A stretch of 64,000 nucleotides of DNA from Coriobacterium glomerans PW2 (GTDB lineage: Bacteria > Actinomycetota > Coriobacteriia > Coriobacteriales > Coriobacteriaceae). The notes below the pieces were generated by a model that was given only the letters and a program-made list of their open reading frames with translations, made no database searches and was not told where the DNA came from. A program made the translations under genes and the position numbers. The DNA is taken from contig NC_015389.1 of the NCBI RefSeq assembly GCF_000195315.1, positions 558,001 through 622,000 on the forward strand, given 5' to 3'. Shown here piece by piece: positions 1 through 64,000 of this stretch (within the stretch, counting starts at the first letter, position 1; every line of letters starts with the position of its first letter).

Positions 1-2
1 AG

Positions 3-245
3 TCCGCCTGTCTCATGCGCCAGATGGGCGTCGAGACGCCACCGTCCCCGGAGGACGCCGCGCTCACGCTGGCTGCGGCCGGTCTTCCGCTTCCGCCCAC
101 CGACCAGGTGAGGCGGCAGCTCTGCGACGCTCTTGTTCTGTTCACCGAGGGAGGATTTCATTTTCTGGCCTGCCGCTGCGCGACATACCTCTCAGATCTT
201 CTCGGAGACAAGGAGCTGAGCGCCATGAGCGGCTCGTTCACGTAA
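3..245 (+). CDS. 3' end of an unidentified gene (partial)
   Basis: An open reading frame enters from the left edge and ends at TAA 243-245. The visible part is about 80 codons with G/C-rich third positions, so it is probably coding. An internal ATG lies at position 15, but the frame is open to the edge, so the real start is likely outside the window. The C-terminal piece has a mixed hydrophobic stretch near FHFLACRCATYL with two cysteines and no recognised motif. It ends 104 bases before the ferritin start. I do not recognise the family. Confidence 0.5.
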   Translation, partial: SACLMRQMGVETPPSPEDAALTLAAAGLPLPPTDQVRRQLCDALVLFTEGGFHFLACRCATYLSDLLGDKELSAMSGSFT

Positions 246-349
246 CCCGGGGAGGCGCTATGACGCGCCGGGGCAGCGAATCGCAACAGAGAACCAAGCC
301 GACGCGAACGCGCGTCGACCAGACGGACACGTTAGGAGACATGATCGAT

Positions 350-868
350 ATGGCTATGGACACAAAGGTCTACGAGGCTTTAAACGCGCAGATCAACGCT
401 GAGTTCTACTCGGCGTATCTGTACGTCACCTTCGCCGATTACTACGAGGAGCGCGGGCTCAAGGGCTTCGCGAGCTGGTATGTGATCCAGTCGCGCGAGG
501 AGCTTGACCACGGCATGGCGCTCAGGCGCTACCTGCTCGACAACGAGCAGACGCCCGTGCTCGAGGCGATCGAGAAGCCGACTGAGACATTCGACGACGA
601 TCTGGCACCGGTGGTGGCCGGGCTCGTGCACGAGGAGTACGTAACCGGACTCATAAACCACTGCTACGAGGTGGCGAGCTCCGTTCACGATGTTCGCGCG
701 ATGCAGATGCTCGACTGGTTCGTGCGCGAGCAGGCCGAGGAGGAGATGAACGCGCGCGATATGATCAGCAACATGAAGCTATTCGGATCCGACCCCAAAG
801 GCCTGTTCGATCTCGACCGAGAGAATCAGATGCGGGTGTACACGCCGCTGACGGCCCTGCCGCTCTAG
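350..868 (+). CDS. ftnA: Ferritin (non-heme iron storage)
   Basis: Bacterial ferritin that oxidises Fe(II) and stores Fe(III) in a 24-subunit cytosolic shell. The 172-residue product begins MAMDTKVYEALNAQ and carries the ferroxidase pattern: a Glu in NAEFYSAYLY, the EELDHG helix, an EEYVTG Glu and a REQAEEEM helix. Length matches bacterial FtnA (about 165-175 aa). The start at 350 is chosen because AGGAGA at 334-339 sits about 10 bases upstream. The longer frame from 260 adds an Arg/Thr-rich stretch that has no place in the ferritin fold, and ATG 341 is too close to the ribosome site. Identification of the family is firm; start choice is inference. Confidence 0.93.
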   Translation: MAMDTKVYEALNAQINAEFYSAYLYVTFADYYEERGLKGFASWYVIQSREELDHGMALRRYLLDNEQTPVLEAIEKPTETFDDDLAPVVAGLVHEEYVTGLINHCYEVASSVHDVRAMQMLDWFVREQAEEEMNARDMISNMKLFGSDPKGLFDLDRENQMRVYTPLTALPL

Positions 869-891
869 AGTCGCCCTCGAGCGGCCCCGCC

Positions 892-1869
892 ATGTGCGCG
901 GCACCCGGGGCCGCATGCGGGTCCGGCCCGTCGGTGGGGCGCTTCGCACCCTCCCCGTCGGGCCGCATGCATGCGGGAAACATCTATACGGCCCTTGTTT
1001 GCTGGCTCTCGCAGCGAAGCGCCGGGGGCTCCGTGGTCCTGCGCATCGAGGACCTCGACGAGCGGACGCGAAGCGGTCCGTGGGTCGATCTGCTGTTGGA
1101 CGATTTGCGCTGGCTCGGTCTGACGTGGGATATCGGGCCGCTGTGCCAGCGCGACCGTCTCGATCGATATGCCGCCGCGCTCGAGAGACTCGATCGGATG
1201 GGGCTCGTCTATCCGTGCTTCTGCACGCGCGCGGAGCTTCATAGCGTCTCGGCGCCGCATGGACCTTCTGACATGCCGATCTATCCGGGCACCTGCCGTT
1301 TCATGTCGAAGGCCGACATCGCGCGCGCCTCCGCCATCAGATCGCCTGCCAGACGCCTGAAGGTGCCCGATGCGGGAGATCCCGCCGGCAGGATCGATAT
1401 CCGCGATCGGGTCTACGGGTCCCGAACCGAGGTGCTCGCTCGCGATTGCGGAGATTTCGTGGTCCAGCGAAGCGATGGCGTCATCGCCTACCAATTGGCC
1501 GTGTGCGTCGACGACGCCGAGATGGGCGTCACCGAGGTGGTGCGCGGGCGCGATCTGCTGGGCTCGGTCGCCCCTCAGCGCTACCTTCAGAATCTACTGG
1601 GCTTCAAGCGGGTCTCCTATGCCCATGTCCCGCTTTTGGTGGCACCCGGCGGCAGACGGCTGTCGAAGCGCGATCGCGATCTGAATATGGGCGAGCTGCG
1701 CGCGCGCTTCGCGTCACCTGAGCGGCTTCTGGGTTGGCTCGCTCACCTCACGGGTCTGGCGCCTGATGCGACGCCCGTGAGCGCCGAGCGCCTCGCTGAG
1801 ACGTTCAGCTGGAGCCTCGTGCGCGCGCATCGCCGCGACATAGAGGTGTCCGCAGCCGATCTCGGATGA
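892..1869 (+). CDS. gluQ: Glutamyl-Q tRNA(Asp) synthetase
   Basis: A truncated glutamyl-tRNA synthetase paralogue that attaches glutamate to queuosine in the anticodon of tRNA(Asp). It has the class I HIGH-like motif (FAPSPSGRMHAGN, about residues 18-30), a CFC...C zinc-type cysteine cluster, and the KMSKS equivalent RRLSKRDRD. At 325 aa it lacks the anticodon-binding domain of GltX, which is the family hallmark. The start at 892 lies 23 bases after the ferritin stop, with no strong Shine-Dalgarno, so it may be co-transcribed with ferritin. A short, unusual GltX is the alternative, but the catalytic core length argues for GluQ. Confidence 0.9.
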   Translation: MCAAPGAACGSGPSVGRFAPSPSGRMHAGNIYTALVCWLSQRSAGGSVVLRIEDLDERTRSGPWVDLLLDDLRWLGLTWDIGPLCQRDRLDRYAAALERLDRMGLVYPCFCTRAELHSVSAPHGPSDMPIYPGTCRFMSKADIARASAIRSPARRLKVPDAGDPAGRIDIRDRVYGSRTEVLARDCGDFVVQRSDGVIAYQLAVCVDDAEMGVTEVVRGRDLLGSVAPQRYLQNLLGFKRVSYAHVPLLVAPGGRRLSKRDRDLNMGELRARFASPERLLGWLAHLTGLAPDATPVSAERLAETFSWSLVRAHRRDIEVSAADLG

Positions 1870-1974
1870 GCGATCACGGAGTTCTCGCGCGACGGGCCGC
1901 ATCCGCTCGATCGCCAGCTGGGAGAGATTTCGTTGCAAGAGAGCATATGATTGTGAAGAGTTCTGCGTTTTCGC

Positions 1975-2004
1975 TTGTGCAAGCGGGCGGAAGTGCGCTA
2001 TCAT
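1975..2004 (+). promoter_or_regulatory. Promoter of tRNA-Ser
   Basis: TTGTGC at 1975-1980 and TATCAT at 1999-2004 are separated by 18 bases and lie just upstream of the mature tRNA end at 2019. Both hexamers are close to the sigma-70 consensus. Confidence 0.55.
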
Positions 2005-2018
2005 CTACAGGCTCCCGC

Positions 2019-2109
2019 GGAGAGCTGACCGAGCGGCCGAAGGTGCTCGCCTGCTAAGCGAGTAATCCCCACAAGGGATTCTGGGGTTCGAATCCCCAGC
2101 TCTCCGCCA
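2019..2109 (+). tRNA. tRNA-Ser (anticodon GCU)
   Basis: The acceptor arm GGAGAGC (2019-2025) pairs with GCTCTCC (2099-2105), followed by discriminator G and an encoded CCA (2107-2109). The anticodon stem-loop CTCGC-CTGCTAA-GCGAG gives anticodon GCU (AGC/AGU serine codons). A long variable arm (about AATCCCCACAAGGGATT) and the TTCGAAT T-loop with flanking CTGGG/CCCAG confirm a class II tRNA-Ser of about 91 nt. Confidence 0.96.
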
Positions 2110-2130
2110 TTCATCCGTTATACAAATCTT

Positions 2131-2211
2131 CATAGCGCCCCTCTAGGGAGCGCATCGCGGCGGCCCGCTCGGTTGCCATCCTCATAGCGTCCCCAGAGGA
2201 GCGCATCGCGG
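2131..2211 (+). repeat. Imperfect 52-bp-period direct repeat
   Basis: The block CATAGCG-CCC-(C)TC/AG-AGGGAGCGCATCGCGGC at 2131-2161 recurs at 2183-2212 with a few substitutions. The first copy can fold as GCGCCCCT-CT-AGGGAGCGC. The repeats lie just after tRNA-Ser. No coding potential is evident. Confidence 0.45.
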
Positions 2212-2248
2212 CTGCAGCCCGGCTGTCCCATCGATGTCTTCATGAAGA

Positions 2249-2278
2249 GGGCACCGGATGCAATCGCCTCCGGTGCCC
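2249..2278 (-). terminator. Hairpin, possible terminator of the membrane-protein gene
   Basis: GGGCACCGGA (2249-2258) and TCCGGTGCCC (2269-2278) form a perfect 10-bp stem with a 10-nt loop. On the minus strand the stem is followed by CTCTTCAT, a moderately U-rich tail, and it lies about 70 bases after the stop of the minus-strand gene ending at 2349. Confidence 0.5.
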
Positions 2279-2348
2279 GAATCCACGGCAGATGATCTGC
2301 TCGGGCCGGCGCTCTCGTGCGGTGCCGCCCCACAGCGCGAAGAACCTG

Positions 2349-3041
2349 TCAGCTGCTCCGATGGAGAAATGACAAGCGCTTCCTGATCGCGTTCACGACC
2401 GGTGCGGGCTCGAGGCTCTCGAGCAGCTCACCGGAGTCCACGTTGTGGATGTAGCAATAGAATCTCTCGATGTTTCTCAGATTGTCGGGGACATCGATCT
2501 TCTTGCGGACGACGCGGAACAGCACGAGCAGCGAGGTGGCGACGAGCAGAAAGACCAATCCGCCGTACAAGGGCATGGGTTTGTTGCCATCGGTTTGGCT
2601 CAGGCAGAACGTCAGGGCAGCCAAGAAGTAGAAGAACATGGATACGATATAGAAGCACAGCGCGGAGTCATCGGGTCTGTGATGGTAGACGTCGCGGGCG
2701 CACTCGAAGCGCGTCGCGAACTCCCGCCGGTACATCTCATTTTCCGAATAGGAGTCATACATCTGCTTCAAGCTGCGGTAGTCCTCGTCGCTCAGACCGT
2801 CCTCGCTCATGCGATTGAGCACTTTCTCGCTCATGTGCATGAATATGCTCATCTCGGGGGTCAGCTGGACCTTGGTATCGAGAACCTGCTCAGCCGGGCG
2901 GGCCTCCTTGTCCTTCCGCTTCTTCTTGCACTTCTTCTTCGAGGACTTCTTTTCCTGCTTTTCCGGCTCAGGGATCTCTTCGAATTCAAACAGGAGGTCC
3001 TTGTCGATCTTCTTCGTTTTCTTAACCATGTGTGATACCAT
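2349..3041 (-). CDS. Small membrane protein of unknown function
   Basis: A 230-residue protein with a Lys/Glu-rich cytosolic N-terminal half (including a KKCKKKRKDKE-type basic cluster around residues 35-48) and two membrane segments (about FYIVSMFFYFLAALTFCLS and YGGLVFLLVATSLLVLFRVV). Its C-terminal tail is charged. ATG 3029 (MVKKTKK) is an alternative start; neither start has a strong Shine-Dalgarno. It is monocistronic, facing away from the DeoR gene. I do not recognise a family; a two-TM topology with cytosolic ends is the only structural statement the sequence supports. Confidence 0.7.
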   Translation of the reverse strand: MVSHMVKKTKKIDKDLLFEFEEIPEPEKQEKKSSKKKCKKKRKDKEARPAEQVLDTKVQLTPEMSIFMHMSEKVLNRMSEDGLSDEDYRSLKQMYDSYSENEMYRREFATRFECARDVYHHRPDDSALCFYIVSMFFYFLAALTFCLSQTDGNKPMPLYGGLVFLLVATSLLVLFRVVRKKIDVPDNLRNIERFYCYIHNVDSGELLESLEPAPVVNAIRKRLSFLHRSS

Positions 3042-3270
3042 CCCCGTGCGTCGTCGTGCTCAGCTTCGATGAGGCGGAGCTCGGAAGAAGGAGCGGAAGC
3101 GAGTGAAGTCGCGCGCTCGCAGCCATCTCAGCGATCGACTCCATGATCCCGCTCACCCCCTCTGTCGTTGCGAACAGCTCATGCCATCGATTCGCCACAG
3201 GGTAGCCCAGGCGAATCTGATACGTAAATATGCAGTATAGGCCGTATCACCTTATCTGTCGACTGCGATC

Positions 3271-4068
3271 TCATATACGGTCGGTTTTGCTCAGCGGACA
3301 GGGCTCGATCGGCACCCGCCGCACTTCGGCCACGCCCGAGGCGCTCAGCACCCTCACATCGGCATCCGATGCGGTCTCATCGGTGATGAGAAGATCGATG
3401 CGATCGAGAGCGGCGTAGGTGAAGCCCGCTTCCGCCCCGATCTTGCTCGCGTCCGCGAGAAGCACCACATGGTCCGCCCGCTCGACCATGAGCGAGTTCA
3501 CGGTCGCCTCCTGCTGGGCGCACGAGGTGACACCGGTCGCCGTCGAGATGCCCGCGCATCCCACAAAGCAGGTCGTAGCCGAGACGCTCCTAATATTTGC
3601 CAGGGCGAACTCGCCTGACAGCACGCCGCGAGGGGGCCGTATCTCACCGCCGGTGACCAGAACGGTCGCGCTCGGCGGCACGCTGAGCTCGTGGGTCGCC
3701 GAGCTGTTGGTGACTATGGTCACGTCGCGCGCGGCGATGTGCGCGATGACCATGAGCGCGGTCTCGCTCGTGTTGATGAACAGCAGCTCGTGATCGCTCA
3801 CGAGCGCTGCCGCGGCCCGCGCGATGGCCGACATCGCGCGATGTCGCGCGGATGCCGCGCGATCGGCGGCATCGTCTGCCAGGACCGCCTCCCCGTAGCG
3901 GCGATAGATGAGGCCGGTCTTCTCGAGGGAGTCGAGATCCCGTCGGATCGTGAGCGGTGAGACGCCCATCTGCTCGGCGAGCAGACCGACGCCGATCCTG
4001 CCGGCTCGCCGCAGCGTCTGGAGGATGTCCTCGCGTCTCTGCGTGACAAATGATCTGGTCTGCTTCAT
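3271..4068 (-). CDS. DeoR-family transcriptional repressor of the ula-type PTS operon
   Basis: A 265-residue DeoR/GlpR-type regulator. Residues about 8-62 form the N-terminal winged HTH (ILQTLRRAGRIGVGLLAEQMG then SPLTIRRDLDSLEKTGLI, the family signature). The remainder is the sugar-phosphate sensor domain with the VTNSSATHEL and FVGCAGIS blocks of the isomerase-like fold. ATG 4068 is chosen over an in-frame ATG at 4179 because HTH numbering and length (250-265 aa) then match the family and the extra residues are Arg-rich noise. It is divergent from the PTS operon at 4364, so it very probably regulates it in response to a phosphorylated intermediate, as UlaR does for ulaABCDEF. Confidence 0.9.
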   Translation of the reverse strand: MKQTRSFVTQRREDILQTLRRAGRIGVGLLAEQMGVSPLTIRRDLDSLEKTGLIYRRYGEAVLADDAADRAASARHRAMSAIARAAAALVSDHELLFINTSETALMVIAHIAARDVTIVTNSSATHELSVPPSATVLVTGGEIRPPRGVLSGEFALANIRSVSATTCFVGCAGISTATGVTSCAQQEATVNSLMVERADHVVLLADASKIGAEAGFTYAALDRIDLLITDETASDADVRVLSASGVAEVRRVPIEPCPLSKTDRI

Positions 4069-4186
4069 ATGCCGTTTCCGTCCTGCGATGCGTATCCTTC
4101 GGCCGCGCGCGACCCGAAGACGGCTGCGCGCGGGCTCCAATCGTCTACATGACACTATAGATGAGAAGGGCTCAGGCAATGCGTCT

Positions 4187-4228
4187 ATTCAAAATTGAAT
4201 GTTTTGAACACTTAAATGCTCCATTCAA
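4187..4228. promoter_or_regulatory. Cluster of ATTCAA/TTGAA half-sites
   Basis: Four related half-sites lie in the A/T-rich divergent intergenic region: ATTCAA 4187-4192, TTGAAT 4195-4200, TTGAAC 4204-4209 and ATTCAA 4223-4228. The first two form a dyad with a 2-bp spacer. A cluster of this kind between a DeoR regulator and its likely target is a plausible operator; binding is inferred. Confidence 0.45.
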
Positions 4229-4286
4229 CCCAAAAAAAAGACCGTTTACGTTAAAACCGTTATATTAAAATGATCTTATCGCTCAT

Positions 4287-4300
4287 ATGTGATATCACAT
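4287..4300. promoter_or_regulatory. Perfect 14-bp palindrome ATGTGATATCACAT
   Basis: ATGTGATATCACAT is a perfect palindrome about 64 bases before the EIIA start and just downstream of the A/T-rich putative promoter (TTTACG 4245-4250, TAAAAT 4266-4271). It resembles compact TGTGA/TCACA dyads, but the spacing (2 bp) is not that of Crp. Two GGACATGA repeats (4302-4309 and 4322-4329, 20-bp period) follow it. Likely an operator in the 5' leader. Confidence 0.45.
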
Positions 4301-4363
4301 TGGACATGAAAGCATCGTCTCGGACATGAGTCCGACATCGGGGCGACAGATACAGGAGGGGCT

Positions 4364-4825
4364 ATGCTACTCAAGGAAATCTATGATCGGGGCCATTACG
4401 CGTTCACCGCCGGTCCGCTCAGCTGGAGGGAGGCGATACGCGCGTGCTGCGCTCCGCTCATGGCCGATGGCACCATCGAGCCGATCTACGCTGAGGAGAT
4501 CATCGCATGCGTGGAGAAGCACGGGCCCTACATCGTGCTCATCCCAGGCGTCGCCATGCCGCACTCGACGGAGAACGCGACCGGATGCAACGCCACGGCC
4601 ATCGGGTTCATGCGCTGCTCCGAACCCGTTTCCTTCGAGCAGGGCAATCCCGAGCGCGACGCGCAGATATTCTTCACGCTGTGCGACACCGATCAGGAGA
4701 CCCATTTCGCCAACATGGCCAAGCTCTACAGCATCTTGACCGACGATGCCGTCGTCGCCAAGCTCAAGCTCGCGACCCGCGCCCAGGATCTGCTCGAGAT
4801 CGACAAGCTGGTGCAGGGGGGCTAG
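4364..4825 (+). CDS. ulaC: PTS EIIA component, ascorbate/fructose type
   Basis: A 153-residue cytosolic phosphocarrier that receives phosphate from HPr on a histidine and passes it to EIIB. It is a type-2 EIIA (PTS_EIIA_2 fold); His67 in the PGVAMPHS motif is the phosphorylation site. AGGAGGGG lies just before ATG 4364. It is the first gene of the operon with EIIC and EIIB, and its length matches UlaC. The ascorbate label comes from the companion EIIC and the UlaG/UlaE homologues downstream; the true substrate could be a related acidic sugar. Confidence 0.88.
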   Translation: MLLKEIYDRGHYAFTAGPLSWREAIRACCAPLMADGTIEPIYAEEIIACVEKHGPYIVLIPGVAMPHSTENATGCNATAIGFMRCSEPVSFEQGNPERDAQIFFTLCDTDQETHFANMAKLYSILTDDAVVAKLKLATRAQDLLEIDKLVQGG

Positions 4826-4894
4826 AGGGCCCCGACTCCCGGCGATGCCCGCCGCGGATCCCTCATGTGGTATTCAACATCGAAAGGAGCTCCC

Positions 4895-6442
4895 ATGGAC
4901 GCGCTCTTGGCAATCTGGTCCTGGTTTGCAGACAACATCCTCACGCAGCCCGCCTATTTCATCGGTTGCATCGTCGTGGTGGGCTACGCCCTGCTCAAAA
5001 AGCCGATCTACGACATCATCGCCGGCTTCATCAAAGCCGTCATAGGCTATCAGATCCTGCTCGTCGGCTCCGGGGGGCTGGTGAGCGCGTTTCGCCCGGT
5101 GCTCGTGGGGCTGAAGGCGCGCTTCAATCTGTCGGCCATGGTCATCGATCCCTACTTCGGTCAGAACGCCGTTCAAGCCGGCATGGAGGACCCCCACGGG
5201 CCCGCGTTCATCGCCGGGCATACGTTTTCGAGCGTGATGTTTCTGCTGCTGTTCGCCTTCGTGCTCAATATCATCCTCGTCGCGCTCAAGCGCTACACGA
5301 AGTGTCGCGCCCTGTTCACCACCGGGCACGTCCAAGTGCAGCAGGCGACGACTGCGTTCTGGCTCGTGCTGTTCTGCTTTCCGCAGCTGAACGATGTCAC
5401 CGTACTCGCTGTGATGACGGTGCTTCTGGGAGTGTACTGGGCGGTGGGCGCCAATCTGTGCATCGGCCCCACGCAGGACCTCACCGACGGCGCCGGGCTC
5501 ACCATCGCCCATCAGCAGATGTTCGGCGTTTACGTTTCGAGCAGGATCGCCGCGTGGATGGGTACCCGATCAAAAAAGCGCCTGCGCAGGATCGAAGACA
5601 TTCAGATGCCGGGATTCCTCAAGATCTTCAACGAGAATCTGGTGTCGACCGCCATCCTCATGACGGTGTTCTTCGGTGCGATCCTCGTTGTGCTCGGCAA
5701 GCCGTTTCTGGTGGAACAGCATTTCATGACCGAGAATCAGGATTTCCTGATGTACATCCTCACCACATCGTTCAGCTTCGCGGTGTATCTATCGATCTTG
5801 CAGCTCGGCGTCCGCACCTTTGTGACCGAGCTGACCAATTCGTTCCACGGCATCTCGTCCAAGCTGCTCAAGGGCTCTGTGCCCGGCGTCGACTGCGCGG
5901 TGACCTACGGCTTCGGATCGCCCAATGCCGTGACCGTGGGCTTCCTGTTCGGCGCTCTCGGCCAGTTTCTCGCCATCGCGGGGCTGCTCATCTTGAAGAG
6001 CCCGGTCGTGGTCATAGCCGGCTTCGTCCCGCTGTTCTTCGACAACGCGACCATCGGCGTGTACGCCAACAACAAGGGCGGTCTCAAGGCGTGCATCGTC
6101 TTGCCCTTCGTCTCGGGTCTGCTGCAGGTCTTCGGATCGGCGCTCATCGCGGGCTGGGTCGGCATGGCGGCATACGGCGGCTATCTGGGAATGTGGGACT
6201 GGGCGGTCGTGTGGCCCGTTATGACCGGCGTCATGCGGATCCTGTCGTTCGCGGGTCTCGCGATCGTTGTGATCGCTCTGCTCGCGATCCCGCAGCTGCA
6301 GTACCGCGCGAACAGGGACACGTACTTCATGGAGGTGGAGGACTATCCCCGCGCCAAGCGGATGCGCGCCGAGCGCGCTCGCGCAGGCCGCGCCGAGCAG
6401 CCCGATCCCGACCAGGCGGTGCCCGTGCCGGCGAAGCGCTAG
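4895..6442 (+). CDS. ulaA: PTS EIIC permease, ascorbate (UlaA/SgaT) family
   Basis: A 515-residue integral membrane permease of the AG superfamily of PTS transporters, moving an ascorbate-like sugar acid during phosphorylation. It is rich in hydrophobic helices and shows UlaA-type blocks such as YQILLVGSGGLVSAFRP, TTGHVQVQQA and YGFGSPNAVTVGF. AAAGGAG at 4883-4889 fixes the start at ATG 4895; an upstream in-frame ATG at 4865 lacks a ribosome site. The C-terminal 35 residues are charged and Arg-rich. It follows EIIA by 69 bases and precedes EIIB by about 100. Confidence 0.92.
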   Translation: MDALLAIWSWFADNILTQPAYFIGCIVVVGYALLKKPIYDIIAGFIKAVIGYQILLVGSGGLVSAFRPVLVGLKARFNLSAMVIDPYFGQNAVQAGMEDPHGPAFIAGHTFSSVMFLLLFAFVLNIILVALKRYTKCRALFTTGHVQVQQATTAFWLVLFCFPQLNDVTVLAVMTVLLGVYWAVGANLCIGPTQDLTDGAGLTIAHQQMFGVYVSSRIAAWMGTRSKKRLRRIEDIQMPGFLKIFNENLVSTAILMTVFFGAILVVLGKPFLVEQHFMTENQDFLMYILTTSFSFAVYLSILQLGVRTFVTELTNSFHGISSKLLKGSVPGVDCAVTYGFGSPNAVTVGFLFGALGQFLAIAGLLILKSPVVVIAGFVPLFFDNATIGVYANNKGGLKACIVLPFVSGLLQVFGSALIAGWVGMAAYGGYLGMWDWAVVWPVMTGVMRILSFAGLAIVVIALLAIPQLQYRANRDTYFMEVEDYPRAKRMRAERARAGRAEQPDPDQAVPVPAKR

Positions 6443-6484
6443 TCATATCTGTCAGCGGGGCCGCCCTCACGGGGGTCCCGCGCC

Positions 6485-6508
6485 CATCGGAGGCGATCGC
6501 CTCCGATG
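6485..6508. promoter_or_regulatory. Perfect 24-bp palindrome between EIIC and EIIB genes
   Basis: The half CATCGGAGGCGA (6485-6496) is followed immediately by its exact reverse complement (6497-6508). It lies 42 bases after the EIIC stop and 36 bases before the EIIB start, with no T-tract after it. In RNA it would fold into a strong hairpin; in DNA it could be a protein site. Role unknown. Confidence 0.5.
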
Positions 6509-6544
6509 CAAACAGGACCCAAGGGTCCGGAACGGAGCAATCTC

Positions 6545-6853
6545 ATGAATGCAAAGATCCTCGTCGCGTGCGCCAACGGAGCCGGAACGTCGCTCATGAT
6601 GAAGATGACCGTCGAGCGCGTGACAAAACGGCTCGGCATGGCCGTCGCCGACATCCACCACTGCGCCCTCTCAGAGGCGGTCAGCTCGGCGCGCCAGTTT
6701 GATATCGTGTTCGCACCGCTCAACTTCAAGGATATGTACAGCGAGGCAGAAAGCGCCGGGGTGTGCGTGATCGGCCTGCGCAACGTCTTGTCCGATGCCG
6801 AGGTCGAGAAGCATCTGGTCGAGTGCGGCCAGGTGGAGAAGTTCAAGGCATAG
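6545..6853 (+). CDS. ulaB: PTS EIIB component, ascorbate type
   Basis: A 102-residue cytosolic EIIB that relays phosphate from EIIA to sugar via Cys9 in the P-loop NAKILVACANGAGTSLMM. Length and loop match UlaB (about 100 aa). The start at 6545 is chosen because the protein then begins at the first beta strand and GGAG lies 9-12 bases upstream; an ATG at 6506 adds 13 unrelated residues and overlaps the palindrome. Confidence 0.9.
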   Translation: MNAKILVACANGAGTSLMMKMTVERVTKRLGMAVADIHHCALSEAVSSARQFDIVFAPLNFKDMYSEAESAGVCVIGLRNVLSDAEVEKHLVECGQVEKFKA

Positions 6854-6894
6854 CGATGGCTGATGCGCCGAGGCGATCGGCTGGGAGGCGAGAG

Positions 6895-7950
6895 ATGCGA
6901 TACGAAAAAAAGGTCATTGCGAGAATGGATCTCTGCTATGCCATAGGCATGCTGCGCGGAGGCGGTGCCGACAGCCTGCTGATCGGTCCGGAGAAAAGCG
7001 GTGCGATCAAGCGCTACGCGCTCGACGGCGAGCCCATGGAGACGGTCTCGGAGGGCCCTGGCGGCGTCATGACGATCGCCCAGGTGCCGGGTCGCACCGA
7101 TCAGGTCCTGGCGACAAGCGGATTCTTCTCTCCGAACCACGGCGGCGACGAGGCGCGGATCGTGTGCCATACCCGCGCCGCGGATGGCACATGGTGCAGC
7201 TCGCTGGTCTGCGCGCTGCCCTATGTGCACCGCTTCGGCATCGTTCGGGGCGCGGATGCTCGAACGTGGCTCATCGCGTGCACCATCAAGGGCGCCTGTC
7301 GGGATCTGAAAGATGACTGGTCGCGCCCGGGCGCGATCTACGTGGGGCTCATCGACGCCGATCTGGCGAGCTACGACGCCGCCCACCCGCTCAAGATGAC
7401 CGAGCTCGCCTGCTGCCAGGTTCAGAACCACGGTTTCTGGACGCCTGAGGACGCAGCGTTCGCGCTGGTCTCAACCGCCGCCGGCGTCTTCCGTTTCACG
7501 CCGCCGGCGACCCCGGATGCCACATGGGAGCAGCGGTGCCTGATCGTCGGGGCGACCAGCGATATATGCGCGGTCGATCTCGACGGCGACGGGGTCCTGG
7601 AGATCGTCACCCTCGCGCCGTTTCACGGCGACACGATCAGCGTATGGCACGAGGCGGCCGCCCCGGACATCTACGAGCGGGTGTGGAGCGCACCGCAGCG
7701 CCGAGAGTTCCTGCACGCCATCTGGGGCGGCACCCTCCAAGGCGAGCCCGCCGCCCTCGTGGGCGCGCGCCGGGGCGCGCGAGAGCTGCTCCGGCTGTCA
7801 CATGAGCGGGGCGCCTATCGGCTCGAGGTCGTGGACAGCGGTGCCGGCCCGGCCAACTGCATGGTGTTTCAGCACGCGGGCGCCGACGTGATCGCAGCGG
7901 CCAATCGCGAAACGGACGAGATCGCCCTCTACGCGCCTCCCCGCGCCTGA
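6895..7950 (+). CDS. FG-GAP/VCBS-like beta-propeller protein in PTS operon
   Basis: A 351-residue protein without signal peptide or membrane segment, encoded 41 bases after EIIB with GGGAGG at 6883-6888. It has repeated beta-strand-like units and one clear calcium-type loop, ICAVDLDGDGVLEIVTL (DxDxDG, about residues 222-238), as in FG-GAP/VCBS propeller blades. Those families are usually extracellular, so a cytosolic version inside a sugar-acid PTS operon is odd. It could be an isomerase, lactonase or sensor built on a beta-propeller (compare lactonases of the 6-phosphogluconolactonase fold). I do not assign a reaction. Confidence 0.7.
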   Translation: MRYEKKVIARMDLCYAIGMLRGGGADSLLIGPEKSGAIKRYALDGEPMETVSEGPGGVMTIAQVPGRTDQVLATSGFFSPNHGGDEARIVCHTRAADGTWCSSLVCALPYVHRFGIVRGADARTWLIACTIKGACRDLKDDWSRPGAIYVGLIDADLASYDAAHPLKMTELACCQVQNHGFWTPEDAAFALVSTAAGVFRFTPPATPDATWEQRCLIVGATSDICAVDLDGDGVLEIVTLAPFHGDTISVWHEAAAPDIYERVWSAPQRREFLHAIWGGTLQGEPAALVGARRGARELLRLSHERGAYRLEVVDSGAGPANCMVFQHAGADVIAAANRETDEIALYAPPRA

Positions 7951-8019
7951 CACCCGAAGACTACGAGCAAACGCGGCGGCCGCGCCGCTATCGATACGGC
8001 TACAGCTTGAGGAGAACAC

Positions 8020-9138
8020 ATGTCTGAGATATCCGAGATGACACGCGACAAGTGGATCATGAGCACGTTTCCCGAATGGGGCACCTGGCTCACCGAGGAG
8101 ATCGATCGCACCGAGGTCGAGCCCGGGTCGGTCTCGATGTGGTGGTTGGGCTGCACCGGCATCTGGATGAAGACGCCGGGCGACGCGAACATCACCATCG
8201 ATCTGTGGAGCGGTAACGGCAAGCGGACGCACGGAAACGGCAAGATGGCCGTCGGGCACCAGATGGCGAACATGGCCGGTGTTCGCGACATGCAGCCGAA
8301 CCTGCGCGCCATTCCGTTTGTGATCGACCCGTTCGCCGTCGAGCACGTCGACGCCGTGCTCGCGACCCACTATCACCAAGACCATATGAGCAAGGAGTTC
8401 GCCGCCCACGTCGTGCGCAGCGCGATGATGACGCGCGACGAGAGCGCAACCGAGATCCCGGTTCCCTTCGTGGGACCGCAGAAGTCGGTCGACACGTGGG
8501 TCAGATGGGGGGTCCCGCAGGAGCGCTGCATCGTCGTTCATCCGGGAGACGTCATACGCATCAAGGACCTCGAGATAGTGGTCCTCGACTCGTTCGACCG
8601 CACGTGCATCACCACGACGGACTCCACCGGAGCGGACCGCGAGGAACTCCGGGGGGTCTGTCCGATGGATATGGATGAGAAGGCCGTGAACTACCTGATC
8701 CGCACGCCCGGTGGCAACATCTACCACAGCGGTGACTCGCATTATTCGATCCGCTTCGCCGCGCACGGCAAGCAGATCGCGCGCGACTACGGCGGCGTGG
8801 ACGTGGCATTCGGCTCCTACGGATGCAATCCGGTGGGGATGCAGGACAAGATGGAGTCCGGGGACATCCTGCGCATGGCCGAGGGCCTCAAGGCCAAGGT
8901 CGTCATCCCCATCCACTACGACGTGTGGACGAACTTCCAGGCCGACCTCGAGGAGATCAAGGTCCTGTGGCAGATGCGCCGCGACCGCCTGGACTACAGC
9001 TTTCATCCATTTTTCTGGGAGGTGGGGGGTCACTATACCTACCCCGCGGACAGGGATCGCCTGGCGTATCACCATGACCGTGGGTTCCACGACTGCTTCG
9101 AGCACGAGCCCAACGTGCCGTTTCCCAGCGTCTTGTAG
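8020..9138 (+). CDS. ulaG: UlaG-type L-ascorbate-6-phosphate lactonase
   Basis: A 372-residue metallo-beta-lactamase-fold enzyme expected to open the lactone ring of L-ascorbate 6-phosphate to 3-keto-L-gulonate 6-phosphate in the cytosol. The metal motif THYHQDH (HxHxDH, residues 116-122) and later ligands in GDSHYS and VIPIHYD are present. Length is close to E. coli UlaG (354 aa). GAGGAG precedes ATG 8020. It follows the FG-GAP-like gene by 69 bases. The acting substrate depends on what the PTS imports. Confidence 0.9.
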   Translation: MSEISEMTRDKWIMSTFPEWGTWLTEEIDRTEVEPGSVSMWWLGCTGIWMKTPGDANITIDLWSGNGKRTHGNGKMAVGHQMANMAGVRDMQPNLRAIPFVIDPFAVEHVDAVLATHYHQDHMSKEFAAHVVRSAMMTRDESATEIPVPFVGPQKSVDTWVRWGVPQERCIVVHPGDVIRIKDLEIVVLDSFDRTCITTTDSTGADREELRGVCPMDMDEKAVNYLIRTPGGNIYHSGDSHYSIRFAAHGKQIARDYGGVDVAFGSYGCNPVGMQDKMESGDILRMAEGLKAKVVIPIHYDVWTNFQADLEEIKVLWQMRRDRLDYSFHPFFWEVGGHYTYPADRDRLAYHHDRGFHDCFEHEPNVPFPSVL

Positions 9139-9230
9139 CTCGGAAGGCGCCTGTGCGCGGCTCGCCGCCCGCGCGATCGGGGCCAGAGGATGCGCGGGCT
9201 GCCCGCCCGCATCGAGATACAGGAGGAACC

Positions 9231-10127
9231 ATGGATCCGGAGTATGTACTCGGCATGTACGAGAAGGCCGTGCCGGCATCGCTGGGGTGGCCCGCCCGGC
9301 TGCGCGTCGCGCGCGAGAGCGGCTTTGACTACGTGGAGATCAGCATCGACGAGTCCGATGAGCGTCTGGCCCGTCTGCGATGGAGCGCCGATGAGCGGCG
9401 CGCGCTGGCCCGCGCGGTCAGCGAGACGGCCACGCCGGTCAGCTCGATGTGCCTGTCCGCGCATCGTCGCTATCCGCTGGGAGCCCGTGCGCGCTCCGTG
9501 CGCGCCCGCTCGCTCGATATCATGGCTCGCGCGATCGATCTCGCCTGCGATCTGGGCGTCCGCACGATCCAGCTCGCGGGCTACGACGTCTACTATGAGC
9601 CCTCCGATACCGGTACGCGAAAGCGCTTCGCCGAGAATCTCGCGCGCGTCGCGGAGATGGCGGCGCGCTCCGGGGTCCTGCTCGGTTTCGAGACGATGGA
9701 GACGCCGTTCATGGACACCGTCGAGAAGGCGATGAGGTATGTGCACGAGATCGGGAGCCCCTATCTGGGGGTCTATCCGGATATCGGCAATCTCACGAAC
9801 GCCTCGCTGCGCTCTGGTTCGCCGGTGGCCGACGACATAGCGACCGGCGGCGGGCGCATCATCGCGTGCCACTGCAAGGAGACCGTTGCGGGAGCCTATA
9901 GGGAGATCGCGTTCGGCGAGGGCACCACGGACTACGACGGCGCCCTCGCCGCTCTCGTCGAACAAGGGGTTAGAAGATTTGTGGCCGAGTTCTGGTACGT
10001 CGGATCCGAGAGATGGCGCCAGGAGACGTCCGCGGCGGCGGCATTCGTGCGCGCCAGAATCGAGGCGGCTCTGATCGGCCGGGGTCTCAGCCGACCGCCA
10101 GCTGCGTCATGCGCTCGGACGTCTTGA
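9231..10127 (+). CDS. ulaE: UlaE-type L-xylulose/L-ribulose-5-phosphate 3-epimerase
   Basis: A 298-residue TIM-barrel sugar-phosphate epimerase (SgaU/UlaE). The four metal-site residues appear in order: Glu in GFETMETPFMD, Asp in VYPDIGNLTN, His in IIACHCKET and Glu in FVAEFWY. AGGAGGAACC directly precedes ATG 9231. It closes the operon; its last 41 bases overlap the convergent PocR-type regulator gene. UlaD (decarboxylase) and UlaF (4-epimerase) homologues are absent from the window. Confidence 0.9.
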   Translation: MDPEYVLGMYEKAVPASLGWPARLRVARESGFDYVEISIDESDERLARLRWSADERRALARAVSETATPVSSMCLSAHRRYPLGARARSVRARSLDIMARAIDLACDLGVRTIQLAGYDVYYEPSDTGTRKRFAENLARVAEMAARSGVLLGFETMETPFMDTVEKAMRYVHEIGSPYLGVYPDIGNLTNASLRSGSPVADDIATGGGRIIACHCKETVAGAYREIAFGEGTTDYDGALAALVEQGVRRFVAEFWYVGSERWRQETSAAAAFVRARIEAALIGRGLSRPPAASCARTS

Positions 10128-11133
10128 CGGCGAAGCGGCGGTACTCGCCCGGCGTGAGGTTGGTCGCCGCCTTGAAGCGCTGAATGAAGTAGCTGGGGCA
10201 GGCGTATCCCAGATAGAAGCTGATATCGGCGACGCTCAGATCGGTTTTTCGGAGCAGATCCTTGCCCCAGGTTATCTTGATCTCATGGATGAAGACCGAA
10301 TAGGGCCTCCCCATGGCGCGCGCGAAGAGCCTGCTGAAATAGCAGGTGCTCAGATGGCACAGATCGGCGAGAAACGGCAGCTTGGGATTCTCGTCGAAGT
10401 TCTCCATGATATAGGTGAGCGCCGGCTTGAGCGCGGGGAAATGCACGAGCGTCTCGGTGAAGTCGAATCTCGTGAGGTGCTCATCAGGCGATCGCTCACG
10501 CGAGCCGGTCTGGGCGATCGCGGCGGGGTCGTTGCGCGACCATCGCTGCGCGGGAGCCTCGAAACCCCTGTCGAACGGAGCGAGGCCGCGAAAGCCGTCA
10601 GTCCCTCGCGCCGCACCCGCCTGGCGCTCGGCCATGCTGAACAGCGACGTCAGCGTGCCCACGAGGTGAAGCAGAAACAATGAGACCTTGATGACCTCGT
10701 CTTGATCGATGATGGGCAGCATGCCGTAGTAGCGCGCGAACTCGGCGCTCGGCAGCTGGGAGAGCTGGGAGACCACGCGCTCCGGCCGGCAGCCTCCGCC
10801 GGAATCTCTGAGCTTGAACTCCCCGGCGAGTATCGCGCCCAGGTAGCTGCCCTCCCAGACGATCGGCACGGCGATCTCGGCGATGTCGAAATGGCAGCGG
10901 TAGATGTAGGGCACGCCGAGGCGCATCGCCTCGATGCCGCCGCGGGAGTCGCACTTCTCGCATCGCCGGCACAGCTCGGGATCCTCCCGGACCCTCTCGC
11001 AGAAGGCGGTCCTGCCGCTGTGCTTGTCCACCGGATGGCCGAAGCAGTCCACGATCAGTATCGCCATGTTGAAGAGGTTTGCCATATCATCTTGCAGCGC
11101 GACCAGTTGCTTGAGGTAGTTCCCATTCTCCAT
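10087..11133 (-). CDS. PocR-domain AraC-family regulator of the glycerol/DHA operon
   Basis: A 348-residue regulator. The N-terminal half (about 20-165) is a PocR sensory domain with its cysteine cluster (FCERVREDPELCRRCEKCD) and the HFDIAEIAVPI block; the C-terminal 100 residues are an AraC-type double HTH (LCHLSTCYFSRLFARAMG and LGYACPSYFIQRFKAATNLTP). ATG 11133 (MENGNYLKQL) is chosen because the PocR domain starts there; the frame upstream to 11370 is unrelated sequence. It diverges from gldA with 239 bp between starts. PocR domains are linked to propanediol/glycerol metabolism, so activation of the gldA-dha operon by a C3 compound is a reasonable inference. Confidence 0.9.
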   Translation of the reverse strand: MENGNYLKQLVALQDDMANLFNMAILIVDCFGHPVDKHSGRTAFCERVREDPELCRRCEKCDSRGGIEAMRLGVPYIYRCHFDIAEIAVPIVWEGSYLGAILAGEFKLRDSGGGCRPERVVSQLSQLPSAEFARYYGMLPIIDQDEVIKVSLFLLHLVGTLTSLFSMAERQAGAARGTDGFRGLAPFDRGFEAPAQRWSRNDPAAIAQTGSRERSPDEHLTRFDFTETLVHFPALKPALTYIMENFDENPKLPFLADLCHLSTCYFSRLFARAMGRPYSVFIHEIKITWGKDLLRKTDLSVADISFYLGYACPSYFIQRFKAATNLTPGEYRRFAVKTSERMTQLAVG

Positions 11134-11256
11134 AGCGACACCCTGCTTTCGACGTGCACGACAAGATCGTTCCACTTTCAAGGACGATAGCATAAAGACG
11201 ATACTTCTTGCGCGACTATTAGATTCATGCGGTATATAGCGCATTCGGGGTATCTC

Positions 11257-11262
11257 TATAAT
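11257..11262 (+). promoter_or_regulatory. -10 TATAAT of the gldA-dha operon, no -35
   Basis: A perfect TATAAT lies 111 bases before the gldA start. The bases 17 upstream bear no resemblance to TTGACA, as expected for an activator-dependent promoter. GACGATA repeats at 11183-11189 and 11197-11203 (14-bp period) lie about 60-75 bases upstream and could be activator half-sites. Confidence 0.45.
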
Positions 11263-11292
11263 GGGATGCAATCCGAGATTCGACTCGGACGA

Positions 11293-11330
11293 TCTTTGGC
11301 GTGCGGAGGGCTCTTTGGCGCGCGAAGGGC
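11293..11330 (+). repeat. Two tandem 19-bp repeats in the gldA leader
   Basis: TCTTTGGCGTGCGGAGGGC (11293-11311) is followed directly by TCTTTGGCGCGCGAAGGGC (11312-11330), 17 of 19 identical. They lie between the -10 element and the gldA ribosome site, so they would be in the mRNA leader. Confidence 0.55.
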
Positions 11331-11372
11331 TCCCGGAAGGCGAAATACGAAACGAAACGGGAGGCAACAACG

Positions 11373-12512
11373 ATGAGAAAAGCTTTTATCTGCCCGACGA
11401 AATACGTGCAGGGTGAAGACGAACTGCTCAACCTGGGCTACTTCGTCACAACGTTCGGCAAGAAGGGCCTGGTCATCATCGACCAAGAGGTCTACGACAT
11501 CGTCAAACCGAAGCTCGAGCAGACCAAGAAGAATTTCGATATCGATCTGTACATCGGCATCTTCAACGGCGAGTGCTCCCGCGAGGAGATCGCCAGGTTG
11601 AAGAAGGTCTCGGCTGACGAGTCGTGCGACTGCACGATCGGAATCGGCGGAGGCAAGACGCTCGACACCGCGAAATGCGTCGCCGAGGGCGAAGCGCTCA
11701 TCATCTGCCCCACGATTGCCGCGACCGATGCGCCGACGAGCCACTCCGCCGTGGTCTATCATGAGGACGGCACGTTCGACGACTACTTCTACTTCAAGCA
11801 GAGCCCCTCGGTCATCCTGATCGACACCACGACCATCGCGGGGGCCCCGGTGCGCTTTCTCGTCTCGGGCATGGGCGACGCGCTGGCGACCTATTTCGAG
11901 GCGCGCAACACGTTCCGCGCCAACGCGAACGTCAACGCGGGTCTTCCCTGCGGATACCTCACCAAGCAGACCGCACCGGCCAAGTCCACCTTGAGCGCTC
12001 AGGTGCTCGCGCACGCGTGCTATCGCAACCTGCTCGAATACGGCGAGCAGGCACGGGACGCCAACGCGCGCCATGTCGTGACGCCCGCGCTCGAGGCGAT
12101 CATCGAGACGAACATCCTGCTGTCCGGACTCGGTTTCGAATCCGGTGGTCTGTCGGCGGCTCACGCGATCTATGACGGATTCACGATCTACAAGGGATCC
12201 AAGCACATGTACCACGGCGAGGAGGTCGCCTTCGGCACGCTCGCCATGCTCGTCATGCAAGGTGCCGAGCAAAGCGAGATCAAAGAGGTCCTCGACTTCT
12301 GCCTGGCGGTCGGTCTGCCCGTCACGCTCGCCGACATCGGCGCCGAGTCGATCACCGACGATGAGCTGCTGGCCGTCGCCGAGAAGGCGTGCATACCCGA
12401 GGAATCGGTGCACTCCATCCCGTTCGCGGTCGATCCCCTGATGGTCAAGAACGCCATCATCGCAGCCGATGAGATCGGGAAGAACTATCGGGAGCACGGC
12501 CGTCTGGCCTGA
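11373..12512 (+). CDS. gldA: Glycerol dehydrogenase
   Basis: A 379-residue NAD-dependent, zinc-containing dehydrogenase converting glycerol to dihydroxyacetone. It shows the GIGGGKTLDTAK nucleotide loop and zinc ligands in order: Asp in SGMGDALATYFEA, His in GLSAAHAIYDGF and His in MYHGEEVAFG. Length is close to E. coli GldA (367 aa). GGGAGGCAACAACG precedes ATG 11373. It is the first gene of an operon with the PTS-dependent dihydroxyacetone kinase, which consumes its product. Confidence 0.95.
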   Translation: MRKAFICPTKYVQGEDELLNLGYFVTTFGKKGLVIIDQEVYDIVKPKLEQTKKNFDIDLYIGIFNGECSREEIARLKKVSADESCDCTIGIGGGKTLDTAKCVAEGEALIICPTIAATDAPTSHSAVVYHEDGTFDDYFYFKQSPSVILIDTTTIAGAPVRFLVSGMGDALATYFEARNTFRANANVNAGLPCGYLTKQTAPAKSTLSAQVLAHACYRNLLEYGEQARDANARHVVTPALEAIIETNILLSGLGFESGGLSAAHAIYDGFTIYKGSKHMYHGEEVAFGTLAMLVMQGAEQSEIKEVLDFCLAVGLPVTLADIGAESITDDELLAVAEKACIPEESVHSIPFAVDPLMVKNAIIAADEIGKNYREHGRLA

Positions 12513-12527
12513 GTGCGATCGCTTGTG

Positions 12528-12552
12528 GCACGGGGCCCGCGGGGCCCCGTGC
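12528..12552 (+). other. Intercistronic hairpin between gldA and dhaK
   Basis: GCACGGGGCCC (12528-12538) pairs with GGGCCCCGTGC (12542-12552), an 11-bp G/C stem with a 3-nt loop. No T-tract follows, so it is more likely an mRNA stability or processing element than a terminator. Confidence 0.5.
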
Positions 12553-12572
12553 TCATGAAAGGAGAGCAGAAC

Positions 12573-13568
<996 letters not shown>

Positions 13569-13620
13569 GTCTGCAGGGCTCGGCAGCGCTTCTTACACGC
13601 GATGAGAAAGCGAGGCCTCT

Positions 13621-14565
13621 ATGGCTATGGAGGAACTGAAGTTTCAATCAGCAAATGGGAGCCATCAGATCTGCGCATGGATCTACACCCCCTTGGGCGA
13701 GCCGCGCGGCATCATCCAGCTCATTCACGGCATGGGCGAGCACTCAAGGCGCTACATGCATATGATCGGTTCATTTTTGGAGGCGGGATTCGTCGTCGCG
13801 GCCGACGATCATCTGGCGCACGGCAAGACCGGCATCGAGAACGCCGGGTTGGGCAATCCGGGCACGCACGGATCCGACGGATACCTCGCGTATCTGCGCG
13901 ATGAGAGGACCCTGCACGATGAGGCGCTCCGCCGCGTCCCCGATGTCCCGTATTTCCTGTTCGGGCACAGCTGGGGCTCTATGATCGCACGGGAGTACGC
14001 GGCGAGGTACGGCGAGGATCTTCTCGGCGTGATGCTGTGCGGCGTCGTCTCGCAGTTCGCGGGCTTCGAGCGGATGGTCGAGATCGAGCCGCGGATCGCC
14101 GCGGATGCCGACGCCGACGGCGAGCGCTCGGCAGAGGAGTACTTCAAGATCGCGTTCAGCGATGCGAACGATCGCTTCGGGGCCGACGAGGGTCCGAACG
14201 CCTGGATCGCGTCGGATCCCGAGGTCGTCGCGGATCACGGCGCAGATCCCTTCAATTCATTCGACCTGACGGTGCAGTTCGCCTATGACGCGGTTCAGCT
14301 CTATCGGTCTATCAGCGACCCGGCGTGGGCCGAGCGCGTCGACACGCGGATACCGTTTCATCTGATATCAGGCGATCAGGATCCGACGACGAACTTCGGC
14401 GAGGGGCTCTTCCATACGGTGAACGCCTTGGCTGAGTCCGGCCACCAGGTCTCATCTCGCGTCTATCCGGGCTATCGCCATGAGATCCAAAACGAGCGGT
14501 CCATTCGCGCGGACGTGGAGGGCGATCTCATCGGTTTCGTGGAGGGCGTTCTCGCATCCGAATAG
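13621..14565 (+). CDS. Monoacylglycerol-lipase-like alpha/beta hydrolase
   Basis: A 314-residue cytosolic alpha/beta hydrolase of the Hydrolase_4 (serine aminopeptidase S33 / monoacylglycerol lipase) family. The oxyanion-type HGMGEHSRRY motif (36-45), nucleophile elbow FGHSWGS (Ser117), acidic GDQDPTT and a late His in GYRHEI make a complete triad. No signal peptide is seen. It sits between dhaK and dhaL in the same orientation, 52 bases after dhaK, which suggests release of glycerol from monoacylglycerol or another glycerol ester to feed GldA and the DHA kinase. Substrate is inferred from context; a lysophospholipase-type esterase is an alternative. Confidence 0.85.
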   Translation: MAMEELKFQSANGSHQICAWIYTPLGEPRGIIQLIHGMGEHSRRYMHMIGSFLEAGFVVAADDHLAHGKTGIENAGLGNPGTHGSDGYLAYLRDERTLHDEALRRVPDVPYFLFGHSWGSMIAREYAARYGEDLLGVMLCGVVSQFAGFERMVEIEPRIAADADADGERSAEEYFKIAFSDANDRFGADEGPNAWIASDPEVVADHGADPFNSFDLTVQFAYDAVQLYRSISDPAWAERVDTRIPFHLISGDQDPTTNFGEGLFHTVNALAESGHQVSSRVYPGYRHEIQNERSIRADVEGDLIGFVEGVLASE

Positions 14566-14581
14566 AGTATGCTGTCAGACA

Positions 14582-14600
14582 GGTGCAAAGCCTTTGCACC
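14582..14600. promoter_or_regulatory. Inverted repeat upstream of dhaL
   Basis: GGTGCAAAG (14582-14590), one base, then CTTTGCACC (14592-14600) form a 9-bp perfect dyad. A T-rich run (GGATTTTTGTTT) starts ten bases later, too far for a classical terminator. It may be an operator or a partial attenuator between the hydrolase and dhaL. Confidence 0.4.
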
Positions 14601-14637
14601 ATGCTTTCTGGATTTTTGTTTCTGAGGAGGATCAGCT

Positions 14638-15282
14638 GTGAACGTGAACCAGTTTTCCGATGTTCTGCGCTGCATGAACACGGTCATCGCCGAGCACAAG
14701 GATGAGCTGTCCGAGCTCGATGCCGCCATCGGCGACGGAGACCACGGCGCGAACATGGCGCGCGGCTTCTCGCTGATCGTTCAGGATCTGGATGACAAGG
14801 AGTACGCCGGCATCGGCGAGCTGCTGAGCGCTGAGGGCATGGTGCTGCTCTCGAATGTCGGCGGCGCATCGGGGCCGCTGTACGGGACGCTGCTCATCCA
14901 GATGGGCGCTCCGCTCAAGGGCTGCGCGGACGCTGATGGCGCTCTGCTCGCCGATGCGTTTCACGCCGGAGTGCTCGCGGTGCACAACTTGGGCAAGGCC
15001 GAGATCGGTGACAAGACCATGTACGACGTGCTCGCCCCCGTCGACGATCTTCTCGCCGGATGGCGCGGTGAGGGCGAAGGCCGCCACGCCAGCGCTGCCG
15101 AGGTGATCGCGCTGGCAGAGGAGAAGTGCGAGTCCACGCGCGACATGCTCGCGAAGAAGGGCCGCGCGAGCTATCTGAAGGAGCGCAGCATCGGCCACCT
15201 CGACCCGGGCGCCCGCTCGTGCTCCCTGCTCATCGAGGTCATGTGCCAGCAGCTCGAGAAGAAGGAGGCCGCGCATGCCTAG
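14638..15282 (+). CDS. dhaL: Dihydroxyacetone kinase subunit DhaL
   Basis: The 214-residue ADP-binding subunit of the PTS-dependent dihydroxyacetone kinase, phosphorylating DHA to DHAP with ADP re-phosphorylated by DhaM. The nucleotide/magnesium loop AAIGDGDHGANM (29-40) and the NVGGASGPLYG block are characteristic. The start is GTG 14638 with GAGGAGG at 14624-14630, a 7-base spacing. Its 3' end overlaps dhaM by 8 bases. Confidence 0.95.
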   Translation: MNVNQFSDVLRCMNTVIAEHKDELSELDAAIGDGDHGANMARGFSLIVQDLDDKEYAGIGELLSAEGMVLLSNVGGASGPLYGTLLIQMGAPLKGCADADGALLADAFHAGVLAVHNLGKAEIGDKTMYDVLAPVDDLLAGWRGEGEGRHASAAEVIALAEEKCESTRDMLAKKGRASYLKERSIGHLDPGARSCSLLIEVMCQQLEKKEAAHA

Positions 15283-15655
15283 CATCGTGGTGGTCTCCCA
15301 CAGCGAGAAGGTAGCCGAGGGCGTCGTCGAGATCGCCTCGCAGATGGCACCGAGCGTGCGCATGGTCGCCGCCGGCGGGACCGGGGACGGGCGCATCGGT
15401 ACCGCCGCCGACAGGATCGTCGCGGCGGTCGAGCAAGCTTGGGCAGATGACGGCGTGGTTCTTCTCTACGATCTCGGCTCGGCGGGTATGAACATCCAGG
15501 TCGCCATGAGTCTCATGGGCGACAGGGCCTCGAAGATGAAGGTTCTGAAGATCCCGCTCGTCGAGGGCGCGCTCGTCACGGCAACCTATGTGGAGGGCGG
15601 TACCGCTCTCGATGAGATCGAGGGCAAGACCGCCGATATGGTGATGGAGAAGTAG
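15275..15655 (+). CDS. dhaM: DhaM, PTS phosphocarrier of dihydroxyacetone kinase
   Basis: A 126-residue, single-domain EIIA of the mannose family that transfers phosphate from HPr to DhaL-bound ADP; His9 in VVVSHSEKVAEG is the phosphorylation site. It lacks the HPr and EI-like domains of E. coli DhaM, as is usual in Gram-positive bacteria. Translational overlap with dhaL (15275-15282) supports a fixed stoichiometry. Confidence 0.94.
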   Translation: MPSIVVVSHSEKVAEGVVEIASQMAPSVRMVAAGGTGDGRIGTAADRIVAAVEQAWADDGVVLLYDLGSAGMNIQVAMSLMGDRASKMKVLKIPLVEGALVTATYVEGGTALDEIEGKTADMVMEK

Positions 15656-15751
15656 CGAGAGATGCAACGCGAGGCATAGCGAGCGCGTCGCATCCGCTGA
15701 GTGCGCTCGGTTGGATGAGCGCACCGGATGCGTTCGCGCTGCGATCGAGTA

Positions 15752-15785
15752 CGACACTCATCTCTGTCTTCAGAGATGAGTGTCG
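15752..15785. other. Strong 15-bp hairpin between dhaM and the glycyl radical enzyme gene
   Basis: CGACACTCATCTCTG (15752-15766) and CAGAGATGAGTGTCG (15771-15785) pair perfectly with a TCTT loop. It lies 97 bases after dhaM and 20 bases before the downstream start. No T-tract follows. Its position inside the frame extended to 15715 argues against that longer start. Confidence 0.6.
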
Positions 15786-15804
15786 CCGTATCAGGGGGGT
15801 CGAC

Positions 15805-18123
15805 ATGCTCACCGATCGGACACGTGCGATAAAGGAGCGTCTCTTTGCGGGGAGACGACGGGTTTCGCTTGAACGCGCCCGGCTTCTCACCGAGTCGTAC
15901 CGCCGCACGGAAGGTGAGCCCGTCATCATTCGGCGCGCGAAAGCGCTTCGTCACGTGCTTGCCAACCACGAGATCGTGATCGATGATCTCGATCTGCTGG
16001 TGGGCAATCGCAGCGCCTCTCCGCGGGCGGGCGTGCTCTCGCCGGAGATGTCGCCCTACTGGATCTTCCGCGAACTTGATGGGTTCCCCACGCGACCGCA
16101 GGATCCCTTCGAGATATCAGAGCGGGCGGCGTCGTTCTATCGAGATGAGCTGTACGATTACTGGAAGGGCAGATCTCTCAACGACTTCTACGTCGAGCAT
16201 CTGGATGATTCGGTCGCCGCTGGCGAGCGCGATGGCGTGTTCTCGATCGCACAGACCGACAAGGGACAAGGGCACATCATCTGCGATTTTTCCGAGATCC
16301 TCACACGCGGATATGGAGGCGTCCTCACCGAGGCGAGCGGGCTGCTCGCGCGCGATCCAGAAAACGCATTTCTTCGCGCTGCGGTGATCTGCCTTGAAGC
16401 GGTGATCGCCTACGTGCGCCGTTACGAGCGCGAGGTGATCGACATGTCCGGCCGAGCTGCTTCCACCCGGGCCCGCGAACTCGCGCGGATCGCCGAGATA
16501 TTGCATCGCATCTCCACCGAGCCCGCGCGAGATCTCTACGACGCCCTGCAGCTCGTGTGGCTCACCGAGGTGGCCCTTCAGCACGAGAGCAACGCGAGTT
16601 CGCTGTCGCTCGGTCGAGCCGACCAGTATCTGTGGCCCTTCTATGAGTCCAGCGTCGCGAACGGCGAGTCGCCCGACTTCATCAGGGAGCTCATCCAGTG
16701 CTTCTACCTCAAGACCAACTCGATCGTCGCCATTCGCTCGACGAGCAGCGCTTCGTTTTTCGCCGGGTTCCCCATCGGATTCAACCTGGTGGTCGGCGGG
16801 GTGGACGACCAAGGGCGGGATTGCGCAAACGAGCTCTCGGACCTGCTGCTTGACGTCCAACGGGATACACGTCTGCCGCAGCCCAATCTCTCGGTGCGCA
16901 TCCATGCGCATACGCCGCCGGAGCTGTATCGTCGGACATGCGAGATCATTCGGCTGGGTGACGGGCTGCCACAGGTGTTCAACGACGAGGTGAACATCGA
17001 CGCCTTTGTGAGACGCGGCATCGCGCTGCGAGACGCGCGCGACTACGGCGTGGTGGGCTGTGTCGAGCTGTCTATCCCGGGCAGGATGTACGGACTGCAC
17101 GACATCTCGATGTTCAACATGGTCCGCTGCCTTGAGCTGACCATCGAGGAGAACCCCGACGGGTTTGCCGACTTCGAGGCGCTCGTCGAGGCGCTCAAGA
17201 ATACGATCAGTGACTACGTGCGGCTCATGGTTCGTGGTTGCAACACGTGCGATCTGGCGCATCGCGAGACATCGCCGACGCCTTTGCTCTCATGTCTCGT
17301 CCGCGATTCGCTCAAGAAGGGACGCGACATCACTTCGGGCGGCGCGCGCTACAACCCCTCCGGCGTCCAGGGTGTCGGCACGGCGAATCTGGCCGATGCG
17401 CTCATGGTCATGAAGCGCGCCGTGTTCGGGGAGGGGGAGCACGGCGAGCGCATCGAGCCGGTCATCTCCTACGGGGGACTCCTGAAGCTGCTGAGGGATG
17501 ATTGGAAGGGCACCGAGGGCGAGACCTGGCGACAGAGGTTCATCAACCGCTATCCGAAGTACGGCAACGATATCGACGAGGTCGATCGGATAGGTGCCGA
17601 GCTTCTGGCGTTCTACGCCACCGAGGTCGCGCGGCATTCCAATGTGCGCGGCGGCACCTTCCAGCCAGGTAGCTACACCGTGTCGGCCCATATTCCGCTC
17701 GGTGCGGCATGCGGCGCCACACCCGACGGACGCCGCGCCGGCGAGCAGCTCGCCGACGGCGGGCTGTCGCCCATGGTGGGCAGAGACCGACACGGACCCA
17801 CAGCGAGTCTGCGCTCGGTCAGCAAGCTCGAAAACGAGCTCGATTCGAATGGAAGCCTGCTCAACGTCAAGTTCTCTCCCGCGACGCTCAGCGGCGAGAC
17901 GGGTCTCGAGAAACTCGAGGCCTACCTGAAGGCGTTTTCGCGCCTTCGGATCCAGCACATACAGTTCAATGTCGTAGATCGCGCCACGCTGGAGGACGCG
18001 CAGCGCCATCCCGATCGCCACCGCGACCTCGTGGTGCGCGTGGCAGGCTACAGCGCCATGTTCTGCGAGCTTTCGCAGGCGATACAAGATGACATCATCG
18101 CGCGCACCGAGCATGTGCTCTGA
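15805..18123 (+). CDS. Glycyl radical enzyme (PflD/dehydratase-like)
   Basis: A 772-residue glycyl radical enzyme. Cys419 and Glu421 in VVGCVELSIPG give the CxE active-site signature of dehydratases and other non-PFL members (pyruvate formate-lyase has two adjacent Cys). Gly748 in VRVAGYSAMF is the radical site, 25 residues from the C-terminus. AGGGGGG precedes ATG 15805. It overlaps the gene of its activase. Closest in context to E. coli pflD, which also sits near gldA. A glycerol/diol dehydratase is possible, but no 1,3-propanediol dehydrogenase or aldehyde dehydrogenase is in the window, so the substrate is open. Confidence 0.9.
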   Translation: MLTDRTRAIKERLFAGRRRVSLERARLLTESYRRTEGEPVIIRRAKALRHVLANHEIVIDDLDLLVGNRSASPRAGVLSPEMSPYWIFRELDGFPTRPQDPFEISERAASFYRDELYDYWKGRSLNDFYVEHLDDSVAAGERDGVFSIAQTDKGQGHIICDFSEILTRGYGGVLTEASGLLARDPENAFLRAAVICLEAVIAYVRRYEREVIDMSGRAASTRARELARIAEILHRISTEPARDLYDALQLVWLTEVALQHESNASSLSLGRADQYLWPFYESSVANGESPDFIRELIQCFYLKTNSIVAIRSTSSASFFAGFPIGFNLVVGGVDDQGRDCANELSDLLLDVQRDTRLPQPNLSVRIHAHTPPELYRRTCEIIRLGDGLPQVFNDEVNIDAFVRRGIALRDARDYGVVGCVELSIPGRMYGLHDISMFNMVRCLELTIEENPDGFADFEALVEALKNTISDYVRLMVRGCNTCDLAHRETSPTPLLSCLVRDSLKKGRDITSGGARYNPSGVQGVGTANLADALMVMKRAVFGEGEHGERIEPVISYGGLLKLLRDDWKGTEGETWRQRFINRYPKYGNDIDEVDRIGAELLAFYATEVARHSNVRGGTFQPGSYTVSAHIPLGAACGATPDGRRAGEQLADGGLSPMVGRDRHGPTASLRSVSKLENELDSNGSLLNVKFSPATLSGETGLEKLEAYLKAFSRLRIQHIQFNVVDRATLEDAQRHPDRHRDLVVRVAGYSAMFCELSQAIQDDIIARTEHVL

Positions 18124-19057
18124 GGAGCCCGCGAAGCGCGCAGACCGATCCGGCGGCAGCGCGCCATCGCTTTGCGTCACAAACATTCAGCGATTCTCTC
18201 TGCACGACGGAGCGGGCATACGGACCGTCGTCTTTTGCAAGGGTTGCCCGTTTCGCTGCCCATGGTGCTGCAACCCCGAGGATCTGTCGGACGAACCGCA
18301 GATTTCGTTCAATTCGCGGCTGTGCATCGGTTGCACGGCTCGTGCGGGGGGCCGGCTCGCCGCGAACGGCTGCCCGTGCGCCACCGCGCCGAGTGATTGT
18401 CCCACCGGGGCAAAGGAACTGGCGGGTACCGTTCGCGAAGTCAGCGATCTTGTCGAGGAGATCATGCGCGACCTGGTCTTCTATGAGGAGAGCGGCGGTG
18501 GGCTCACCGTTTCGGGAGGCGAGGCGCTCGCGCGTCCGTCGCGCCAGCGCGTCGTCACGGAGCTGCTGCGCCGCTGCAGGCGCCGCGGCATATCCTGCGT
18601 CGTCGAGAGCTCGCTGGCGACACCGCTTGCAGATCCCGAAGCGCTGGCGCAGGCGTGTGACGCGCTCCTCGTGGACTTCAAGATCGCCGACAGACGAAGG
18701 AGCCGCTCCATCACGGGAATCGATCCGGTCGTGCGCGATGCCAACGTTTCGCGTCTCATCGCACTGGGTACTCCGATCGTCGCACGCATGCCCATCGTGC
18801 CGGGCTATACGAATGATCTTGCAAATGTGAGGGCGAATGCGCTCCGGGCCCGCGCGCTCGGCATTCGATATGCGGATATCCTGCCGTTCCATCAGCTGGG
18901 GGAGGGCAAGTACGATGCGCTCGGCCTCCCTTACGCCTGCCGCGGCGTCCTGCAGCCAACCGAGTCAGAGGTTGCGGACGCTCTTCGTGCGTGCTCAGAC
19001 GCCGGCCTGCTCGCCACCGTGCGCGATGAGGTCCGGGCGGATCACGGTGATCGATAG
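18089..19057 (+). CDS. Glycyl-radical-enzyme activating enzyme (radical SAM)
   Basis: A 322-residue radical SAM activase that abstracts the glycine hydrogen of the upstream enzyme. The cluster motif CPFRCPWC (Cys53, 57, 60; CX3CX2C) and the SGGEAL block are present. The usual double ferredoxin insert is degenerate: only LCIGC, GCPC and DCPTGA cysteines remain, fewer than the eight of typical PflC-type activases. The start at 18089 overlaps the upstream gene by 35 bases; ATG 18113 is an alternative. The pair is translationally coupled. Confidence 0.9.
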   Translation: MTSSRAPSMCSEEPAKRADRSGGSAPSLCVTNIQRFSLHDGAGIRTVVFCKGCPFRCPWCCNPEDLSDEPQISFNSRLCIGCTARAGGRLAANGCPCATAPSDCPTGAKELAGTVREVSDLVEEIMRDLVFYEESGGGLTVSGGEALARPSRQRVVTELLRRCRRRGISCVVESSLATPLADPEALAQACDALLVDFKIADRRRSRSITGIDPVVRDANVSRLIALGTPIVARMPIVPGYTNDLANVRANALRARALGIRYADILPFHQLGEGKYDALGLPYACRGVLQPTESEVADALRACSDAGLLATVRDEVRADHGDR

Positions 19058-19162
19058 AGGCGATCAGGTTTTCAAATTGACGAATGAGCGCGGCGACGAC
19101 CGCGCTTTGATGGGCGATGCGCACGTGTCGCTCTTCTGGCACCTGAATCAGAGATCAATCTC

Positions 19163-20002
19163 ATGGCGCTCATCGTGTTCGCGATGCTCTTCGCCGTCTC
19201 GATCGTTCTGGCACGTGACCGGGGAAAGCCGGTGCTGAGCTTCATGGTCTCCATGGCCGCGGTGTCCAAGAAGCTCATCGGCCTTGTCATGAAGTTCGCG
19301 CCGCTCGGTTTGGGCTGCTATTTCTGCATGCTCATCGGAGAGCACGGCAACCAGCTTGCCGGTCCTCTGGCGCGCTGCGTCATCATCTTCATCGCGGTCA
19401 GCGTGTTCTACTTCGTCGTCTCCCAGACCGCGTTCGCCTGGATCGCCGCCGGCGGACGCGGAGTCAAGGCATGGTGGAAAAGCTGCATCCCGCCGACCCT
19501 CACCGCCTTGGGGACCTGCTCATCGGCTGCGGCACTGCCGGCCAATCTCGCGCAGGCCAAAGGGCTCGGCGTCCCTGAGGAGATCGCCGATCTGGTGATC
19601 ACCGTCGGATTGAGCCTGCACAAGGACGGCTCGTGTCTGACGCAGATGATGAAGATCGGCTTTCTCTTCGGCGCGTTCGGCATGGTGCTCGCGACACCGG
19701 AGCACATCGCGGTGGTGATCGTGATATCGCTGATAGCCTCCATCGTCGAAGGCGGCATTCCGGAAGGCGGCTACGTCTCCGAGGTCATCATCGCGTCCGC
19801 TTTCGGGTTTCCGTCCGTCGCCCTTCCCATCATGGTGCTCATCGGCACCATCACCGATTCGGTGGCGACCGCGGTGAACGCTACCGGGGACTCCGGCTTG
19901 GCTATGATCGTCGCACGTCTCGTCGAGGGCAAAGATTGGTTCAGCAAAGCTCTGACGCAGAAACAAGACGAGGACATCGAGTCCGAGGGTGCGGCCGCAT
20001 GA
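19163..20002 (+). pseudogene. 5'-truncated dicarboxylate/amino acid:cation symporter
   Basis: The 279 visible residues match only the C-terminal two-thirds of a DAACS (GltP/DctA-like) symporter: CSSAAALPANLAQAK (the serine-rich hairpin), the LHKDGSCLTQ segment in place of NMDGT, and the final DSVATAVNATGDS block. Families members are about 400-430 aa, so about 130-150 N-terminal residues are missing. The frame upstream is open only to a TGA at about 19085 and shows no start or ribosome site. It begins about 100 bases after the activase, so a deletion fused the remnant to this operon. Function is unlikely. Confidence 0.7.
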
Positions 20003-20048
20003 TGGAGTGACGCGGCAGGCCTTTCCGCAGAGGCGAAACAAGCCGGCC

Positions 20049-20252
20049 TCAGTCTCCTTTGGTCTCGAATCGCTTGGTCAGAGCGAAGCTGGCGTAGATC
20101 GCGATGACCAATGCCGCTGCCCCGAGCAGCGTTGTCGCGCCGAGCGGGATCATCTTCTCGTATACGGCCCAGACGACGCCAAGCAGGGCGATCTGTAAGA
20201 GCCAGGAGACACAGGATTGACCGCCGACGGGTTTGAAGAGGCATTTCAACAT
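20049..20252 (-). CDS. Small two-TM membrane protein
   Basis: A 67-residue protein with two hydrophobic segments (about WLLQIALLGVVWAVY and TTLLGAAALVIAIYASFAL) and charged ends (C-terminus KRFETKGD). AGAAAGG lies 8 bases before ATG 20252; a GTG at 20261 overlaps that site and is disfavoured. It follows the AraC regulator gene by 21 bases in the same direction, so the two are probably co-transcribed. Function unknown; it could be a small accessory of the neighbouring transporter system. Confidence 0.65.
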   Translation of the reverse strand: MLKCLFKPVGGQSCVSWLLQIALLGVVWAVYEKMIPLGATTLLGAAALVIAIYASFALTKRFETKGD

Positions 20253-20273
20253 GAGATTCACCTTTCTGTCGAT

Positions 20274-21227
20274 CTATTCGGGTATGTCGCCGTTTTCGGG
20301 GATGTAGCCGATCTTGTCCGAGATGCGTTTCGGGAGGGGGATCTGGGGATCAACATGAGGATTGTTCAGATGGACTCTGCTGTTCGTCTTGCGGTATTCG
20401 GACGGTGAGAGCCCGGTGGCCGTCCGGAAATGCCGCATGAAGACCTTTGGATCGTTGAAGTAGGAGGCGCGGGCGACTTCTTTGATCGTCATCTCGGTGT
20501 GCACGAGCAAGACCTCGGCGACCTCGATCTTGAGATGGTTAATGTAGCGCAGGGTCGTCATTCCGGTGCTCCGATTGAACAGACGCGTCAGATAGTCGAC
20601 GTTCAGATGCGCCGTGCGCGCGATCTCTGCGACGCTCAGCGTGGCAGACATATTTGCGCGAATCCATTCTTGCAGGTAGCTCATGCGATCATCCTCAATT
20701 GTTCGATGAACGTTCGCATAGCTTTTGAACAATTCGATCAACAGGGCAGATGTGAGGTAGTCGCATTCGTCCAGTCCGAACTCCACGTTCGATGTACAGC
20801 GCTCTGCCAGGATCTCGTGCAGGCCGACGAGGAGACGATGCCTATCCGGCGCTTGGAATTGCATAGGCAGAACGATCTGCTGCGAGGATGCCTCGAGCAG
20901 TCGCAGGATGTCACCGAGCTCGGAGTCGGTGGTGAAGGGCACCTCCTCGTGCTGACTGAAGAAATGCAGCCAGAAGAAATCGACCGGCTTCTGCGACATT
21001 CGAGAGCCCTCGAGCCTCGTGAACGGGGGAACGACGAACACATCGCCCGCACCGATGGTATAGTCCTCTTTTCCCACGGTCAGATAGAATGGCCCCTTGA
21101 TGCAGAACATAATTTCGTAATCCCCCCGGTGATAGACCGCACGATGCCTCCACGGTTCTGTGCAGGAGAACTCGCCGCCCTTGTAGAACAGGACCGGCCG
21201 CTCCAGGTGAAACGGAAAAAACTGCAT
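20274..21227 (-). CDS. AraC-family regulator of the arabinofuranosidase locus
   Basis: A 317-residue AraC/XylS regulator with an N-terminal cupin (IMFCIKGPFYLTVGKEDY and GDVFVVPPFTRLEG) and a C-terminal double HTH (SVAEIARTAHLNVDYLTRLFNRSTGM and SYFNDPKVFMRHFRTATGLSPSEYR). ATG 21227 follows AAGGAG by a normal spacing; an upstream ATG at 21269 does not. It diverges from the GPH transporter and GH127 genes, and three matched repeats lie between them, so it likely senses an arabinose-containing sugar. Confidence 0.93.
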   Translation of the reverse strand: MQFFPFHLERPVLFYKGGEFSCTEPWRHRAVYHRGDYEIMFCIKGPFYLTVGKEDYTIGAGDVFVVPPFTRLEGSRMSQKPVDFFWLHFFSQHEEVPFTTDSELGDILRLLEASSQQIVLPMQFQAPDRHRLLVGLHEILAERCTSNVEFGLDECDYLTSALLIELFKSYANVHRTIEDDRMSYLQEWIRANMSATLSVAEIARTAHLNVDYLTRLFNRSTGMTTLRYINHLKIEVAEVLLVHTEMTIKEVARASYFNDPKVFMRHFRTATGLSPSEYRKTNSRVHLNNPHVDPQIPLPKRISDKIGYIPENGDIPE

Positions 21228-21275
21228 CAGGCTTCTCCTTCCCGCCGGGTGCGTTGAGCACGCGTGCAAACCATG

Positions 21276-21395
21276 TCGGAAACTGTTGCCAGAGCTCGGG
21301 AAATTGTCGTATTGAAATATCGGAAATAGTCACCAAAAGTCGAAAAGCCTGATAAGAAAAGAATGATTCTAGCTTTACGTCGGAAATGAACACCA
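21276..21395. promoter_or_regulatory. Three direct 16-bp repeats TCGGAAA-N6-CCA (AraC sites)
   Basis: TCGGAAACTGTTGCCA (21276-21291), TCGGAAATAGTCACCA (21320-21335) and TCGGAAATGAACACCA (21380-21395) share TCGGAAA and a terminal CCA in the same orientation, spaced 44 and 60 bp. They fill the divergent region between the AraC gene and the transporter. The third copy sits about 20 bases before the -35 position of a weak promoter (TAAGAT at 21437-21442), the usual place for AraC activation. Confidence 0.65.
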
Positions 21396-21511
21396 CTTCA
21401 TGCATTATCGACCTTTTCGGTGAGAATGCAATCGCCTAAGATAGCTCCAAGTCGACAAGACTGCGTGCGCACGGTCTGCCAAGACGCTACGACCGAAGGG
21501 ATGATCCTGTT

Positions 21512-22924
21512 ATGGAAACAACCCGTGACTTAGCCGATGCCGGCACCGTGGCCGCTGTTGAGAGCGACGATCATCTGCCGTTGCATCGCAAAATCACCTA
21601 CGCGTTCACCGATGTGTCCGGAAATCTGCTGTACTGCATCATCTCCAGCTTTCTGCTTTACTTCTTTACCGAGGTGTTCGGTCTGTCCGTGGGCACCGCC
21701 GGCACCTTGCTGCTCGTGGCCCGTTTCTTCGACGCTCTGGACGCACCGATCTGGGGCATTATCATCGATCACACGAACAGCAAGTACGGGAAGAGTCGCC
21801 CGTGGTTCCTCTGGATGGCCCTGCCATTCACGCTGTTCGTATGGCTTCTGTTCACGACGCCGAACATCTCCGGTCCGGCGAAGGTCGCCTATGCCGGCGT
21901 GATGTACATCCTCGCCGGCATCTCCTACACTGGCATGTCCACACCGATCACCTCCGTGCTGCCCAATCTCACCTCAGACCCCCAAGAGCGCACGATCGCC
22001 AACTCGTTCCGCATGATCGGCGGCAACATCGGCAACTTCTTCGCCGTGACCTTCATTTTGCCGTTCGCAACGATGCTCGGTGGTGCGGATCGGCAGCGTG
22101 GCTGGTCGATGGCCGTGGCCGTCTACGCCGTGGTGGCTCTGGTTCTTCTGCTCATCGCTTTCTGGGACATGCGGGAGAAGAACATTGAGACATGCGGGAC
22201 CGTCACGATCAGGCAGAGCCTCCGGGCGGCCAAGGGCAACTGGCCTTGGGTGCTGATCGTCGTCGCCAACGTCATCTTCTGGGTCGGCCTCATGACGAGA
22301 AACTCGATGCTGGCATACTTCTTCCAGTACAACATGCATGACGAGAACCTGATCGCGCTGTTCAACGGGGTCTCCATCATTCAGGCCATCGGCATGGCAG
22401 GCATCCCGCTGGTCGTCAAGGTGTGGGGCAAGTGGGCCGCAACGACGACGGGCCTGACGGTTGCGATCATAGGTCATGTTATCATGGGCCTGAGCGGCGA
22501 CAACCTTTCGATTCTGATGCTCGGTTGGTGTTTGGCCTGCATCGGCAGCGGATCGGCGTGCACGATGTTTTTCGCTATGGTCGGAGACACCGTTGACTTC
22601 GGTGAGTGGAAGACCGGCATTCGAGCCGCTGGATTCCTGACGGCCATCGGCAGCTCGTTCTGCATCAAGATGGGCTCTGGCATAGGCTCGTTTCTGCCGG
22701 CGCAGATTCTGCGCGCCTTCGGGTACGTCGCCGATTCGTCTCAGAGCGCCACGGCGCTCGCCGGCATAGCGTTCTCCTTCCTGTGGCTGCCGGCGATCAT
22801 CTTTGCCATCAACATCATTCCGATGGTCGTCTATCGGCGGTTCGAGCGTCAGGAGCCGATCGTCCGGGCTGGTCTGAAACGGCTCCATGCGCAAGAGACG
22901 GCGCAGCTTTCTGAGAACGCCTAG
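21512..22924 (+). CDS. GPH-family (MelB-like) sugar:cation symporter
   Basis: A 470-residue MFS transporter of the glycoside-pentoside-hexuronide family with about 12 membrane segments. The first-loop block FFDALDAPIWGIIIDHTNSKYGKSRPW matches the family's cation-site and D-x-T-x-S-K-G-R/K-S-R-P pattern. The central loop carries REKNIETCG. It is 28 bases upstream of the GH127 gene, so it most likely imports beta-L-arabinofuranosyl oligosaccharides or a related pentoside. Substrate is inferred. Confidence 0.9.
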   Translation: METTRDLADAGTVAAVESDDHLPLHRKITYAFTDVSGNLLYCIISSFLLYFFTEVFGLSVGTAGTLLLVARFFDALDAPIWGIIIDHTNSKYGKSRPWFLWMALPFTLFVWLLFTTPNISGPAKVAYAGVMYILAGISYTGMSTPITSVLPNLTSDPQERTIANSFRMIGGNIGNFFAVTFILPFATMLGGADRQRGWSMAVAVYAVVALVLLLIAFWDMREKNIETCGTVTIRQSLRAAKGNWPWVLIVVANVIFWVGLMTRNSMLAYFFQYNMHDENLIALFNGVSIIQAIGMAGIPLVVKVWGKWAATTTGLTVAIIGHVIMGLSGDNLSILMLGWCLACIGSGSACTMFFAMVGDTVDFGEWKTGIRAAGFLTAIGSSFCIKMGSGIGSFLPAQILRAFGYVADSSQSATALAGIAFSFLWLPAIIFAINIIPMVVYRRFERQEPIVRAGLKRLHAQETAQLSENA

Positions 22925-22952
22925 ACGACGACAAAGAGAGGAGGTCCTCACC

Positions 22953-24923
22953 ATGAGCGTGGAGACCGCAGTGAAATTGGAGAGCGTCGACATCACATCC
23001 GGGTTCTGGCAGCGCTACCGCCAGCTGGTAGTTCGCGAGGTGCTGCCCTACCAGTGGGCTGTCATGAACGACGAGGCCGATATCGAGATCACAATGGACC
23101 CGCAGCGAAACGGACAGGATCGCAGTTCGCATGCCGTGGCCAATCTGAGGATCGCAGCTGGCAGGATGGACGGGCACCACTACGGGTTTCCGTTCCAGGA
23201 CACCGACGTGTACAAGTGGCTCGAGGCGGCCGCCTACTCGATGAGCTACGCGCCAAACCCCGATCTGAAGCGCATCACCGACGATCTCGTGGAGCTGATC
23301 GCAGCAGCGCAGCAGCCGGATGGCTATCTATCGACATTTTTCCAGATCGAAGCTCCTGAACGCCGTTTCAAGCGGTTGCAGCAGTCCCACGAGCTGTACA
23401 CGATGGGCCATTACATCGAGGCGGGCGTGGCCTATTACGAGGTCACCGGCAGCAAGCTCGCCCTCGAGATAGCTCGACGTATGGCGGATTGCATCGACGA
23501 GAACTTCGGCCTGAGCGAGGGGAAGATCCCCGGCTATGACGGGCACGCTGAGATCGAGCTGGCACTGGCGCGGCTTTTTGAGGTGACCGGAGTGCAGCGC
23601 TATCTCGATCTCGCGCACTTCTTTCTGAGCCAGCGCGGAGTCGATCCCGAGTTCTTCGAGCGCCAGATCGAGGCGGACGGCTGGGAGCGCGATCTGATCC
23701 CGATCATGCGCGGCCTTCCGCGCCGATATTATCAGGCGGCCGAGCCGATTCGCGACCAGAAGACCGCCGATGGCCACGCGGTGCGGGTGGTCTATCTGTG
23801 CTGCGGCATGGCGTATGTGGCGCGGCTCACCGGTGACAGGGACCTGCTCGACGCCTGTCACCGTCTGTGGGAGGACATCGTTTCGCGCCGGATGTACATC
23901 ACGGGAAACATCGGTTCGACAACGGCCGGGGAGGCCTTCACCTACGACTACGATCTGCCTGCTGACACGATGTACGGCGAGACGTGCGCCTCGGTGGGCA
24001 TGTCCTTCTTCGCGCGTCAGATGCTTGAGATCGAGCCGAGAGGCGAGTATGCCGATGTGCTGGAGAAAGAGCTGTTCAACGGTGCGCTGAGCGGAATGTC
24101 CCTTGACGGACGGCACTTCTTCTATGTCAACCCGCTTGAAGCCGATCCAGCGGCCACTGCGGGCAACCCGGGCAAGAGTCACGTTCTGACCCAACGGGCG
24201 GACTGGTTCGGCTGCGCGTGCTGTCCGGCAAACCTGGCGCGTCTCATCGCCTCGGTCGATCGCTATCTGTATACCGTGAGCGGCACAGCGATTCTGTCGC
24301 ATCAGTTCATCGCGAACACTGCTACGTTCACCGATGGCGTTCGCATCACCCAGACGAATGATTTTCCCTGGGATGGCGAAATCCGCTACGAGATCGACAA
24401 TCCCGTGAGGCGTGCTTTCAAGCTGGGTCTCCGGATTCCCTCATGGTCGGCTGGCACCGCTCGGCTGACCGTGGACGGCGTGGCTCGCGATATCGATGCG
24501 CGCGACGGTTTTGCGTACGTGAACGTTGACAGCTCGCGTCTCACCATCGAGCTTGAGCTCGACATGAGCGTGAGGCTCATGCGAGCATCCAACCGTGTCC
24601 GGGAGACCTTCGGAAAGCTCGCCGTACAGCGCGGACCGATCGTCTATGCCGCCGAGCAGGCTGACAATGAGGGCCCGCTGTGGCTCTACACGCTCGGTCA
24701 CGATATGAAGACCGATGCTCGCTACGAGTCCGATCTGCTTGAGGGCGTGGAGATCATCCAAGTCGATGCGCGGCGCCAGCCGCAGGATGGCGCCGATGCG
24801 GCGCTCTACACCGATGCCGCCGCCGCGCCGGCTGAAGCCGCTCGGCTGACCCTGATCCCGTATTTCGCCTGGGCCAACCGGGAGAACGGACAGATGCAGG
24901 TGTGGCTGAATTCAGGCGACTGA
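22953..24923 (+). CDS. GH127 beta-L-arabinofuranosidase
   Basis: A 656-residue cytosolic glycoside hydrolase of family 127. The zinc/catalytic set of Bifidobacterium HypBA1 is visible: Glu343 and Cys345 in MYGETCASVG, and Cys421, Cys423 and Cys424 in FGCACCPAN, matching the Cys3-Glu zinc site and nucleophile Cys. Length is close to HypBA1 (658 aa). AGAGGAGG precedes ATG 22953. It would release L-arabinose from arabinofuranobiose of plant hydroxyproline-rich glycoproteins imported by the upstream symporter. Confidence 0.93.
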   Translation: MSVETAVKLESVDITSGFWQRYRQLVVREVLPYQWAVMNDEADIEITMDPQRNGQDRSSHAVANLRIAAGRMDGHHYGFPFQDTDVYKWLEAAAYSMSYAPNPDLKRITDDLVELIAAAQQPDGYLSTFFQIEAPERRFKRLQQSHELYTMGHYIEAGVAYYEVTGSKLALEIARRMADCIDENFGLSEGKIPGYDGHAEIELALARLFEVTGVQRYLDLAHFFLSQRGVDPEFFERQIEADGWERDLIPIMRGLPRRYYQAAEPIRDQKTADGHAVRVVYLCCGMAYVARLTGDRDLLDACHRLWEDIVSRRMYITGNIGSTTAGEAFTYDYDLPADTMYGETCASVGMSFFARQMLEIEPRGEYADVLEKELFNGALSGMSLDGRHFFYVNPLEADPAATAGNPGKSHVLTQRADWFGCACCPANLARLIASVDRYLYTVSGTAILSHQFIANTATFTDGVRITQTNDFPWDGEIRYEIDNPVRRAFKLGLRIPSWSAGTARLTVDGVARDIDARDGFAYVNVDSSRLTIELELDMSVRLMRASNRVRETFGKLAVQRGPIVYAAEQADNEGPLWLYTLGHDMKTDARYESDLLEGVEIIQVDARRQPQDGADAALYTDAAAAPAEAARLTLIPYFAWANRENGQMQVWLNSGD

Positions 24924-24970
24924 ACAGGAGCATCGCTAAGTCGGACCGCTGTATCGCGTCGGCGTCCGTC

Positions 24971-26365
24971 CTACAGCTCGGCTGCAAGGCGGACGCCCAT
25001 GAGGTGACCCATGACCGAGGCCATCATGAGGCCGCGCGTCCAGCCGCTCGAATCGCCCAGACAGTGCAGATTCGCCACGTTCGTGGTGAAGTCGGCGTCC
25101 ATGGAGATGCGGTTGCTGTAGAACTTGAGCTCCGGTGCGTAGAGCAGGGTCTCAGCCGAGGCGAATCCGGGGATCGCCTTGTCCACGGCCACCATGAACG
25201 CCACGATCGATGTCATGGTGCGAAAGGGAAGCGCGCTCGTGATATCGCCGGCCACGGCGTCGGGCAGCGTGGGCTGCACGTTCGAGCGATCGAGCTCCTT
25301 TTGCCAGGTGCGTTTGCCATCCAACACGTCCCCGAAGCGCTGCACGAGGATGTGCCCGTCTCCGAGCATGTTGCACAGTCTGCCGATGTTCTGAGCGTAT
25401 GCGATGGGTTGGTTGAACGGCTCGCGGAAGTTGTGGGAGCACAGGATCGCGAGATTGGTGTTATCCGATTTGCGCTGCTTGAACGAGTGGCCGTTCACCA
25501 CCGCGAGCCCGCCATCGTAGTTCTCCTGGGCGACGAAACCGCCGGGGTTCTGGCAGAACGTCCTGACCTTGTTGCGGAACGGATTGGGGTAGCCGATGAG
25601 CTTGCCCTCATAGAGCACCTGGTTGACGTGCTCTATGACCTCGTTTCTCATTTCGATGCGAACGCCGATGTCGACCGGGCCCGGGGTATGGCTGATATCA
25701 TGCTCGCTGCACAGGCGCTCGAGCCAGTCGGCACCGCGTCGGCCGGTCGCGATGATCACGCGTCGCGCATCGATGCGCTGCTCGCCGTCGGCGCCGCGCG
25801 CGATGACACCGGTGCATTCGCTGTTCTCGATCACGAGATCCAGGCATTCGGTCTTGAAGCGGATGTCCACGCCCGCGTCCATAAGATGATGCTCGATCGC
25901 AAGATAGAGCTCTTGGGCCTTCTCGGTTCCCAGATGGCGGATGGGACAGTCGACCATCTTGAGCCCGGCGCGTATCGCGCGCAGTCGTATCTCGCGGATC
26001 TGCTCACCGTCCCCGGTGCCCTCGACGCGTTCGTCGGCACCGAAGCCGAGGTAGATGTTATCGACGTCTTTGATGGTCGCCTGCGCGCGCTCGGCGCCGA
26101 TCAGCTCCGGCAGATCCCCGCCCACCTCTGCTGACAAGGAGAGCTTGCCATCGGAAAAGGCACCGGCACCGGAGAAGCCGGTCGTGATGTTGCACGGCGT
26201 GCATTCCGTGCACCGGCCGCAGCGATCCTTCGGGCAGCTCCTCTTCTCCACGGGCAGGCCGCGCTCGAGCATCATGATGCGAAGATCGGATCGGGTGCGC
26301 AGGAGCTCGAGTGCAGTAAAGATGCCCGAAGGGCCAGCTCCGACGATGATGACGTCTGCTTTCAT
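24971..26365 (-). CDS. FAD-dependent oxidoreductase (NAD(P)/FAD family)
   Basis: A 464-residue flavoprotein beginning with a GxGxxG Rossmann motif (DVIIVGAGPSGIFTALELL). A cysteine-rich CGRCTECTPCN block follows (about 50-62), then a central conserved domain and a C-terminal GDSSGWTRGLMMASVMG FAD-closing motif. ATG 26365 follows GAGGAG; the frame upstream to 26452 is not supported. This architecture is that of the widespread uncharacterised FAD-dependent dehydrogenase family; no substrate can be assigned. It converges with the GH127 gene with 47 bases between stops. Confidence 0.85.
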   Translation of the reverse strand: MKADVIIVGAGPSGIFTALELLRTRSDLRIMMLERGLPVEKRSCPKDRCGRCTECTPCNITTGFSGAGAFSDGKLSLSAEVGGDLPELIGAERAQATIKDVDNIYLGFGADERVEGTGDGEQIREIRLRAIRAGLKMVDCPIRHLGTEKAQELYLAIEHHLMDAGVDIRFKTECLDLVIENSECTGVIARGADGEQRIDARRVIIATGRRGADWLERLCSEHDISHTPGPVDIGVRIEMRNEVIEHVNQVLYEGKLIGYPNPFRNKVRTFCQNPGGFVAQENYDGGLAVVNGHSFKQRKSDNTNLAILCSHNFREPFNQPIAYAQNIGRLCNMLGDGHILVQRFGDVLDGKRTWQKELDRSNVQPTLPDAVAGDITSALPFRTMTSIVAFMVAVDKAIPGFASAETLLYAPELKFYSNRISMDADFTTNVANLHCLGDSSGWTRGLMMASVMGHLMGVRLAAEL

Positions 26366-26632
26366 GAATAACTCCTCGTGTTCGGAGGGCGTGTTGCAAT
26401 AGCCGGAGACTTCTGTCCGGATGCGAATCAGCCTAGGCGATACCGTCTTCACGCTACGCTACGCCATGTGCTCACATGAGGCAAGCCGTTACGTTCCGTA
26501 TCGAAATTTGGTGTACACATGCAATACCCACTTCGGGGCCTATCTCATAGCGATCATGCAATATGGAAGGCAGCGCGGGCGATGGAGTCGGATGCGCTGT
26601 TCTCATACTATAGTCGACGATGGGAGGATGAG

Positions 26633-28576
26633 ATGCAGACGATCGATCTGGTTCGTTTCCTTCGGAGTACGGATTGTGCCGTAGCATCAGAGCTGTCGTC
26701 GCGATTTGATGCAAGCGTTCGAACCGTTCGCGCCCATATTCATGAAGCAAACACCGCGCTCAAAGGTATTGCTTCAATTCGGTTCTCGCGCCAACTGAAT
26801 GGCTATCACCTGCTGGTACACGATGGGCGCGCACTTGACGTGTGGCTTGGGCATAGCGAGAGCCTTGTCAGCAACAGCAATCGTCTCTCGCCTGAAGGTC
26901 GTGTCGCATATCTGATCAACGATCTGATCCAGCGGACGGATTGGGTTACGATCTCGGATTTCGCCACGCTGCTATTCATATCGCCTCAGAGCATTTCAAA
27001 GGATTTGAAAGCTGCCGAAACGATCATTGCACGGTATGGCCTCCGCATTGTAAAAAAGCCGCGGTACGGAATTCGCATCGAGGGCTCAGAGATGGCACGC
27101 CGACTGTGCTTGGCAGGTTACGTGTCTCAGTATCCGAATGAGATCGATCGGCTCGCCCTGAGATCAGATGGTGAGCTCGCGATAAATCCGGGTAGAGTTA
27201 CCACCTGTATCGAAAACGTGCTGAATGAAACTGACTTGTATCTGAGCTCCGTCGCCTTTTCGAATCTGGTCGCCCATGTTGTCGTAGCTCTTTTTCGAAT
27301 CACCAAAGCCTGCTACATCCCTCTCGATGAACAGCAACTGAGCGCACTACGCGATAGCCCGGAGTTTCCCATCGCGCGGCGAATCGCGATGAACATCGGA
27401 CATGTATGCAAGATCGATGTGCCCGAATCTGAGATGGCATACATCGCCATTCATCTCGCGGGGAAGAAAACCCTCGTTTCACACGTCGGGGTAGATCCGG
27501 AAAGCAGTCAGGGCGAACTGGTCATCACTCAAGAAATCTGGTCTGCGGTCAGCGCGGCTCTCGATCGCATCTGGGAGTCCTTTCAGTTTGATTTGAGAAG
27601 CGATCTTGAGCTGCGCATGAATCTAGCTCGGCATCTCGTACCGCTCGCTTCACGATTGAAATATCGTCTCAGGGCAGACAACCCTATTCTTGACCAGATC
27701 AAGTTGCGCTACCCACTTGCGTTCTCCATGGCACTTGATGTAGGGATCGCGTTGGAGGAATGGTCGGGCACGCAACTGTGCGAGGAGGAGACTGGATATA
27801 TCGCCCTTGCATTGGCTCTTGCCCTCGAGCGAAAGCGAAGCGCATCGCCCAAGAGAAATATCCTTGTGGTCTGCGCCACCGGACTGGGTACGACGCGCCT
27901 GCTCGAATCGGCTATAAGGCGAACGTTCGGAGCGAAGATCGGCGACATAGTCCACTGCGACGCTCTTCATGTGCAAGGGATCGATTTCTCCGGCATCGAT
28001 TATGTGTTCACCACCGTTCCCCTTGACGTGTCTGTGCCCGTTCCGGTTCAACAGATCAGTTGCTTCCTCGATGCTGACGATATCTCAGATATCGATAAGC
28101 TTCTGGATGGAAGCTCTCGAGAAACGAGATTTCTGACGCAGTTGTTTGACGAGGATCTGTTTATTGCGCATCTAACAGGTCAAGACCGATTTGCGATTCT
28201 CGATTCAATGTGCGATCGCCTGATCAAAGATGCCAACGTGAGCCCAAAGCTGACTGATCTGGTCATCGCCCGAGAGGAGAAGGCGTCGACTGCTTTCGGC
28301 AACTCAATCGCGCTTCCGCATCCAGCCCGTGCGGTCTCCGATCGCACACGGATCTGCGTGGGCCTGCTTGATCAGCCTGTAGCATGGGGAGAACAGGAGG
28401 TTCAGATTGTTTTGCTTGTATCGATAGGCATCGACGATCGCGAGGCATTGGATTTCTTCTTTTCAAGGGCCGCACGTCTCCTGTCCAATCCTCTCAAAGT
28501 GAAGCGGCTTCTGGAAACCCGTCGTTTCGAGACGTTCATCTACCAATTTGGTTCAACTGGCAACGCGCATGAGTAG
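26633..28576 (+). CDS. licR: LicR/MtlR-type PTS-regulated transcriptional activator
   Basis: A 647-residue BglG/LicR-type activator: N-terminal HTH domains (to about 160, including FATLLFISPQSISKDLKAAETII), two PRDs (about 170-395, histidines in GHVCKIDVPESEMAYIAIHLAG), an EIIB-like domain with Cys in VVCATGLGTTR (about 415-500) and an EIIA-like domain with a PHP motif (SIALPHPARA). GGGAGG lies five bases before ATG 26633. It heads the cellobiose PTS operon and should respond to its PTS phosphorylation state. A candidate -10 TACTAT lies at 26606-26611. Confidence 0.92.
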   Translation: MQTIDLVRFLRSTDCAVASELSSRFDASVRTVRAHIHEANTALKGIASIRFSRQLNGYHLLVHDGRALDVWLGHSESLVSNSNRLSPEGRVAYLINDLIQRTDWVTISDFATLLFISPQSISKDLKAAETIIARYGLRIVKKPRYGIRIEGSEMARRLCLAGYVSQYPNEIDRLALRSDGELAINPGRVTTCIENVLNETDLYLSSVAFSNLVAHVVVALFRITKACYIPLDEQQLSALRDSPEFPIARRIAMNIGHVCKIDVPESEMAYIAIHLAGKKTLVSHVGVDPESSQGELVITQEIWSAVSAALDRIWESFQFDLRSDLELRMNLARHLVPLASRLKYRLRADNPILDQIKLRYPLAFSMALDVGIALEEWSGTQLCEEETGYIALALALALERKRSASPKRNILVVCATGLGTTRLLESAIRRTFGAKIGDIVHCDALHVQGIDFSGIDYVFTTVPLDVSVPVPVQQISCFLDADDISDIDKLLDGSSRETRFLTQLFDEDLFIAHLTGQDRFAILDSMCDRLIKDANVSPKLTDLVIAREEKASTAFGNSIALPHPARAVSDRTRICVGLLDQPVAWGEQEVQIVLLVSIGIDDREALDFFFSRAARLLSNPLKVKRLLETRRFETFIYQFGSTGNAHE

Positions 28577-28651
28577 CTATTCAAGTGAGATGGTATCCGG
28601 AATGCCGGCTGGCTTGTCGCGAAAGGCGTCGATATCGAGAGAAAGGAAAAT

Positions 28652-28993
28652 ATGATTGATTCACAAACAGATTCGAAATCAGATGACCTCATGTCATTCG
28701 GCCTGATCGCAGATGCCGGGGATGCGAAGAGCCTCGCATTCATGGCGTTAAATGAGGCGAAGAAGGGAGATTTTAAACGGGCGGAAGAGCTTATGGCCGA
28801 GTCCGATCAGGCTTTTCTCAGTGCACATGAGAAGCAGACAGCGTTTCTGGTGAGGGAAGCGAACGGAGATCACACCGAGGTCAACGTGATGCTCGTCCAT
28901 GCGCAGGATCATCTGATGGGAGCATGCTTGGCTCGCGAGCTCATACGAGAAATCATGGCGCTCCATCAGATCAAGCAGGATCGTGCGAGCTGA
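28652..28993 (+). CDS. celC: PTS EIIA, lactose/cellobiose family
   Basis: A 113-residue all-helical EIIA that phosphorylates the EIIB of the cellobiose PTS on His83 in the LVHAQDHLM motif. AAAGGA precedes ATG 28652. It begins 75 bases after the LicR-type gene and is the first structural gene of the island. It is the only lactose/cellobiose-family EIIA in the window, so it may also serve the mannoside EIIB/EIIC at the right end. Confidence 0.93.
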   Translation: MIDSQTDSKSDDLMSFGLIADAGDAKSLAFMALNEAKKGDFKRAEELMAESDQAFLSAHEKQTAFLVREANGDHTEVNVMLVHAQDHLMGACLARELIREIMALHQIKQDRAS

Positions 28994-29022
28994 GAACCTA
29001 GAAGGGGAGGCAAGAAGATCTT

Positions 29023-30417
29023 ATGAATGCCAGAAGTCCTTTTTTCTGGGGCAGCGCAACAGCTTCCTATCAATGCGAGGGCGCATGGAATGAGGCAGGC
29101 AAAGCTGAATCGCTGTGGGATCGATATCTGCATGAAGCTCATCTGGAAAATGGAGACGTTGCAAGTGATCATTATCATCGGTATCGCGAAGATATCGAAC
29201 TCATGGCAAAGGGAAACCAAAATGCTTATCGGTTTTCGCTCAGCTGGCCCAGAATCATCCTGAATCGAGAAGGGGATGTCAACGAGGCTGGCGTTGAGTT
29301 CTACAGTCGTGTTGTCGACGCATGCCTCGAGTTTGGCATCGAGCCCTATGTCACCCTCTATCATTGGGATCTGCCGCAGTATTGGCAGGACGAGGGAGGC
29401 TGGCTCAACCCTGCCGTCGCAGACGCCTATGTCCGCTTCGCTCGGGTTTGCTTTGATCGACTTGGCGACCGTGTGCGGTATTGGGCCACATTCAATGAAC
29501 CGAAGTGGTTCGTCGCGAGTGGGTATCTTATCGGAAACTACCCTCCCGGTCTGAACGATCCGCAACTTGCCATTCGTGCCGCATTCAACGTCATGTACGC
29601 CTCCGCCTGCTGTGTTCAGGTATTTCGAGATGGACGCTTTCAAGGCGAGATCGGTATCGTGCACAGCTTCTCGCCGGTTGATGGCATCGATGAGACGCTT
29701 GAGACGCGTATCGCGATGCGCTACGCAGACAACTACTGCAACAACTGGATTATGGACACCGCAGCGAAAGGTGAGATCCCCATAGATCTGCTCGCAGATC
29801 TGAACAAGCGATACGATCTCTCATTCATGTCGTCTCGTCAGCTCGACGTCATCGCAGATAATACTGTTGATTTTCTCGGTCTGAACTACTATTCGCGAAC
29901 ACTGGTGAAACCCTACACGCGAGGTGAAACATCGATAGTGGTGAACAACACGGGCGCATCATTCAAGGAGAAACCACGGGTTGTTCTCAAAGATTGGTTC
30001 GAGCAAGTTCTCGATGATCCGGGGATGGAGGTCACCGCTTGGGGGACGGAAATCTATCCGGATGGTCTACGGCGTGGTTTGCTCGATGTCTACAATCGCT
30101 ATCACCTGCCGATCTATGTTACGGAGAACGGGATCGGAGTCGTTGAGGAAATCAATGCTGAACCTATTGATGACGAGTATCGGATTTCATTTATGCGCAG
30201 CCATATCGAAGCAATCAAGGCTGCAATGCACGAGGGCGCAGACGTTCGAGGTTATTTTGCATGGAGCTCGTTCGATCTGTATTCATGGAAGAATGGTTGC
30301 GAAAAGCGCTATGGGCTGATCGGAGTCGATTTCGATCGGGATTTACGTCGCATACCGAAAAAAAGCTTCGGCTGGTATCGCGATTTCATCGCGCGAGAGA
30401 GTACCGCAGAAAAGTGA
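29023..30417 (+). CDS. bglA: GH1 6-phospho-beta-glucosidase
   Basis: A 464-residue GH1 enzyme hydrolysing phosphorylated beta-glucosides in the cytosol. Acid/base Glu159 lies in ATFNEPK and nucleophile Glu368 in YVTENG. The C-terminal SWKNGCEKRYGLIGVDFD has the Lys/Tyr pair used by phospho-glucosidases for the 6-phosphate. It is flanked by PTS genes of the same operon, which makes phosphorylated cellobiose or an aryl-beta-glucoside the expected substrate. Confidence 0.93.
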   Translation: MNARSPFFWGSATASYQCEGAWNEAGKAESLWDRYLHEAHLENGDVASDHYHRYREDIELMAKGNQNAYRFSLSWPRIILNREGDVNEAGVEFYSRVVDACLEFGIEPYVTLYHWDLPQYWQDEGGWLNPAVADAYVRFARVCFDRLGDRVRYWATFNEPKWFVASGYLIGNYPPGLNDPQLAIRAAFNVMYASACCVQVFRDGRFQGEIGIVHSFSPVDGIDETLETRIAMRYADNYCNNWIMDTAAKGEIPIDLLADLNKRYDLSFMSSRQLDVIADNTVDFLGLNYYSRTLVKPYTRGETSIVVNNTGASFKEKPRVVLKDWFEQVLDDPGMEVTAWGTEIYPDGLRRGLLDVYNRYHLPIYVTENGIGVVEEINAEPIDDEYRISFMRSHIEAIKAAMHEGADVRGYFAWSSFDLYSWKNGCEKRYGLIGVDFDRDLRRIPKKSFGWYRDFIARESTAEK

Positions 30418-30435
30418 AAAGAGAGGAAGCGACCG

Positions 30436-30738
30436 ATGAAAAAGATCATGTTGGTCTGTAACGCGGGAATGTCCACCGGGATCATGGCCAAAAAAATCGA
30501 GGAGGCCGCAGAGGGACATGTGGACGTCCTTGCATGCGGCGAAGCCGATTTTGAAAATCATGTCGAAGGTGTCGATATGATTTTAGTTGGTCCTCAGATA
30601 CGATATCTGGTTCCGAATATCCAGCAGATCGTATCGTGCCCTGTCGAGTTCATTGCGCCTCAGGCGTACGGCATGATGGACGGTGCGGCTGTGCTTCGAC
30701 AGATTATCGAACGAATCGGCGATGATGACGATGAGTAG
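30436..30738 (+). CDS. celA: PTS EIIB, lactose/cellobiose family
   Basis: A 100-residue EIIB with the phosphocysteine loop at the start (MLVCNAGMSTGIM, Cys8). It accepts phosphate from the EIIA encoded upstream and gives it to the incoming beta-glucoside. AGAGGAAG precedes ATG 30436. It contains a TTA leucine codon, rare in the G/C-rich neighbours. Its last 8 bases overlap the EIIC start. Confidence 0.93.
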   Translation: MKKIMLVCNAGMSTGIMAKKIEEAAEGHVDVLACGEADFENHVEGVDMILVGPQIRYLVPNIQQIVSCPVEFIAPQAYGMMDGAAVLRQIIERIGDDDDE

Positions 30739-32044
30739 CAAGATGGGTGGAATCACCGCATACCTTGAAAGGCGCGTCTTGCCAATTGCAAACAAGATGA
30801 GCACTCAGCGGCATCTGCATGCGATCCGCGACGCGTTCATCTCCATCGTCCCCATCACGCTCTTCGGAGGGATTGCGACGATCATTGGATCGGCACCCTC
30901 ACCTGAAGGGTCGACCAATCCTCTGCTGCTCGGATGGTCCCATTTCGTTGAATCGAATTCGCTCCTTTTAACATGGGCAAATACTATGACTTTGGGGGCG
31001 ATGTCGGTTTATATCTGCATAGGAGTGACTTATTTTCTATGCAAGCATTACAAGACGGATGCATTCATTCCCATAGTGCTCTCGATGGCGGGTTTTTTGC
31101 TTATCTGCGTGGGGCCGGATAAATTGGGCTGGGATGTCAAGACTGCGAATATTCTGTATCTTGATGGCAAAGGCCTGCTTGTCGGGATCTTTATAGCCAT
31201 ATTCGCTGTCGAATCATATCAATGGATGCGCGACAGAAATGTCGGCCGCATATCGCTCCCGCCCTCTGTGCCCGTCTCTTTGTCCGAAGCATTTGCATCG
31301 CTAGTTCCCGGTCTTATCATTCTGTTCGTGCACACGATTGTCTTCGGCATCTTCAACATGATCGATACGATCCTTCCTGCATTCATCTACACGCACTTGT
31401 CTCCGATGTTCAATGCGACCGATTCGCTGGCTTTTTCTGCAATGGCCACGTTGCTTGTTCAGTTCTTCTGGTTCTTTGGGATTCACGATGCCGCCCTGGC
31501 AGGTGTGCTCGGTCCCATTCGAGACGGTGGACTGTCGATCAACGCAGCCGCTCATGCAGCTGGCCAGTCGCTGCCCAACATCTTCACGACGCCATTTTGG
31601 GTGTACTTCGTTGCCATCGGCGGCTGCGGTTCGGTGCTCGCTCTGGCGATACTTTTGCTGCGTTCAAAATCAAAGCAGCTCAGAACCATCGGGCGAGTCG
31701 GACTGGTTCCGGCTGTTTTCAATATCTCCGAGCCAATTATCTTTGGCGTTCCGCTTATGATGAACCCGATATTTTTTATACCGTTTCTGCTGACCTCGAC
31801 TGTGAATGCGATCGTTGCATATCTTTGTATGATGATCGGTTTGGTTAATAAAACGTTTGCCCTGCTCTCTTGGAATATGCCCGGTATCATCGGCGCATAT
31901 CTGTCAACATTTGATGTAAAGGCGATTCTTCTCGTTGCGGCGCTCATCATCGTCGACATGGTGATTTATTTTCCATTCTTTAAAGCTTATGAGAGAGAGT
32001 GCTTGGAGCAGGAGGGAAATGACGTCAAATTGGAAGAGGGGTAG
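30731..32044 (+). CDS. celB: PTS EIIC, lactose/cellobiose family
   Basis: A 437-residue membrane permease of the cellobiose PTS. It has the family blocks FFWFFGIHDAALAG, the VPAVFNISEPIIFGVPLMMNP signature and multiple hydrophobic helices. ATG 30731 overlaps the celA stop by 8 bases, indicating coupling. It ends the island; the next 176 bases contain no clear intrinsic terminator. Confidence 0.93.
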   Translation: MSSKMGGITAYLERRVLPIANKMSTQRHLHAIRDAFISIVPITLFGGIATIIGSAPSPEGSTNPLLLGWSHFVESNSLLLTWANTMTLGAMSVYICIGVTYFLCKHYKTDAFIPIVLSMAGFLLICVGPDKLGWDVKTANILYLDGKGLLVGIFIAIFAVESYQWMRDRNVGRISLPPSVPVSLSEAFASLVPGLIILFVHTIVFGIFNMIDTILPAFIYTHLSPMFNATDSLAFSAMATLLVQFFWFFGIHDAALAGVLGPIRDGGLSINAAAHAAGQSLPNIFTTPFWVYFVAIGGCGSVLALAILLLRSKSKQLRTIGRVGLVPAVFNISEPIIFGVPLMMNPIFFIPFLLTSTVNAIVAYLCMMIGLVNKTFALLSWNMPGIIGAYLSTFDVKAILLVAALIIVDMVIYFPFFKAYERECLEQEGNDVKLEEG

Positions 32045-32215
32045 TGGAATCTGTGATCCGGCGCGCGTTTTCAGGCACGTTGCCCAGACAGGCGGCGTCC
32101 GGCTGACCCGCTCTCTCGCGCAGTGTTGCGCGCATCTCAGTACGCAAGCAGGGCGCTCGCGAGATGGTCGATACATTCGAGACCGAGAACCGTCATAGCT
32201 GTTTGATGAAACGTG

Positions 32216-32221
32216 TACAAT
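32216..32221 (+). promoter_or_regulatory. Candidate -10 TACAAT of the DUF2207 gene
   Basis: TACAAT at 32216-32221 is preceded by GTG and lies 38 bases before the chosen start. The -35 region is weak. It overlaps an in-frame ATG at 32220, which speaks against that longer start. Confidence 0.35.
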
Positions 32222-32258
32222 GACAGCCATGACACAGCTCGATCTGAAGGGCACGGAT

Positions 32259-34214
32259 ATGCGCTCGTTCAAACGTCTCGATTCCCATCGGACCCGCTCG
32301 CTCATGGCGATCTCGTTGATTTTCGCTTGTTTGGTCATCGCGGCTGCCGCATGGCCTGACAGCGCTTGGGCGAGCACCTACAGCCTGCCGCGCACGCGCA
32401 TCGAAGCCGCGGTGCAGCCGAATGGTGATGTGCAGGTGAGCGAGACGCGCACCTTCGAGTTCAGCGAGTACGTCAACGGCGTGTACTGGACGATCCCGCT
32501 CGGAGAGAATCAGCAGGGTTCTCCCTCGAGCATCGCTCAGACCGGTGTCGTCGAGCTCATCGACGGATCACCGCACAAGTATCTGCAGGTCGACTCTGCC
32601 CACGCGGGTCAGACGCGCGTGTACACGGTGAGCGGGACGGAAGATTCCAGCGCCGGTGTGAAGCTCAAGGTCTTCGCGCCGGCATCCGCCGATCAGTCCA
32701 AGACGTTCACGCTTTCCTACACGATTTCCGGTGCCGTCATGGCATGGCGTGACACCGCAGAGCTCTACTGGAAGTTCGTCGGTCCCGGCTGGGAGGAGAA
32801 CTCTCAAGATGTCCAGCTCGACGTCACGTTCCCTGCTGGGTCCAATGATATCGAGCGCCCGAAGAAAGGCGAGAGCTTCCGAGCGTGGGGCCACGGGTCG
32901 CTCGATGGGGGCGTCTCTGTCGACGAAGCCGTCCCCTCGGTGCACTATGTCGTGCCGACGGTCTCATCCGGCAAGTTCGCCGAGGCGCGCATCGCTTTCC
33001 CGCGCGCATGGGTGGGTGCCTGCGCGGTCCCTGCATCTGCGACGTCCACCGAAAGACTGCCGGATATCCTGTCAGAGGAGCGCTCGTGGGCGCAGGAGGC
33101 CAACCGCGAACGCGAACGCGCGCGGGCGCTGCTCGCCATCGGTACCGTCGCCGAGATCCTGTTGCCGGCTCTTCTTCTTATCGGCGTGATCGCGCTCAAG
33201 CTCACGCGCGGCCGCAATCCCAAACCGCTCTTTCAGGATACCTACTTTCGCGATGTCCCCTCTGCGGATCATCCGGCGGTCATCTCCGCGTTCATGAAGG
33301 ACGGCTCGGTCGGAGACGAAGCCGTCGTCGCCACGCTGATGAAGCTCACCGACGATCGCGTGATCGCTCTGAGCTCCGAGCATGTGAGCAAGCGCTCTCT
33401 GTTCGGCAGCCGCGCCGTCGAGGACTATGCTATCAGGCTCATCGATCGCAGCGCCGCGGTCGACCCCATCGACAGGGCGGCGATCGAGCTGTATTTCGGT
33501 CCGGAGTCAGACGGAACGACCGAGATGAGATTCGAGGACCTCAAGAGCCTCGCCCACGCCGATCCCAAGGAGTACACCGCGCGCATCGATGATCTCAAGG
33601 CCGAGGTGTCCGGCGCGCTGTGCGCGCGCGGGTTCATCAAATCGCGCGGGGTGGCCATGAAGCTCGGCGCGGGCGCGCTGGCCTTGGTCATGTTCGGTCT
33701 CGACGTAGCGTTCGCGGGCATGATCGGATGGCTGAACATACCCGTGATCGCGATCTCGATCGCGCTGCTCGTCGCAGCCGTGGCGATTGCTGCGACCTAC
33801 CGTGTCTACTCGGAGGAGGGCGTCGAGCTTCGCTCCCGCTGCGCGGCGCTCAAGAAATGGCTCGAGGATTTCACGCGTCTGGGCGAGGCCGTACCAGCCG
33901 ATCTCGTGCTGTGGAACAAGCTGCTCGTCATGGGAGTCGCGCTCGGCGTCTCGGATGAGGTGCTGCGCGAGCTGGCTGATGCCGTTCCCAGACATCTGCG
34001 CGAGGATGACCAGGGTCTCTATCTGTTCCCGATGTATTGGTGGATCTACCCTCATGGCTCGATGGGCGCTCCGGTGAGCGCCATGCACTCGGTCTACAGC
34101 GCCACGGTCGCCGATGTGGCGTCGAGCATGCGCAGCTCAGGCGGCGGTTTCGGAGGCGGCTTCTCCGGCGGCGGTGGCGGTGGCGTCGGAGGCGGCGGGG
34201 GCGGCACGTTCTAG
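32259..34214 (+). CDS. DUF2207 membrane/surface protein
   Basis: A 651-residue DUF2207 protein. A signal peptide spans about 1-39 (basic start, hydrophobic SLMAISLIFACLVIAAAAW, cut near AWA-S). An external beta-rich domain follows, then a membrane segment (about 293-312), a cytosolic region, two more hydrophobic helices (about 460-505), and a glycine-rich C-terminus of GGGFGGGFSGGGGG type. AAGGG lies eight bases before ATG 32259; the ATG at 32220 overlaps a promoter element. The family is widespread with no assigned role. Confidence 0.88.
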   Translation: MRSFKRLDSHRTRSLMAISLIFACLVIAAAAWPDSAWASTYSLPRTRIEAAVQPNGDVQVSETRTFEFSEYVNGVYWTIPLGENQQGSPSSIAQTGVVELIDGSPHKYLQVDSAHAGQTRVYTVSGTEDSSAGVKLKVFAPASADQSKTFTLSYTISGAVMAWRDTAELYWKFVGPGWEENSQDVQLDVTFPAGSNDIERPKKGESFRAWGHGSLDGGVSVDEAVPSVHYVVPTVSSGKFAEARIAFPRAWVGACAVPASATSTERLPDILSEERSWAQEANRERERARALLAIGTVAEILLPALLLIGVIALKLTRGRNPKPLFQDTYFRDVPSADHPAVISAFMKDGSVGDEAVVATLMKLTDDRVIALSSEHVSKRSLFGSRAVEDYAIRLIDRSAAVDPIDRAAIELYFGPESDGTTEMRFEDLKSLAHADPKEYTARIDDLKAEVSGALCARGFIKSRGVAMKLGAGALALVMFGLDVAFAGMIGWLNIPVIAISIALLVAAVAIAATYRVYSEEGVELRSRCAALKKWLEDFTRLGEAVPADLVLWNKLLVMGVALGVSDEVLRELADAVPRHLREDDQGLYLFPMYWWIYPHGSMGAPVSAMHSVYSATVADVASSMRSSGGGFGGGFSGGGGGGVGGGGGGTF

Positions 34215-34345
34215 AGCCGGCGGAGCCGAGGCGGCGCGATCTCATCATTTCAGCTGGTGGATCGCGGAGTGCATCGCGATCCTTCAGATGAGCCGAGCAC
34301 GCAGGGCAGCTGGCTCGCAGGAGCGAGACGTGGCCCTATCGTCGC

Positions 34346-34978
34346 TCAGTCCGATCGCTTGTACTCGTAGAGATACATCTCGCGTGGGAGCAGTTTTCGC
34401 TCCTCACGGGTCGCGCGATGAGTCGCCATGCGCTTGAGCCCGCAGCGGTCGTAGAAGCCCCATGAGCAGCATGAGTCCGTATAGAGAAACGCGCTCGGCG
34501 CTCCCTGGGAGAACAGATAGGAGAGGGCCGCGTCGAGAAGAACGCTGCCGATGCCGCGATGATGGGCTGACCCGCCGACGATCAGCAGGGTCACCTCGAA
34601 GTCATCCGAGACGCCGCTGGCCTTGAGGAGCTCGGCGTTCACATGGCGTTCGGCCCGAAGCTTCATCTGATAGCTCGCTTGAGCTCGAGAATCCAGCTCC
34701 GCCATCTTCTTGAGGTAATCCTCGCAACGCTGCTCCCATGCTCTCATCTGAGCGGTGCGCTCGTGTCCGGAGCGGGCGAGCACCAGTCCGATCGGCACAT
34801 CGTCGACGAGCACGGTTTGAGAGAACGTCGAATGCGACAGATGAACGGCGAGCTCATGCGATGCCTCGAGGGATCCGAATGGGCGTCCGCAGGCATCCTC
34901 ATGCCACAGCGCTCGCAGAATCTCCGCGATCCGGTCGAAATCCGCTTCCTCGAATGATCGGTAGAGTAATCTGGACAT
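34346..34978 (-). CDS. GNAT-family N-acetyltransferase
   Basis: A 210-residue acetyltransferase of the GNAT fold. The acetyl-CoA loop appears in motif A as LLIVGGSAHHRGIGSVLLDAAL (Q/RxxGxG type, about 135-156), followed by FYDRCGLKRM typical of the C-terminal strands. GAGGAGGAGCAGC precedes ATG 34978. It converges with the DUF2207 gene. Its acceptor substrate is unknown. Confidence 0.85.
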   Translation of the reverse strand: MSRLLYRSFEEADFDRIAEILRALWHEDACGRPFGSLEASHELAVHLSHSTFSQTVLVDDVPIGLVLARSGHERTAQMRAWEQRCEDYLKKMAELDSRAQASYQMKLRAERHVNAELLKASGVSDDFEVTLLIVGGSAHHRGIGSVLLDAALSYLFSQGAPSAFLYTDSCCSWGFYDRCGLKRMATHRATREERKLLPREMYLYEYKRSD

Positions 34979-35213
34979 GCTGCTCCTCCTCGGGACAGAC
35001 ATGTTTTACCATGGATCGCGTCGCGAAAGATGGTGCTCTCGTGGTGTATGGGCGCAGCCGCGATATCTCCGTGGAACACCCACGGAACATCATCGTCCCG
35101 ATGGGCTCATCTGGTGGTCCCGCCCGCTCGTCGCCCGTGTTTCTTCAACTGCTCTGAGCGCGACGGCCCAAAGGGGGGTCGTGTTGCGATACAGTAGTCC
35201 AATGATATTTCGC

Positions 35214-35236
35214 GCCCGCTCCGGCAAGGAGCGGGC
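35214..35236 (+). other. Hairpin in the purH leader
   Basis: GCCCGCTCC (35214-35222) pairs with GGAGCGGGC (35228-35236) around a GGCAA loop. It lies 26 bases before the purH start and ends just before the ribosome site; it may affect translation. It does not match a known purine riboswitch. Confidence 0.4.
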
Positions 35237-35262
35237 CACATGATCCAAACAAGGAGGGCAGC

Positions 35263-36894
35263 ATGGGATCAGATGTGAAAATCGGCCGTGCGCTGATCTC
35301 GGTCACGGACAAGACGGGCGTGGTCGATTTCGCACGATCTCTGGTCGAGGACTTCGGTGTCGAGATCATTTCGACAGGCGGCACGGCCGCCTCTCTAGAG
35401 CAGGCTGGCATTCCCGTCAAGCCGATCGAGCGGTTCACCGGCTTTCCCGAGATGATGGACGGCCGCGTGAAGACGCTGCATCCCAAGGTCCATGGCGGTC
35501 TGCTCGCTCGACGCGATTCGGACCGTCACATGGCGGAGGCCGCCGAGTACGGTATCGAGATGATCGATCTGGTTTGCGTCAACCTCTACGAGTTCGAGAA
35601 GACCGTTGCAGAGCCGGAGGTCACGTTCGAGGACGCGATCGAGCACATCGACATCGGGGGTCCCTCCATGTTGCGCTCCGCTGCGAAGAACAACAGATTC
35701 GTGACGGTCGTGTGCGATCCTCGAGACTACGATCGGGTTCTCGGCGAGATGCGCATCCATGAGGGCTCCACGACGGCGGGGACGCGCCGCCGACTGGCCG
35801 CGAAGGTCTACGCGCGCACCGCCGCCTATGACACGGCTATTTCGATCTGGCTCAACTCCTACCTCGATCAGGAGGCCTCCGTCGACTCGGACATCAGTTT
35901 CGAACCTCCTGAGGAGTTCGATCTTCATCTCGTGAAGAGCCAGGATCTTCGATATGGCGAGAATCCCCATCAGGCGGCGGCGGTCTATCGGTTCGCCGAC
36001 GAGTTCTCCCGCATCGGATCGTCTCAAAGTCCGCTGATCGGCGCAGAGCAGATCCAAGGCCGTCCGCTGTCGTATAACAACCTGCTCGATGCCGATGCGG
36101 CGTGGAACGCCGTGCGCGAGTTCGATGAGCCCGCCGTCATCATCTTGAAGCATCAGAATCCCTGCGGCTCCGCGGTTGCCGCAGATGTCACCCGCGCCTA
36201 CGATCGCGCGTTCGCATGCGATCCCAAAAGCGCGTTCGGTGGCATCATCGCCGTGAATCGCGAGGTGCCGCGCTCTCTCGTCGAGCACTTCGCCGATCGC
36301 AACAAGCAGTTCGTCGAGGTCATCATCGCCCCGTCCTTTGAGCCTCGCGCGCTCGAGCGCCTCTCCAAGCGCAAGAACCTGCGAGTTCTCGCATGCGGAG
36401 GTGCCGAGGGCCACGCGCGTATTGAGGCTCGATCGATCGACGGCGGAATGCTGCTGCAAAGCGTCGACACGGTGAGCGAGGACATATCGGAGTTCACCTT
36501 TCCCACGACGCGTCGGCCGACCGACCGGGAGATGGCCGATCTCATGTTCGCGTGGCGCGTCTGCAAGACCGTCAAATCCAATGCGATCCTGATCGCGAAA
36601 GATGGCGCGGGCATAGGAATGGGTCCGGGCCAGCCGAACCGGGTGGACTCCGCGCTGCTCGCCTGCCAGCGGGCGCAGGAGTGCTGCCGGCGCATGGGAA
36701 TCGCGCCGACGGGTCTGGCCTGCGCGAGCGATGCGTTCTTTCCATTTCGGGACAACGTCGACGTGCTCGCGCGCCACGGTGTCACGGCGATCATCCAGCC
36801 GGGGGGATCGGTGCGCGATGACGAGTGCATCAAGGCCTGCGACGATCACGAGATCGCGATGATCTTCACGTGCCGTCGTCACTTCCGTCATTAG
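35263..36894 (+). CDS. purH: Bifunctional AICAR transformylase/IMP cyclohydrolase
   Basis: A 543-residue enzyme for the last two steps of IMP synthesis. The N-terminal 200 residues are the IMP cyclohydrolase (ISVTDKTGVVDFA, ISTGGTA, GGLLARR, DIGGPSMLRSAAKN); the rest is the formyltransferase (DLRYGENPHQ, LKHQNPCG, AFGGIIAVNRE, PGGSVRDDE). AAGGAGGGCAGC precedes ATG 35263. Length matches PurH (about 510-540). Confidence 0.97.
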   Translation: MGSDVKIGRALISVTDKTGVVDFARSLVEDFGVEIISTGGTAASLEQAGIPVKPIERFTGFPEMMDGRVKTLHPKVHGGLLARRDSDRHMAEAAEYGIEMIDLVCVNLYEFEKTVAEPEVTFEDAIEHIDIGGPSMLRSAAKNNRFVTVVCDPRDYDRVLGEMRIHEGSTTAGTRRRLAAKVYARTAAYDTAISIWLNSYLDQEASVDSDISFEPPEEFDLHLVKSQDLRYGENPHQAAAVYRFADEFSRIGSSQSPLIGAEQIQGRPLSYNNLLDADAAWNAVREFDEPAVIILKHQNPCGSAVAADVTRAYDRAFACDPKSAFGGIIAVNREVPRSLVEHFADRNKQFVEVIIAPSFEPRALERLSKRKNLRVLACGGAEGHARIEARSIDGGMLLQSVDTVSEDISEFTFPTTRRPTDREMADLMFAWRVCKTVKSNAILIAKDGAGIGMGPGQPNRVDSALLACQRAQECCRRMGIAPTGLACASDAFFPFRDNVDVLARHGVTAIIQPGGSVRDDECIKACDDHEIAMIFTCRRHFRH

Positions 36895-36904
36895 GATTCG
36901 TTCC

Positions 36905-37714
36905 TTGAGCGACGAGATCGACAACCAGTTCATCGGCGATCCGGGGCAGCTCCGTGCCTACGAGGACTTCTGCCGCGCTCAGCGGGAGCGACCCGAAGAG
37001 GGCTTCGCACTGGGGGAACCGGCGCTCATCTGCCGCTGGCGCATGGTGGGCGCATCGGTGCCCGCGCTGGCACGGCACCTGCGTGCGCTGCGGGCCCGTC
37101 GCGTCAACGGGCGGGCGCTTCCCGCGGCCCTGATAGCTTGGGTGGGCCAGCACATCGAGTTGTCGCTCGATCGAGGCACCGAGAACGCGCTCGACGGCGT
37201 CGTGATGCTCGTGGTCGATGTCGATGGCTCCGCCGCGATGTCGACGGGCCCCTATGCGCCGCTGGCCGATGAATCGGCATCCGCGCTTCGCGCTCGCGCC
37301 ATGTGCGCGGCTTCTGAGGCGAACGCCTCAGGCGTGGCTCCCGAGGTGCTGTGCCTGTCGCGCGGAGAGGTGCTGCAGGTGTGCACGAAGCCCGCCGGAG
37401 ATCAATCGGATAACGGCGCCTCGACACCTCTCGCTTCGTGCGGCTGTCTCACGCTTGTGGAGCAGCTGGCAGCCATGCGCGGGCATCGCATCGAGCGCAT
37501 CGCGCTCGCCGACGCCGACGATGTCGATCGCAGCGGAGCGAACGGCGAGGCCGCCTCCGTCTTTCTCGTCTCAGATGAGCACGGGATCGTCGCCGCCTCG
37601 GATGCGGTGCCGGACACTCCCGCGCAGCGGCGAGACGCCGCATTCATCTCGTTTCTGCAGGAATGCTACTCCAAGCTGCTGCGAGCGGCGAGCGGTGCGC
37701 GCGGCCGCGGATGA
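36905..37714 (+). CDS. Conserved hypothetical protein between purH and a two-component system
   Basis: A 269-residue cytosolic protein starting with TTG 36905 (AGGA about 8 bases upstream), 10 bases after purH. It shows LICRWRMVG near residue 45, a LDGVVMLVVDVDGSAAMSTGPY block (about 98-119) and a C-terminal region rich in Asp and Ala. The DGSAAMSTGPY block recalls aminotransferase-like or regulatory folds but I cannot place it. It may be co-transcribed with purH and the following regulator. An ATG start is not available near the N-terminus. Confidence 0.65.
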   Translation: MSDEIDNQFIGDPGQLRAYEDFCRAQRERPEEGFALGEPALICRWRMVGASVPALARHLRALRARRVNGRALPAALIAWVGQHIELSLDRGTENALDGVVMLVVDVDGSAAMSTGPYAPLADESASALRARAMCAASEANASGVAPEVLCLSRGEVLQVCTKPAGDQSDNGASTPLASCGCLTLVEQLAAMRGHRIERIALADADDVDRSGANGEAASVFLVSDEHGIVAASDAVPDTPAQRRDAAFISFLQECYSKLLRAASGARGRG

Positions 37715-37725
37715 GGGGGAGCGAC

Positions 37726-38391
37726 ATGGCTTTGATCTACGTGGTCGAAGACGACGAGCCGATTCGCCGGGAGCTCACTCGGCTGCTCGAACGCAGCGGA
37801 TTCAGCGTCGCCGCGTGCACGGCATTTGATGAAATCGTCGAAGAAATCGTGGAGGCCGCACCCGATCTCGTGCTGCTCGATCTCACATTGCCCAAGACCG
37901 ACGGCCAACTCATCGCGCGGGAGCTGCGAGGCCTCAGCGATGTTCCCATCATCGTGCTGACATCCCGGACCACCGAGATCGATGAGGTCATGAGCATGAC
38001 GATGGGCGCCGACGACTTCATCTCGAAACCCTACAGCGCGCGCGTGCTCATAGCGCACATCGAGGCCCTGCTCCGTCGATCGGCACCGCCCGAGGAGCGC
38101 GGCGTGATCGCGCACGAAGGCGTGACGATCGATCTCGGTCGCTCCACGGCGAGTGCGAACGGCCGCCAGGTCGAACTCACCAAAAACGAGGTGCGGATCT
38201 TGGCGCTGCTCATCTCCCGGGCGGGTTCGATCGTTTCTCGCGAGGCGATCATGCGCGATCTTTGGGACTCGGACGCCTTCATCGATGACAACACGCTGAC
38301 GGTCAACATCAATCGCCTGCGAGCCACGCTTGATCGCATCGGCGTGAGAGATTACCTCGTCACGCATCGCGGCCGCGGCTACTCGGTGTAG
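37726..38391 (+). CDS. OmpR-family response regulator
   Basis: A 221-residue response regulator: receiver domain with the acidic pair ED (9-10), phospho-acceptor Asp52 in VLLDLTLP and Lys in FISKPYS, then a winged-helix output domain (TKNEVRILALLISRAGSIVSREAIMRDLW; RGRGYSV end). GAGGGGGAGCGAC precedes ATG 37726. It overlaps nothing and is followed 4 bases later by its kinase gene. Confidence 0.95.
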   Translation: MALIYVVEDDEPIRRELTRLLERSGFSVAACTAFDEIVEEIVEAAPDLVLLDLTLPKTDGQLIARELRGLSDVPIIVLTSRTTEIDEVMSMTMGADDFISKPYSARVLIAHIEALLRRSAPPEERGVIAHEGVTIDLGRSTASANGRQVELTKNEVRILALLISRAGSIVSREAIMRDLWDSDAFIDDNTLTVNINRLRATLDRIGVRDYLVTHRGRGYSV

Positions 38392-38395
38392 CGCC

Positions 38396-39448
38396 ATGAA
38401 ACTCTCCGCCTATCTGCGCTCAGCGATTCCCGCGATCGGCTTCGTCGCCCTCATCGATATGGTCTGCGCCCTCGTGCTGCTGACCTCGAGGATGGGCACC
38501 GCGAGCACGTTGCTCGTCTGCGGCATCATGGCGGCGGGCGCGCTCGCCCTCTTGGTAGGGGACTACGCTCGCAAACGGCCGTTCTTCGATGATCTGGAGC
38601 GCTGCGGGTCTGACATCGAGCACCCTCTGTGGCTCACCGAACTCGTTGAGAGACCCGATTACCTCGAGGGCGAGATCGCCTATGACGCCCTGTGCGCCAT
38701 TTCCAAGGCGGCCAACGACGACATCGCAGCTCATCGGCATCAAGTCGAGGATTATCGCGAGTATATCGAGACCTGGGTGCACGAGGCCAAGTCGCCGCTC
38801 GCGGCAGCCCATCTCACGCTTGACAATCTCGAACGCGACAGCGACGCCCCCGCGATGATCGAGAGCATCGCGTCTTTGCGCGAGGAGCTGCACCGCGTGG
38901 AGGGCTACATCGATCAGGCGCTGTATTTCGCTCGTTCAGAAGCTCTGGAGCGCGATTATCTCATCCGGCGGCACAGCTTGGGCCGGCTCGTATCGAATGC
39001 GATCAAGGCCAACGCCTCTCAGCTCATAGGCGCCCACATCACGCCGGTTTGCGAAGGACTCGATCTCGATGTGTTCACTGATGAGAAATGGATCGGTTTC
39101 ATCTTGGGCCAGATCGTCCAGAACAGCATCAAATACCGCCGCGAAGGCGCGGGAACGATCACGTTCTCCGGCAGGATCGACAACCCCGGACAAGCGCGTG
39201 AGTCCGTCATCCTGTCAATTCGCGACGACGGCTGCGGGATCTGCGCAGCGGATCTGCCCCGCGTGTTCGACAAGGGATTCACCGGTCTCAACGGCCGAGA
39301 GGTGAAGCGATCGACCGGTATCGGTCTCTATCTGGTCAAACGGCTCTGCAAGAAGATGGATGTCGGAATCTCGGCGGCGTCGAAGGAGGGGAGCTGGTTC
39401 GAGATCGCCCTCTCCTTCTCGACGAACAAGTTCAAGTATTTCTGCTGA
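38396..39448 (+). CDS. Intramembrane-sensing (BceS/GraS-type) histidine kinase
   Basis: A 350-residue kinase with two membrane helices joined by a very short outer loop (about 10-31 and 36-54), the hallmark of intramembrane-sensing kinases for cell-envelope stress. The phospho-histidine is His129 in the WVHEAKSPL box; N, G1, F and G2 boxes are seen as QNSIKYRR, DDGCGI, FDKGFTG and TGIGLYLVK. Such kinases usually take their signal from a BceAB-type ABC transporter, none of which is encoded next to it. Confidence 0.92.
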   Translation: MKLSAYLRSAIPAIGFVALIDMVCALVLLTSRMGTASTLLVCGIMAAGALALLVGDYARKRPFFDDLERCGSDIEHPLWLTELVERPDYLEGEIAYDALCAISKAANDDIAAHRHQVEDYREYIETWVHEAKSPLAAAHLTLDNLERDSDAPAMIESIASLREELHRVEGYIDQALYFARSEALERDYLIRRHSLGRLVSNAIKANASQLIGAHITPVCEGLDLDVFTDEKWIGFILGQIVQNSIKYRREGAGTITFSGRIDNPGQARESVILSIRDDGCGICAADLPRVFDKGFTGLNGREVKRSTGIGLYLVKRLCKKMDVGISAASKEGSWFEIALSFSTNKFKYFC

Positions 39449-39470
39449 TGAGCCTGCTGCCGACTCCGTT

Positions 39471-39908
39471 CTACTTCACAACCAGGATATCGCATTCGGT
39501 GTTCCGCAGCAAGAACGTTGATATCGAGCCGAGCAGGGCGTACTTGATCGAGGAGAGGCCGCGCGCGCCGCACACGACGAGATCGGGCTGGATCACATCG
39601 AGCATCTCGTCTTTGAGCGTCTCGCGAATGCGCCCGGCGCGAATGATGACCTCGACGTCATCGATCTCGGGATTCGCGCGCGCCTCATCGACCTGCGCGG
39701 CGATGGATTCCTTGAAGGCGGTCTCGAGGCCCGTGATGAGATCCGCCGGGTAGGCGCCAGCGGATTCCAGCGCGGTCGAATCGATGACGTGGCCGCATGT
39801 CAGCTTCGCGTGATTGTTCGCGGCGACTCTGATCGCGCGGGCGAGCACGAAGTCCTGCTGCTCGGTGCCATCGAGCGATACGAAGATCTTGGAATAGCCC
39901 TCGTTCAT
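39471..39908 (-). CDS. Universal stress protein (UspA family)
   Basis: A 145-residue UspA domain protein with the ATP-binding signature GARGLSSIKYALLGSIST (Gx2Gx9GS type) and the C-terminal NTECDILVVK strand. GAGGAGGTAAC precedes ATG 39908. It converges with the kinase gene and diverges from uppP. Confidence 0.92.
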   Translation of the reverse strand: MNEGYSKIFVSLDGTEQQDFVLARAIRVAANNHAKLTCGHVIDSTALESAGAYPADLITGLETAFKESIAAQVDEARANPEIDDVEVIIRAGRIRETLKDEMLDVIQPDLVVCGARGLSSIKYALLGSISTFLLRNTECDILVVK

Positions 39909-40126
39909 GTTACCTCCTCGATACGGTGCAGCTCGAAGTGGGACCTCGGCTTCTGCACGTATGCCATGTCAACATCAGGTTATACCCCGAGGACCCCCGG
40001 GACCCCTTATTATTCTGTGAACGCGGCGCTTTTCCAGACGTCGGGCCCCAAAGGGGCGATAATGAGCAAAGTGACAATTCGGGCGACGCCGCCTGTCGCG
40101 CGCTCGACCGACTCGGGGAGGCTCCC

Positions 40127-41092
40127 TTGGATCTTCTGGAACTCATCAAATCGGCGTTTCTCGGCTTGGTCGAGGGCGTCACCGAATGGCTGCCGATCTC
40201 CTCCACGGGTCATCTCATCCTCGTGGACGAGTTCGTGAAGCTTGACGTGACACCGCAGTTCTGGAATATGTTCGAGGTGGTCATCCAGCTCGGTGCCATC
40301 TTGGCCGTGTGCGTCCTGTTCTTCCACGATCTGAACCCGTTTTCTGCGCGCAAGGGAGCACGTGGGCGTCGGCAGACCTGGGTTTTGTGGGGCAAGATCA
40401 TCGTCGGCTGCATTCCGGCTGCGGTCATAGGTCTCGCGGTCAACGATTTTATGGAGGAGCACCTCAACAACTCCTACGTGGTCGCCGCCGCGCTCATCGT
40501 CTACGGCATCGCGTTCATCATCATCGAGAACCGGCGCGCCGCGCGCGATCTCGGGCCGGGATGCGAGGCGGTGCCGGGTCGAAGCATCCGGGAAGGCGGC
40601 ACCCATTTCGCTTCGAGCGCCGAGGCGACCTCGATCTGCGGATCGGATTCAGAGACGGGCGATTTCGGCGAGATCGCGACGCTTCAGGACATCACTTGGA
40701 AAACCGCGCTCGGTATCGGATTGTTCCAGGTGCTCGCCATCGTTCCGGGCACGTCGCGGTCGGGCTCGACGATCATCGGCGGGCTGCTGCTGGGCTGCAC
40801 GCGCTCGGTGGCCGCGCGATTCACGTTCTTTTTGGCCGTGCCGGTCATGTTCGGCGCGAGCCTGCTCAAGCTTGTGAAGTACTTCATCAAGGGCGGCTCG
40901 TTCGGGGCGAGCGAGACGGCTATCATGGCCGTCGGCTGCATCGTGGCATTTCTCGTGTCGCTGGCTGCCATTCGCTGGCTCATGGATTTCGTGCGCTGCC
41001 ATGATTTCAAGGGCTTCGGTGTCTATCGCATCGTGCTCGGCATCATCGTGCTGGCGTACTTTGTGGGTGTCCGGCCCGCACTGGGGCTCTGA
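40127..41092 (+). CDS. uppP: Undecaprenyl-diphosphatase
   Basis: A 321-residue BacA/UppP membrane phosphatase that recycles undecaprenyl pyrophosphate for cell-wall synthesis. Both catalytic blocks are present: EGVTEWLPISSTGHL (about 16-30) and PGTSRSGSTI. GGGGAGG lies seven bases before TTG 40127; the frame further upstream is not conserved. A hydrophilic insert of about 50 residues (about 136-188) makes it longer than E. coli UppP (273 aa). Bacitracin resistance is a known effect of this family. Confidence 0.95.
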   Translation: MDLLELIKSAFLGLVEGVTEWLPISSTGHLILVDEFVKLDVTPQFWNMFEVVIQLGAILAVCVLFFHDLNPFSARKGARGRRQTWVLWGKIIVGCIPAAVIGLAVNDFMEEHLNNSYVVAAALIVYGIAFIIIENRRAARDLGPGCEAVPGRSIREGGTHFASSAEATSICGSDSETGDFGEIATLQDITWKTALGIGLFQVLAIVPGTSRSGSTIIGGLLLGCTRSVAARFTFFLAVPVMFGASLLKLVKYFIKGGSFGASETAIMAVGCIVAFLVSLAAIRWLMDFVRCHDFKGFGVYRIVLGIIVLAYFVGVRPALGL

Positions 41093-41096
41093 AGAC

Positions 41097-41134
41097 GGCG
41101 GCGTCGACGGCACTTCGCCGCCGCCGACGCCGCC
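41097..41134. terminator. G/C-rich hairpin between convergent uppP and deoB
   Basis: GGCGGCGTCG (41097-41106) pairs with CGACGCCGCC (41125-41134), with further inner pairing. It lies in the 61-base space between the convergent stops and could end transcription from both sides, although neither side has a T-tract. Confidence 0.45.
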
Positions 41135-41153
41135 CGGGCCATGCGCGCTTCGT

Positions 41154-42353
41154 TCAGCTCACCTGCTCGAGGAAGCTCGTGCCCACCTCGTTCGGAACGT
41201 CGAAGTTCTCAAGTATCGTCGCGCCCATATCCGAGCAGGTGCTGCGCAGCCCCAGATCGCTGCCGCTGCGCGCCATCGATGGCGACCACACGAGAAGCGG
41301 GACGAGCTCTCGGGTGTGATCGGTGCCCTTGTAGGTGGGATCGTTGCCGTGATCGGCGCTTATCATGAGCAGGTCCTCATCGTGCATCGCATCCATGACC
41401 CGACCCAGGCGTCGATCGAGAAGCTCGAGTTCCTCGCCATCGCCTCGCGCATCTCTGCGGTGGCCGTACTTCGCGTCGAAGTCCACCAAATTGACGAAGG
41501 TGAGCCCCGTCCAGCCCTCGGCCATGACGGCGTCCACGTGGTCCATGCCGTCGGCGTTGCTCTCGTTGTGAAAGCTGCGATCGAAACCCTGACCGCAGAA
41601 TAGGTCGAACGTCTTGCCGATCGCGATCGTGTCATAGCCGGCATCCTGCAGCTTCGTGATGGCGGTCGGCCCGGTCGGTTCGAGCCCGTAGTCGCGTCGT
41701 CGCGACGTCCGCACGAAGTGATCGCGATCGGGTCCGATATAGGGCCGGGCGATGACGCGACCCAGCGTGATCTCCGGTCCGTTCACGAGCGAGCGGACGT
41801 GCGCGCAGATCCGGTAGAGCTCCTCGACATCGATGACGTCCTCATGCGCCGCGATCTGCAGCACCGAGTCTCCCGAGGTGTATACGATGAGCTCGCCGGT
41901 GCGCATCTGCCGCTCGCCCCAGTCATAGATCACCTGCGTGCCCGAATAGGGCCTGTTGACGATCGTCTTGCGTCCGGAGAAGGCCTCGATCTCGCCGAGC
42001 AGGCTATCGGGGAATCCCTCGGGGAAGTAGTCGACGTGGAATCGCGCCGGCAGGCACATCATCTCCCAGTGGCCGTCGAGGGAGTCGTTGCCGAAGCTCA
42101 CGACCTGCATCCTACCGAAGGCGCCTCTGGACTCGGGGGCCGCATCGATGCCCGCCAAGCCGCCGGGATGGGTCTTCGAGAGTCCCAGTTGGACAAGGTT
42201 GGGCAGATCAAGCGGTCGTCCCAGCTCGTCGGTGAAATACTTCGCAATATGGCCCAAGGTGTCAGCTCCGACGCTATCGTATCTCTCGGCGTCGGGCGCG
42301 CCTCCCACGCCGATGGAGTCCATGACGATAGCTAGGATGCGCTCGTATCTCAT
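41154..42353 (-). CDS. deoB: Phosphopentomutase
   Basis: A 399-residue alkaline-phosphatase-superfamily enzyme that interconverts (deoxy)ribose 1- and 5-phosphates. Metal-site blocks IVMDSIGVGGAPDA at the start, NLVDFDAKYGHRRDA and ISADHGNDPT near the end are typical. ATG 42353 overlaps the deoC stop as ATGA, with GGAGG upstream. It is the last gene of the nucleoside operon. Confidence 0.96.
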   Translation of the reverse strand: MRYERILAIVMDSIGVGGAPDAERYDSVGADTLGHIAKYFTDELGRPLDLPNLVQLGLSKTHPGGLAGIDAAPESRGAFGRMQVVSFGNDSLDGHWEMMCLPARFHVDYFPEGFPDSLLGEIEAFSGRKTIVNRPYSGTQVIYDWGERQMRTGELIVYTSGDSVLQIAAHEDVIDVEELYRICAHVRSLVNGPEITLGRVIARPYIGPDRDHFVRTSRRRDYGLEPTGPTAITKLQDAGYDTIAIGKTFDLFCGQGFDRSFHNESNADGMDHVDAVMAEGWTGLTFVNLVDFDAKYGHRRDARGDGEELELLDRRLGRVMDAMHDEDLLMISADHGNDPTYKGTDHTRELVPLLVWSPSMARSGSDLGLRSTCSDMGATILENFDVPNEVGTSFLEQVS

Positions 42354-43021
42354 GCGCTCGCCTCCGCGAGGATCGCCGCGGTCCCGGAGACGCCGAGCCG
42401 ATTCGCGCCGGCCTCGATGAGGGCGCGCGCCTCGGCCGCCGTATGGATTCCGCCGGCGGCCTTGACGCCGAAGTCGGGCCCCACGACAGCGCGCATGAGC
42501 TCCACGTCGTGGACGGTCGCTCCGCCCGTTGAGAATCCGGTCGACGTCTTGACAAAATCGGCCCTGCCGCTCACCGCCAGCCGACATGCGCGCCGCTTCT
42601 CCTCATCGGTGAGAAGGCAGCACTCGAGGATAACCTTGAGCAGGGCTGATCCGGCGTGCACCGCATCGGCGACGGCGACGATGTCTGCGAGAACGATCTG
42701 GTCGCGACTTCCCTTCAGCTCACCGATGTTCATGACCATATCGATCTCCTCGGCGCCGGCGGCTACGGCATCGGTGGCCTCGGCGACCTTCGCCGCGGTG
42801 GAGGCGGCTCCCAGCGGAAACCCTATGGCGGCACCGGTCTTGACCGAAGATCCCGCGAGTGCGGTTGCCACCCGCGGAACCCAGTAGGAGTTCACGCATA
42901 CCGAGGCGGTCTGAAAGCGTTTCGCCTCATCGGCGGCCCGGTCGATGTCGTCGGCGCTCGCCTGCGGTTTCAGCATGGTGTGATCCATGTAGCGGGCGAT
43001 CTCGGTTCGGTTCAGATTCAT
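42350..43021 (-). CDS. deoC: Deoxyribose-phosphate aldolase
   Basis: A 223-residue class I aldolase cleaving deoxyribose 5-phosphate to acetaldehyde and glyceraldehyde 3-phosphate. The Schiff-base Lys158 lies in DFVKTSTGF; the KAAGGI block is also present. AAAAGGACCATC precedes ATG 43021. It is coupled to deoB by an ATGA overlap. Confidence 0.96.
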   Translation of the reverse strand: MNLNRTEIARYMDHTMLKPQASADDIDRAADEAKRFQTASVCVNSYWVPRVATALAGSSVKTGAAIGFPLGAASTAAKVAEATDAVAAGAEEIDMVMNIGELKGSRDQIVLADIVAVADAVHAGSALLKVILECCLLTDEEKRRACRLAVSGRADFVKTSTGFSTGGATVHDVELMRAVVGPDFGVKAAGGIHTAAEARALIEAGANRLGVSGTAAILAEASA

Positions 43022-43065
43022 GATGGTCCTTTTCTCTGGTGGTCGTATGCAGCGCGCGCCGCGAT

Positions 43066-44394
43066 TCAGTCGAAGCGCTCGAAGCCGGATGCGCAGACGC
43101 GCGCGAGCACGAGCGGCTCGGCCGCCGGTGCCTGGGGGCCGATGAAGACCGCCTGCTCGAATATGGGCCGCGCGGCATCGAGTCGCGCGGGATCGGAGGT
43201 GTGCAGACGCGCGATCGGCTCTCCGCCGCGCACGACATCGCCGCGAGTCTTGATCAGGGTGATGCCCGCCGCGTAATCGATCTCGTCGTCCACATGCTCC
43301 CGGCCCGCACCGAGCTCGACTGCGCAGACACCGAGCGCGGTCGTGTCCATCGCCGTGATGAAGCCGTCGCGCGGGGCTATGACCTCGAACTCGATGGGCG
43401 CGCGCACAAAGAGATCCGTGTCATCGAGATAGCCGATATCGCCACCTTGGGCGGCGACGATCTCGCGAAGTCTCTCAAAGGCCGATCCATCGACGATGGC
43501 GCGACCGGCTGCTGTCCGTCCGGCTTCAAGCGAGGGGACGCGGCCGGCGAGCAGCAGCATGTTCGCCGCCAGCTCGACGCATTCGCGCTCGAGGTCGGCG
43601 GGGCCGCGCCCGTGCAGCAGCTCAACGACTTCAACGACCTCCAGCGCGTTGCCGATGGCGCGTCCGAGCGGGCGATCCATGTTCGTTATGAGCGCGACGC
43701 ACGCACGGTTCGCGCCCGCTCCTATGCCGACCATGCATTCGGCGAGCCGCCGAGCGTCCGCGGGCGTCTTCATGAACGCACCGGAACCGCATTTGACATC
43801 GAGCAGGATCTTGTCGGCGCCCGCGGCGAGCTTCTTGCTCATGATGCTCGAAGCGATCAGAGGGATCGAGCCGACCGTAGCGGTGACGTCGCGCAGGGCG
43901 TAGATGAGCTTGTCAGCGGGGACGAGGTTGCCGCTTTGACCGACGATGGCGGCACCGTGCTCCCTGACGATCGTCTCGAAGCGCTCGCGATCGAGCGAGG
44001 TGAGCAGGCCGGGAATCGATTCAAGCTTGTCAAGCGTGCCGCCGGTGTGGCCCAGACCCCGTCCGCTCATCTTCGCGACGTTCACGCCGAGCGAAGCGAC
44101 GATCGGCACGACCGCAAGCGTCGTCTTGTCGCCGACCCCTCCGGTGGAGTGCTTGTCGAGCTTGACACCTGGGATGCGCGACAGGTCGACCGTGTCGCCG
44201 GAGTGCTCCATAGCCAGCGTCAGCGCCAGGGTCTCCCGCTCATCCATACCGCGCAAGAAGATCGCCATGAGCAGGGCGCTAGCCTGATAGTCGGGGATGT
44301 CGCCCGCAACAAGGCCGCTGACGAAGAAGCTGATCTCGTCCTCGGAGAGCGCACGGCCGTCGCGTTTTCTCTCGATGATGTCGTACATGCGCAT
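43066..44394 (-). CDS. deoA: Pyrimidine-nucleoside/thymidine phosphorylase
   Basis: A 442-residue phosphorylase that splits thymidine, deoxyuridine or uridine into base and pentose 1-phosphate. The phosphate/substrate loop DKHSTGGVGDK and the SGRGLGHTGGTLDKLE block are diagnostic. Length fits the pyrimidine-nucleoside phosphorylase (Pdp) subgroup as well as DeoA. It starts 6 bases after the cdd stop; ATG 44388 is a weaker alternative. Confidence 0.95.
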   Translation of the reverse strand: MRMYDIIERKRDGRALSEDEISFFVSGLVAGDIPDYQASALLMAIFLRGMDERETLALTLAMEHSGDTVDLSRIPGVKLDKHSTGGVGDKTTLAVVPIVASLGVNVAKMSGRGLGHTGGTLDKLESIPGLLTSLDRERFETIVREHGAAIVGQSGNLVPADKLIYALRDVTATVGSIPLIASSIMSKKLAAGADKILLDVKCGSGAFMKTPADARRLAECMVGIGAGANRACVALITNMDRPLGRAIGNALEVVEVVELLHGRGPADLERECVELAANMLLLAGRVPSLEAGRTAAGRAIVDGSAFERLREIVAAQGGDIGYLDDTDLFVRAPIEFEVIAPRDGFITAMDTTALGVCAVELGAGREHVDDEIDYAAGITLIKTRGDVVRGGEPIARLHTSDPARLDAARPIFEQAVFIGPQAPAAEPLVLARVCASGFERFD

Positions 44395-44400
44395 GAGATC

Positions 44401-44817
44401 TCAGCCTTTCAGGTCCAGCGGGCCGAAGCCGAGCTGGAGCAATTCTTCGAGAAGATGGGACTGGGGCGCGTCCGCCTGCGCCGCCAGCACGATCCGAAAC
44501 GTCTTCGGATCGCAGAACTCCATCATGACCTGGCGGCACACGCCGCATGGCGCGCACAGGCGCGATATCGGCTCGTCGGCGGGCCCGCCGACGACAGCGA
44601 TGGCGCTGAACTCGCGTCTGCCATCGAAGATCGCCCGAAAGATCGCCGTGCGCTCCGCGCAGCAGGAGGGGGAGTACGCCGCGTTCTCGATGTTGCAGCC
44701 GCAATAGACCGCCCCATCAGCGCACTTCAGCGCTGCGCCGACAGAGAAGCGCGAATAGGGCACATAGGCCTGCGAGCGCGCCTCGATGGCGGCTCGGACC
44801 AATGCTGTGTCGTCCAT
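44401..44817 (-). CDS. cdd: Cytidine deaminase
   Basis: A 138-residue homotetrameric-type deaminase converting (deoxy)cytidine to (deoxy)uridine. Zinc ligands lie in CCAERTA (Cys53, catalytic Glu55) and PCGVCRQ (Cys89, Cys92 region). AGGAGGG precedes ATG 44817. Uridine produced here feeds the phosphorylase encoded next. Confidence 0.96.
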   Translation of the reverse strand: MDDTALVRAAIEARSQAYVPYSRFSVGAALKCADGAVYCGCNIENAAYSPSCCAERTAIFRAIFDGRREFSAIAVVGGPADEPISRLCAPCGVCRQVMMEFCDPKTFRIVLAAQADAPQSHLLEELLQLGFGPLDLKG

Positions 44818-44852
44818 GGCATTTCCCTCCTGTTCGCGTTCGCGTCGATCCC

Positions 44853-45770
44853 TCAGCGCGATCCCTTCTCATAGGGCGTTCCATCGGCTTTCGGCGCCAC
44901 CGATTTGCCCACGAAGACGACGAGCACCACAAGCGTCAGCACGTAGGGCAGAAGCGCCAGGATCTGACTCGGCACCGCGATCGCCCCACCGCCCAGAACG
45001 ACGGTCAGCGCCTGAGCCATTCCGAACAGCAGGCACGCGCAATACGATCCCTGCGGCGTCCACTTTCCGAAGATGACCGCCGCGAGCGCGATGAAGCCCT
45101 GGCCGGATACGGCGGTGATCGAGAACTGCGAGCTGATCGCGAGCGTGATCGAGGCTCCGCCCAAGCCTGCGAGCACGCCGGAGATCACGACGCAGACGAA
45201 GCGCGTTCGACTGACGTTGATTCCGAGCGTGTCCGCCGCAGCGGGATGCTCGCCGACCGATCGTATGCGCAGGCCCCACTTCGTCTTGTAGAGCACGAAC
45301 CACATCGCGACGGCGGCGGCCAGTCCGAGCACGACCGTGGAATCGACGTTCAGATTCGCCCACGGCGTGTCCGAGAACGCGTTCGCGCCGAAGACCTTGG
45401 GAAGCCCGGCCACGGCTGGCGATTGCGTGCCGCCCCAGAAGAGCCTGGCGATGAACAGCGCGAGTCCCGGTCCGAGCAGGTTGAGCGCGATTCCCGACAC
45501 GTTCTGATCGGCTCGGAACACCACGGCTGCCAATGCGTGGAGCACGGCGAACACGCCTCCGCAGACGCCTGCGGCGAGAAATCCCAACCATGGATCTCCG
45601 CTCAGATAGGTCCCGGCGACACCGGCGAGCGCACCGATGTTCATCATACCCTCGATGCCTATGTTGACGACACCGGAGCGCTCCGAGATCGTGCCGCCGA
45701 GCGCTCCGAACACAAGCGGCGTCGAGTACATGAGAGTGATGCCGATGAGCAGCGTCACGTTATTGAGCAT
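44853..45770 (-). CDS. nupQ: Nucleoside ABC transporter permease (NupQ type)
   Basis: A 305-residue permease of the branched-chain/nucleoside type with about eight to ten hydrophobic segments. The ISERSGVVNIGIEGMM block near the N-terminus and LRIRSVGEHPAAADTLGI loop are typical of the smaller BMP-linked permease. AAGGAGG precedes ATG 45770. Overlaps the larger permease gene by 11 bases. Confidence 0.92.
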   Translation of the reverse strand: MLNNVTLLIGITLMYSTPLVFGALGGTISERSGVVNIGIEGMMNIGALAGVAGTYLSGDPWLGFLAAGVCGGVFAVLHALAAVVFRADQNVSGIALNLLGPGLALFIARLFWGGTQSPAVAGLPKVFGANAFSDTPWANLNVDSTVVLGLAAAVAMWFVLYKTKWGLRIRSVGEHPAAADTLGINVSRTRFVCVVISGVLAGLGGASITLAISSQFSITAVSGQGFIALAAVIFGKWTPQGSYCACLLFGMAQALTVVLGGGAIAVPSQILALLPYVLTLVVLVVFVGKSVAPKADGTPYEKGSR

Positions 45771-47037
45771 CGGTGCCGCCTCCTTGTCGAGCGTCGCGTC
45801 GATCTTCGCCTGGAGCTCTAGAGCATTCGCTTTCGCGTTCCGCAGCGCTCGCCTCTTCCGTCATCCGCTCAGCCGGCGGCGGGGGCGCGGCGCCATCCTC
45901 GGAGCCGAGGCGATGCGCCTCGCGTTCGGCGCGTCTCTCGAGTCGAGACGTCAGAATCGAGAAGACGTGCTTGAGCGCAACGAAGAACACGATCGTGCCG
46001 ATCATGATGTTGATGATCTCGGTCGGCGCCCCGACAGCGAGCTGCATGTTCTGGCCGCCGTAGATGAGTCCGCCGAACAGCAGACCCGCGGGGATGCAGG
46101 CCAAGGGGGATGAGCCGGCGATGAGTGCGACCGAGAAGCCGTTGAAGCCGTTGTTCTCGAAGGCGGCGAGCGTGGCCAGGGAGTGCGGCTGCATTCCGGT
46201 TATGACGAGCGCGCCGGCGAGTCCCGAGATGGCCCCGGCGAACGTCATGGCGCAAAGCATGCTTCTCTGCACGCTGATGCCTGCGAATTCAGCCGCATCG
46301 CGGTTGAAGCCGACAGCGCGCAGCGCGAAGCCGAACTTCGAGCGATGCAACATGAACCACGCGAGCGCGGCCACGAGAATCGCTGCGACGAACATGATGT
46401 TCACATCGGGCCGCACGAGAAAGTCCTGCAGCCAGTCCATGCCGCGCAGCATATCCTGTCCGGCTCGTGAGATCTTCCATTCGCCGAGAATCGTCGTGAA
46501 GCTCGAAGGGGACACCGCGAGGCTTCCGGTCGAATTGGGCCGATGGTAGAGATCTGACATGACGATGAAGTTGTTGATGTAGAGCATGATCCAGTTGAGC
46601 ATGATCGCCGTGATGACCTCGTGTATGCCGAAGCGCGCTTTGAGCTCGCCGGTGATGGCGCCTATGATGGCTCCGCCGGCGACGCCCGCGAGCACCACGA
46701 TCGGGATCTGAATCGGCGCCGGCAGGTCAAGCTTGGCGCCGACGAGCACGGCGCAGACCGCGCCGGCGATGTATTGTCCCTCCGCGCCGATGTTGAACAG
46801 ACCGGTTTTGAACGCGAAGGCGACCGAGACGCCGGTGAGAATGATAGGCGACGCTTTGATGATCGTATTGGAAATGTAGCGGGGACGCGACAGGATACCC
46901 TGAAAGAGCGCCGTGAACGATGCTCCGGGATCGAACCCGGCAGCGCCGAGCAGAATCGCGGCAACGATGAAACCGAGCAGAATCGCGGCAAGTGTACCGG
47001 TGATGGGCCGTCTGGCCACCTTGATCAGAGTCCTCAT
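45760..47037 (-). CDS. nupP: Nucleoside ABC transporter permease (NupP type)
   Basis: A 425-residue permease pairing with NupQ. The FNIGAEGQYIAGA and LRAVGFNRDAAEFAGI blocks mark the larger BMP-system permease. The C-terminal 60 residues (from about 365) are a charged, Arg/Glu/Pro-rich tail that is longer than usual. ATG 47037 overlaps the ATPase stop as ATGA. Confidence 0.92.
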   Translation of the reverse strand: MRTLIKVARRPITGTLAAILLGFIVAAILLGAAGFDPGASFTALFQGILSRPRYISNTIIKASPIILTGVSVAFAFKTGLFNIGAEGQYIAGAVCAVLVGAKLDLPAPIQIPIVVLAGVAGGAIIGAITGELKARFGIHEVITAIMLNWIMLYINNFIVMSDLYHRPNSTGSLAVSPSSFTTILGEWKISRAGQDMLRGMDWLQDFLVRPDVNIMFVAAILVAALAWFMLHRSKFGFALRAVGFNRDAAEFAGISVQRSMLCAMTFAGAISGLAGALVITGMQPHSLATLAAFENNGFNGFSVALIAGSSPLACIPAGLLFGGLIYGGQNMQLAVGAPTEIINIMIGTIVFFVALKHVFSILTSRLERRAEREAHRLGSEDGAAPPPPAERMTEEASAAERESECSRAPGEDRRDARQGGGTDAQ

Positions 47038-48563
47038 GATTGCGATCCTCCCGCCATGAGCAGGCCGAGCAGGTTCTCGTCTATCTGCCCCTGTTTGAAG
47101 GTGCCCACGATCGCGCCCGCGTAGATGACAGCGATGGTATCCGCAACGTTCATGATCTCATCGAGTTCGAGTGAGACGAGCAGGACCGCCGCTCCCCGGT
47201 CGCGCTCGGCGATGAGCGTCTCGTGCACATAGGAGATGGCGCCGACATCGAGACCGCGCGTGGGCTGGGCGGCGACGAGTACGTCAGGGCGGCTCTCGAT
47301 CTCGCGGCCGATGATGATCTTCTGCTGGTTGCCTCCGGACAGGCTCGCAGCCGGAAGATCGGCGCAGTCAGCCGGACGCACATCATAGTCGCTGATGAGC
47401 TTTGAGGTGTACGCGTCGATTCGCCTGCGATCGAGCATCCCGTTGGATCCGAAGCGCGCATCGCGATAGCCCTCGAGGATCGTGTTTTCGGCCACGGTGA
47501 ACGGAAGCACGAGACCGCGGCGCTGCCGGTCGTCGGGGATGGTCGCGACACCGTGCTCGAGAACGTTTCTCGGCGTCGTGTTCTGGATCTCGCTGCCGTG
47601 CACGGAGATGGTGCCGCTTCGCGCGCGGGTGATGCCGGCGATCGCATCGACCAGCTCGCGCTGTCCGTTTCCGTCGATGCCGGCCACGCCGACGATCTCA
47701 CCGGCGCGCACGGCGAGCGACAGACCCTTCAAGGCAGCGAGACCCCGTTCGTCATGCGCGACGAGGTCTCGGATCTCCAACACGACCTCACCGGGATCGG
47801 CCGGTGTCTTCTCTACGATGAGGCTCACGTGGCCTCCGACCATCTTCTCGGCGAGCTGCTGCTCGCTGACGTCTGCCACGCGCACCGTGTCGATGTAGCT
47901 GCCGCGCCGTATGATGGTGCACATCTCGGAGGATGCCTTGATCTCGCGCAGCTTGTGCGTGATGATGATGATCGTCTTTCCGCGGGAGGCGAGCGCGTGC
48001 ATGATGTCCACCAAGCGGTCAATCTCCTGAGGAGTGAGCACGGCGGTGGGCTCATCGAGAATGAGGGTCTGCGCGCCGCGAAAGAGCGCTTTCAGTATCT
48101 CGACGCGCTGCTGCATGCCCACGGAGATATCCTCGACCTTGGCATCCGGGTCGACTTCGAGACCGTACTCGGAGATGATCTTCTGCACCGCTTCGCGGGC
48201 GCGATTCATGTCGAGCAGCCCGGGCCCGCGTGTGATCTCATCGCCTAGAATGATGTTTTCGGTTACGGTGAAGTCGTCCACGAGCATGAAGTGCTGATGG
48301 ACCATGCCGATACCGGCGGCGATCGCGTCGGCGGGGCTGTTGATATCGGTCGGTCTGCCATCGAGAAAGATCGTTCCCTCTTCGGCTTGATACAGACCGT
48401 AGAGTATGTTCATGAGCGTGCTTTTTCCTGCACCGTTCTCGCCCAGGATCGCATGCACGCTGCCTCGTCTGATATCGAGGTGCACATGATCGAGAGCGGT
48501 GAAGGAGCCGAACTGCTTGACTATGCCATGCATCTGCACGGCATAGCGAGGGTCGGGTTCCAT
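47034..48563 (-). CDS. nupO: Nucleoside ABC transporter ATPase (NupO type)
   Basis: A 509-residue protein with two fused ABC domains energising nucleoside import. The first has Walker A GENGAGKST and Walker B TLILDEPTA; the second has the altered loop GIDGNGQREL and signature LSGGNQQKI, as in sugar/nucleoside importers of this family. AGGAGAGGAGACAC precedes ATG 48563; the longer frame to 48698 crosses the upstream hairpins. Confidence 0.94.
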   Translation of the reverse strand: MEPDPRYAVQMHGIVKQFGSFTALDHVHLDIRRGSVHAILGENGAGKSTLMNILYGLYQAEEGTIFLDGRPTDINSPADAIAAGIGMVHQHFMLVDDFTVTENIILGDEITRGPGLLDMNRAREAVQKIISEYGLEVDPDAKVEDISVGMQQRVEILKALFRGAQTLILDEPTAVLTPQEIDRLVDIMHALASRGKTIIIITHKLREIKASSEMCTIIRRGSYIDTVRVADVSEQQLAEKMVGGHVSLIVEKTPADPGEVVLEIRDLVAHDERGLAALKGLSLAVRAGEIVGVAGIDGNGQRELVDAIAGITRARSGTISVHGSEIQNTTPRNVLEHGVATIPDDRQRRGLVLPFTVAENTILEGYRDARFGSNGMLDRRRIDAYTSKLISDYDVRPADCADLPAASLSGGNQQKIIIGREIESRPDVLVAAQPTRGLDVGAISYVHETLIAERDRGAAVLLVSLELDEIMNVADTIAVIYAGAIVGTFKQGQIDENLLGLLMAGGSQS

Positions 48564-48612
48564 GTGTCTCCTCTCCTGAAGGGCAAAACAAAGCGCTCGC
48601 CGATCTTGTGGA

Positions 48613-48678
48613 CGTCCCGTGGCGGAGACCTGCAACGAGGTCTCCGCCACGGGACGGCTCGCGTCCGCGAGCCGTCCC
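48613..48678. other. Two overlapping, mutually exclusive hairpins between the BMP and ATPase genes
   Basis: CGTCCCGTGGCGGAGACC (48613-48630) pairs perfectly with its complement at 48639-48656 (18 bp, 8-nt loop). GGGACGGCTCGCG (48651-48663) pairs with CGCGAGCCGTCCC (48666-48678; 13 bp). The two structures share GGGACG at 48651-48656, so they cannot form together. They fill the gap between the lipoprotein stop and the ATPase start and may set the ratio of binding protein to transporter. Confidence 0.65.
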
Positions 48679-48711
48679 TGATGCGTATCCGTGATCATTT
48701 GCGAAACGAGG

Positions 48712-49794
48712 CTACTTCTCGAGCTCTGCGTGCCAGGTGTCGTACTGCTTCTCGTTCGCGGGCGGCTTCACGTCACCTTTTTTGATCTTGTCCATCAGTT
48801 TCTGGGCGGCATCGTAGACCTTGTCGTCCATGAGATCATGCTCGGGCGCCAGGCCGACGGCGCCGTCCTCCATGCCGAGCGTGATGGTCTTGCCACCGAG
48901 CTTCTCGCCCTTGCGAATGCGTTTCGAGATGTCCACCACGGCTGTGTCCACGTTCTTGAGCGCCGAGGTCAGCATATTCTTCGGCGCATACCGGTACTGG
49001 TCGGAGTCGACGCCGATGATGAGCTTGTTCGCGTCCTTTGCGGCATCGATGACACCCTTGCCGGCACCACCCGCGGCGTGGAAGATGACGTCGCAGCCAT
49101 CGGAGTACATCTTGGCAGCGATCGCCTTGCCCTTCGCCTCATCGGTGAAGCTCTCGGTGTACTGCGAGCTCACGGTCACATTCGTCCCGTTTTCCTTGTT
49201 CGCGTAGTCGACACCCGCTTTGTAGCCCCACTCGAACATATCGACGATGTCGCTGACCTGCCCGCCGACGAAGCCGACCTTACCGGTCTTGGATTGGCTC
49301 GCAGCGATGAATCCGGCGACGAACGAGGACTCCTGTGAGCGGAACATCAGCCCGGTGAGGTTGGAGATGGAGGTGTCACCCGCATCGTCGATGATCGCGA
49401 AGTTCACATCGGGGTTCTGCTTGGCAGCCGTCTTCACCGCATCCGCCATCGCGTAGCCGACGCCCCAGACGAGGTTGTTTTTGCCGTCGACGGCGCGATC
49501 GAGGTTCGTGGGATAGTCGCTTTCCTGCTTGGACTCCGTGTAGCCGACCTTGACGCCTCCGTCCTTCTCGAGCTTCTGCAGGCCCTCCCAAGACAGCTGG
49601 TTGAACGACTGATCGTTCACGCCGCCCACATCGGTCACCATCGAGATCTTGTACGTGCCGCCGCCATCGGCTGCCGACCCTGTCGACCCTCCACCTTTGT
49701 TCGCCGTTCCGCCGCATGCGACCAGTGTCGCCGCGACGACGATGCTGGCAGCTCCCGCGACGAGCGTCTTGCCGATTCCGCCGATCTTTCTCAT
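48712..49794 (-). CDS. bmpA: BMP-family nucleoside-binding lipoprotein
   Basis: A 360-residue substrate-binding lipoprotein (Bmp/PnrA family). The signal peptide ends in the lipobox LVACGG (Cys27 lipidated), followed by a Gly/Ser linker. The binding domain begins ISMVTDVGGVNDQSFNQLSWEGL, the family signature, and includes HAAGGAGKGVID. AAGGGA precedes ATG 49794. It delivers nucleosides to the permeases encoded downstream; high expression relative to them is expected. Confidence 0.94.
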   Translation of the reverse strand: MRKIGGIGKTLVAGAASIVVAATLVACGGTANKGGGSTGSAADGGGTYKISMVTDVGGVNDQSFNQLSWEGLQKLEKDGGVKVGYTESKQESDYPTNLDRAVDGKNNLVWGVGYAMADAVKTAAKQNPDVNFAIIDDAGDTSISNLTGLMFRSQESSFVAGFIAASQSKTGKVGFVGGQVSDIVDMFEWGYKAGVDYANKENGTNVTVSSQYTESFTDEAKGKAIAAKMYSDGCDVIFHAAGGAGKGVIDAAKDANKLIIGVDSDQYRYAPKNMLTSALKNVDTAVVDISKRIRKGEKLGGKTITLGMEDGAVGLAPEHDLMDDKVYDAAQKLMDKIKKGDVKPPANEKQYDTWHAELEK

Positions 49795-49869
49795 ACCGTT
49801 CCCTTCAGTTGCTCGCAGAGATACTCTGCTATCGGATTGCCTTGCCACGCCCGTACCAATCCAGCGGCA

Positions 49870-50601
49870 TCACGCTCCTTCGCTGCTCGTCGCAGCGATA
49901 GACAGCGCGATCTCCATCATCTGCGTGAAACCGGTCTGGCGCTCGGAGGCGTCCAGGGATTCACCGGAGAGGGGAAGGTCGGAGACGGTGAGCAGGCACA
50001 GGGCCCGTTTGCCGGCGCGCGCGGCGTTCATGTAGAGGGCGGCCGCCTCCATCTCGACGGCCAGCACGCCCATCTTGCGCCACCGCTCGGTGGAGGAGGG
50101 ATCGTCCAGGTAGAAGTGGTCGCTCGACAAAACGTTGCCCACGCGCACGTCGACGCCGCGCTCGCGGCCGGCGTCGACGGCGGCCGCGAGCAGTCCGAAG
50201 TCGGCGATGGGCGCGAACGTCCCGGGCAGCTCGTAGTGTGCGGCAAAAGCCGAGTCGGTGCAGGCTCCCATGCCGGCCACGACGTCCTTCAGACCGACGT
50301 CTGACGCCACCCCGCCGGCTGAACCCACCCGGATGATAGCGCCCACGTCGTAGAAGTTGAACAGCTCAAAGGAGTAGATGCCGATCGAGGGCATGCCCAT
50401 GCCGCCGCCCATGACCGTGACGGGGGCTCCTTGGTAGACACCTGTGAAGGCGAGCATGTTGCGCACCTCGTTGACGCAGCGGACATCGCTCAGATAGGTG
50501 TCTGCGATGAATTTCGCACGCAGGGGGTCGCCCGGCATGAGAACGGTCTTCGCGATGTCGCCGGCGGCGGCACCGATGTGCGGGGTGGGAGCAGATCCCA
50601 T
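49870..50601 (-). CDS. deoD: Purine-nucleoside phosphorylase (DeoD type)
   Basis: A 243-residue hexameric-type purine nucleoside phosphorylase. N-terminal PTPHIGA, LMPGDPLRAKFIA, the RVGSAGG phosphate loop, VEMEAAALY and SDLPLSGE (catalytic Asp) blocks are all present. AAAGGAGATGGGCC precedes ATG 50601. It is the first gene of the nine-gene minus-strand nucleoside cluster. Confidence 0.96.
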   Translation of the reverse strand: MGSAPTPHIGAAAGDIAKTVLMPGDPLRAKFIADTYLSDVRCVNEVRNMLAFTGVYQGAPVTVMGGGMGMPSIGIYSFELFNFYDVGAIIRVGSAGGVASDVGLKDVVAGMGACTDSAFAAHYELPGTFAPIADFGLLAAAVDAGRERGVDVRVGNVLSSDHFYLDDPSSTERWRKMGVLAVEMEAAALYMNAARAGKRALCLLTVSDLPLSGESLDASERQTGFTQMMEIALSIAATSSEGA

Positions 50602-50663
50602 GGCCCATCTCCTTTGGAAAAGAGTTTGCAGGGAAAACCGGTACGGCCGATCTCGACCCCACC

Positions 50664-50678
50664 ATTAGAGATTCTAAT
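50664..50678. promoter_or_regulatory. Dyad ATTAGA-GAT-TCTAAT over the deoD promoter
   Basis: A perfect 6-bp dyad with a 3-bp spacer covers a minus-strand -10-like TAGAAT (50676-50671), 63 bases before the deoD start. It is a plausible operator for the nucleoside operon; no regulator gene is adjacent. Confidence 0.45.
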
Positions 50679-50689
50679 TCATTTGATCC

Positions 50690-51025
50690 GCTCCGAGCTG
50701 TGGAATGTTGGTTGGCGCTGCAGAAGGCCATGAGCACGCGAGCGATCGCGTGCGCTCGCTTTGACCATCTCGATCTTTATCCCATTCGCACCCTCGGGTG
50801 CTGAGGTGGCCATGCTGGAGAATCTCGATTTCGTTGAAATCAGGCAGCTTGATACGCGGCGGAGCAATGATGAGGAGCTTGAAGGTGCATTGGCGCTCAT
50901 CAATTGAGCTGGAGAATCTGAGCAGAAGGTCTTCTTCGAAGGCTAGGTTTTCGTTGCGTTCGGCAGACTGGCTGAGGTTCGAATGCTATCGTCTGAGGAA
51001 TGCTATCGACCGAGAATGCGGCGCA
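50690..51025. other. Gene-poor spacer between deoD and pcrA, possible gene remnant
   Basis: No intact gene is supported here. A plus-strand frame reads PSGAEVAMLENLDFVEIRQL and ends at TGA/TAG-type stops around 50906, with coding-like composition but no start or homology I recognise; it may be the tail of a lost gene. GAATGCTATCG occurs twice (50981-50991 and 50998-51008), each near a CTGAGG. Confidence 0.35.
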
Positions 51026-51090
51026 GATGCGCGTTTTTTGACTGAAAATAGGGGGTTATTTTCAACTGAGGTAGTCAAAAAGCGCGCATC
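51026..51090. other. Large inverted repeat, possible ncRNA or mobile-element structure
   Basis: The outer arms GATGCGCGTTTTTTGACT (51026-51043) and AGTCAAAAAGCGCGCATC (51073-51090) pair at 17 of 18 positions. An inner pair GAAAATA (51044-51050) and TATTTTC (51057-51063) extends the stem across a GGGGGT loop, with a bulge on the 3' side. A/T and G/C blocks alternate. The 5' side also has GCGCA-GA-TGCGC before six T, a terminator-like element. Confidence 0.55.
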
Positions 51091-51219
51091 TTTGTGGGGT
51101 AATGGGAGCGGCTGTGGCTGCGCGGGACGATGGGCAGCGCGGGACGCGGGCGATGAGCATGGACCACTCGAGTGCCATGTCATATGTATGCGAATCGTCG
51201 CGCCTTCCGAGTGGGCAGG

Positions 51220-51225
51220 TATACT
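51220..51225 (+). promoter_or_regulatory. Candidate -10 TATACT of pcrA
   Basis: TATACT at 51220-51225 lies 69 bases before the pcrA start. The -35 region is poor. The call rests mainly on the hexamer and position. Confidence 0.3.
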
Positions 51226-51293
51226 GGTTGGGCAAAATCGAGTCGCGGGCCAGCACCCGGTGCGCCGCGCCCTCCCACGTTCTGGAGTCGACC

Positions 51294-53837
51294 ATGTCAG
51301 ATTCAGCTATCGATATCGCATCGCTCAACACCGCGCAACGCGAGGCCGTCTTGAGCACCGAGGGCCCGCTGCTCGTGCTCGCTGGCGCGGGGTCGGGCAA
51401 GACGCGCGTGCTCACCTACCGCATCGCGCATATGGTCGCCGACCTGGGGGTCAGGCCCTGGCAGATCCTCGCCATCACGTTCACGAACAAGGCGGCGGCG
51501 GAGATGCGCGAGCGGATCCAGGCTCTCATGGACGGTGGAATGCGCGGCATGTGGGTGTGCACGTTCCACGCGATGTGCGTGCGGATCCTTCGCGAGGACG
51601 CCGATCTGATCGGCTACACCGGCCAGTTCACGATCTACGATGACGACGACTCGCGCCGTCTGGTGCGCGACATCATGGCGGGAGCGGGCATCGAGCAGAA
51701 GCAGTTCCCGATCAACATGATAAGAAGCAAGATCTCCGCTGCGAAAAACGCGATGATCTGTCCCGAGGAGTTCTCCGCACAGGCGAGCACGCCGCCCGAG
51801 CAGAAAGCCGCCAAGGTCTACCTCGAACTTGAGCGTCGCCTGCGAGCCGCCAACGCGATGGACTTCGATGATCTGCTCGTGCGCACCCTCGAGCTGCTTC
51901 GCGCGCGGCCGGAGGTGCTGGCGAACTATCAGGAACGCTTCCGCTACATCTCGGTGGACGAGTACCAGGACACCAACCATGTCCAGTATGAGATCGCCAA
52001 TCTGCTTGCGGCGAAGTACGAGAACCTCATGGTCGTCGGTGACGACGATCAGTCCATCTACTCATGGCGCGGCGCCGACATCGCCAACATCTTGGACTTC
52101 GAGAAGGACTTTCCCCATGCGCGCGTCGTGAAGCTCGAGCAGAACTATCGCTCGTGCGGCAACATTCTCGCCGCAGCCAACGCCGTGGTGCGCAACAACG
52201 CGCAGCGCAAGGAGAAGCGCTTGTTCACCGATGCCGGCGACGGCGAGCGCATCCGCGCCTATCAGGCATCCGACGAACGCGACGAGGGGCGCTGGATCGC
52301 CTCGGAGATCGACAGGCTCAACGATTCCGGCGCGAGCTACGAAGACATCGCCGTGTTCTACCGTACGAATGCGCAATCGCGCATATTGGAGGACATGTTT
52401 CTGCGCGCCGGTGTGCCCTATCGCATCGTGGGCGGTACGCGCTTCTTCGATCGCGCCGAGATCCGCGACACGATGGCCTATCTGAAGATGGTTGTGAACC
52501 CCGCCGACGAGATGAGCGTCAAACGCGTCATCAACACGCCTCGCCGGGGCCTCGGGTCGACCTCGATCGCCAAGATCGAGCAGATCGCGATCGAGAACCG
52601 CTGCTCATTTTTCCAAGCGTGCGAGATCGCGATGGCCGAGACCGGTCGCCTGAGTGCCAAGGTGCGTTCGGCGCTGGCGGACTTCGTGCAGATCGTGCAC
52701 GAGGGAAGGCGTATGGATGGCGAGCTGGTCCGAGTCGTCGAGGCGATCATCGATCGCTCCGGTCTCATTCGCGCGCACCACAACGAGATGACGGTCGAGG
52801 GGGAGGGTCGCGTCGAGAACATTCGCGAGTTCATGGGTGTGGCCGCCGAGTTCGAGGAGACCCATGAGGATATCGAGGGCACCTTGGAGAGTCTGGCCGA
52901 GCTGCGCGCCGCGGGCGTCTCGGGAGTGCCCGCCTCAGACGCGGGCGTCTCCGTGCGGGGCCCGCACGCCGTCGCGGAAGATGCCTCTGCTCCGAGCGCG
53001 CAGGTATCCCCGAGCGATCGAGCAGCTGAGATCGAGGACGCCTACGGACCGCTTGCATGCAAGGCGCTGCCCGCTCTCATGGAGTGGCTCGCGCTGCGCT
53101 CCGACCTCGATGCGCTCGCCGGGGGCACGCATGCCATCACGATGATGACGGTGCACTCGGCCAAGGGACTGGAGTTTCCGATCGTGTTCGTCGCCGGACT
53201 CGAGGAGGGAATCTTCCCCCATGTCAACGGCTTCTCCGATGATCCCGCCAAGCTCGAGGAGGAGCGCCGGCTGGCCTACGTGGCGATCACGCGCGCGCGA
53301 CGCCGCCTTTTTCTGAGTTATGCGGCGACGAGGCGCACATATGGATCGACGCAGGCGAATCCCCGCTCGCGCTTCGTGAGCGAGATCCCCGACGAGACGA
53401 TCAGCTTCTCCGGCATCGGTTCATCAGGTTTTTCCGGCACCGGTTGGGAGAAGCGCGGCGACAGACGCGGTACCTTCGGCTCCGGTATGGGATCAGAAAT
53501 GTACGGCGGCAGGGTTTTCGGCTCGCGCACGCGTTCAACCGGGGGCTCCGACGCCGTCCGTCGCGGCTCGATCAGCCCCGACGCCGGACTCAAGCCGGCC
53601 CTGGGCACCTCGCGCGCAGAGGCCTCGGAGAACGCCGCATCCGCCGCTCGGGCTCCGCGACCCGACGCCGCAAGAGCCGCAGCGACGTTTGCCGAGGGAG
53701 ACAAGGTGAGCCACAAGACGTTCGGCACCGGCACGGTCGTGGGCGTCGCAGGCGACATGATCGAGGTAGCGTTCGACAAGAGCGGCAAGACGAAGAAGCT
53801 CATGAAGGGCTTCGCGCCCATCGTGAAGCTGGAGTAG
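51294..53837 (+). CDS. pcrA: ATP-dependent DNA helicase (PcrA/UvrD)
   Basis: An 847-residue superfamily 1A 3'-5' helicase for repair and replication. Motifs in order: LAGAGSGKTRVL (Walker A, about 28-39), FTNKAAAEMR, DEYQDTN, VGDDDQSIYSWRGA, VKLEQNYRS, MTVHSAKGLEFP and YVAITRARRRL. An Ala/Ser-rich insert of about 60 residues lies before motif V (about residues 530-595). The C-terminal SH3-like end GDKVSHKTFGTGTVVGV is the RNA-polymerase-binding module of PcrA. ATG 51294 fits the family N-terminus (SLNTAQREAV). Confidence 0.95.
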   Translation: MSDSAIDIASLNTAQREAVLSTEGPLLVLAGAGSGKTRVLTYRIAHMVADLGVRPWQILAITFTNKAAAEMRERIQALMDGGMRGMWVCTFHAMCVRILREDADLIGYTGQFTIYDDDDSRRLVRDIMAGAGIEQKQFPINMIRSKISAAKNAMICPEEFSAQASTPPEQKAAKVYLELERRLRAANAMDFDDLLVRTLELLRARPEVLANYQERFRYISVDEYQDTNHVQYEIANLLAAKYENLMVVGDDDQSIYSWRGADIANILDFEKDFPHARVVKLEQNYRSCGNILAAANAVVRNNAQRKEKRLFTDAGDGERIRAYQASDERDEGRWIASEIDRLNDSGASYEDIAVFYRTNAQSRILEDMFLRAGVPYRIVGGTRFFDRAEIRDTMAYLKMVVNPADEMSVKRVINTPRRGLGSTSIAKIEQIAIENRCSFFQACEIAMAETGRLSAKVRSALADFVQIVHEGRRMDGELVRVVEAIIDRSGLIRAHHNEMTVEGEGRVENIREFMGVAAEFEETHEDIEGTLESLAELRAAGVSGVPASDAGVSVRGPHAVAEDASAPSAQVSPSDRAAEIEDAYGPLACKALPALMEWLALRSDLDALAGGTHAITMMTVHSAKGLEFPIVFVAGLEEGIFPHVNGFSDDPAKLEEERRLAYVAITRARRRLFLSYAATRRTYGSTQANPRSRFVSEIPDETISFSGIGSSGFSGTGWEKRGDRRGTFGSGMGSEMYGGRVFGSRTRSTGGSDAVRRGSISPDAGLKPALGTSRAEASENAASAARAPRPDAARAAATFAEGDKVSHKTFGTGTVVGVAGDMIEVAFDKSGKTKKLMKGFAPIVKLE

Positions 53838-53851
53838 CGCCGTCGCTCGAC

Positions 53852-53878
53852 CGCTGACACGCTGCGAATGCGTCAGCG
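53852..53878 (+). terminator. Hairpin after pcrA
   Basis: CGCTGAC-A-CGC and GCG-TCAGCG pair around TGCGAAT, 14 bases after the pcrA stop. No T-tract follows, so termination is only possible. Confidence 0.35.
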
Positions 53879-53914
53879 CCGCGGACCTCGAACTTCTACA
53901 TGGTGATCGTCAGA

Positions 53915-54305
53915 TCAACTGACGGCATCGGGAACCTGCTCGGTGGACCAGTAGCCGAGATGAACTTTGTACAGACTCAGATCGCCCCGGTCGCGTGATA
54001 TGGAGTAATCGACGGGCACTTCGGTCTGGCTGTACGTGGTGGCGACGGCTGCCATTTATTTCGCTCCGGACTTCGGACAAAGGTCCCGACACCTCGTCTT
54101 CGTTCCAGAATACCGTCCCTGACGAGATGTTCGATCGCCTGTCGCACGGTTGTGCGGCTCAACTGCGACTCCTCGATCAACGACTGCTCGGGGTGAGCGG
54201 CGTTCCCTCCGCGTAGATCCCCTGCTCGATCATCGCTGTTATGCTTTCTCGCGGCTGGTAATAGAGGGGCGTGGGGTTATCACGATCAATATTGAACGGT
54301 GACAT
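53915..54305 (-). pseudogene. Decayed GntR-family regulator
   Basis: The minus strand encodes the start of a GntR regulator: MSPFNIDRDNPTPLYYQPRE from ATG 54305, then, after a frameshift near 54190, the HTH core LSRTTVRQAIEHLVRDGILERRRGVGTFV. After another break a third frame reads EVPVDYSISRDRGDLSLYKV and stops at 53915, resembling the end of an effector domain. About 390 bases remain of the usual 720, with two frame breaks and most of the effector domain missing. A ribosome site (AAAGGG) and -10 TATAAT (54350-54345) still precede it, so decay is recent. Confidence 0.72.
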
Positions 54306-54344
54306 GGAACCCTTTCGTCAATCCGCGGTTCATTTTTCTATCTG

Positions 54345-54350
54345 TGATTA
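54345..54350 (-). promoter_or_regulatory. -10 TATAAT before the GntR pseudogene
   Basis: The minus strand reads TATAAT 40 bases before the pseudogene start. The -35 region is A-rich and not consensus. Confidence 0.4.
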
Positions 54351-54772
54351 TAGCTGGCTTGCTCTCATTTTTTTGGTCGCGGCACGCAATTGGTGAAGCG
54401 GATGACTCGTCAAACGACTCACCGAACAGACTCAGGAGCAGATGGATTTCAGACACGCCAACGTGGAATGAGCAGCGACGCGAAAAGAGCATTCAATACA
54501 CTCGCATGATAGTATGGCAGACTAAAGAGGGCGCGGCATTTTGTTTCGGGCCGCGCCCTCATCTTATCCTGCAGGCGCGAACATCGGCACCGGGACCGAG
54601 AACCCGGCGAGGAGCCTGATCAGGGATGTATTGAACGAGATCGCGAAGCGGTGCGACCGCCCATCTCCGACGCGCGGAACAGGGGCATCATGGACGCGAG
54701 GGTTTGACGTGTGGGTTCTGGAGGCGTCCTGATCAAGCTTATTCGCGAGCAGAGGCCTAACATCAGCCCCTC
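54351..54772. other. Gap without genes
   Basis: I see no gene in this stretch. The short frames present have no ribosome sites and atypical composition. It contains one clear hairpin (54527-54560) and otherwise nothing recognisable; it may be the scar of the system once controlled by the decayed GntR gene. Confidence 0.4.
54527..54560. terminator. Intrinsic-terminator-like hairpin
   Basis: GAGGGCGCGGC (54527-54537) pairs with GCCGCGCCCTC (54550-54560), an 11-bp stem with a 12-nt loop. On the plus strand it is followed by ATCTTATCCT and on the minus strand by TTTAGTCT, so it could work both ways, including for the radical SAM gene that ends at 54773. Confidence 0.6.
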
Positions 54773-56251
54773 TCAGGAAACGGGCTCGGCTTCGCGTTCC
54801 GCGGCCGTGTCCTTCCGCGCATCGCTCGCAACCGGATGAGCGCGCTCCAGGCGCTCGAGCTTGTGCATATCGGCTTCTGACATGCCCTGCCCCGGGCTGT
54901 TGCGTCTATCATGCATGGGATCGCCGGGGTCGCGCCACAGGCGCTCGGCCCTGCTCTCCCATGCCCGGGCTGCCCGCTCGCACTTCGCGCAGAGCACCGA
55001 AGCATCCTCATGGTGCTCAAGATCGGTCGAATGGGCCCCGGTACGCTGGACCATCTCGGCGAGTCTGCCGGGATTGTCCAAAATCGGGCAGGGTCTCAGC
55101 AGGTTGTCGTTGAAGGGCTGCCCCTCGTAATAGGCCATGAACAACGGCGAGCGCAGCGCATCCAGCAGGCTGGTCTCACGGATGTTCGCGTTGGCGTAGT
55201 GGGCGAACACGCAGGGCTCCACGTCGCCTGCCGCGTTGATATGCAGATAGCGCCGACCGCCGGCGATGCAACCTCCCACGAATTCGCCATCGTTCCAGAA
55301 ATCAATCGTGAACAGGGGTTTCTTTGTGCGCATATCGCGCATGAAGTGATACAGCCGCTCGCGTTGCTCGGCTGAGGCCATCAGTTCGGTCGGCGCGTCG
55401 GCACCGATGGGCATGAACGTGAAGACCCAGCAGAACAGCGCCCCCTGCTCGATCATCCAGTCGAAGAACTCCTCCGAGGCGATCGAGTCAGCGTTTTCGC
55501 TTGTGTAGCAGCATGATACCCCGAAGGGCAGGCCGTGGGCGGCCAGCAGCCGCATGGCATCGCGGACCTTTCGGTAGGTTCCCGCCCCGCGACGAGCGTC
55601 GGTCGCCTCCTCGAAGCCCTCGACGCTGATGGCTGGCACGAAGTTCTTCACGCGAAGCATCTCCTGACAGAACTCCTCATCGATGAGGGTCGCGTTCGTA
55701 AACGCGAGAAACGCGCAGTCAGGGTGTCGCTCGCAGATCTCGATGAGGTCGCGCTTGCGCACGAGCGGTTCGCCGCCGGTGTAGATGTAGACGTGGGTGC
55801 CCAGCTCGCATCCCTGCTCGATGATGGAGTCCAGCTCCTCGAGCGTCAGGTTCTCCTTCGCGCCGTATTCGGCCGCCCAGCAACCGGTGCAATGGAGATT
55901 GCACGCGCTCGTGGGATCCATCAGAACGGTCCAGGGGATATTGCATCGGTATTTTTCGCGCATCGCCTCCTGTCGTGGCCACGCCATGAGATTGGCGTCG
56001 ACCACGAGCATCTTGAGCAGGCTGTCGCGGATCTGCGGATTGAGATCGAGAACGCGAAGAAGCAAATCATGCCAGTTGTTGTCGCCCTCGATAGCGGTGC
56101 GCATCGCTTTGCGCTGCGACGCGAAGAAGTCCGCCGGCACCACCTTGTCCACCATGTCCATGATCTTGCCCAGATTGCGGTCTGGGTTCTCGAGGAGATA
56201 GTCCATCGTCTTGTTGAGTGCGGCGCGCTTGATCTGATCGGTCGCTTTCAT
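54773..56251 (-). CDS. Radical SAM protein with SPASM-like C-terminus
   Basis: A 492-residue radical SAM enzyme. The cluster motif CNLHCTGC (about 117-124) and YIYTGGEPL follow a 100-residue helical N-terminal domain. C-terminal cysteines (GGCIAGGR, VEPCVF, RPCPI, LCAKCE) suggest an auxiliary cluster. AAGGAGGACTAC precedes ATG 56251. It is transcribed divergently from a TetR-type regulator, which likely controls it. The general layout is that of uncharacterised radical SAM proteins found in gut anaerobes; the substrate is unknown. Confidence 0.88.
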   Translation of the reverse strand: MKATDQIKRAALNKTMDYLLENPDRNLGKIMDMVDKVVPADFFASQRKAMRTAIEGDNNWHDLLLRVLDLNPQIRDSLLKMLVVDANLMAWPRQEAMREKYRCNIPWTVLMDPTSACNLHCTGCWAAEYGAKENLTLEELDSIIEQGCELGTHVYIYTGGEPLVRKRDLIEICERHPDCAFLAFTNATLIDEEFCQEMLRVKNFVPAISVEGFEEATDARRGAGTYRKVRDAMRLLAAHGLPFGVSCCYTSENADSIASEEFFDWMIEQGALFCWVFTFMPIGADAPTELMASAEQRERLYHFMRDMRTKKPLFTIDFWNDGEFVGGCIAGGRRYLHINAAGDVEPCVFAHYANANIRETSLLDALRSPLFMAYYEGQPFNDNLLRPCPILDNPGRLAEMVQRTGAHSTDLEHHEDASVLCAKCERAARAWESRAERLWRDPGDPMHDRRNSPGQGMSEADMHKLERLERAHPVASDARKDTAAEREAEPVS

Positions 56252-56267
56252 GTAGTCCTCCTTAGGG

Positions 56268-56308
56268 TATTCAGCACTCGTTGAATATTCCCTTTTCTGG
56301 CGATTATA
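56268..56308 (-). promoter_or_regulatory. Promoter and operator dyad of the radical SAM gene
   Basis: On the minus strand TTGCCC, 16 bases, then TATAAT (56308-56303) form a good promoter; the -35 region lies in the palindrome GGCAATTGCC (56326-56335). TATTCA (56268-56273) and TGAATA (56282-56287) form a dyad with an 8-bp spacer just after the predicted transcript start. Another TATTCA copy lies near the TetR gene start, suggesting control of both genes by TetR. Confidence 0.5.
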
Positions 56309-56391
56309 GTAATCAGTGATCGTGGGGCAATTGCCAATTTGTCAGCACTTGGGGTGTATTCAACAGATACGTACAGATTGGGGTGCAGTCA

Positions 56392-57036
56392 ATGGTGCAG
56401 AGAGAAGATCGCAGCAGCAGGCACCGGGATCGGAGGTTCGCGCGAACGGAACGCGCCATCCATGAGGCGTTTTTCAGCCTGATCGAGCAGCGTGACTACC
56501 GCAAGGTGACGATCACCGCGCTCGCCCGTCTCGCCGATATCGATCGCAAGACGTTCTACTTGCATTATGACTCAATCGAGGATGTGGCAGATGCGATCTT
56601 TCGCGAGGAGGCGGATCGCCTGGTTGATCTGCTCCGGGCCGACCTCGCGAAGGATACATCCTCGATCGATGTCGGCCTGCTGCTCTTCAATCTGAGCGCC
56701 AATCTGGCACCGAATCTTTCTCGCACGAAAAGAATCGCCGAGCATATGCCGGTCGAAGTCATTCTGAGGAGAATCGAGCGCCCGCTGACCCAAGCGCTCA
56801 TCGAGGACGACCACCTGGGTCTGGGCTCGATGGGGCCCTATCTCAGCTACTGCGTATCGTTTTTCATAGCGGGCCTTCTGGCGATGTATCGTCGCTGGCT
56901 GCTCTCTGACTCCGAGATCGCGCTCGAGGACATCTCCGCGGTGGCGAGCACCGCCGTCTTCTCGGGAATCAACGGGATCCTCGCCGAGGACGCCTCAACT
57001 CGAACCAACGTGGACATGATCGGGGACCGACACTGA
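56392..57036 (+). CDS. TetR/AcrR-family regulator
   Basis: A 214-residue regulator. The HTH ITALARLADIDRKTFYLHYDSIEDV (about 41-65) is the TetR signature, and the C-terminal domain is of the DhaS/TetR_C_7 type with hydrophobic helices (SYCVSFFIAGLLAMYRRW). ATG 56392 has GGGG eight bases upstream; GTG 56383 overlaps it and is less likely. It is divergent from the radical SAM gene, its probable target. Confidence 0.9.
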   Translation: MVQREDRSSRHRDRRFARTERAIHEAFFSLIEQRDYRKVTITALARLADIDRKTFYLHYDSIEDVADAIFREEADRLVDLLRADLAKDTSSIDVGLLLFNLSANLAPNLSRTKRIAEHMPVEVILRRIERPLTQALIEDDHLGLGSMGPYLSYCVSFFIAGLLAMYRRWLLSDSEIALEDISAVASTAVFSGINGILAEDASTRTNVDMIGDRH

Positions 57037-57121
57037 CGCGGGGTGCCATTCCAGCTGCCGATGCATCGGCAGCCGCACGCTCCCGTCACTTGCTGTCGAG
57101 ATCGCGACGCACCTCATGGTT

Positions 57122-57430
57122 TCAGAAACGTTCGATGAGGCCCAGACCCGCCTTGAGAACCGCTTCCCCGTTCATCCTGCCGTAGTCTTTCATATCGATG
57201 ACGCTGACGGGGATCTCCGTTTTGGCTTGGATCTCGCCTTTCATGAACCGCACCTGCGGTCCGAGCATCAAGACGTCGGGTCGCTCGGAAGCGAGCTTCG
57301 CGTCCACATCGTTTGCGGCGACGGCTATGATCTCGACATCGATGCCGAGGGCTTCGGCGGCGCGCTGCATCTTTCCGACGAGCATGCTCGTCGACATTCC
57401 CGCGGCGCAAGCCAGCATGATCTTTGACAT
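57122..57430 (-). CDS. PTS EIIB, lactose/cellobiose family (mannoside operon)
   Basis: A 102-residue EIIB with phospho-Cys8 in MLACAAGMSTS, the conserved PQVRFM motif and family length. AAGGAGAGAGAC precedes ATG 57430. It is the last gene of the operon, 94 bases after the ROK gene, and should work with the EIIC encoded at the operon start. Confidence 0.92.
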   Translation of the reverse strand: MSKIMLACAAGMSTSMLVGKMQRAAEALGIDVEIIAVAANDVDAKLASERPDVLMLGPQVRFMKGEIQAKTEIPVSVIDMKDYGRMNGEAVLKAGLGLIERF

Positions 57431-57524
57431 GTCTCTCTCCTTGGTTGCATGGATGATCTCACCAAGTTGGCAGCTGAAGTGCTCGAGCTCGACGTCTGCC
57501 AACGTCTGAGGGCTCAAGATGTCA

Positions 57525-58433
57525 TCATGGCTTCCTCCCTCGTCTCATCTGCTGTTCGAAATTGAACACTGCTCCCAGCAGGTTGGCTTCAGCCTGGTGC
57601 TTCGCGATCCGAATGTCCGGTCGCACCCGAGCGATAGCCACACGCGCCATCACATCATCGAGTGCCCGCTCGAGGTCTGGCAGAAGTGCGGGGTTCTGCG
57701 AGATGCCCCCGCCGATCACGAAGCAGTCCGGGTCGATGCTGTACTGCAAATTGAAGATGGTCGTCGCGAGAACATGGCACATCGCATCCACCTCCGCGCG
57801 CGCCTGCTCGCATTCGATCCCGGCGACCCCGGAATGCGCGAGCTCGAACAGCTCCTTTCCGGAGCAGACGGTGCCCCGGGCGGCGTTGAAGCGCTTCGCC
57901 GCGTTGACGATGGTGCCGGCGTCGCTCACGGTGCGTCCGCTGGCCTGCAGGATGAAACCGAACTCACCAGCGAGCAGGTGTCGGCCACGGTGGACCTTTC
58001 CGTCGATCACGACGGCGCCGCCCACGCCGGTGCCCAGTATGAGAAATACCGCATCTTTGACGTCGCGTGCGGCTCCCGACAGCGATTCTGCGAGCGCGGC
58101 GCAGTTCGCGTCGTTCTCGATCGCGACCGGAGCCGCCAAGCGCCGCTCCAGCTCCTCAACGATCTGAAAGCCGTGTATGTAGGGGACGGCGCTGGCTCCT
58201 CCGATGCGGCCCTCATCTTGGTCGACGGCACCGGGGCTGCTGATCGCAACACCCTCGATGTCGGCGATCCGTCGCATCTGCGCGACGGCGTCCTCGACAA
58301 CAGCGTAGAAGGCGCTCAGATCCGAAGGAGTCGGGACGGCGGCTCGACAGCAGAGTCCGGTCGCATCGCCCTCATGCCGATAGAGCGCGAACTTGACGGA
58401 GGTGCCGCCGATATCGATGACGGCGAGACTCAT
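57525..58433 (-). CDS. ROK-family sugar kinase
   Basis: A 302-residue ROK kinase: DIGGTSVKFALYR (ATP loop), IENDANCAALAE and LGTGVGGAVVIDG with catalytic Asp in the ENDAN block. The zinc motif CxCGxxGCxE normally after the GEFGF box is absent (QASGRTVSDAGTIV instead), as in the BglK type. ATG 58433 overlaps the GH125 stop as ATGA. It likely phosphorylates mannose or a mannoside released by the two mannosidases; exact substrate unknown. Confidence 0.9.
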   Translation of the reverse strand: MSLAVIDIGGTSVKFALYRHEGDATGLCCRAAVPTPSDLSAFYAVVEDAVAQMRRIADIEGVAISSPGAVDQDEGRIGGASAVPYIHGFQIVEELERRLAAPVAIENDANCAALAESLSGAARDVKDAVFLILGTGVGGAVVIDGKVHRGRHLLAGEFGFILQASGRTVSDAGTIVNAAKRFNAARGTVCSGKELFELAHSGVAGIECEQARAEVDAMCHVLATTIFNLQYSIDPDCFVIGGGISQNPALLPDLERALDDVMARVAIARVRPDIRIAKHQAEANLLGAVFNFEQQMRRGRKP

Positions 58434-59719
58434 ATGCGCCCTCTTTTTCCGTAGTCCAGATAGTCGAGGGCGAGCTGGCAGTATGTCATGTTCGCCCAAG
58501 AGAACCATGTCCGCGTGAAGCGGGTCGGATCATCGGCGTGCACGCCCTCGTGGCATTGGCCCGTCTGCGCGCTCGTCGCACAGATTCGCTCCAGACGATC
58601 CGCTTTGACACTCGGATCCCGTGAGACCAGCCCTTCCATAGCGAGGGCGATCGGCCAGACGTAGCGCTTCGGTGTGTGCTCGCTGCCGATGCCGGAAAGC
58701 GCTCGTCCGCGGTAGAAATAGGGGTTCTCAGCGCTCAGGACAAACGACTTCGTCGCCTGCCAGAGCGAAGATTCGGCGTCGATCGCTCCGAGATACGGCA
58801 GCGAGAGCAAGCTCGGAGTGTTGGCATCGTCCATGAATCGGGCACCACCAAGCCCGTCGACCTCGTAGGCGAAGCCGATACGCCCGTTGGGGAGCGAAAG
58901 AACCGCATGCGCCTCGATCCCATGCTCGATCTCCGCGATCATCGTCGAGGCGCGCCTCGCAAGCTCATGGTTGCTCTCGCCGATCAGCGGCAGGAGCGCT
59001 CCGAGCACGCTGGACGCGAACATGTTCGCCGGCACGTGGTAGCCGAGCTCGCAGCGGTTATCGCTGGGTCGAAAGCCGTTCCAGATCATGCCGGTGCGCT
59101 CGACCGGGGTTCCTCGTCCGTCGCAGGGCAGAGTATCGTTCTCCGCGCACCCCGCGCGACGAAAGAAGTACGGCGAGCTGTCATGGCGCTGCTCGGTCTC
59201 GAATGTGGAGAGAATCACATCGAAGGTCGCCCAGAACTCATCATCCAGGATCGAGGTGTCGCCGGTGCGATCGATCAGGCGCAGCGCGAGCAGCAGGGGG
59301 GCGCAGAGCGTGTCTATCTCGAACTTGCGCTCCCACACCTGCGGGTTGACCTCGACATCGGTCTCATCGTCGCTCCAATGGGCCCCGCTGGGGGTTTCAT
59401 TGAAGGCGTTGGCGTAGGGGTCGAGCCGCACGAAGCGCAACTCGCGACGGAGCACGCGACGCGCGAGTTCGGCCAGCGCGGGGATCTCATCGGCGAGATA
59501 CACATAGGGAAGCACCTGAAAGGTCGCATCGCGCAGCCACATCGCCGGCAGATCACCGGTTGCCACGAAACAGGTTCCGTCCGGGAGAAGCGTTACCGCT
59601 CTCTCGAGCGCATCGGGCAGCAGGTCGCGAAACATCCTCTGCGTCTGAGCTGTCGGCAGAGGGTGCCGATCAGCGAAGGCGCGCAGGGCCCCGGCGGCAG
59701 CGTTCACATCGATCGTCAT
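58430..59719 (-). CDS. GH125 exo-alpha-1,6-mannosidase
   Basis: A 429-residue family 125 inverting exo-alpha-1,6-mannosidase. DLPAMWLRDATFQ near residue 60, NGFRPSDNRCELGY in the middle and the GSEHTPKRYVWPIALAMEG stretch are family blocks. No signal peptide is present, so it acts in the cytosol on imported mannosides. It overlaps both neighbours by ATGA junctions, linking it to GH38 and the ROK kinase. Confidence 0.92.
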   Translation of the reverse strand: MTIDVNAAAGALRAFADRHPLPTAQTQRMFRDLLPDALERAVTLLPDGTCFVATGDLPAMWLRDATFQVLPYVYLADEIPALAELARRVLRRELRFVRLDPYANAFNETPSGAHWSDDETDVEVNPQVWERKFEIDTLCAPLLLALRLIDRTGDTSILDDEFWATFDVILSTFETEQRHDSSPYFFRRAGCAENDTLPCDGRGTPVERTGMIWNGFRPSDNRCELGYHVPANMFASSVLGALLPLIGESNHELARRASTMIAEIEHGIEAHAVLSLPNGRIGFAYEVDGLGGARFMDDANTPSLLSLPYLGAIDAESSLWQATKSFVLSAENPYFYRGRALSGIGSEHTPKRYVWPIALAMEGLVSRDPSVKADRLERICATSAQTGQCHEGVHADDPTRFTRTWFSWANMTYCQLALDYLDYGKRGRI

Positions 59720-62367
59720 CGCGCGTCCCGCCCGTCGAGTGCCGCGCGCTGACCGGTCTCCACCGGAAAGAAGATGCCGTACGTCCTGATCTCCCCGGGC
59801 GCAAACGCCTCGAGTTCCAGCTCGTCAACAGCTGCGGCCACCGCTTGCAGAACCTCGCCGTTCAGATTCATCAGCTGCACGCTGGCCTGCCGCGAGAAGC
59901 TCAGGGATCCGGGACTCACCAAGGTGGACGCCGCCGGGTTGTACAGGCGAAGCACGTATCCGTCGCGCGATCTGGTACCGCGCAGACTGGAGACGACCAG
60001 TTTCGGAGCCTCGAGACGCATCCGGCTTCGATGGATCAGGCGAGTCGGGTTCGCGTTGATGGGGAAGTACTGCAGCGGCGTGGTGAAGCGGTCGATGGTC
60101 TGATTCTGGAAGCCAAGGCCGCCCATCGCGAGCCGACGAACCCTGCGCTGCAGCTCAGCTGCATCGAAGGTCGGATCGATGCAGATGCCGCCTCTCATGC
60201 GACGCGCGCCTGGGAGCTGGCTGTCCGGTGTCTCGACCGCCATGGTCTGGAGTCCCGAAGCGTCACCTGGCCGGCGCAGCGTATCCGGTCGGCCGAGATA
60301 GCCGACTCCGCGAAGCAGCGTGATGGCGAGCCGATCGAATGAATCTCCGACCAGCTCGAACTCTTTCTCGCCGAGTGCGAGAAACGACCAGCTCGCGGAT
60401 TCATCATGCGTGTTGCAGAAGTGGATCATGGGGCGAAGCGCCGTTGGCTCCTCGCAGTAGCCGATATCTCGCCATACATCCAGGTGCGGGTCTATGACCG
60501 GGCGCGCGGCCACCCCGAACGGCGAGTCGGCAAAGGACTCGGTCGCCGAGATCGGCGTCGCGAGCACGAGCCTGAGTCGGTGGTCGCGCGCCGTGTTGTC
60601 GAGGCGCAGATCGAAGCCGATGGTGGGATCTTGCGCACGCAGCGTCAGCGTCAGCGTGTAGGGCACAGCGGTGTCGGCCGTCTTAGCTGCTCGCTTGGCG
60701 AGGTCCTCCGGGAGCCACCAGGTCCCGCTCAGAATCAACTCGCTTTGATAGGCACCCTGCCTGCCCGTAGCGTTCGCATCAGCCAAACTCAGATCGAGCA
60801 GCCAGTCCGCGAAGGCCGGGGAGAAGTCATAGGTGTCTCCCTCGTCGCCGCCATCGCTGAAGCCGATGGGGTCGAGATGCTCCCGGCCGCTGCGTTTGTC
60901 GCTCAGCCAGAGATGCCCATGCTCGAAACGCAGTCGGTAGCAGCTATTTTCTATCGAGGCGGCCGTCTCTGGGGGCACCCGGGGCTCGTCGCCCTCGCGT
61001 ATGCTGAGCCCAGTCCAGTCCATGGGATCGATCTTTAGACCGAGCGCGATGGTGGTGCGATAGATCACATCGGGAATCATCGCGTGCCGATCCCGTCGGA
61101 GCACCGCGTGGTCGACGCGCCGCTGGGCGAGGATGTCGAAGGGAACGCGCTGGCCGTCCTCGTCGACAAGGCGAAATGTCGGATTTCTCGTGGATACCTC
61201 GAGCTGTCTCACGTCGTCTGCGCGCTCGGCGGTCGGGTTCCAGAAAAGCAGATCGATTCCCGAAGGCGCGCCGCTTGCGAGCTTGCGCAACAGGTAGTCG
61301 CGCAGCGATTCCGCGAGCTCGATCGCGACCTCGCCTCGATGGGCGATATCGCGGTTCGTTGCGTCAGAGTTGCAACCGCCCGAGGAGTCGTGCGCCTGAC
61401 CGCGTGCGACCGCCTTCCAGATGTTGTCGACCAGACCCTGCTGCGGTTCGATGCCGTGATCCGCGGCGATCGCCATCATAGGCTCCACCACATCGATCAT
61501 CAGGTGCTCGAGTCTGTCGTAGATGAGTTTGAGATCAGCGCGGGACGAATAGATTCCCCGATGGATCTTGGAGCAGGAGGCGTCGACGAACTCACCGGTG
61601 TAGGTCGGCAGGCCCGGGATTGCCTCCACGGCTCTGAAGTACGCCGGATAGCTGCTCTGCACCAGCTCGAATTCGTGTTGGGAGGCGTTCACGCAGGCGA
61701 TGCGCTCCCTTATGTCGAGGTCGACACAGCGCTGATCGCCCCCGAGCGGCAGCACCAGATCGTGGTCAACCTCGTCGGTGTCCAGCCGATGCAGCAGATC
61801 GGTGCAATCATCACGCTCGATCAGCTCGGCGCCGGCGTAGTAGCCGTCTTTGATAGCGACGGCGCATACGCTCGAGCCGTCGTCGGATTCCCAGTGGAAG
61901 CAGCGAGCATTCCGCTCGATGGGCATGCCGCGCCAGAAGACCGCGCCGGAGATGTCGAATCCGCGATAGATCTTGGGCATGTCGCGGCCCTGTCCGAACG
62001 AGTCGGGCAGATATCCGATGCGCATAGCGCCACCGAGTTCGTCTGCCATCCGGATGCCGAGCTGAAGATTGCGCACGATCGCCTCGCCGCCGGTCACCAT
62101 CTCGTCTATCTGGGTGTACCACGGGCCGATGAACAGCCGGCGCTCTCTCACGAAGCGCATGATCGCCGCGCGCTTATTCGGATTGTCACTGAGATAGTCA
62201 TCGAGGATCGACATCTGCCCATCGAGCAGATAGCAATCGAGCCTGTTGGTCTCCAGGGCCTCGAGCACTTCGGCCATGTGGTAGGCGAGCTGCACGCGCG
62301 CGTGCTGCCGGGTGAAGTACCACTCGAAGTCCCAGTGGGTGTGCGGTATGACGTGTACTCTTCTCAT
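59716..62367 (-). CDS. mngB: GH38 alpha-mannosidase
   Basis: An 883-residue family 38 alpha-mannosidase. Zinc ligands lie in the N-terminal VIPHTHWDFEWYFT motif (His9, Asp13), the nucleophile Asp in GYLPDSFGQGRDMP, and further zinc/helical blocks follow (ARGQAHDSSGG). No signal peptide is seen. ATG 62367 gives the usual family start. ATG 62409 overlaps the EIIC stop as ATGA, as at the other junctions of this operon, and is a real alternative adding 14 basic residues. Acts on (phospho)mannosides brought in by the PTS. Confidence 0.92.
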   Translation of the reverse strand: MRRVHVIPHTHWDFEWYFTRQHARVQLAYHMAEVLEALETNRLDCYLLDGQMSILDDYLSDNPNKRAAIMRFVRERRLFIGPWYTQIDEMVTGGEAIVRNLQLGIRMADELGGAMRIGYLPDSFGQGRDMPKIYRGFDISGAVFWRGMPIERNARCFHWESDDGSSVCAVAIKDGYYAGAELIERDDCTDLLHRLDTDEVDHDLVLPLGGDQRCVDLDIRERIACVNASQHEFELVQSSYPAYFRAVEAIPGLPTYTGEFVDASCSKIHRGIYSSRADLKLIYDRLEHLMIDVVEPMMAIAADHGIEPQQGLVDNIWKAVARGQAHDSSGGCNSDATNRDIAHRGEVAIELAESLRDYLLRKLASGAPSGIDLLFWNPTAERADDVRQLEVSTRNPTFRLVDEDGQRVPFDILAQRRVDHAVLRRDRHAMIPDVIYRTTIALGLKIDPMDWTGLSIREGDEPRVPPETAASIENSCYRLRFEHGHLWLSDKRSGREHLDPIGFSDGGDEGDTYDFSPAFADWLLDLSLADANATGRQGAYQSELILSGTWWLPEDLAKRAAKTADTAVPYTLTLTLRAQDPTIGFDLRLDNTARDHRLRLVLATPISATESFADSPFGVAARPVIDPHLDVWRDIGYCEEPTALRPMIHFCNTHDESASWSFLALGEKEFELVGDSFDRLAITLLRGVGYLGRPDTLRRPGDASGLQTMAVETPDSQLPGARRMRGGICIDPTFDAAELQRRVRRLAMGGLGFQNQTIDRFTTPLQYFPINANPTRLIHRSRMRLEAPKLVVSSLRGTRSRDGYVLRLYNPAASTLVSPGSLSFSRQASVQLMNLNGEVLQAVAAAVDELELEAFAPGEIRTYGIFFPVETGQRAALDGRDAR

Positions 62368-62405
62368 CGGGTGCTCTCGGCTCCGTTTCGGTTTCGGCGG
62401 ACGGT

Positions 62406-63755
62406 TCATGCCTCGCTGATCTGCTGCGCTTGCTCTGCAGCGATGCGCCTCTCGTTCTTCTGGTTGATGATAACAAACGGCGCATAGAGGAAGACGTCGA
62501 TGATGACGAGGACCAGCGTCAGCACGACCGGGCTTGAGTGGAAGGCACCGAGGATCCACGTGCTGAGGAATATCGGTTCGTTTCCAGAGTTCGCGACGAC
62601 CAGCGGCACGACCCATCCGATGGAAGTCACGACATAGGCGACGATAGCGTTGAACAGGGGAACGACGATCCAAGGGATCAGCATGATCGGGTTGAGCACG
62701 ATGGGAAGCCCGAAGATGACCGGCTCGTTGATGCCGAAGCAGCCCGGAACGAGTGCGAGTTTGGCTACCTCACGCTCCTGTTCGCCCTTTTTGGTGAAGA
62801 TCAGCATTGCGACGATCAGCCCGAATGTGGCACCGGAGCCGCCGATCATGGCGTAGACGTTTGTCATGGTATTGGGTGCGATGGGGATGCCATCAAAGCT
62901 CTGCGTCTGGGCATACTGGGCGACGACCTGCAAGAACAGGGGAGACCAGAAAGCAGAGACAACGCCCCAGACGATGTTGAACCCATGCAGCCCGAGAAAC
63001 CACAGGATCTGCTCGAGCAGGATGACGACGATGATGGCTGGAAGGCCGGTGCCGACGACGAGCATGGGTTTGATGATGACGGTGGAGATCAGCGCGATCA
63101 GGCTCGTGAAGCCCATCGCTTGGATACCGAGGCGAACGAGTGCGAAGATGATCAGCACCTTGGCCATGGGGATCAGAGCGTAGAACGAGTCAAAGACATT
63201 CTGGGGCACGCTCTCCGGCATCTTGATCGTGAACTTGGAGCGGCTGAATCTCGCGAACATCGCAACCGCCAGCATACCGACGATCAGACCGGTGAACATA
63301 CCCTCGTAACTGAAGAAGCTGGTCGCGAAGCCCTCGATGATCTTCGCCTGGGGCTCGGAGAAGTTGACGTTGTTCGGAACCATCACGAAATAGGCGGAGA
63401 GGGCCAGAAGCGTCGCGATGATGAGGTTCAGCCCCTTGTTCTCCTCGCGGCGCTGTATCTCGACAGCATAGGCGTAGGCACTTGAGATCACGACGATGAC
63501 GCCGACGATGCCCAGCGTGGCGGTGCCGATGTATCCGAACATGTTGCTGAGGGAACCCACCCAGCCCCAGTCTGTGCCATTCGCCTTGATCAGCGCATCC
63601 AGCTGCATCTTTATCAGATTCGAGAACGAGCCGACGACTGAAAACGGGATGATTCGGACGAAGGAGTTCTTGATCGCTTGCAAGATCGTGTTGCGCTGTA
63701 CCCAAGCGGATGCTCCGAGCAGTGCGTCTTGAAACCTTTCGAGATCGAATTTCAT
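62406..63755 (-). CDS. PTS EIIC, lactose/cellobiose family (mannoside operon)
   Basis: A 449-residue permease of the lactose/cellobiose PTS family. LWFLGLHGFNIVWG, IGGSGATFGLIVA and LVPGCFGINEPVIFGLPIVLNP are signature blocks. AAAGGGG lies about ten bases before ATG 63755. First gene of the mannoside operon. Use of this permease family next to GH38 and GH125 is unusual, since E. coli MngA is of the fructose family. Confidence 0.93.
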   Translation of the reverse strand: MKFDLERFQDALLGASAWVQRNTILQAIKNSFVRIIPFSVVGSFSNLIKMQLDALIKANGTDWGWVGSLSNMFGYIGTATLGIVGVIVVISSAYAYAVEIQRREENKGLNLIIATLLALSAYFVMVPNNVNFSEPQAKIIEGFATSFFSYEGMFTGLIVGMLAVAMFARFSRSKFTIKMPESVPQNVFDSFYALIPMAKVLIIFALVRLGIQAMGFTSLIALISTVIIKPMLVVGTGLPAIIVVILLEQILWFLGLHGFNIVWGVVSAFWSPLFLQVVAQYAQTQSFDGIPIAPNTMTNVYAMIGGSGATFGLIVAMLIFTKKGEQEREVAKLALVPGCFGINEPVIFGLPIVLNPIMLIPWIVVPLFNAIVAYVVTSIGWVVPLVVANSGNEPIFLSTWILGAFHSSPVVLTLVLVIIDVFLYAPFVIINQKNERRIAAEQAQQISEA

Positions 63756-63782
63756 AGGTGGCAATCCCCTTTCCGATTCAAT

Positions 63783-63836
63783 TGTGACAAAATCTTTATC
63801 ACATAGAGTATATGCCTAAACCAGATAAACATCTGG
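63783..63836 (-). promoter_or_regulatory. Promoter region and two dyads of the mannoside operon
   Basis: TGTGA-N11-TCACA (63783-63803) forms an extended dyad (TGTGAxAAA on both arms) and CCAGAT-AAAC-ATCTGG (63821-63836) a second perfect one. Between them a minus-strand TATACT (63812-63807) can serve as -10. The first dyad would lie just downstream of the transcript start. Both are candidate operators. Confidence 0.45.
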
Positions 63837-64000
63837 CACAGCAGGTCAATAGATTTATTGCGTTCTGCTGGATCCCCCCAACTGCCTCTTTAACTGGTTC
63901 GATGAGGCAGTATTGATCAGGAGACGACATACCTGGGGCGCTTGGCACTTCGCTCGCAGAAGATTATTGACCGCCTGTCGATCGCTGGCGTTCCAAGGCA
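63837..64000 (+). other. Right-edge stretch, possible start of a truncated gene
   Basis: CTGCCTC (63882-63888) pairs with GAGGCAG (63904-63910). After it a plus-strand frame is open to the edge and reads TYLGRLALRSQKIIDRLSIAG with coding-like composition but no ATG start. It may be the beginning of a divergent regulator of the mannoside operon; the window ends before this can be judged. Confidence 0.3.

Follow-up and report, generated by a model that had tools for sequence, protein, structure and literature searches.

In cellulolytic clostridia, stem-loops after binding-protein genes, low-U ones included, reduce the downstream transcripts, and the internal terminators of ABC importers are leaky, with long GC stems, few U and variable sequence (PMC9045158). 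In ABC operons of E. coli, the gene stabilized via mRNA decay is invariably that of the binding protein (PMC5927463). In the E. coli maltose operon, the REP hairpins of the malE-malF intercistronic region lie between the binding-protein gene and the membrane subunits, and they are presumed to stabilize the upstream mRNA against decay (cited in PMC5927463). In operons subject to selective RNA processing and stabilization (SRPS), a selected gene has a stem-loop in its 3' region (PMC8219983, PMC4423207). The msiK RNA motif is located in the 5' UTR of an ABC ATPase gene, where a long hairpin interrupted by an 11-nt bulge covers the ribosome-binding site (PMC2864571).

The window, the whole 64,000-nucleotide stretch of DNA that was analyzed, belongs to the genome of Coriobacterium glomerans (one contig, 2,115,681 bases). 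Pfam domains and the ORF list identified a transporter operon, all of it on the minus strand. It begins with a purine-nucleoside-phosphorylase-like gene (49870-50601, PF01048), followed by bmp, which encodes a PnrA-like substrate-binding lipoprotein (48712-49791; PF02608 Bmp, E 5.5e-80; the ORF list also allows a longer reading from a GTG start at 49848). The ABC ATPase gene (47034-48563, PF00005) starts at ATG 48563 behind a Shine-Dalgarno-like AGGAGAGGA at 48569-48577, and two permease genes follow (permease 1, 45760-47037; permease 2, 44853-45770; both PF02653). We infer that the bmp, ATPase and permease genes are transcribed as a single operon. The phosphorylase-like gene, located 5' of bmp on the same strand, points to nucleoside uptake and salvage. 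The preliminary description had placed two hairpins between the binding-protein and ATPase genes, and this placement was confirmed: the bmp-ATPase gap is 148 nt long and holds both.

On the operon strand, hairpin A is transcribed before hairpin B. Hairpin A (48651-48678) reads GGGACGGCTCGC-GGAC-GCGAGCCGTCCC, and its core CGGCTCG/CGAGCCG is kept in relatives. It had been described as a perfect 13-bp stem. The arms (48651-48663 and 48666-48678) are indeed 13 nt long and 100% complementary, but they would leave a 2-nt loop, which is physically impossible, so that A really has 12 bp with a GGAC tetraloop. Hairpin B (48613-48656) reads CGTCCCGTGGCGGAGACCT ... AGGTCTCCGCCACGGGACG and has arms of 19 nt (48613-48631 and 48638-48656) with 100% complementarity and a 6-nt loop; the base is conserved in sequence and the distal stem covaries. 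The stem was thus perfect and located as first reported, with a length of 19 bp and not 18 bp. The six bases said to be shared by the two stems (GGGACG) were found at 48651-48656. The folding energy of the stretch containing A and B (A+B) had z = -6.7 against dinucleotide shuffles. In 464 kb of the genome (400 kb sampled evenly plus the 64-kb window), the B stem was the longest perfect stem, and the next longest had 15 bp. Within the window, the second longest perfect stem was a 15-bp hairpin at 15752-15785, CGACACTCATCTCTG-TCTT-CAGAGATGAGTGTCG.

Like the clostridial internal terminators, A+B follows a binding-protein gene, precedes translocator genes, has a long GC-rich, low-U stem, is variable in sequence and has a presumed role in stoichiometry (PMC9045158). 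However, the clostridial terminators are single stem-loops with no extra structures (PMC9045158), whereas A+B is made of two hairpins that abut each other and contain a conserved core sequence, with 0-1 U in the 8 nt after B. It shares with the malE-malF hairpins the position between a binding-protein gene and membrane subunits (PMC5927463); unlike them, it is single-copy and locus-specific. The likeness to the SRPS operons lies in the position of the stem-loop. The msiK RNA motif is actinobacterial and, like A+B, is a structured RNA that precedes the gene of an ABC ATPase. However, A+B had no Rfam match, and the long hairpin covering the ribosome-binding site is a feature of msiK.

The copy number of A+B was determined by a whole-genome search, a check that the preliminary description had proposed. 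No further copies of the element sequences were found in C. glomerans, and relatives had one copy per genome, so that the compact repetitive extragenic element suggested there was rejected. Among 64 family genomes, four had the pattern CGGCTCG-N(3-16)-CGAGCCGTCCCG, each a single time and in every case at the bmp-ATPase junction. A covariance model, R1, was built from seven homologues (C. glomerans and six others) and matched 48613-48675 as a single copy in the genome. The search of the family with R1 returned the same seven loci, one per genome, with E-values set by construction because the model was searched in its own source genomes; the next independent places had E = 0.1 or worse. In the 64 family genomes, R1 found no convincing copy of A+B outside the bmp-ATPase junction. 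In 197 genomes of Coriobacteriales, it found no convincing further copy, and the sole extra match was weak (L132, G138:C6:179234-179303; other family of the order; 33.5 bits, E 0.03). Ten Coriobacteriaceae genomes contained the operon. Seven of them had homologous A+B exactly at the bmp-ATPase junction; the other three had a weak remnant (L019, 22 bits) or different hairpins (L013 and L015). Close relatives in a wider set of named genomes were only Collinsella tanakaei and C. vaginalis. In the C. vaginalis locus (L014, NZ_LT838844.1), a second, partial bmp copy was observed between bmp and the ATPase gene. The joint reads CTGTCTCTTATCCACN, which we take to resemble a sequencing adapter, and the partial copy is probably an assembly artefact. 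A plasmid search gave short matches only, confined to the part of the query encoding the ATPase start. Rfam families had no match in the window and gave weak chance matches only, below the gathering threshold, in relatives.

The pairing was conserved in the seven homologues. In the seven-sequence alignment, 91.7% of cells were paired, compared to 36-46% in the slid-partner controls. The B stem had compensatory changes, affecting both partners, in 10 of its 17 pairs. Of the 7 pairs of the A stem, 5 were invariant. Conservation was 96-98% in the A arms, 91-98% in the A arms and B base together and 64-73% in the distal B stem. The sample was small, with seven sequences related by descent; in it, covariation of A+B exceeded the shuffled and slid controls, which is the mark of a conserved structured RNA. 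Non-paired A-C cells numbered 8 and G-U cells 4, and these counts favored neither strand as the RNA. A+B was judged to be a real, conserved and locus-specific structured RNA.

The two hairpins had been called mutually exclusive, in the layout of a two-state RNA switch. This was too strong. Folded to minimum energy, the operon-strand RNA (48610-48677) contained A with 7 bp, B with 18 bp and a closing helix of 4 bp, all coexisting; the closing helix (48610-48613 with 48674-48677) encloses the A core and B. The joint fold had -59.6 kcal/mol, compared to -42.9 for full B alone. When growing transcripts were folded, A formed whole first, and B then displaced only its outer part. The competition between A and B was limited to 6 bp. 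A extended past its core into the B 5' arm by 4 nt in C. glomerans compared to 0-3 nt in the six other homologues, and the total overlap of 6 nt was seen in this species only among the seven. The 6-bp overlap, absent from the six other homologues, was therefore peculiar to this species rather than a conserved switch. B was able to extend 2 nt into the A 3' arm in all seven, and an overlap of 2-3 nt was conserved. Given this overlap, a small branch migration between A and B may still take place. The conserved mutually exclusive helices that characterize a two-state switch were not found in A+B.

The same junction was examined across the order. Each of the 30 bmp-ATPase gaps covered in Coriobacteriales had a longest stem of 12-22 bp, with one mismatch allowed, and the stem sequences were mostly unrelated outside the family. 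The median fold z of the 30 gaps was -3.7, with 63% below -3, whereas coding controls of the same loci had a median of -0.02, with 1.7% below -3. The near-identical loci L068 and L069 had z near -0.6, which meant that the fold excess was strong and not universal. In several relatives of the family, a separate terminator-like hairpin was located directly after bmp, and where A+B was present, it lay 3' of such a hairpin and nearer the ATPase gene. Such a hairpin directly followed the bmp stop in the L013 gap (stem, then TTTTCTTTT) and in the L020 gap (stem ending CCCCGTTTTA); C. glomerans was without it. This position of A+B in relatives, beyond the terminator-like hairpin, suggested that A+B may serve the ATPase side. 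Among other C. glomerans binding-protein genes, a count that leaves out L129 and L131, three (L127, L128 and L130) had a strong hairpin just 3' of the gene. The L127 hairpin had a T-tract, and the L128 hairpin of about 13 bp had none.

A stoichiometry hairpin of an ABC importer operon is a strong stem-loop that separates the binding-protein gene from the genes of the translocator, all on one strand, and A+B has this arrangement. By analogy with the described systems, which A+B matches in place and strength, we consider it probable, at roughly 0.68, that A+B is an intercistronic stabilizer or leaky terminator that sets the binding protein above the translocator. The retroregulation of the lipoprotein mRNA proposed in the preliminary description, understood here as the work of a 3'-end stabilizer or partial terminator, was the best reading, in view of the conserved position, the covariation and the precedent. 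The unmatched stem strength, the strong hairpins at this junction across the order and those just 3' of three other binding-protein genes are also in line with it. A canonical intrinsic (Rho-independent) terminator was considered and rejected: the GC-rich stem was present, but the U-rich tract was missing. The 8 nt that follow B contained 0-1 T in all seven homologues, and the terminator scan did not list B. The lack of a U-tract made stabilization of the bmp 3' end or U-poor partial termination the likely action. Once the ribosome has moved off bmp, the growing transcript would form A and then the very stable B. The A+B fold could stop a share of RNA polymerases, or could block 3'-to-5' exonucleases after the downstream part was cut or decayed; since no U-tract follows B, the exonuclease block is more likely than the polymerase stop. 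The bmp mRNA would then outlast or outnumber the ATPase-permease mRNA, resulting in more binding protein than translocator per cell. We infer both how A+B affects mRNA levels and whether it acts as a stabilizer or as a partial terminator.

Hairpin A and the B base are nearly fixed in sequence, which for A exceeds the needs of a plain stabilizer. Because a plain stabilizer does not explain this near-fixed sequence of A and the B base, a regulated or factor-bound element was kept at a small but appreciable probability. It is unlikely that A+B is a regulated two-state element before the ATPase-permease genes, such as an attenuator or a protein or ligand site (for example, for a purine nucleoside), in which A-B branch migration alters read-through or stability. 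The near-invariant sequence of A and the B base, with pairing only kept in distal B, the small overlap (B 2 nt into the A 3' arm) retained in all seven homologues and the place before the ATPase gene, separate from the bmp-proximal hairpin of relatives, are consistent with it. However, the hairpins coexist in the minimum-energy fold and the 6-bp overlap is not conserved; neither an antiterminator nor a U-tract nor an Rfam family match was found, and in clostridia the corresponding stem-loops occur singly and act constitutively (PMC9045158). It is quite unlikely that A+B is an undescribed cis-regulatory RNA restricted to Coriobacteriaceae, in which the invariant A and core would sense a factor or purine nucleoside and adjust the translocator:binding-protein ratio. 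If true, such sensing would place a stoichiometry hairpin under regulation instead of leaving the ratio fixed.

The perfect palindromes and conserved core could also form a DNA site, either bound by a protein or serving the ATPase genes as an internal promoter operator, and the covariance model matched the reverse strand too, with a lower score. However, the compensatory changes deep in distal B are better explained by selection for pairing than by a fixed protein site, and a scan for one promoter type detected no consensus promoter on the operon strand of the gap. A site acting at the DNA level was thus judged distinctly improbable. REP sequences are dispersed repeats. REP or BIME identity, which needs many dispersed intergenic copies, was rejected for the single-copy A+B. 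Tandem palindromes do resemble REP clusters, but the single copy per genome, the orthologous place in seven genomes, the covariation and the shuffle z make it very improbable that A+B is a REP-like repeat, a mobile repeat or a palindrome that arose by chance. An N-terminal ATPase extension would read from the in-frame ATG 48698 through the hairpins, and this frame was open in C. glomerans. However, stops between the element and the ATPase gene closed it in L015, L016, L017 and L018, no shared peptide was found, and the Shine-Dalgarno sequence lies directly before ATG 48563. The chance that the hairpins are coding was considered negligible.

The stabilizer or leaky terminator favored here bears on the general question of how one operon yields a binding protein in excess of the membrane pump. 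Stoichiometry by an intercistronic hairpin is already known, and the conserved two-hairpin version appears to be undescribed: a tandem, sequence-conserved element with no U-tract was not found in the RNA family library or in a literature search that lay mostly outside subscription journals. Strong hairpins occurred at one junction in every genome examined across the order, with their sequence repeatedly replaced, although one genome family has retained a fixed, covarying element of two hairpins. These loci offer a natural series in which to test whether stem strength, the U-tract or the core sequence sets the ratio, in gut bacteria for which few regulatory RNAs have been described. Elsewhere in the window, an inverted repeat at 51025-51091 (AGATGCGCGTTTTTTGACT; 19 nt, 95% complementary, 29-nt spacing) was observed just 5' of a UvrD/PcrA-like helicase gene.
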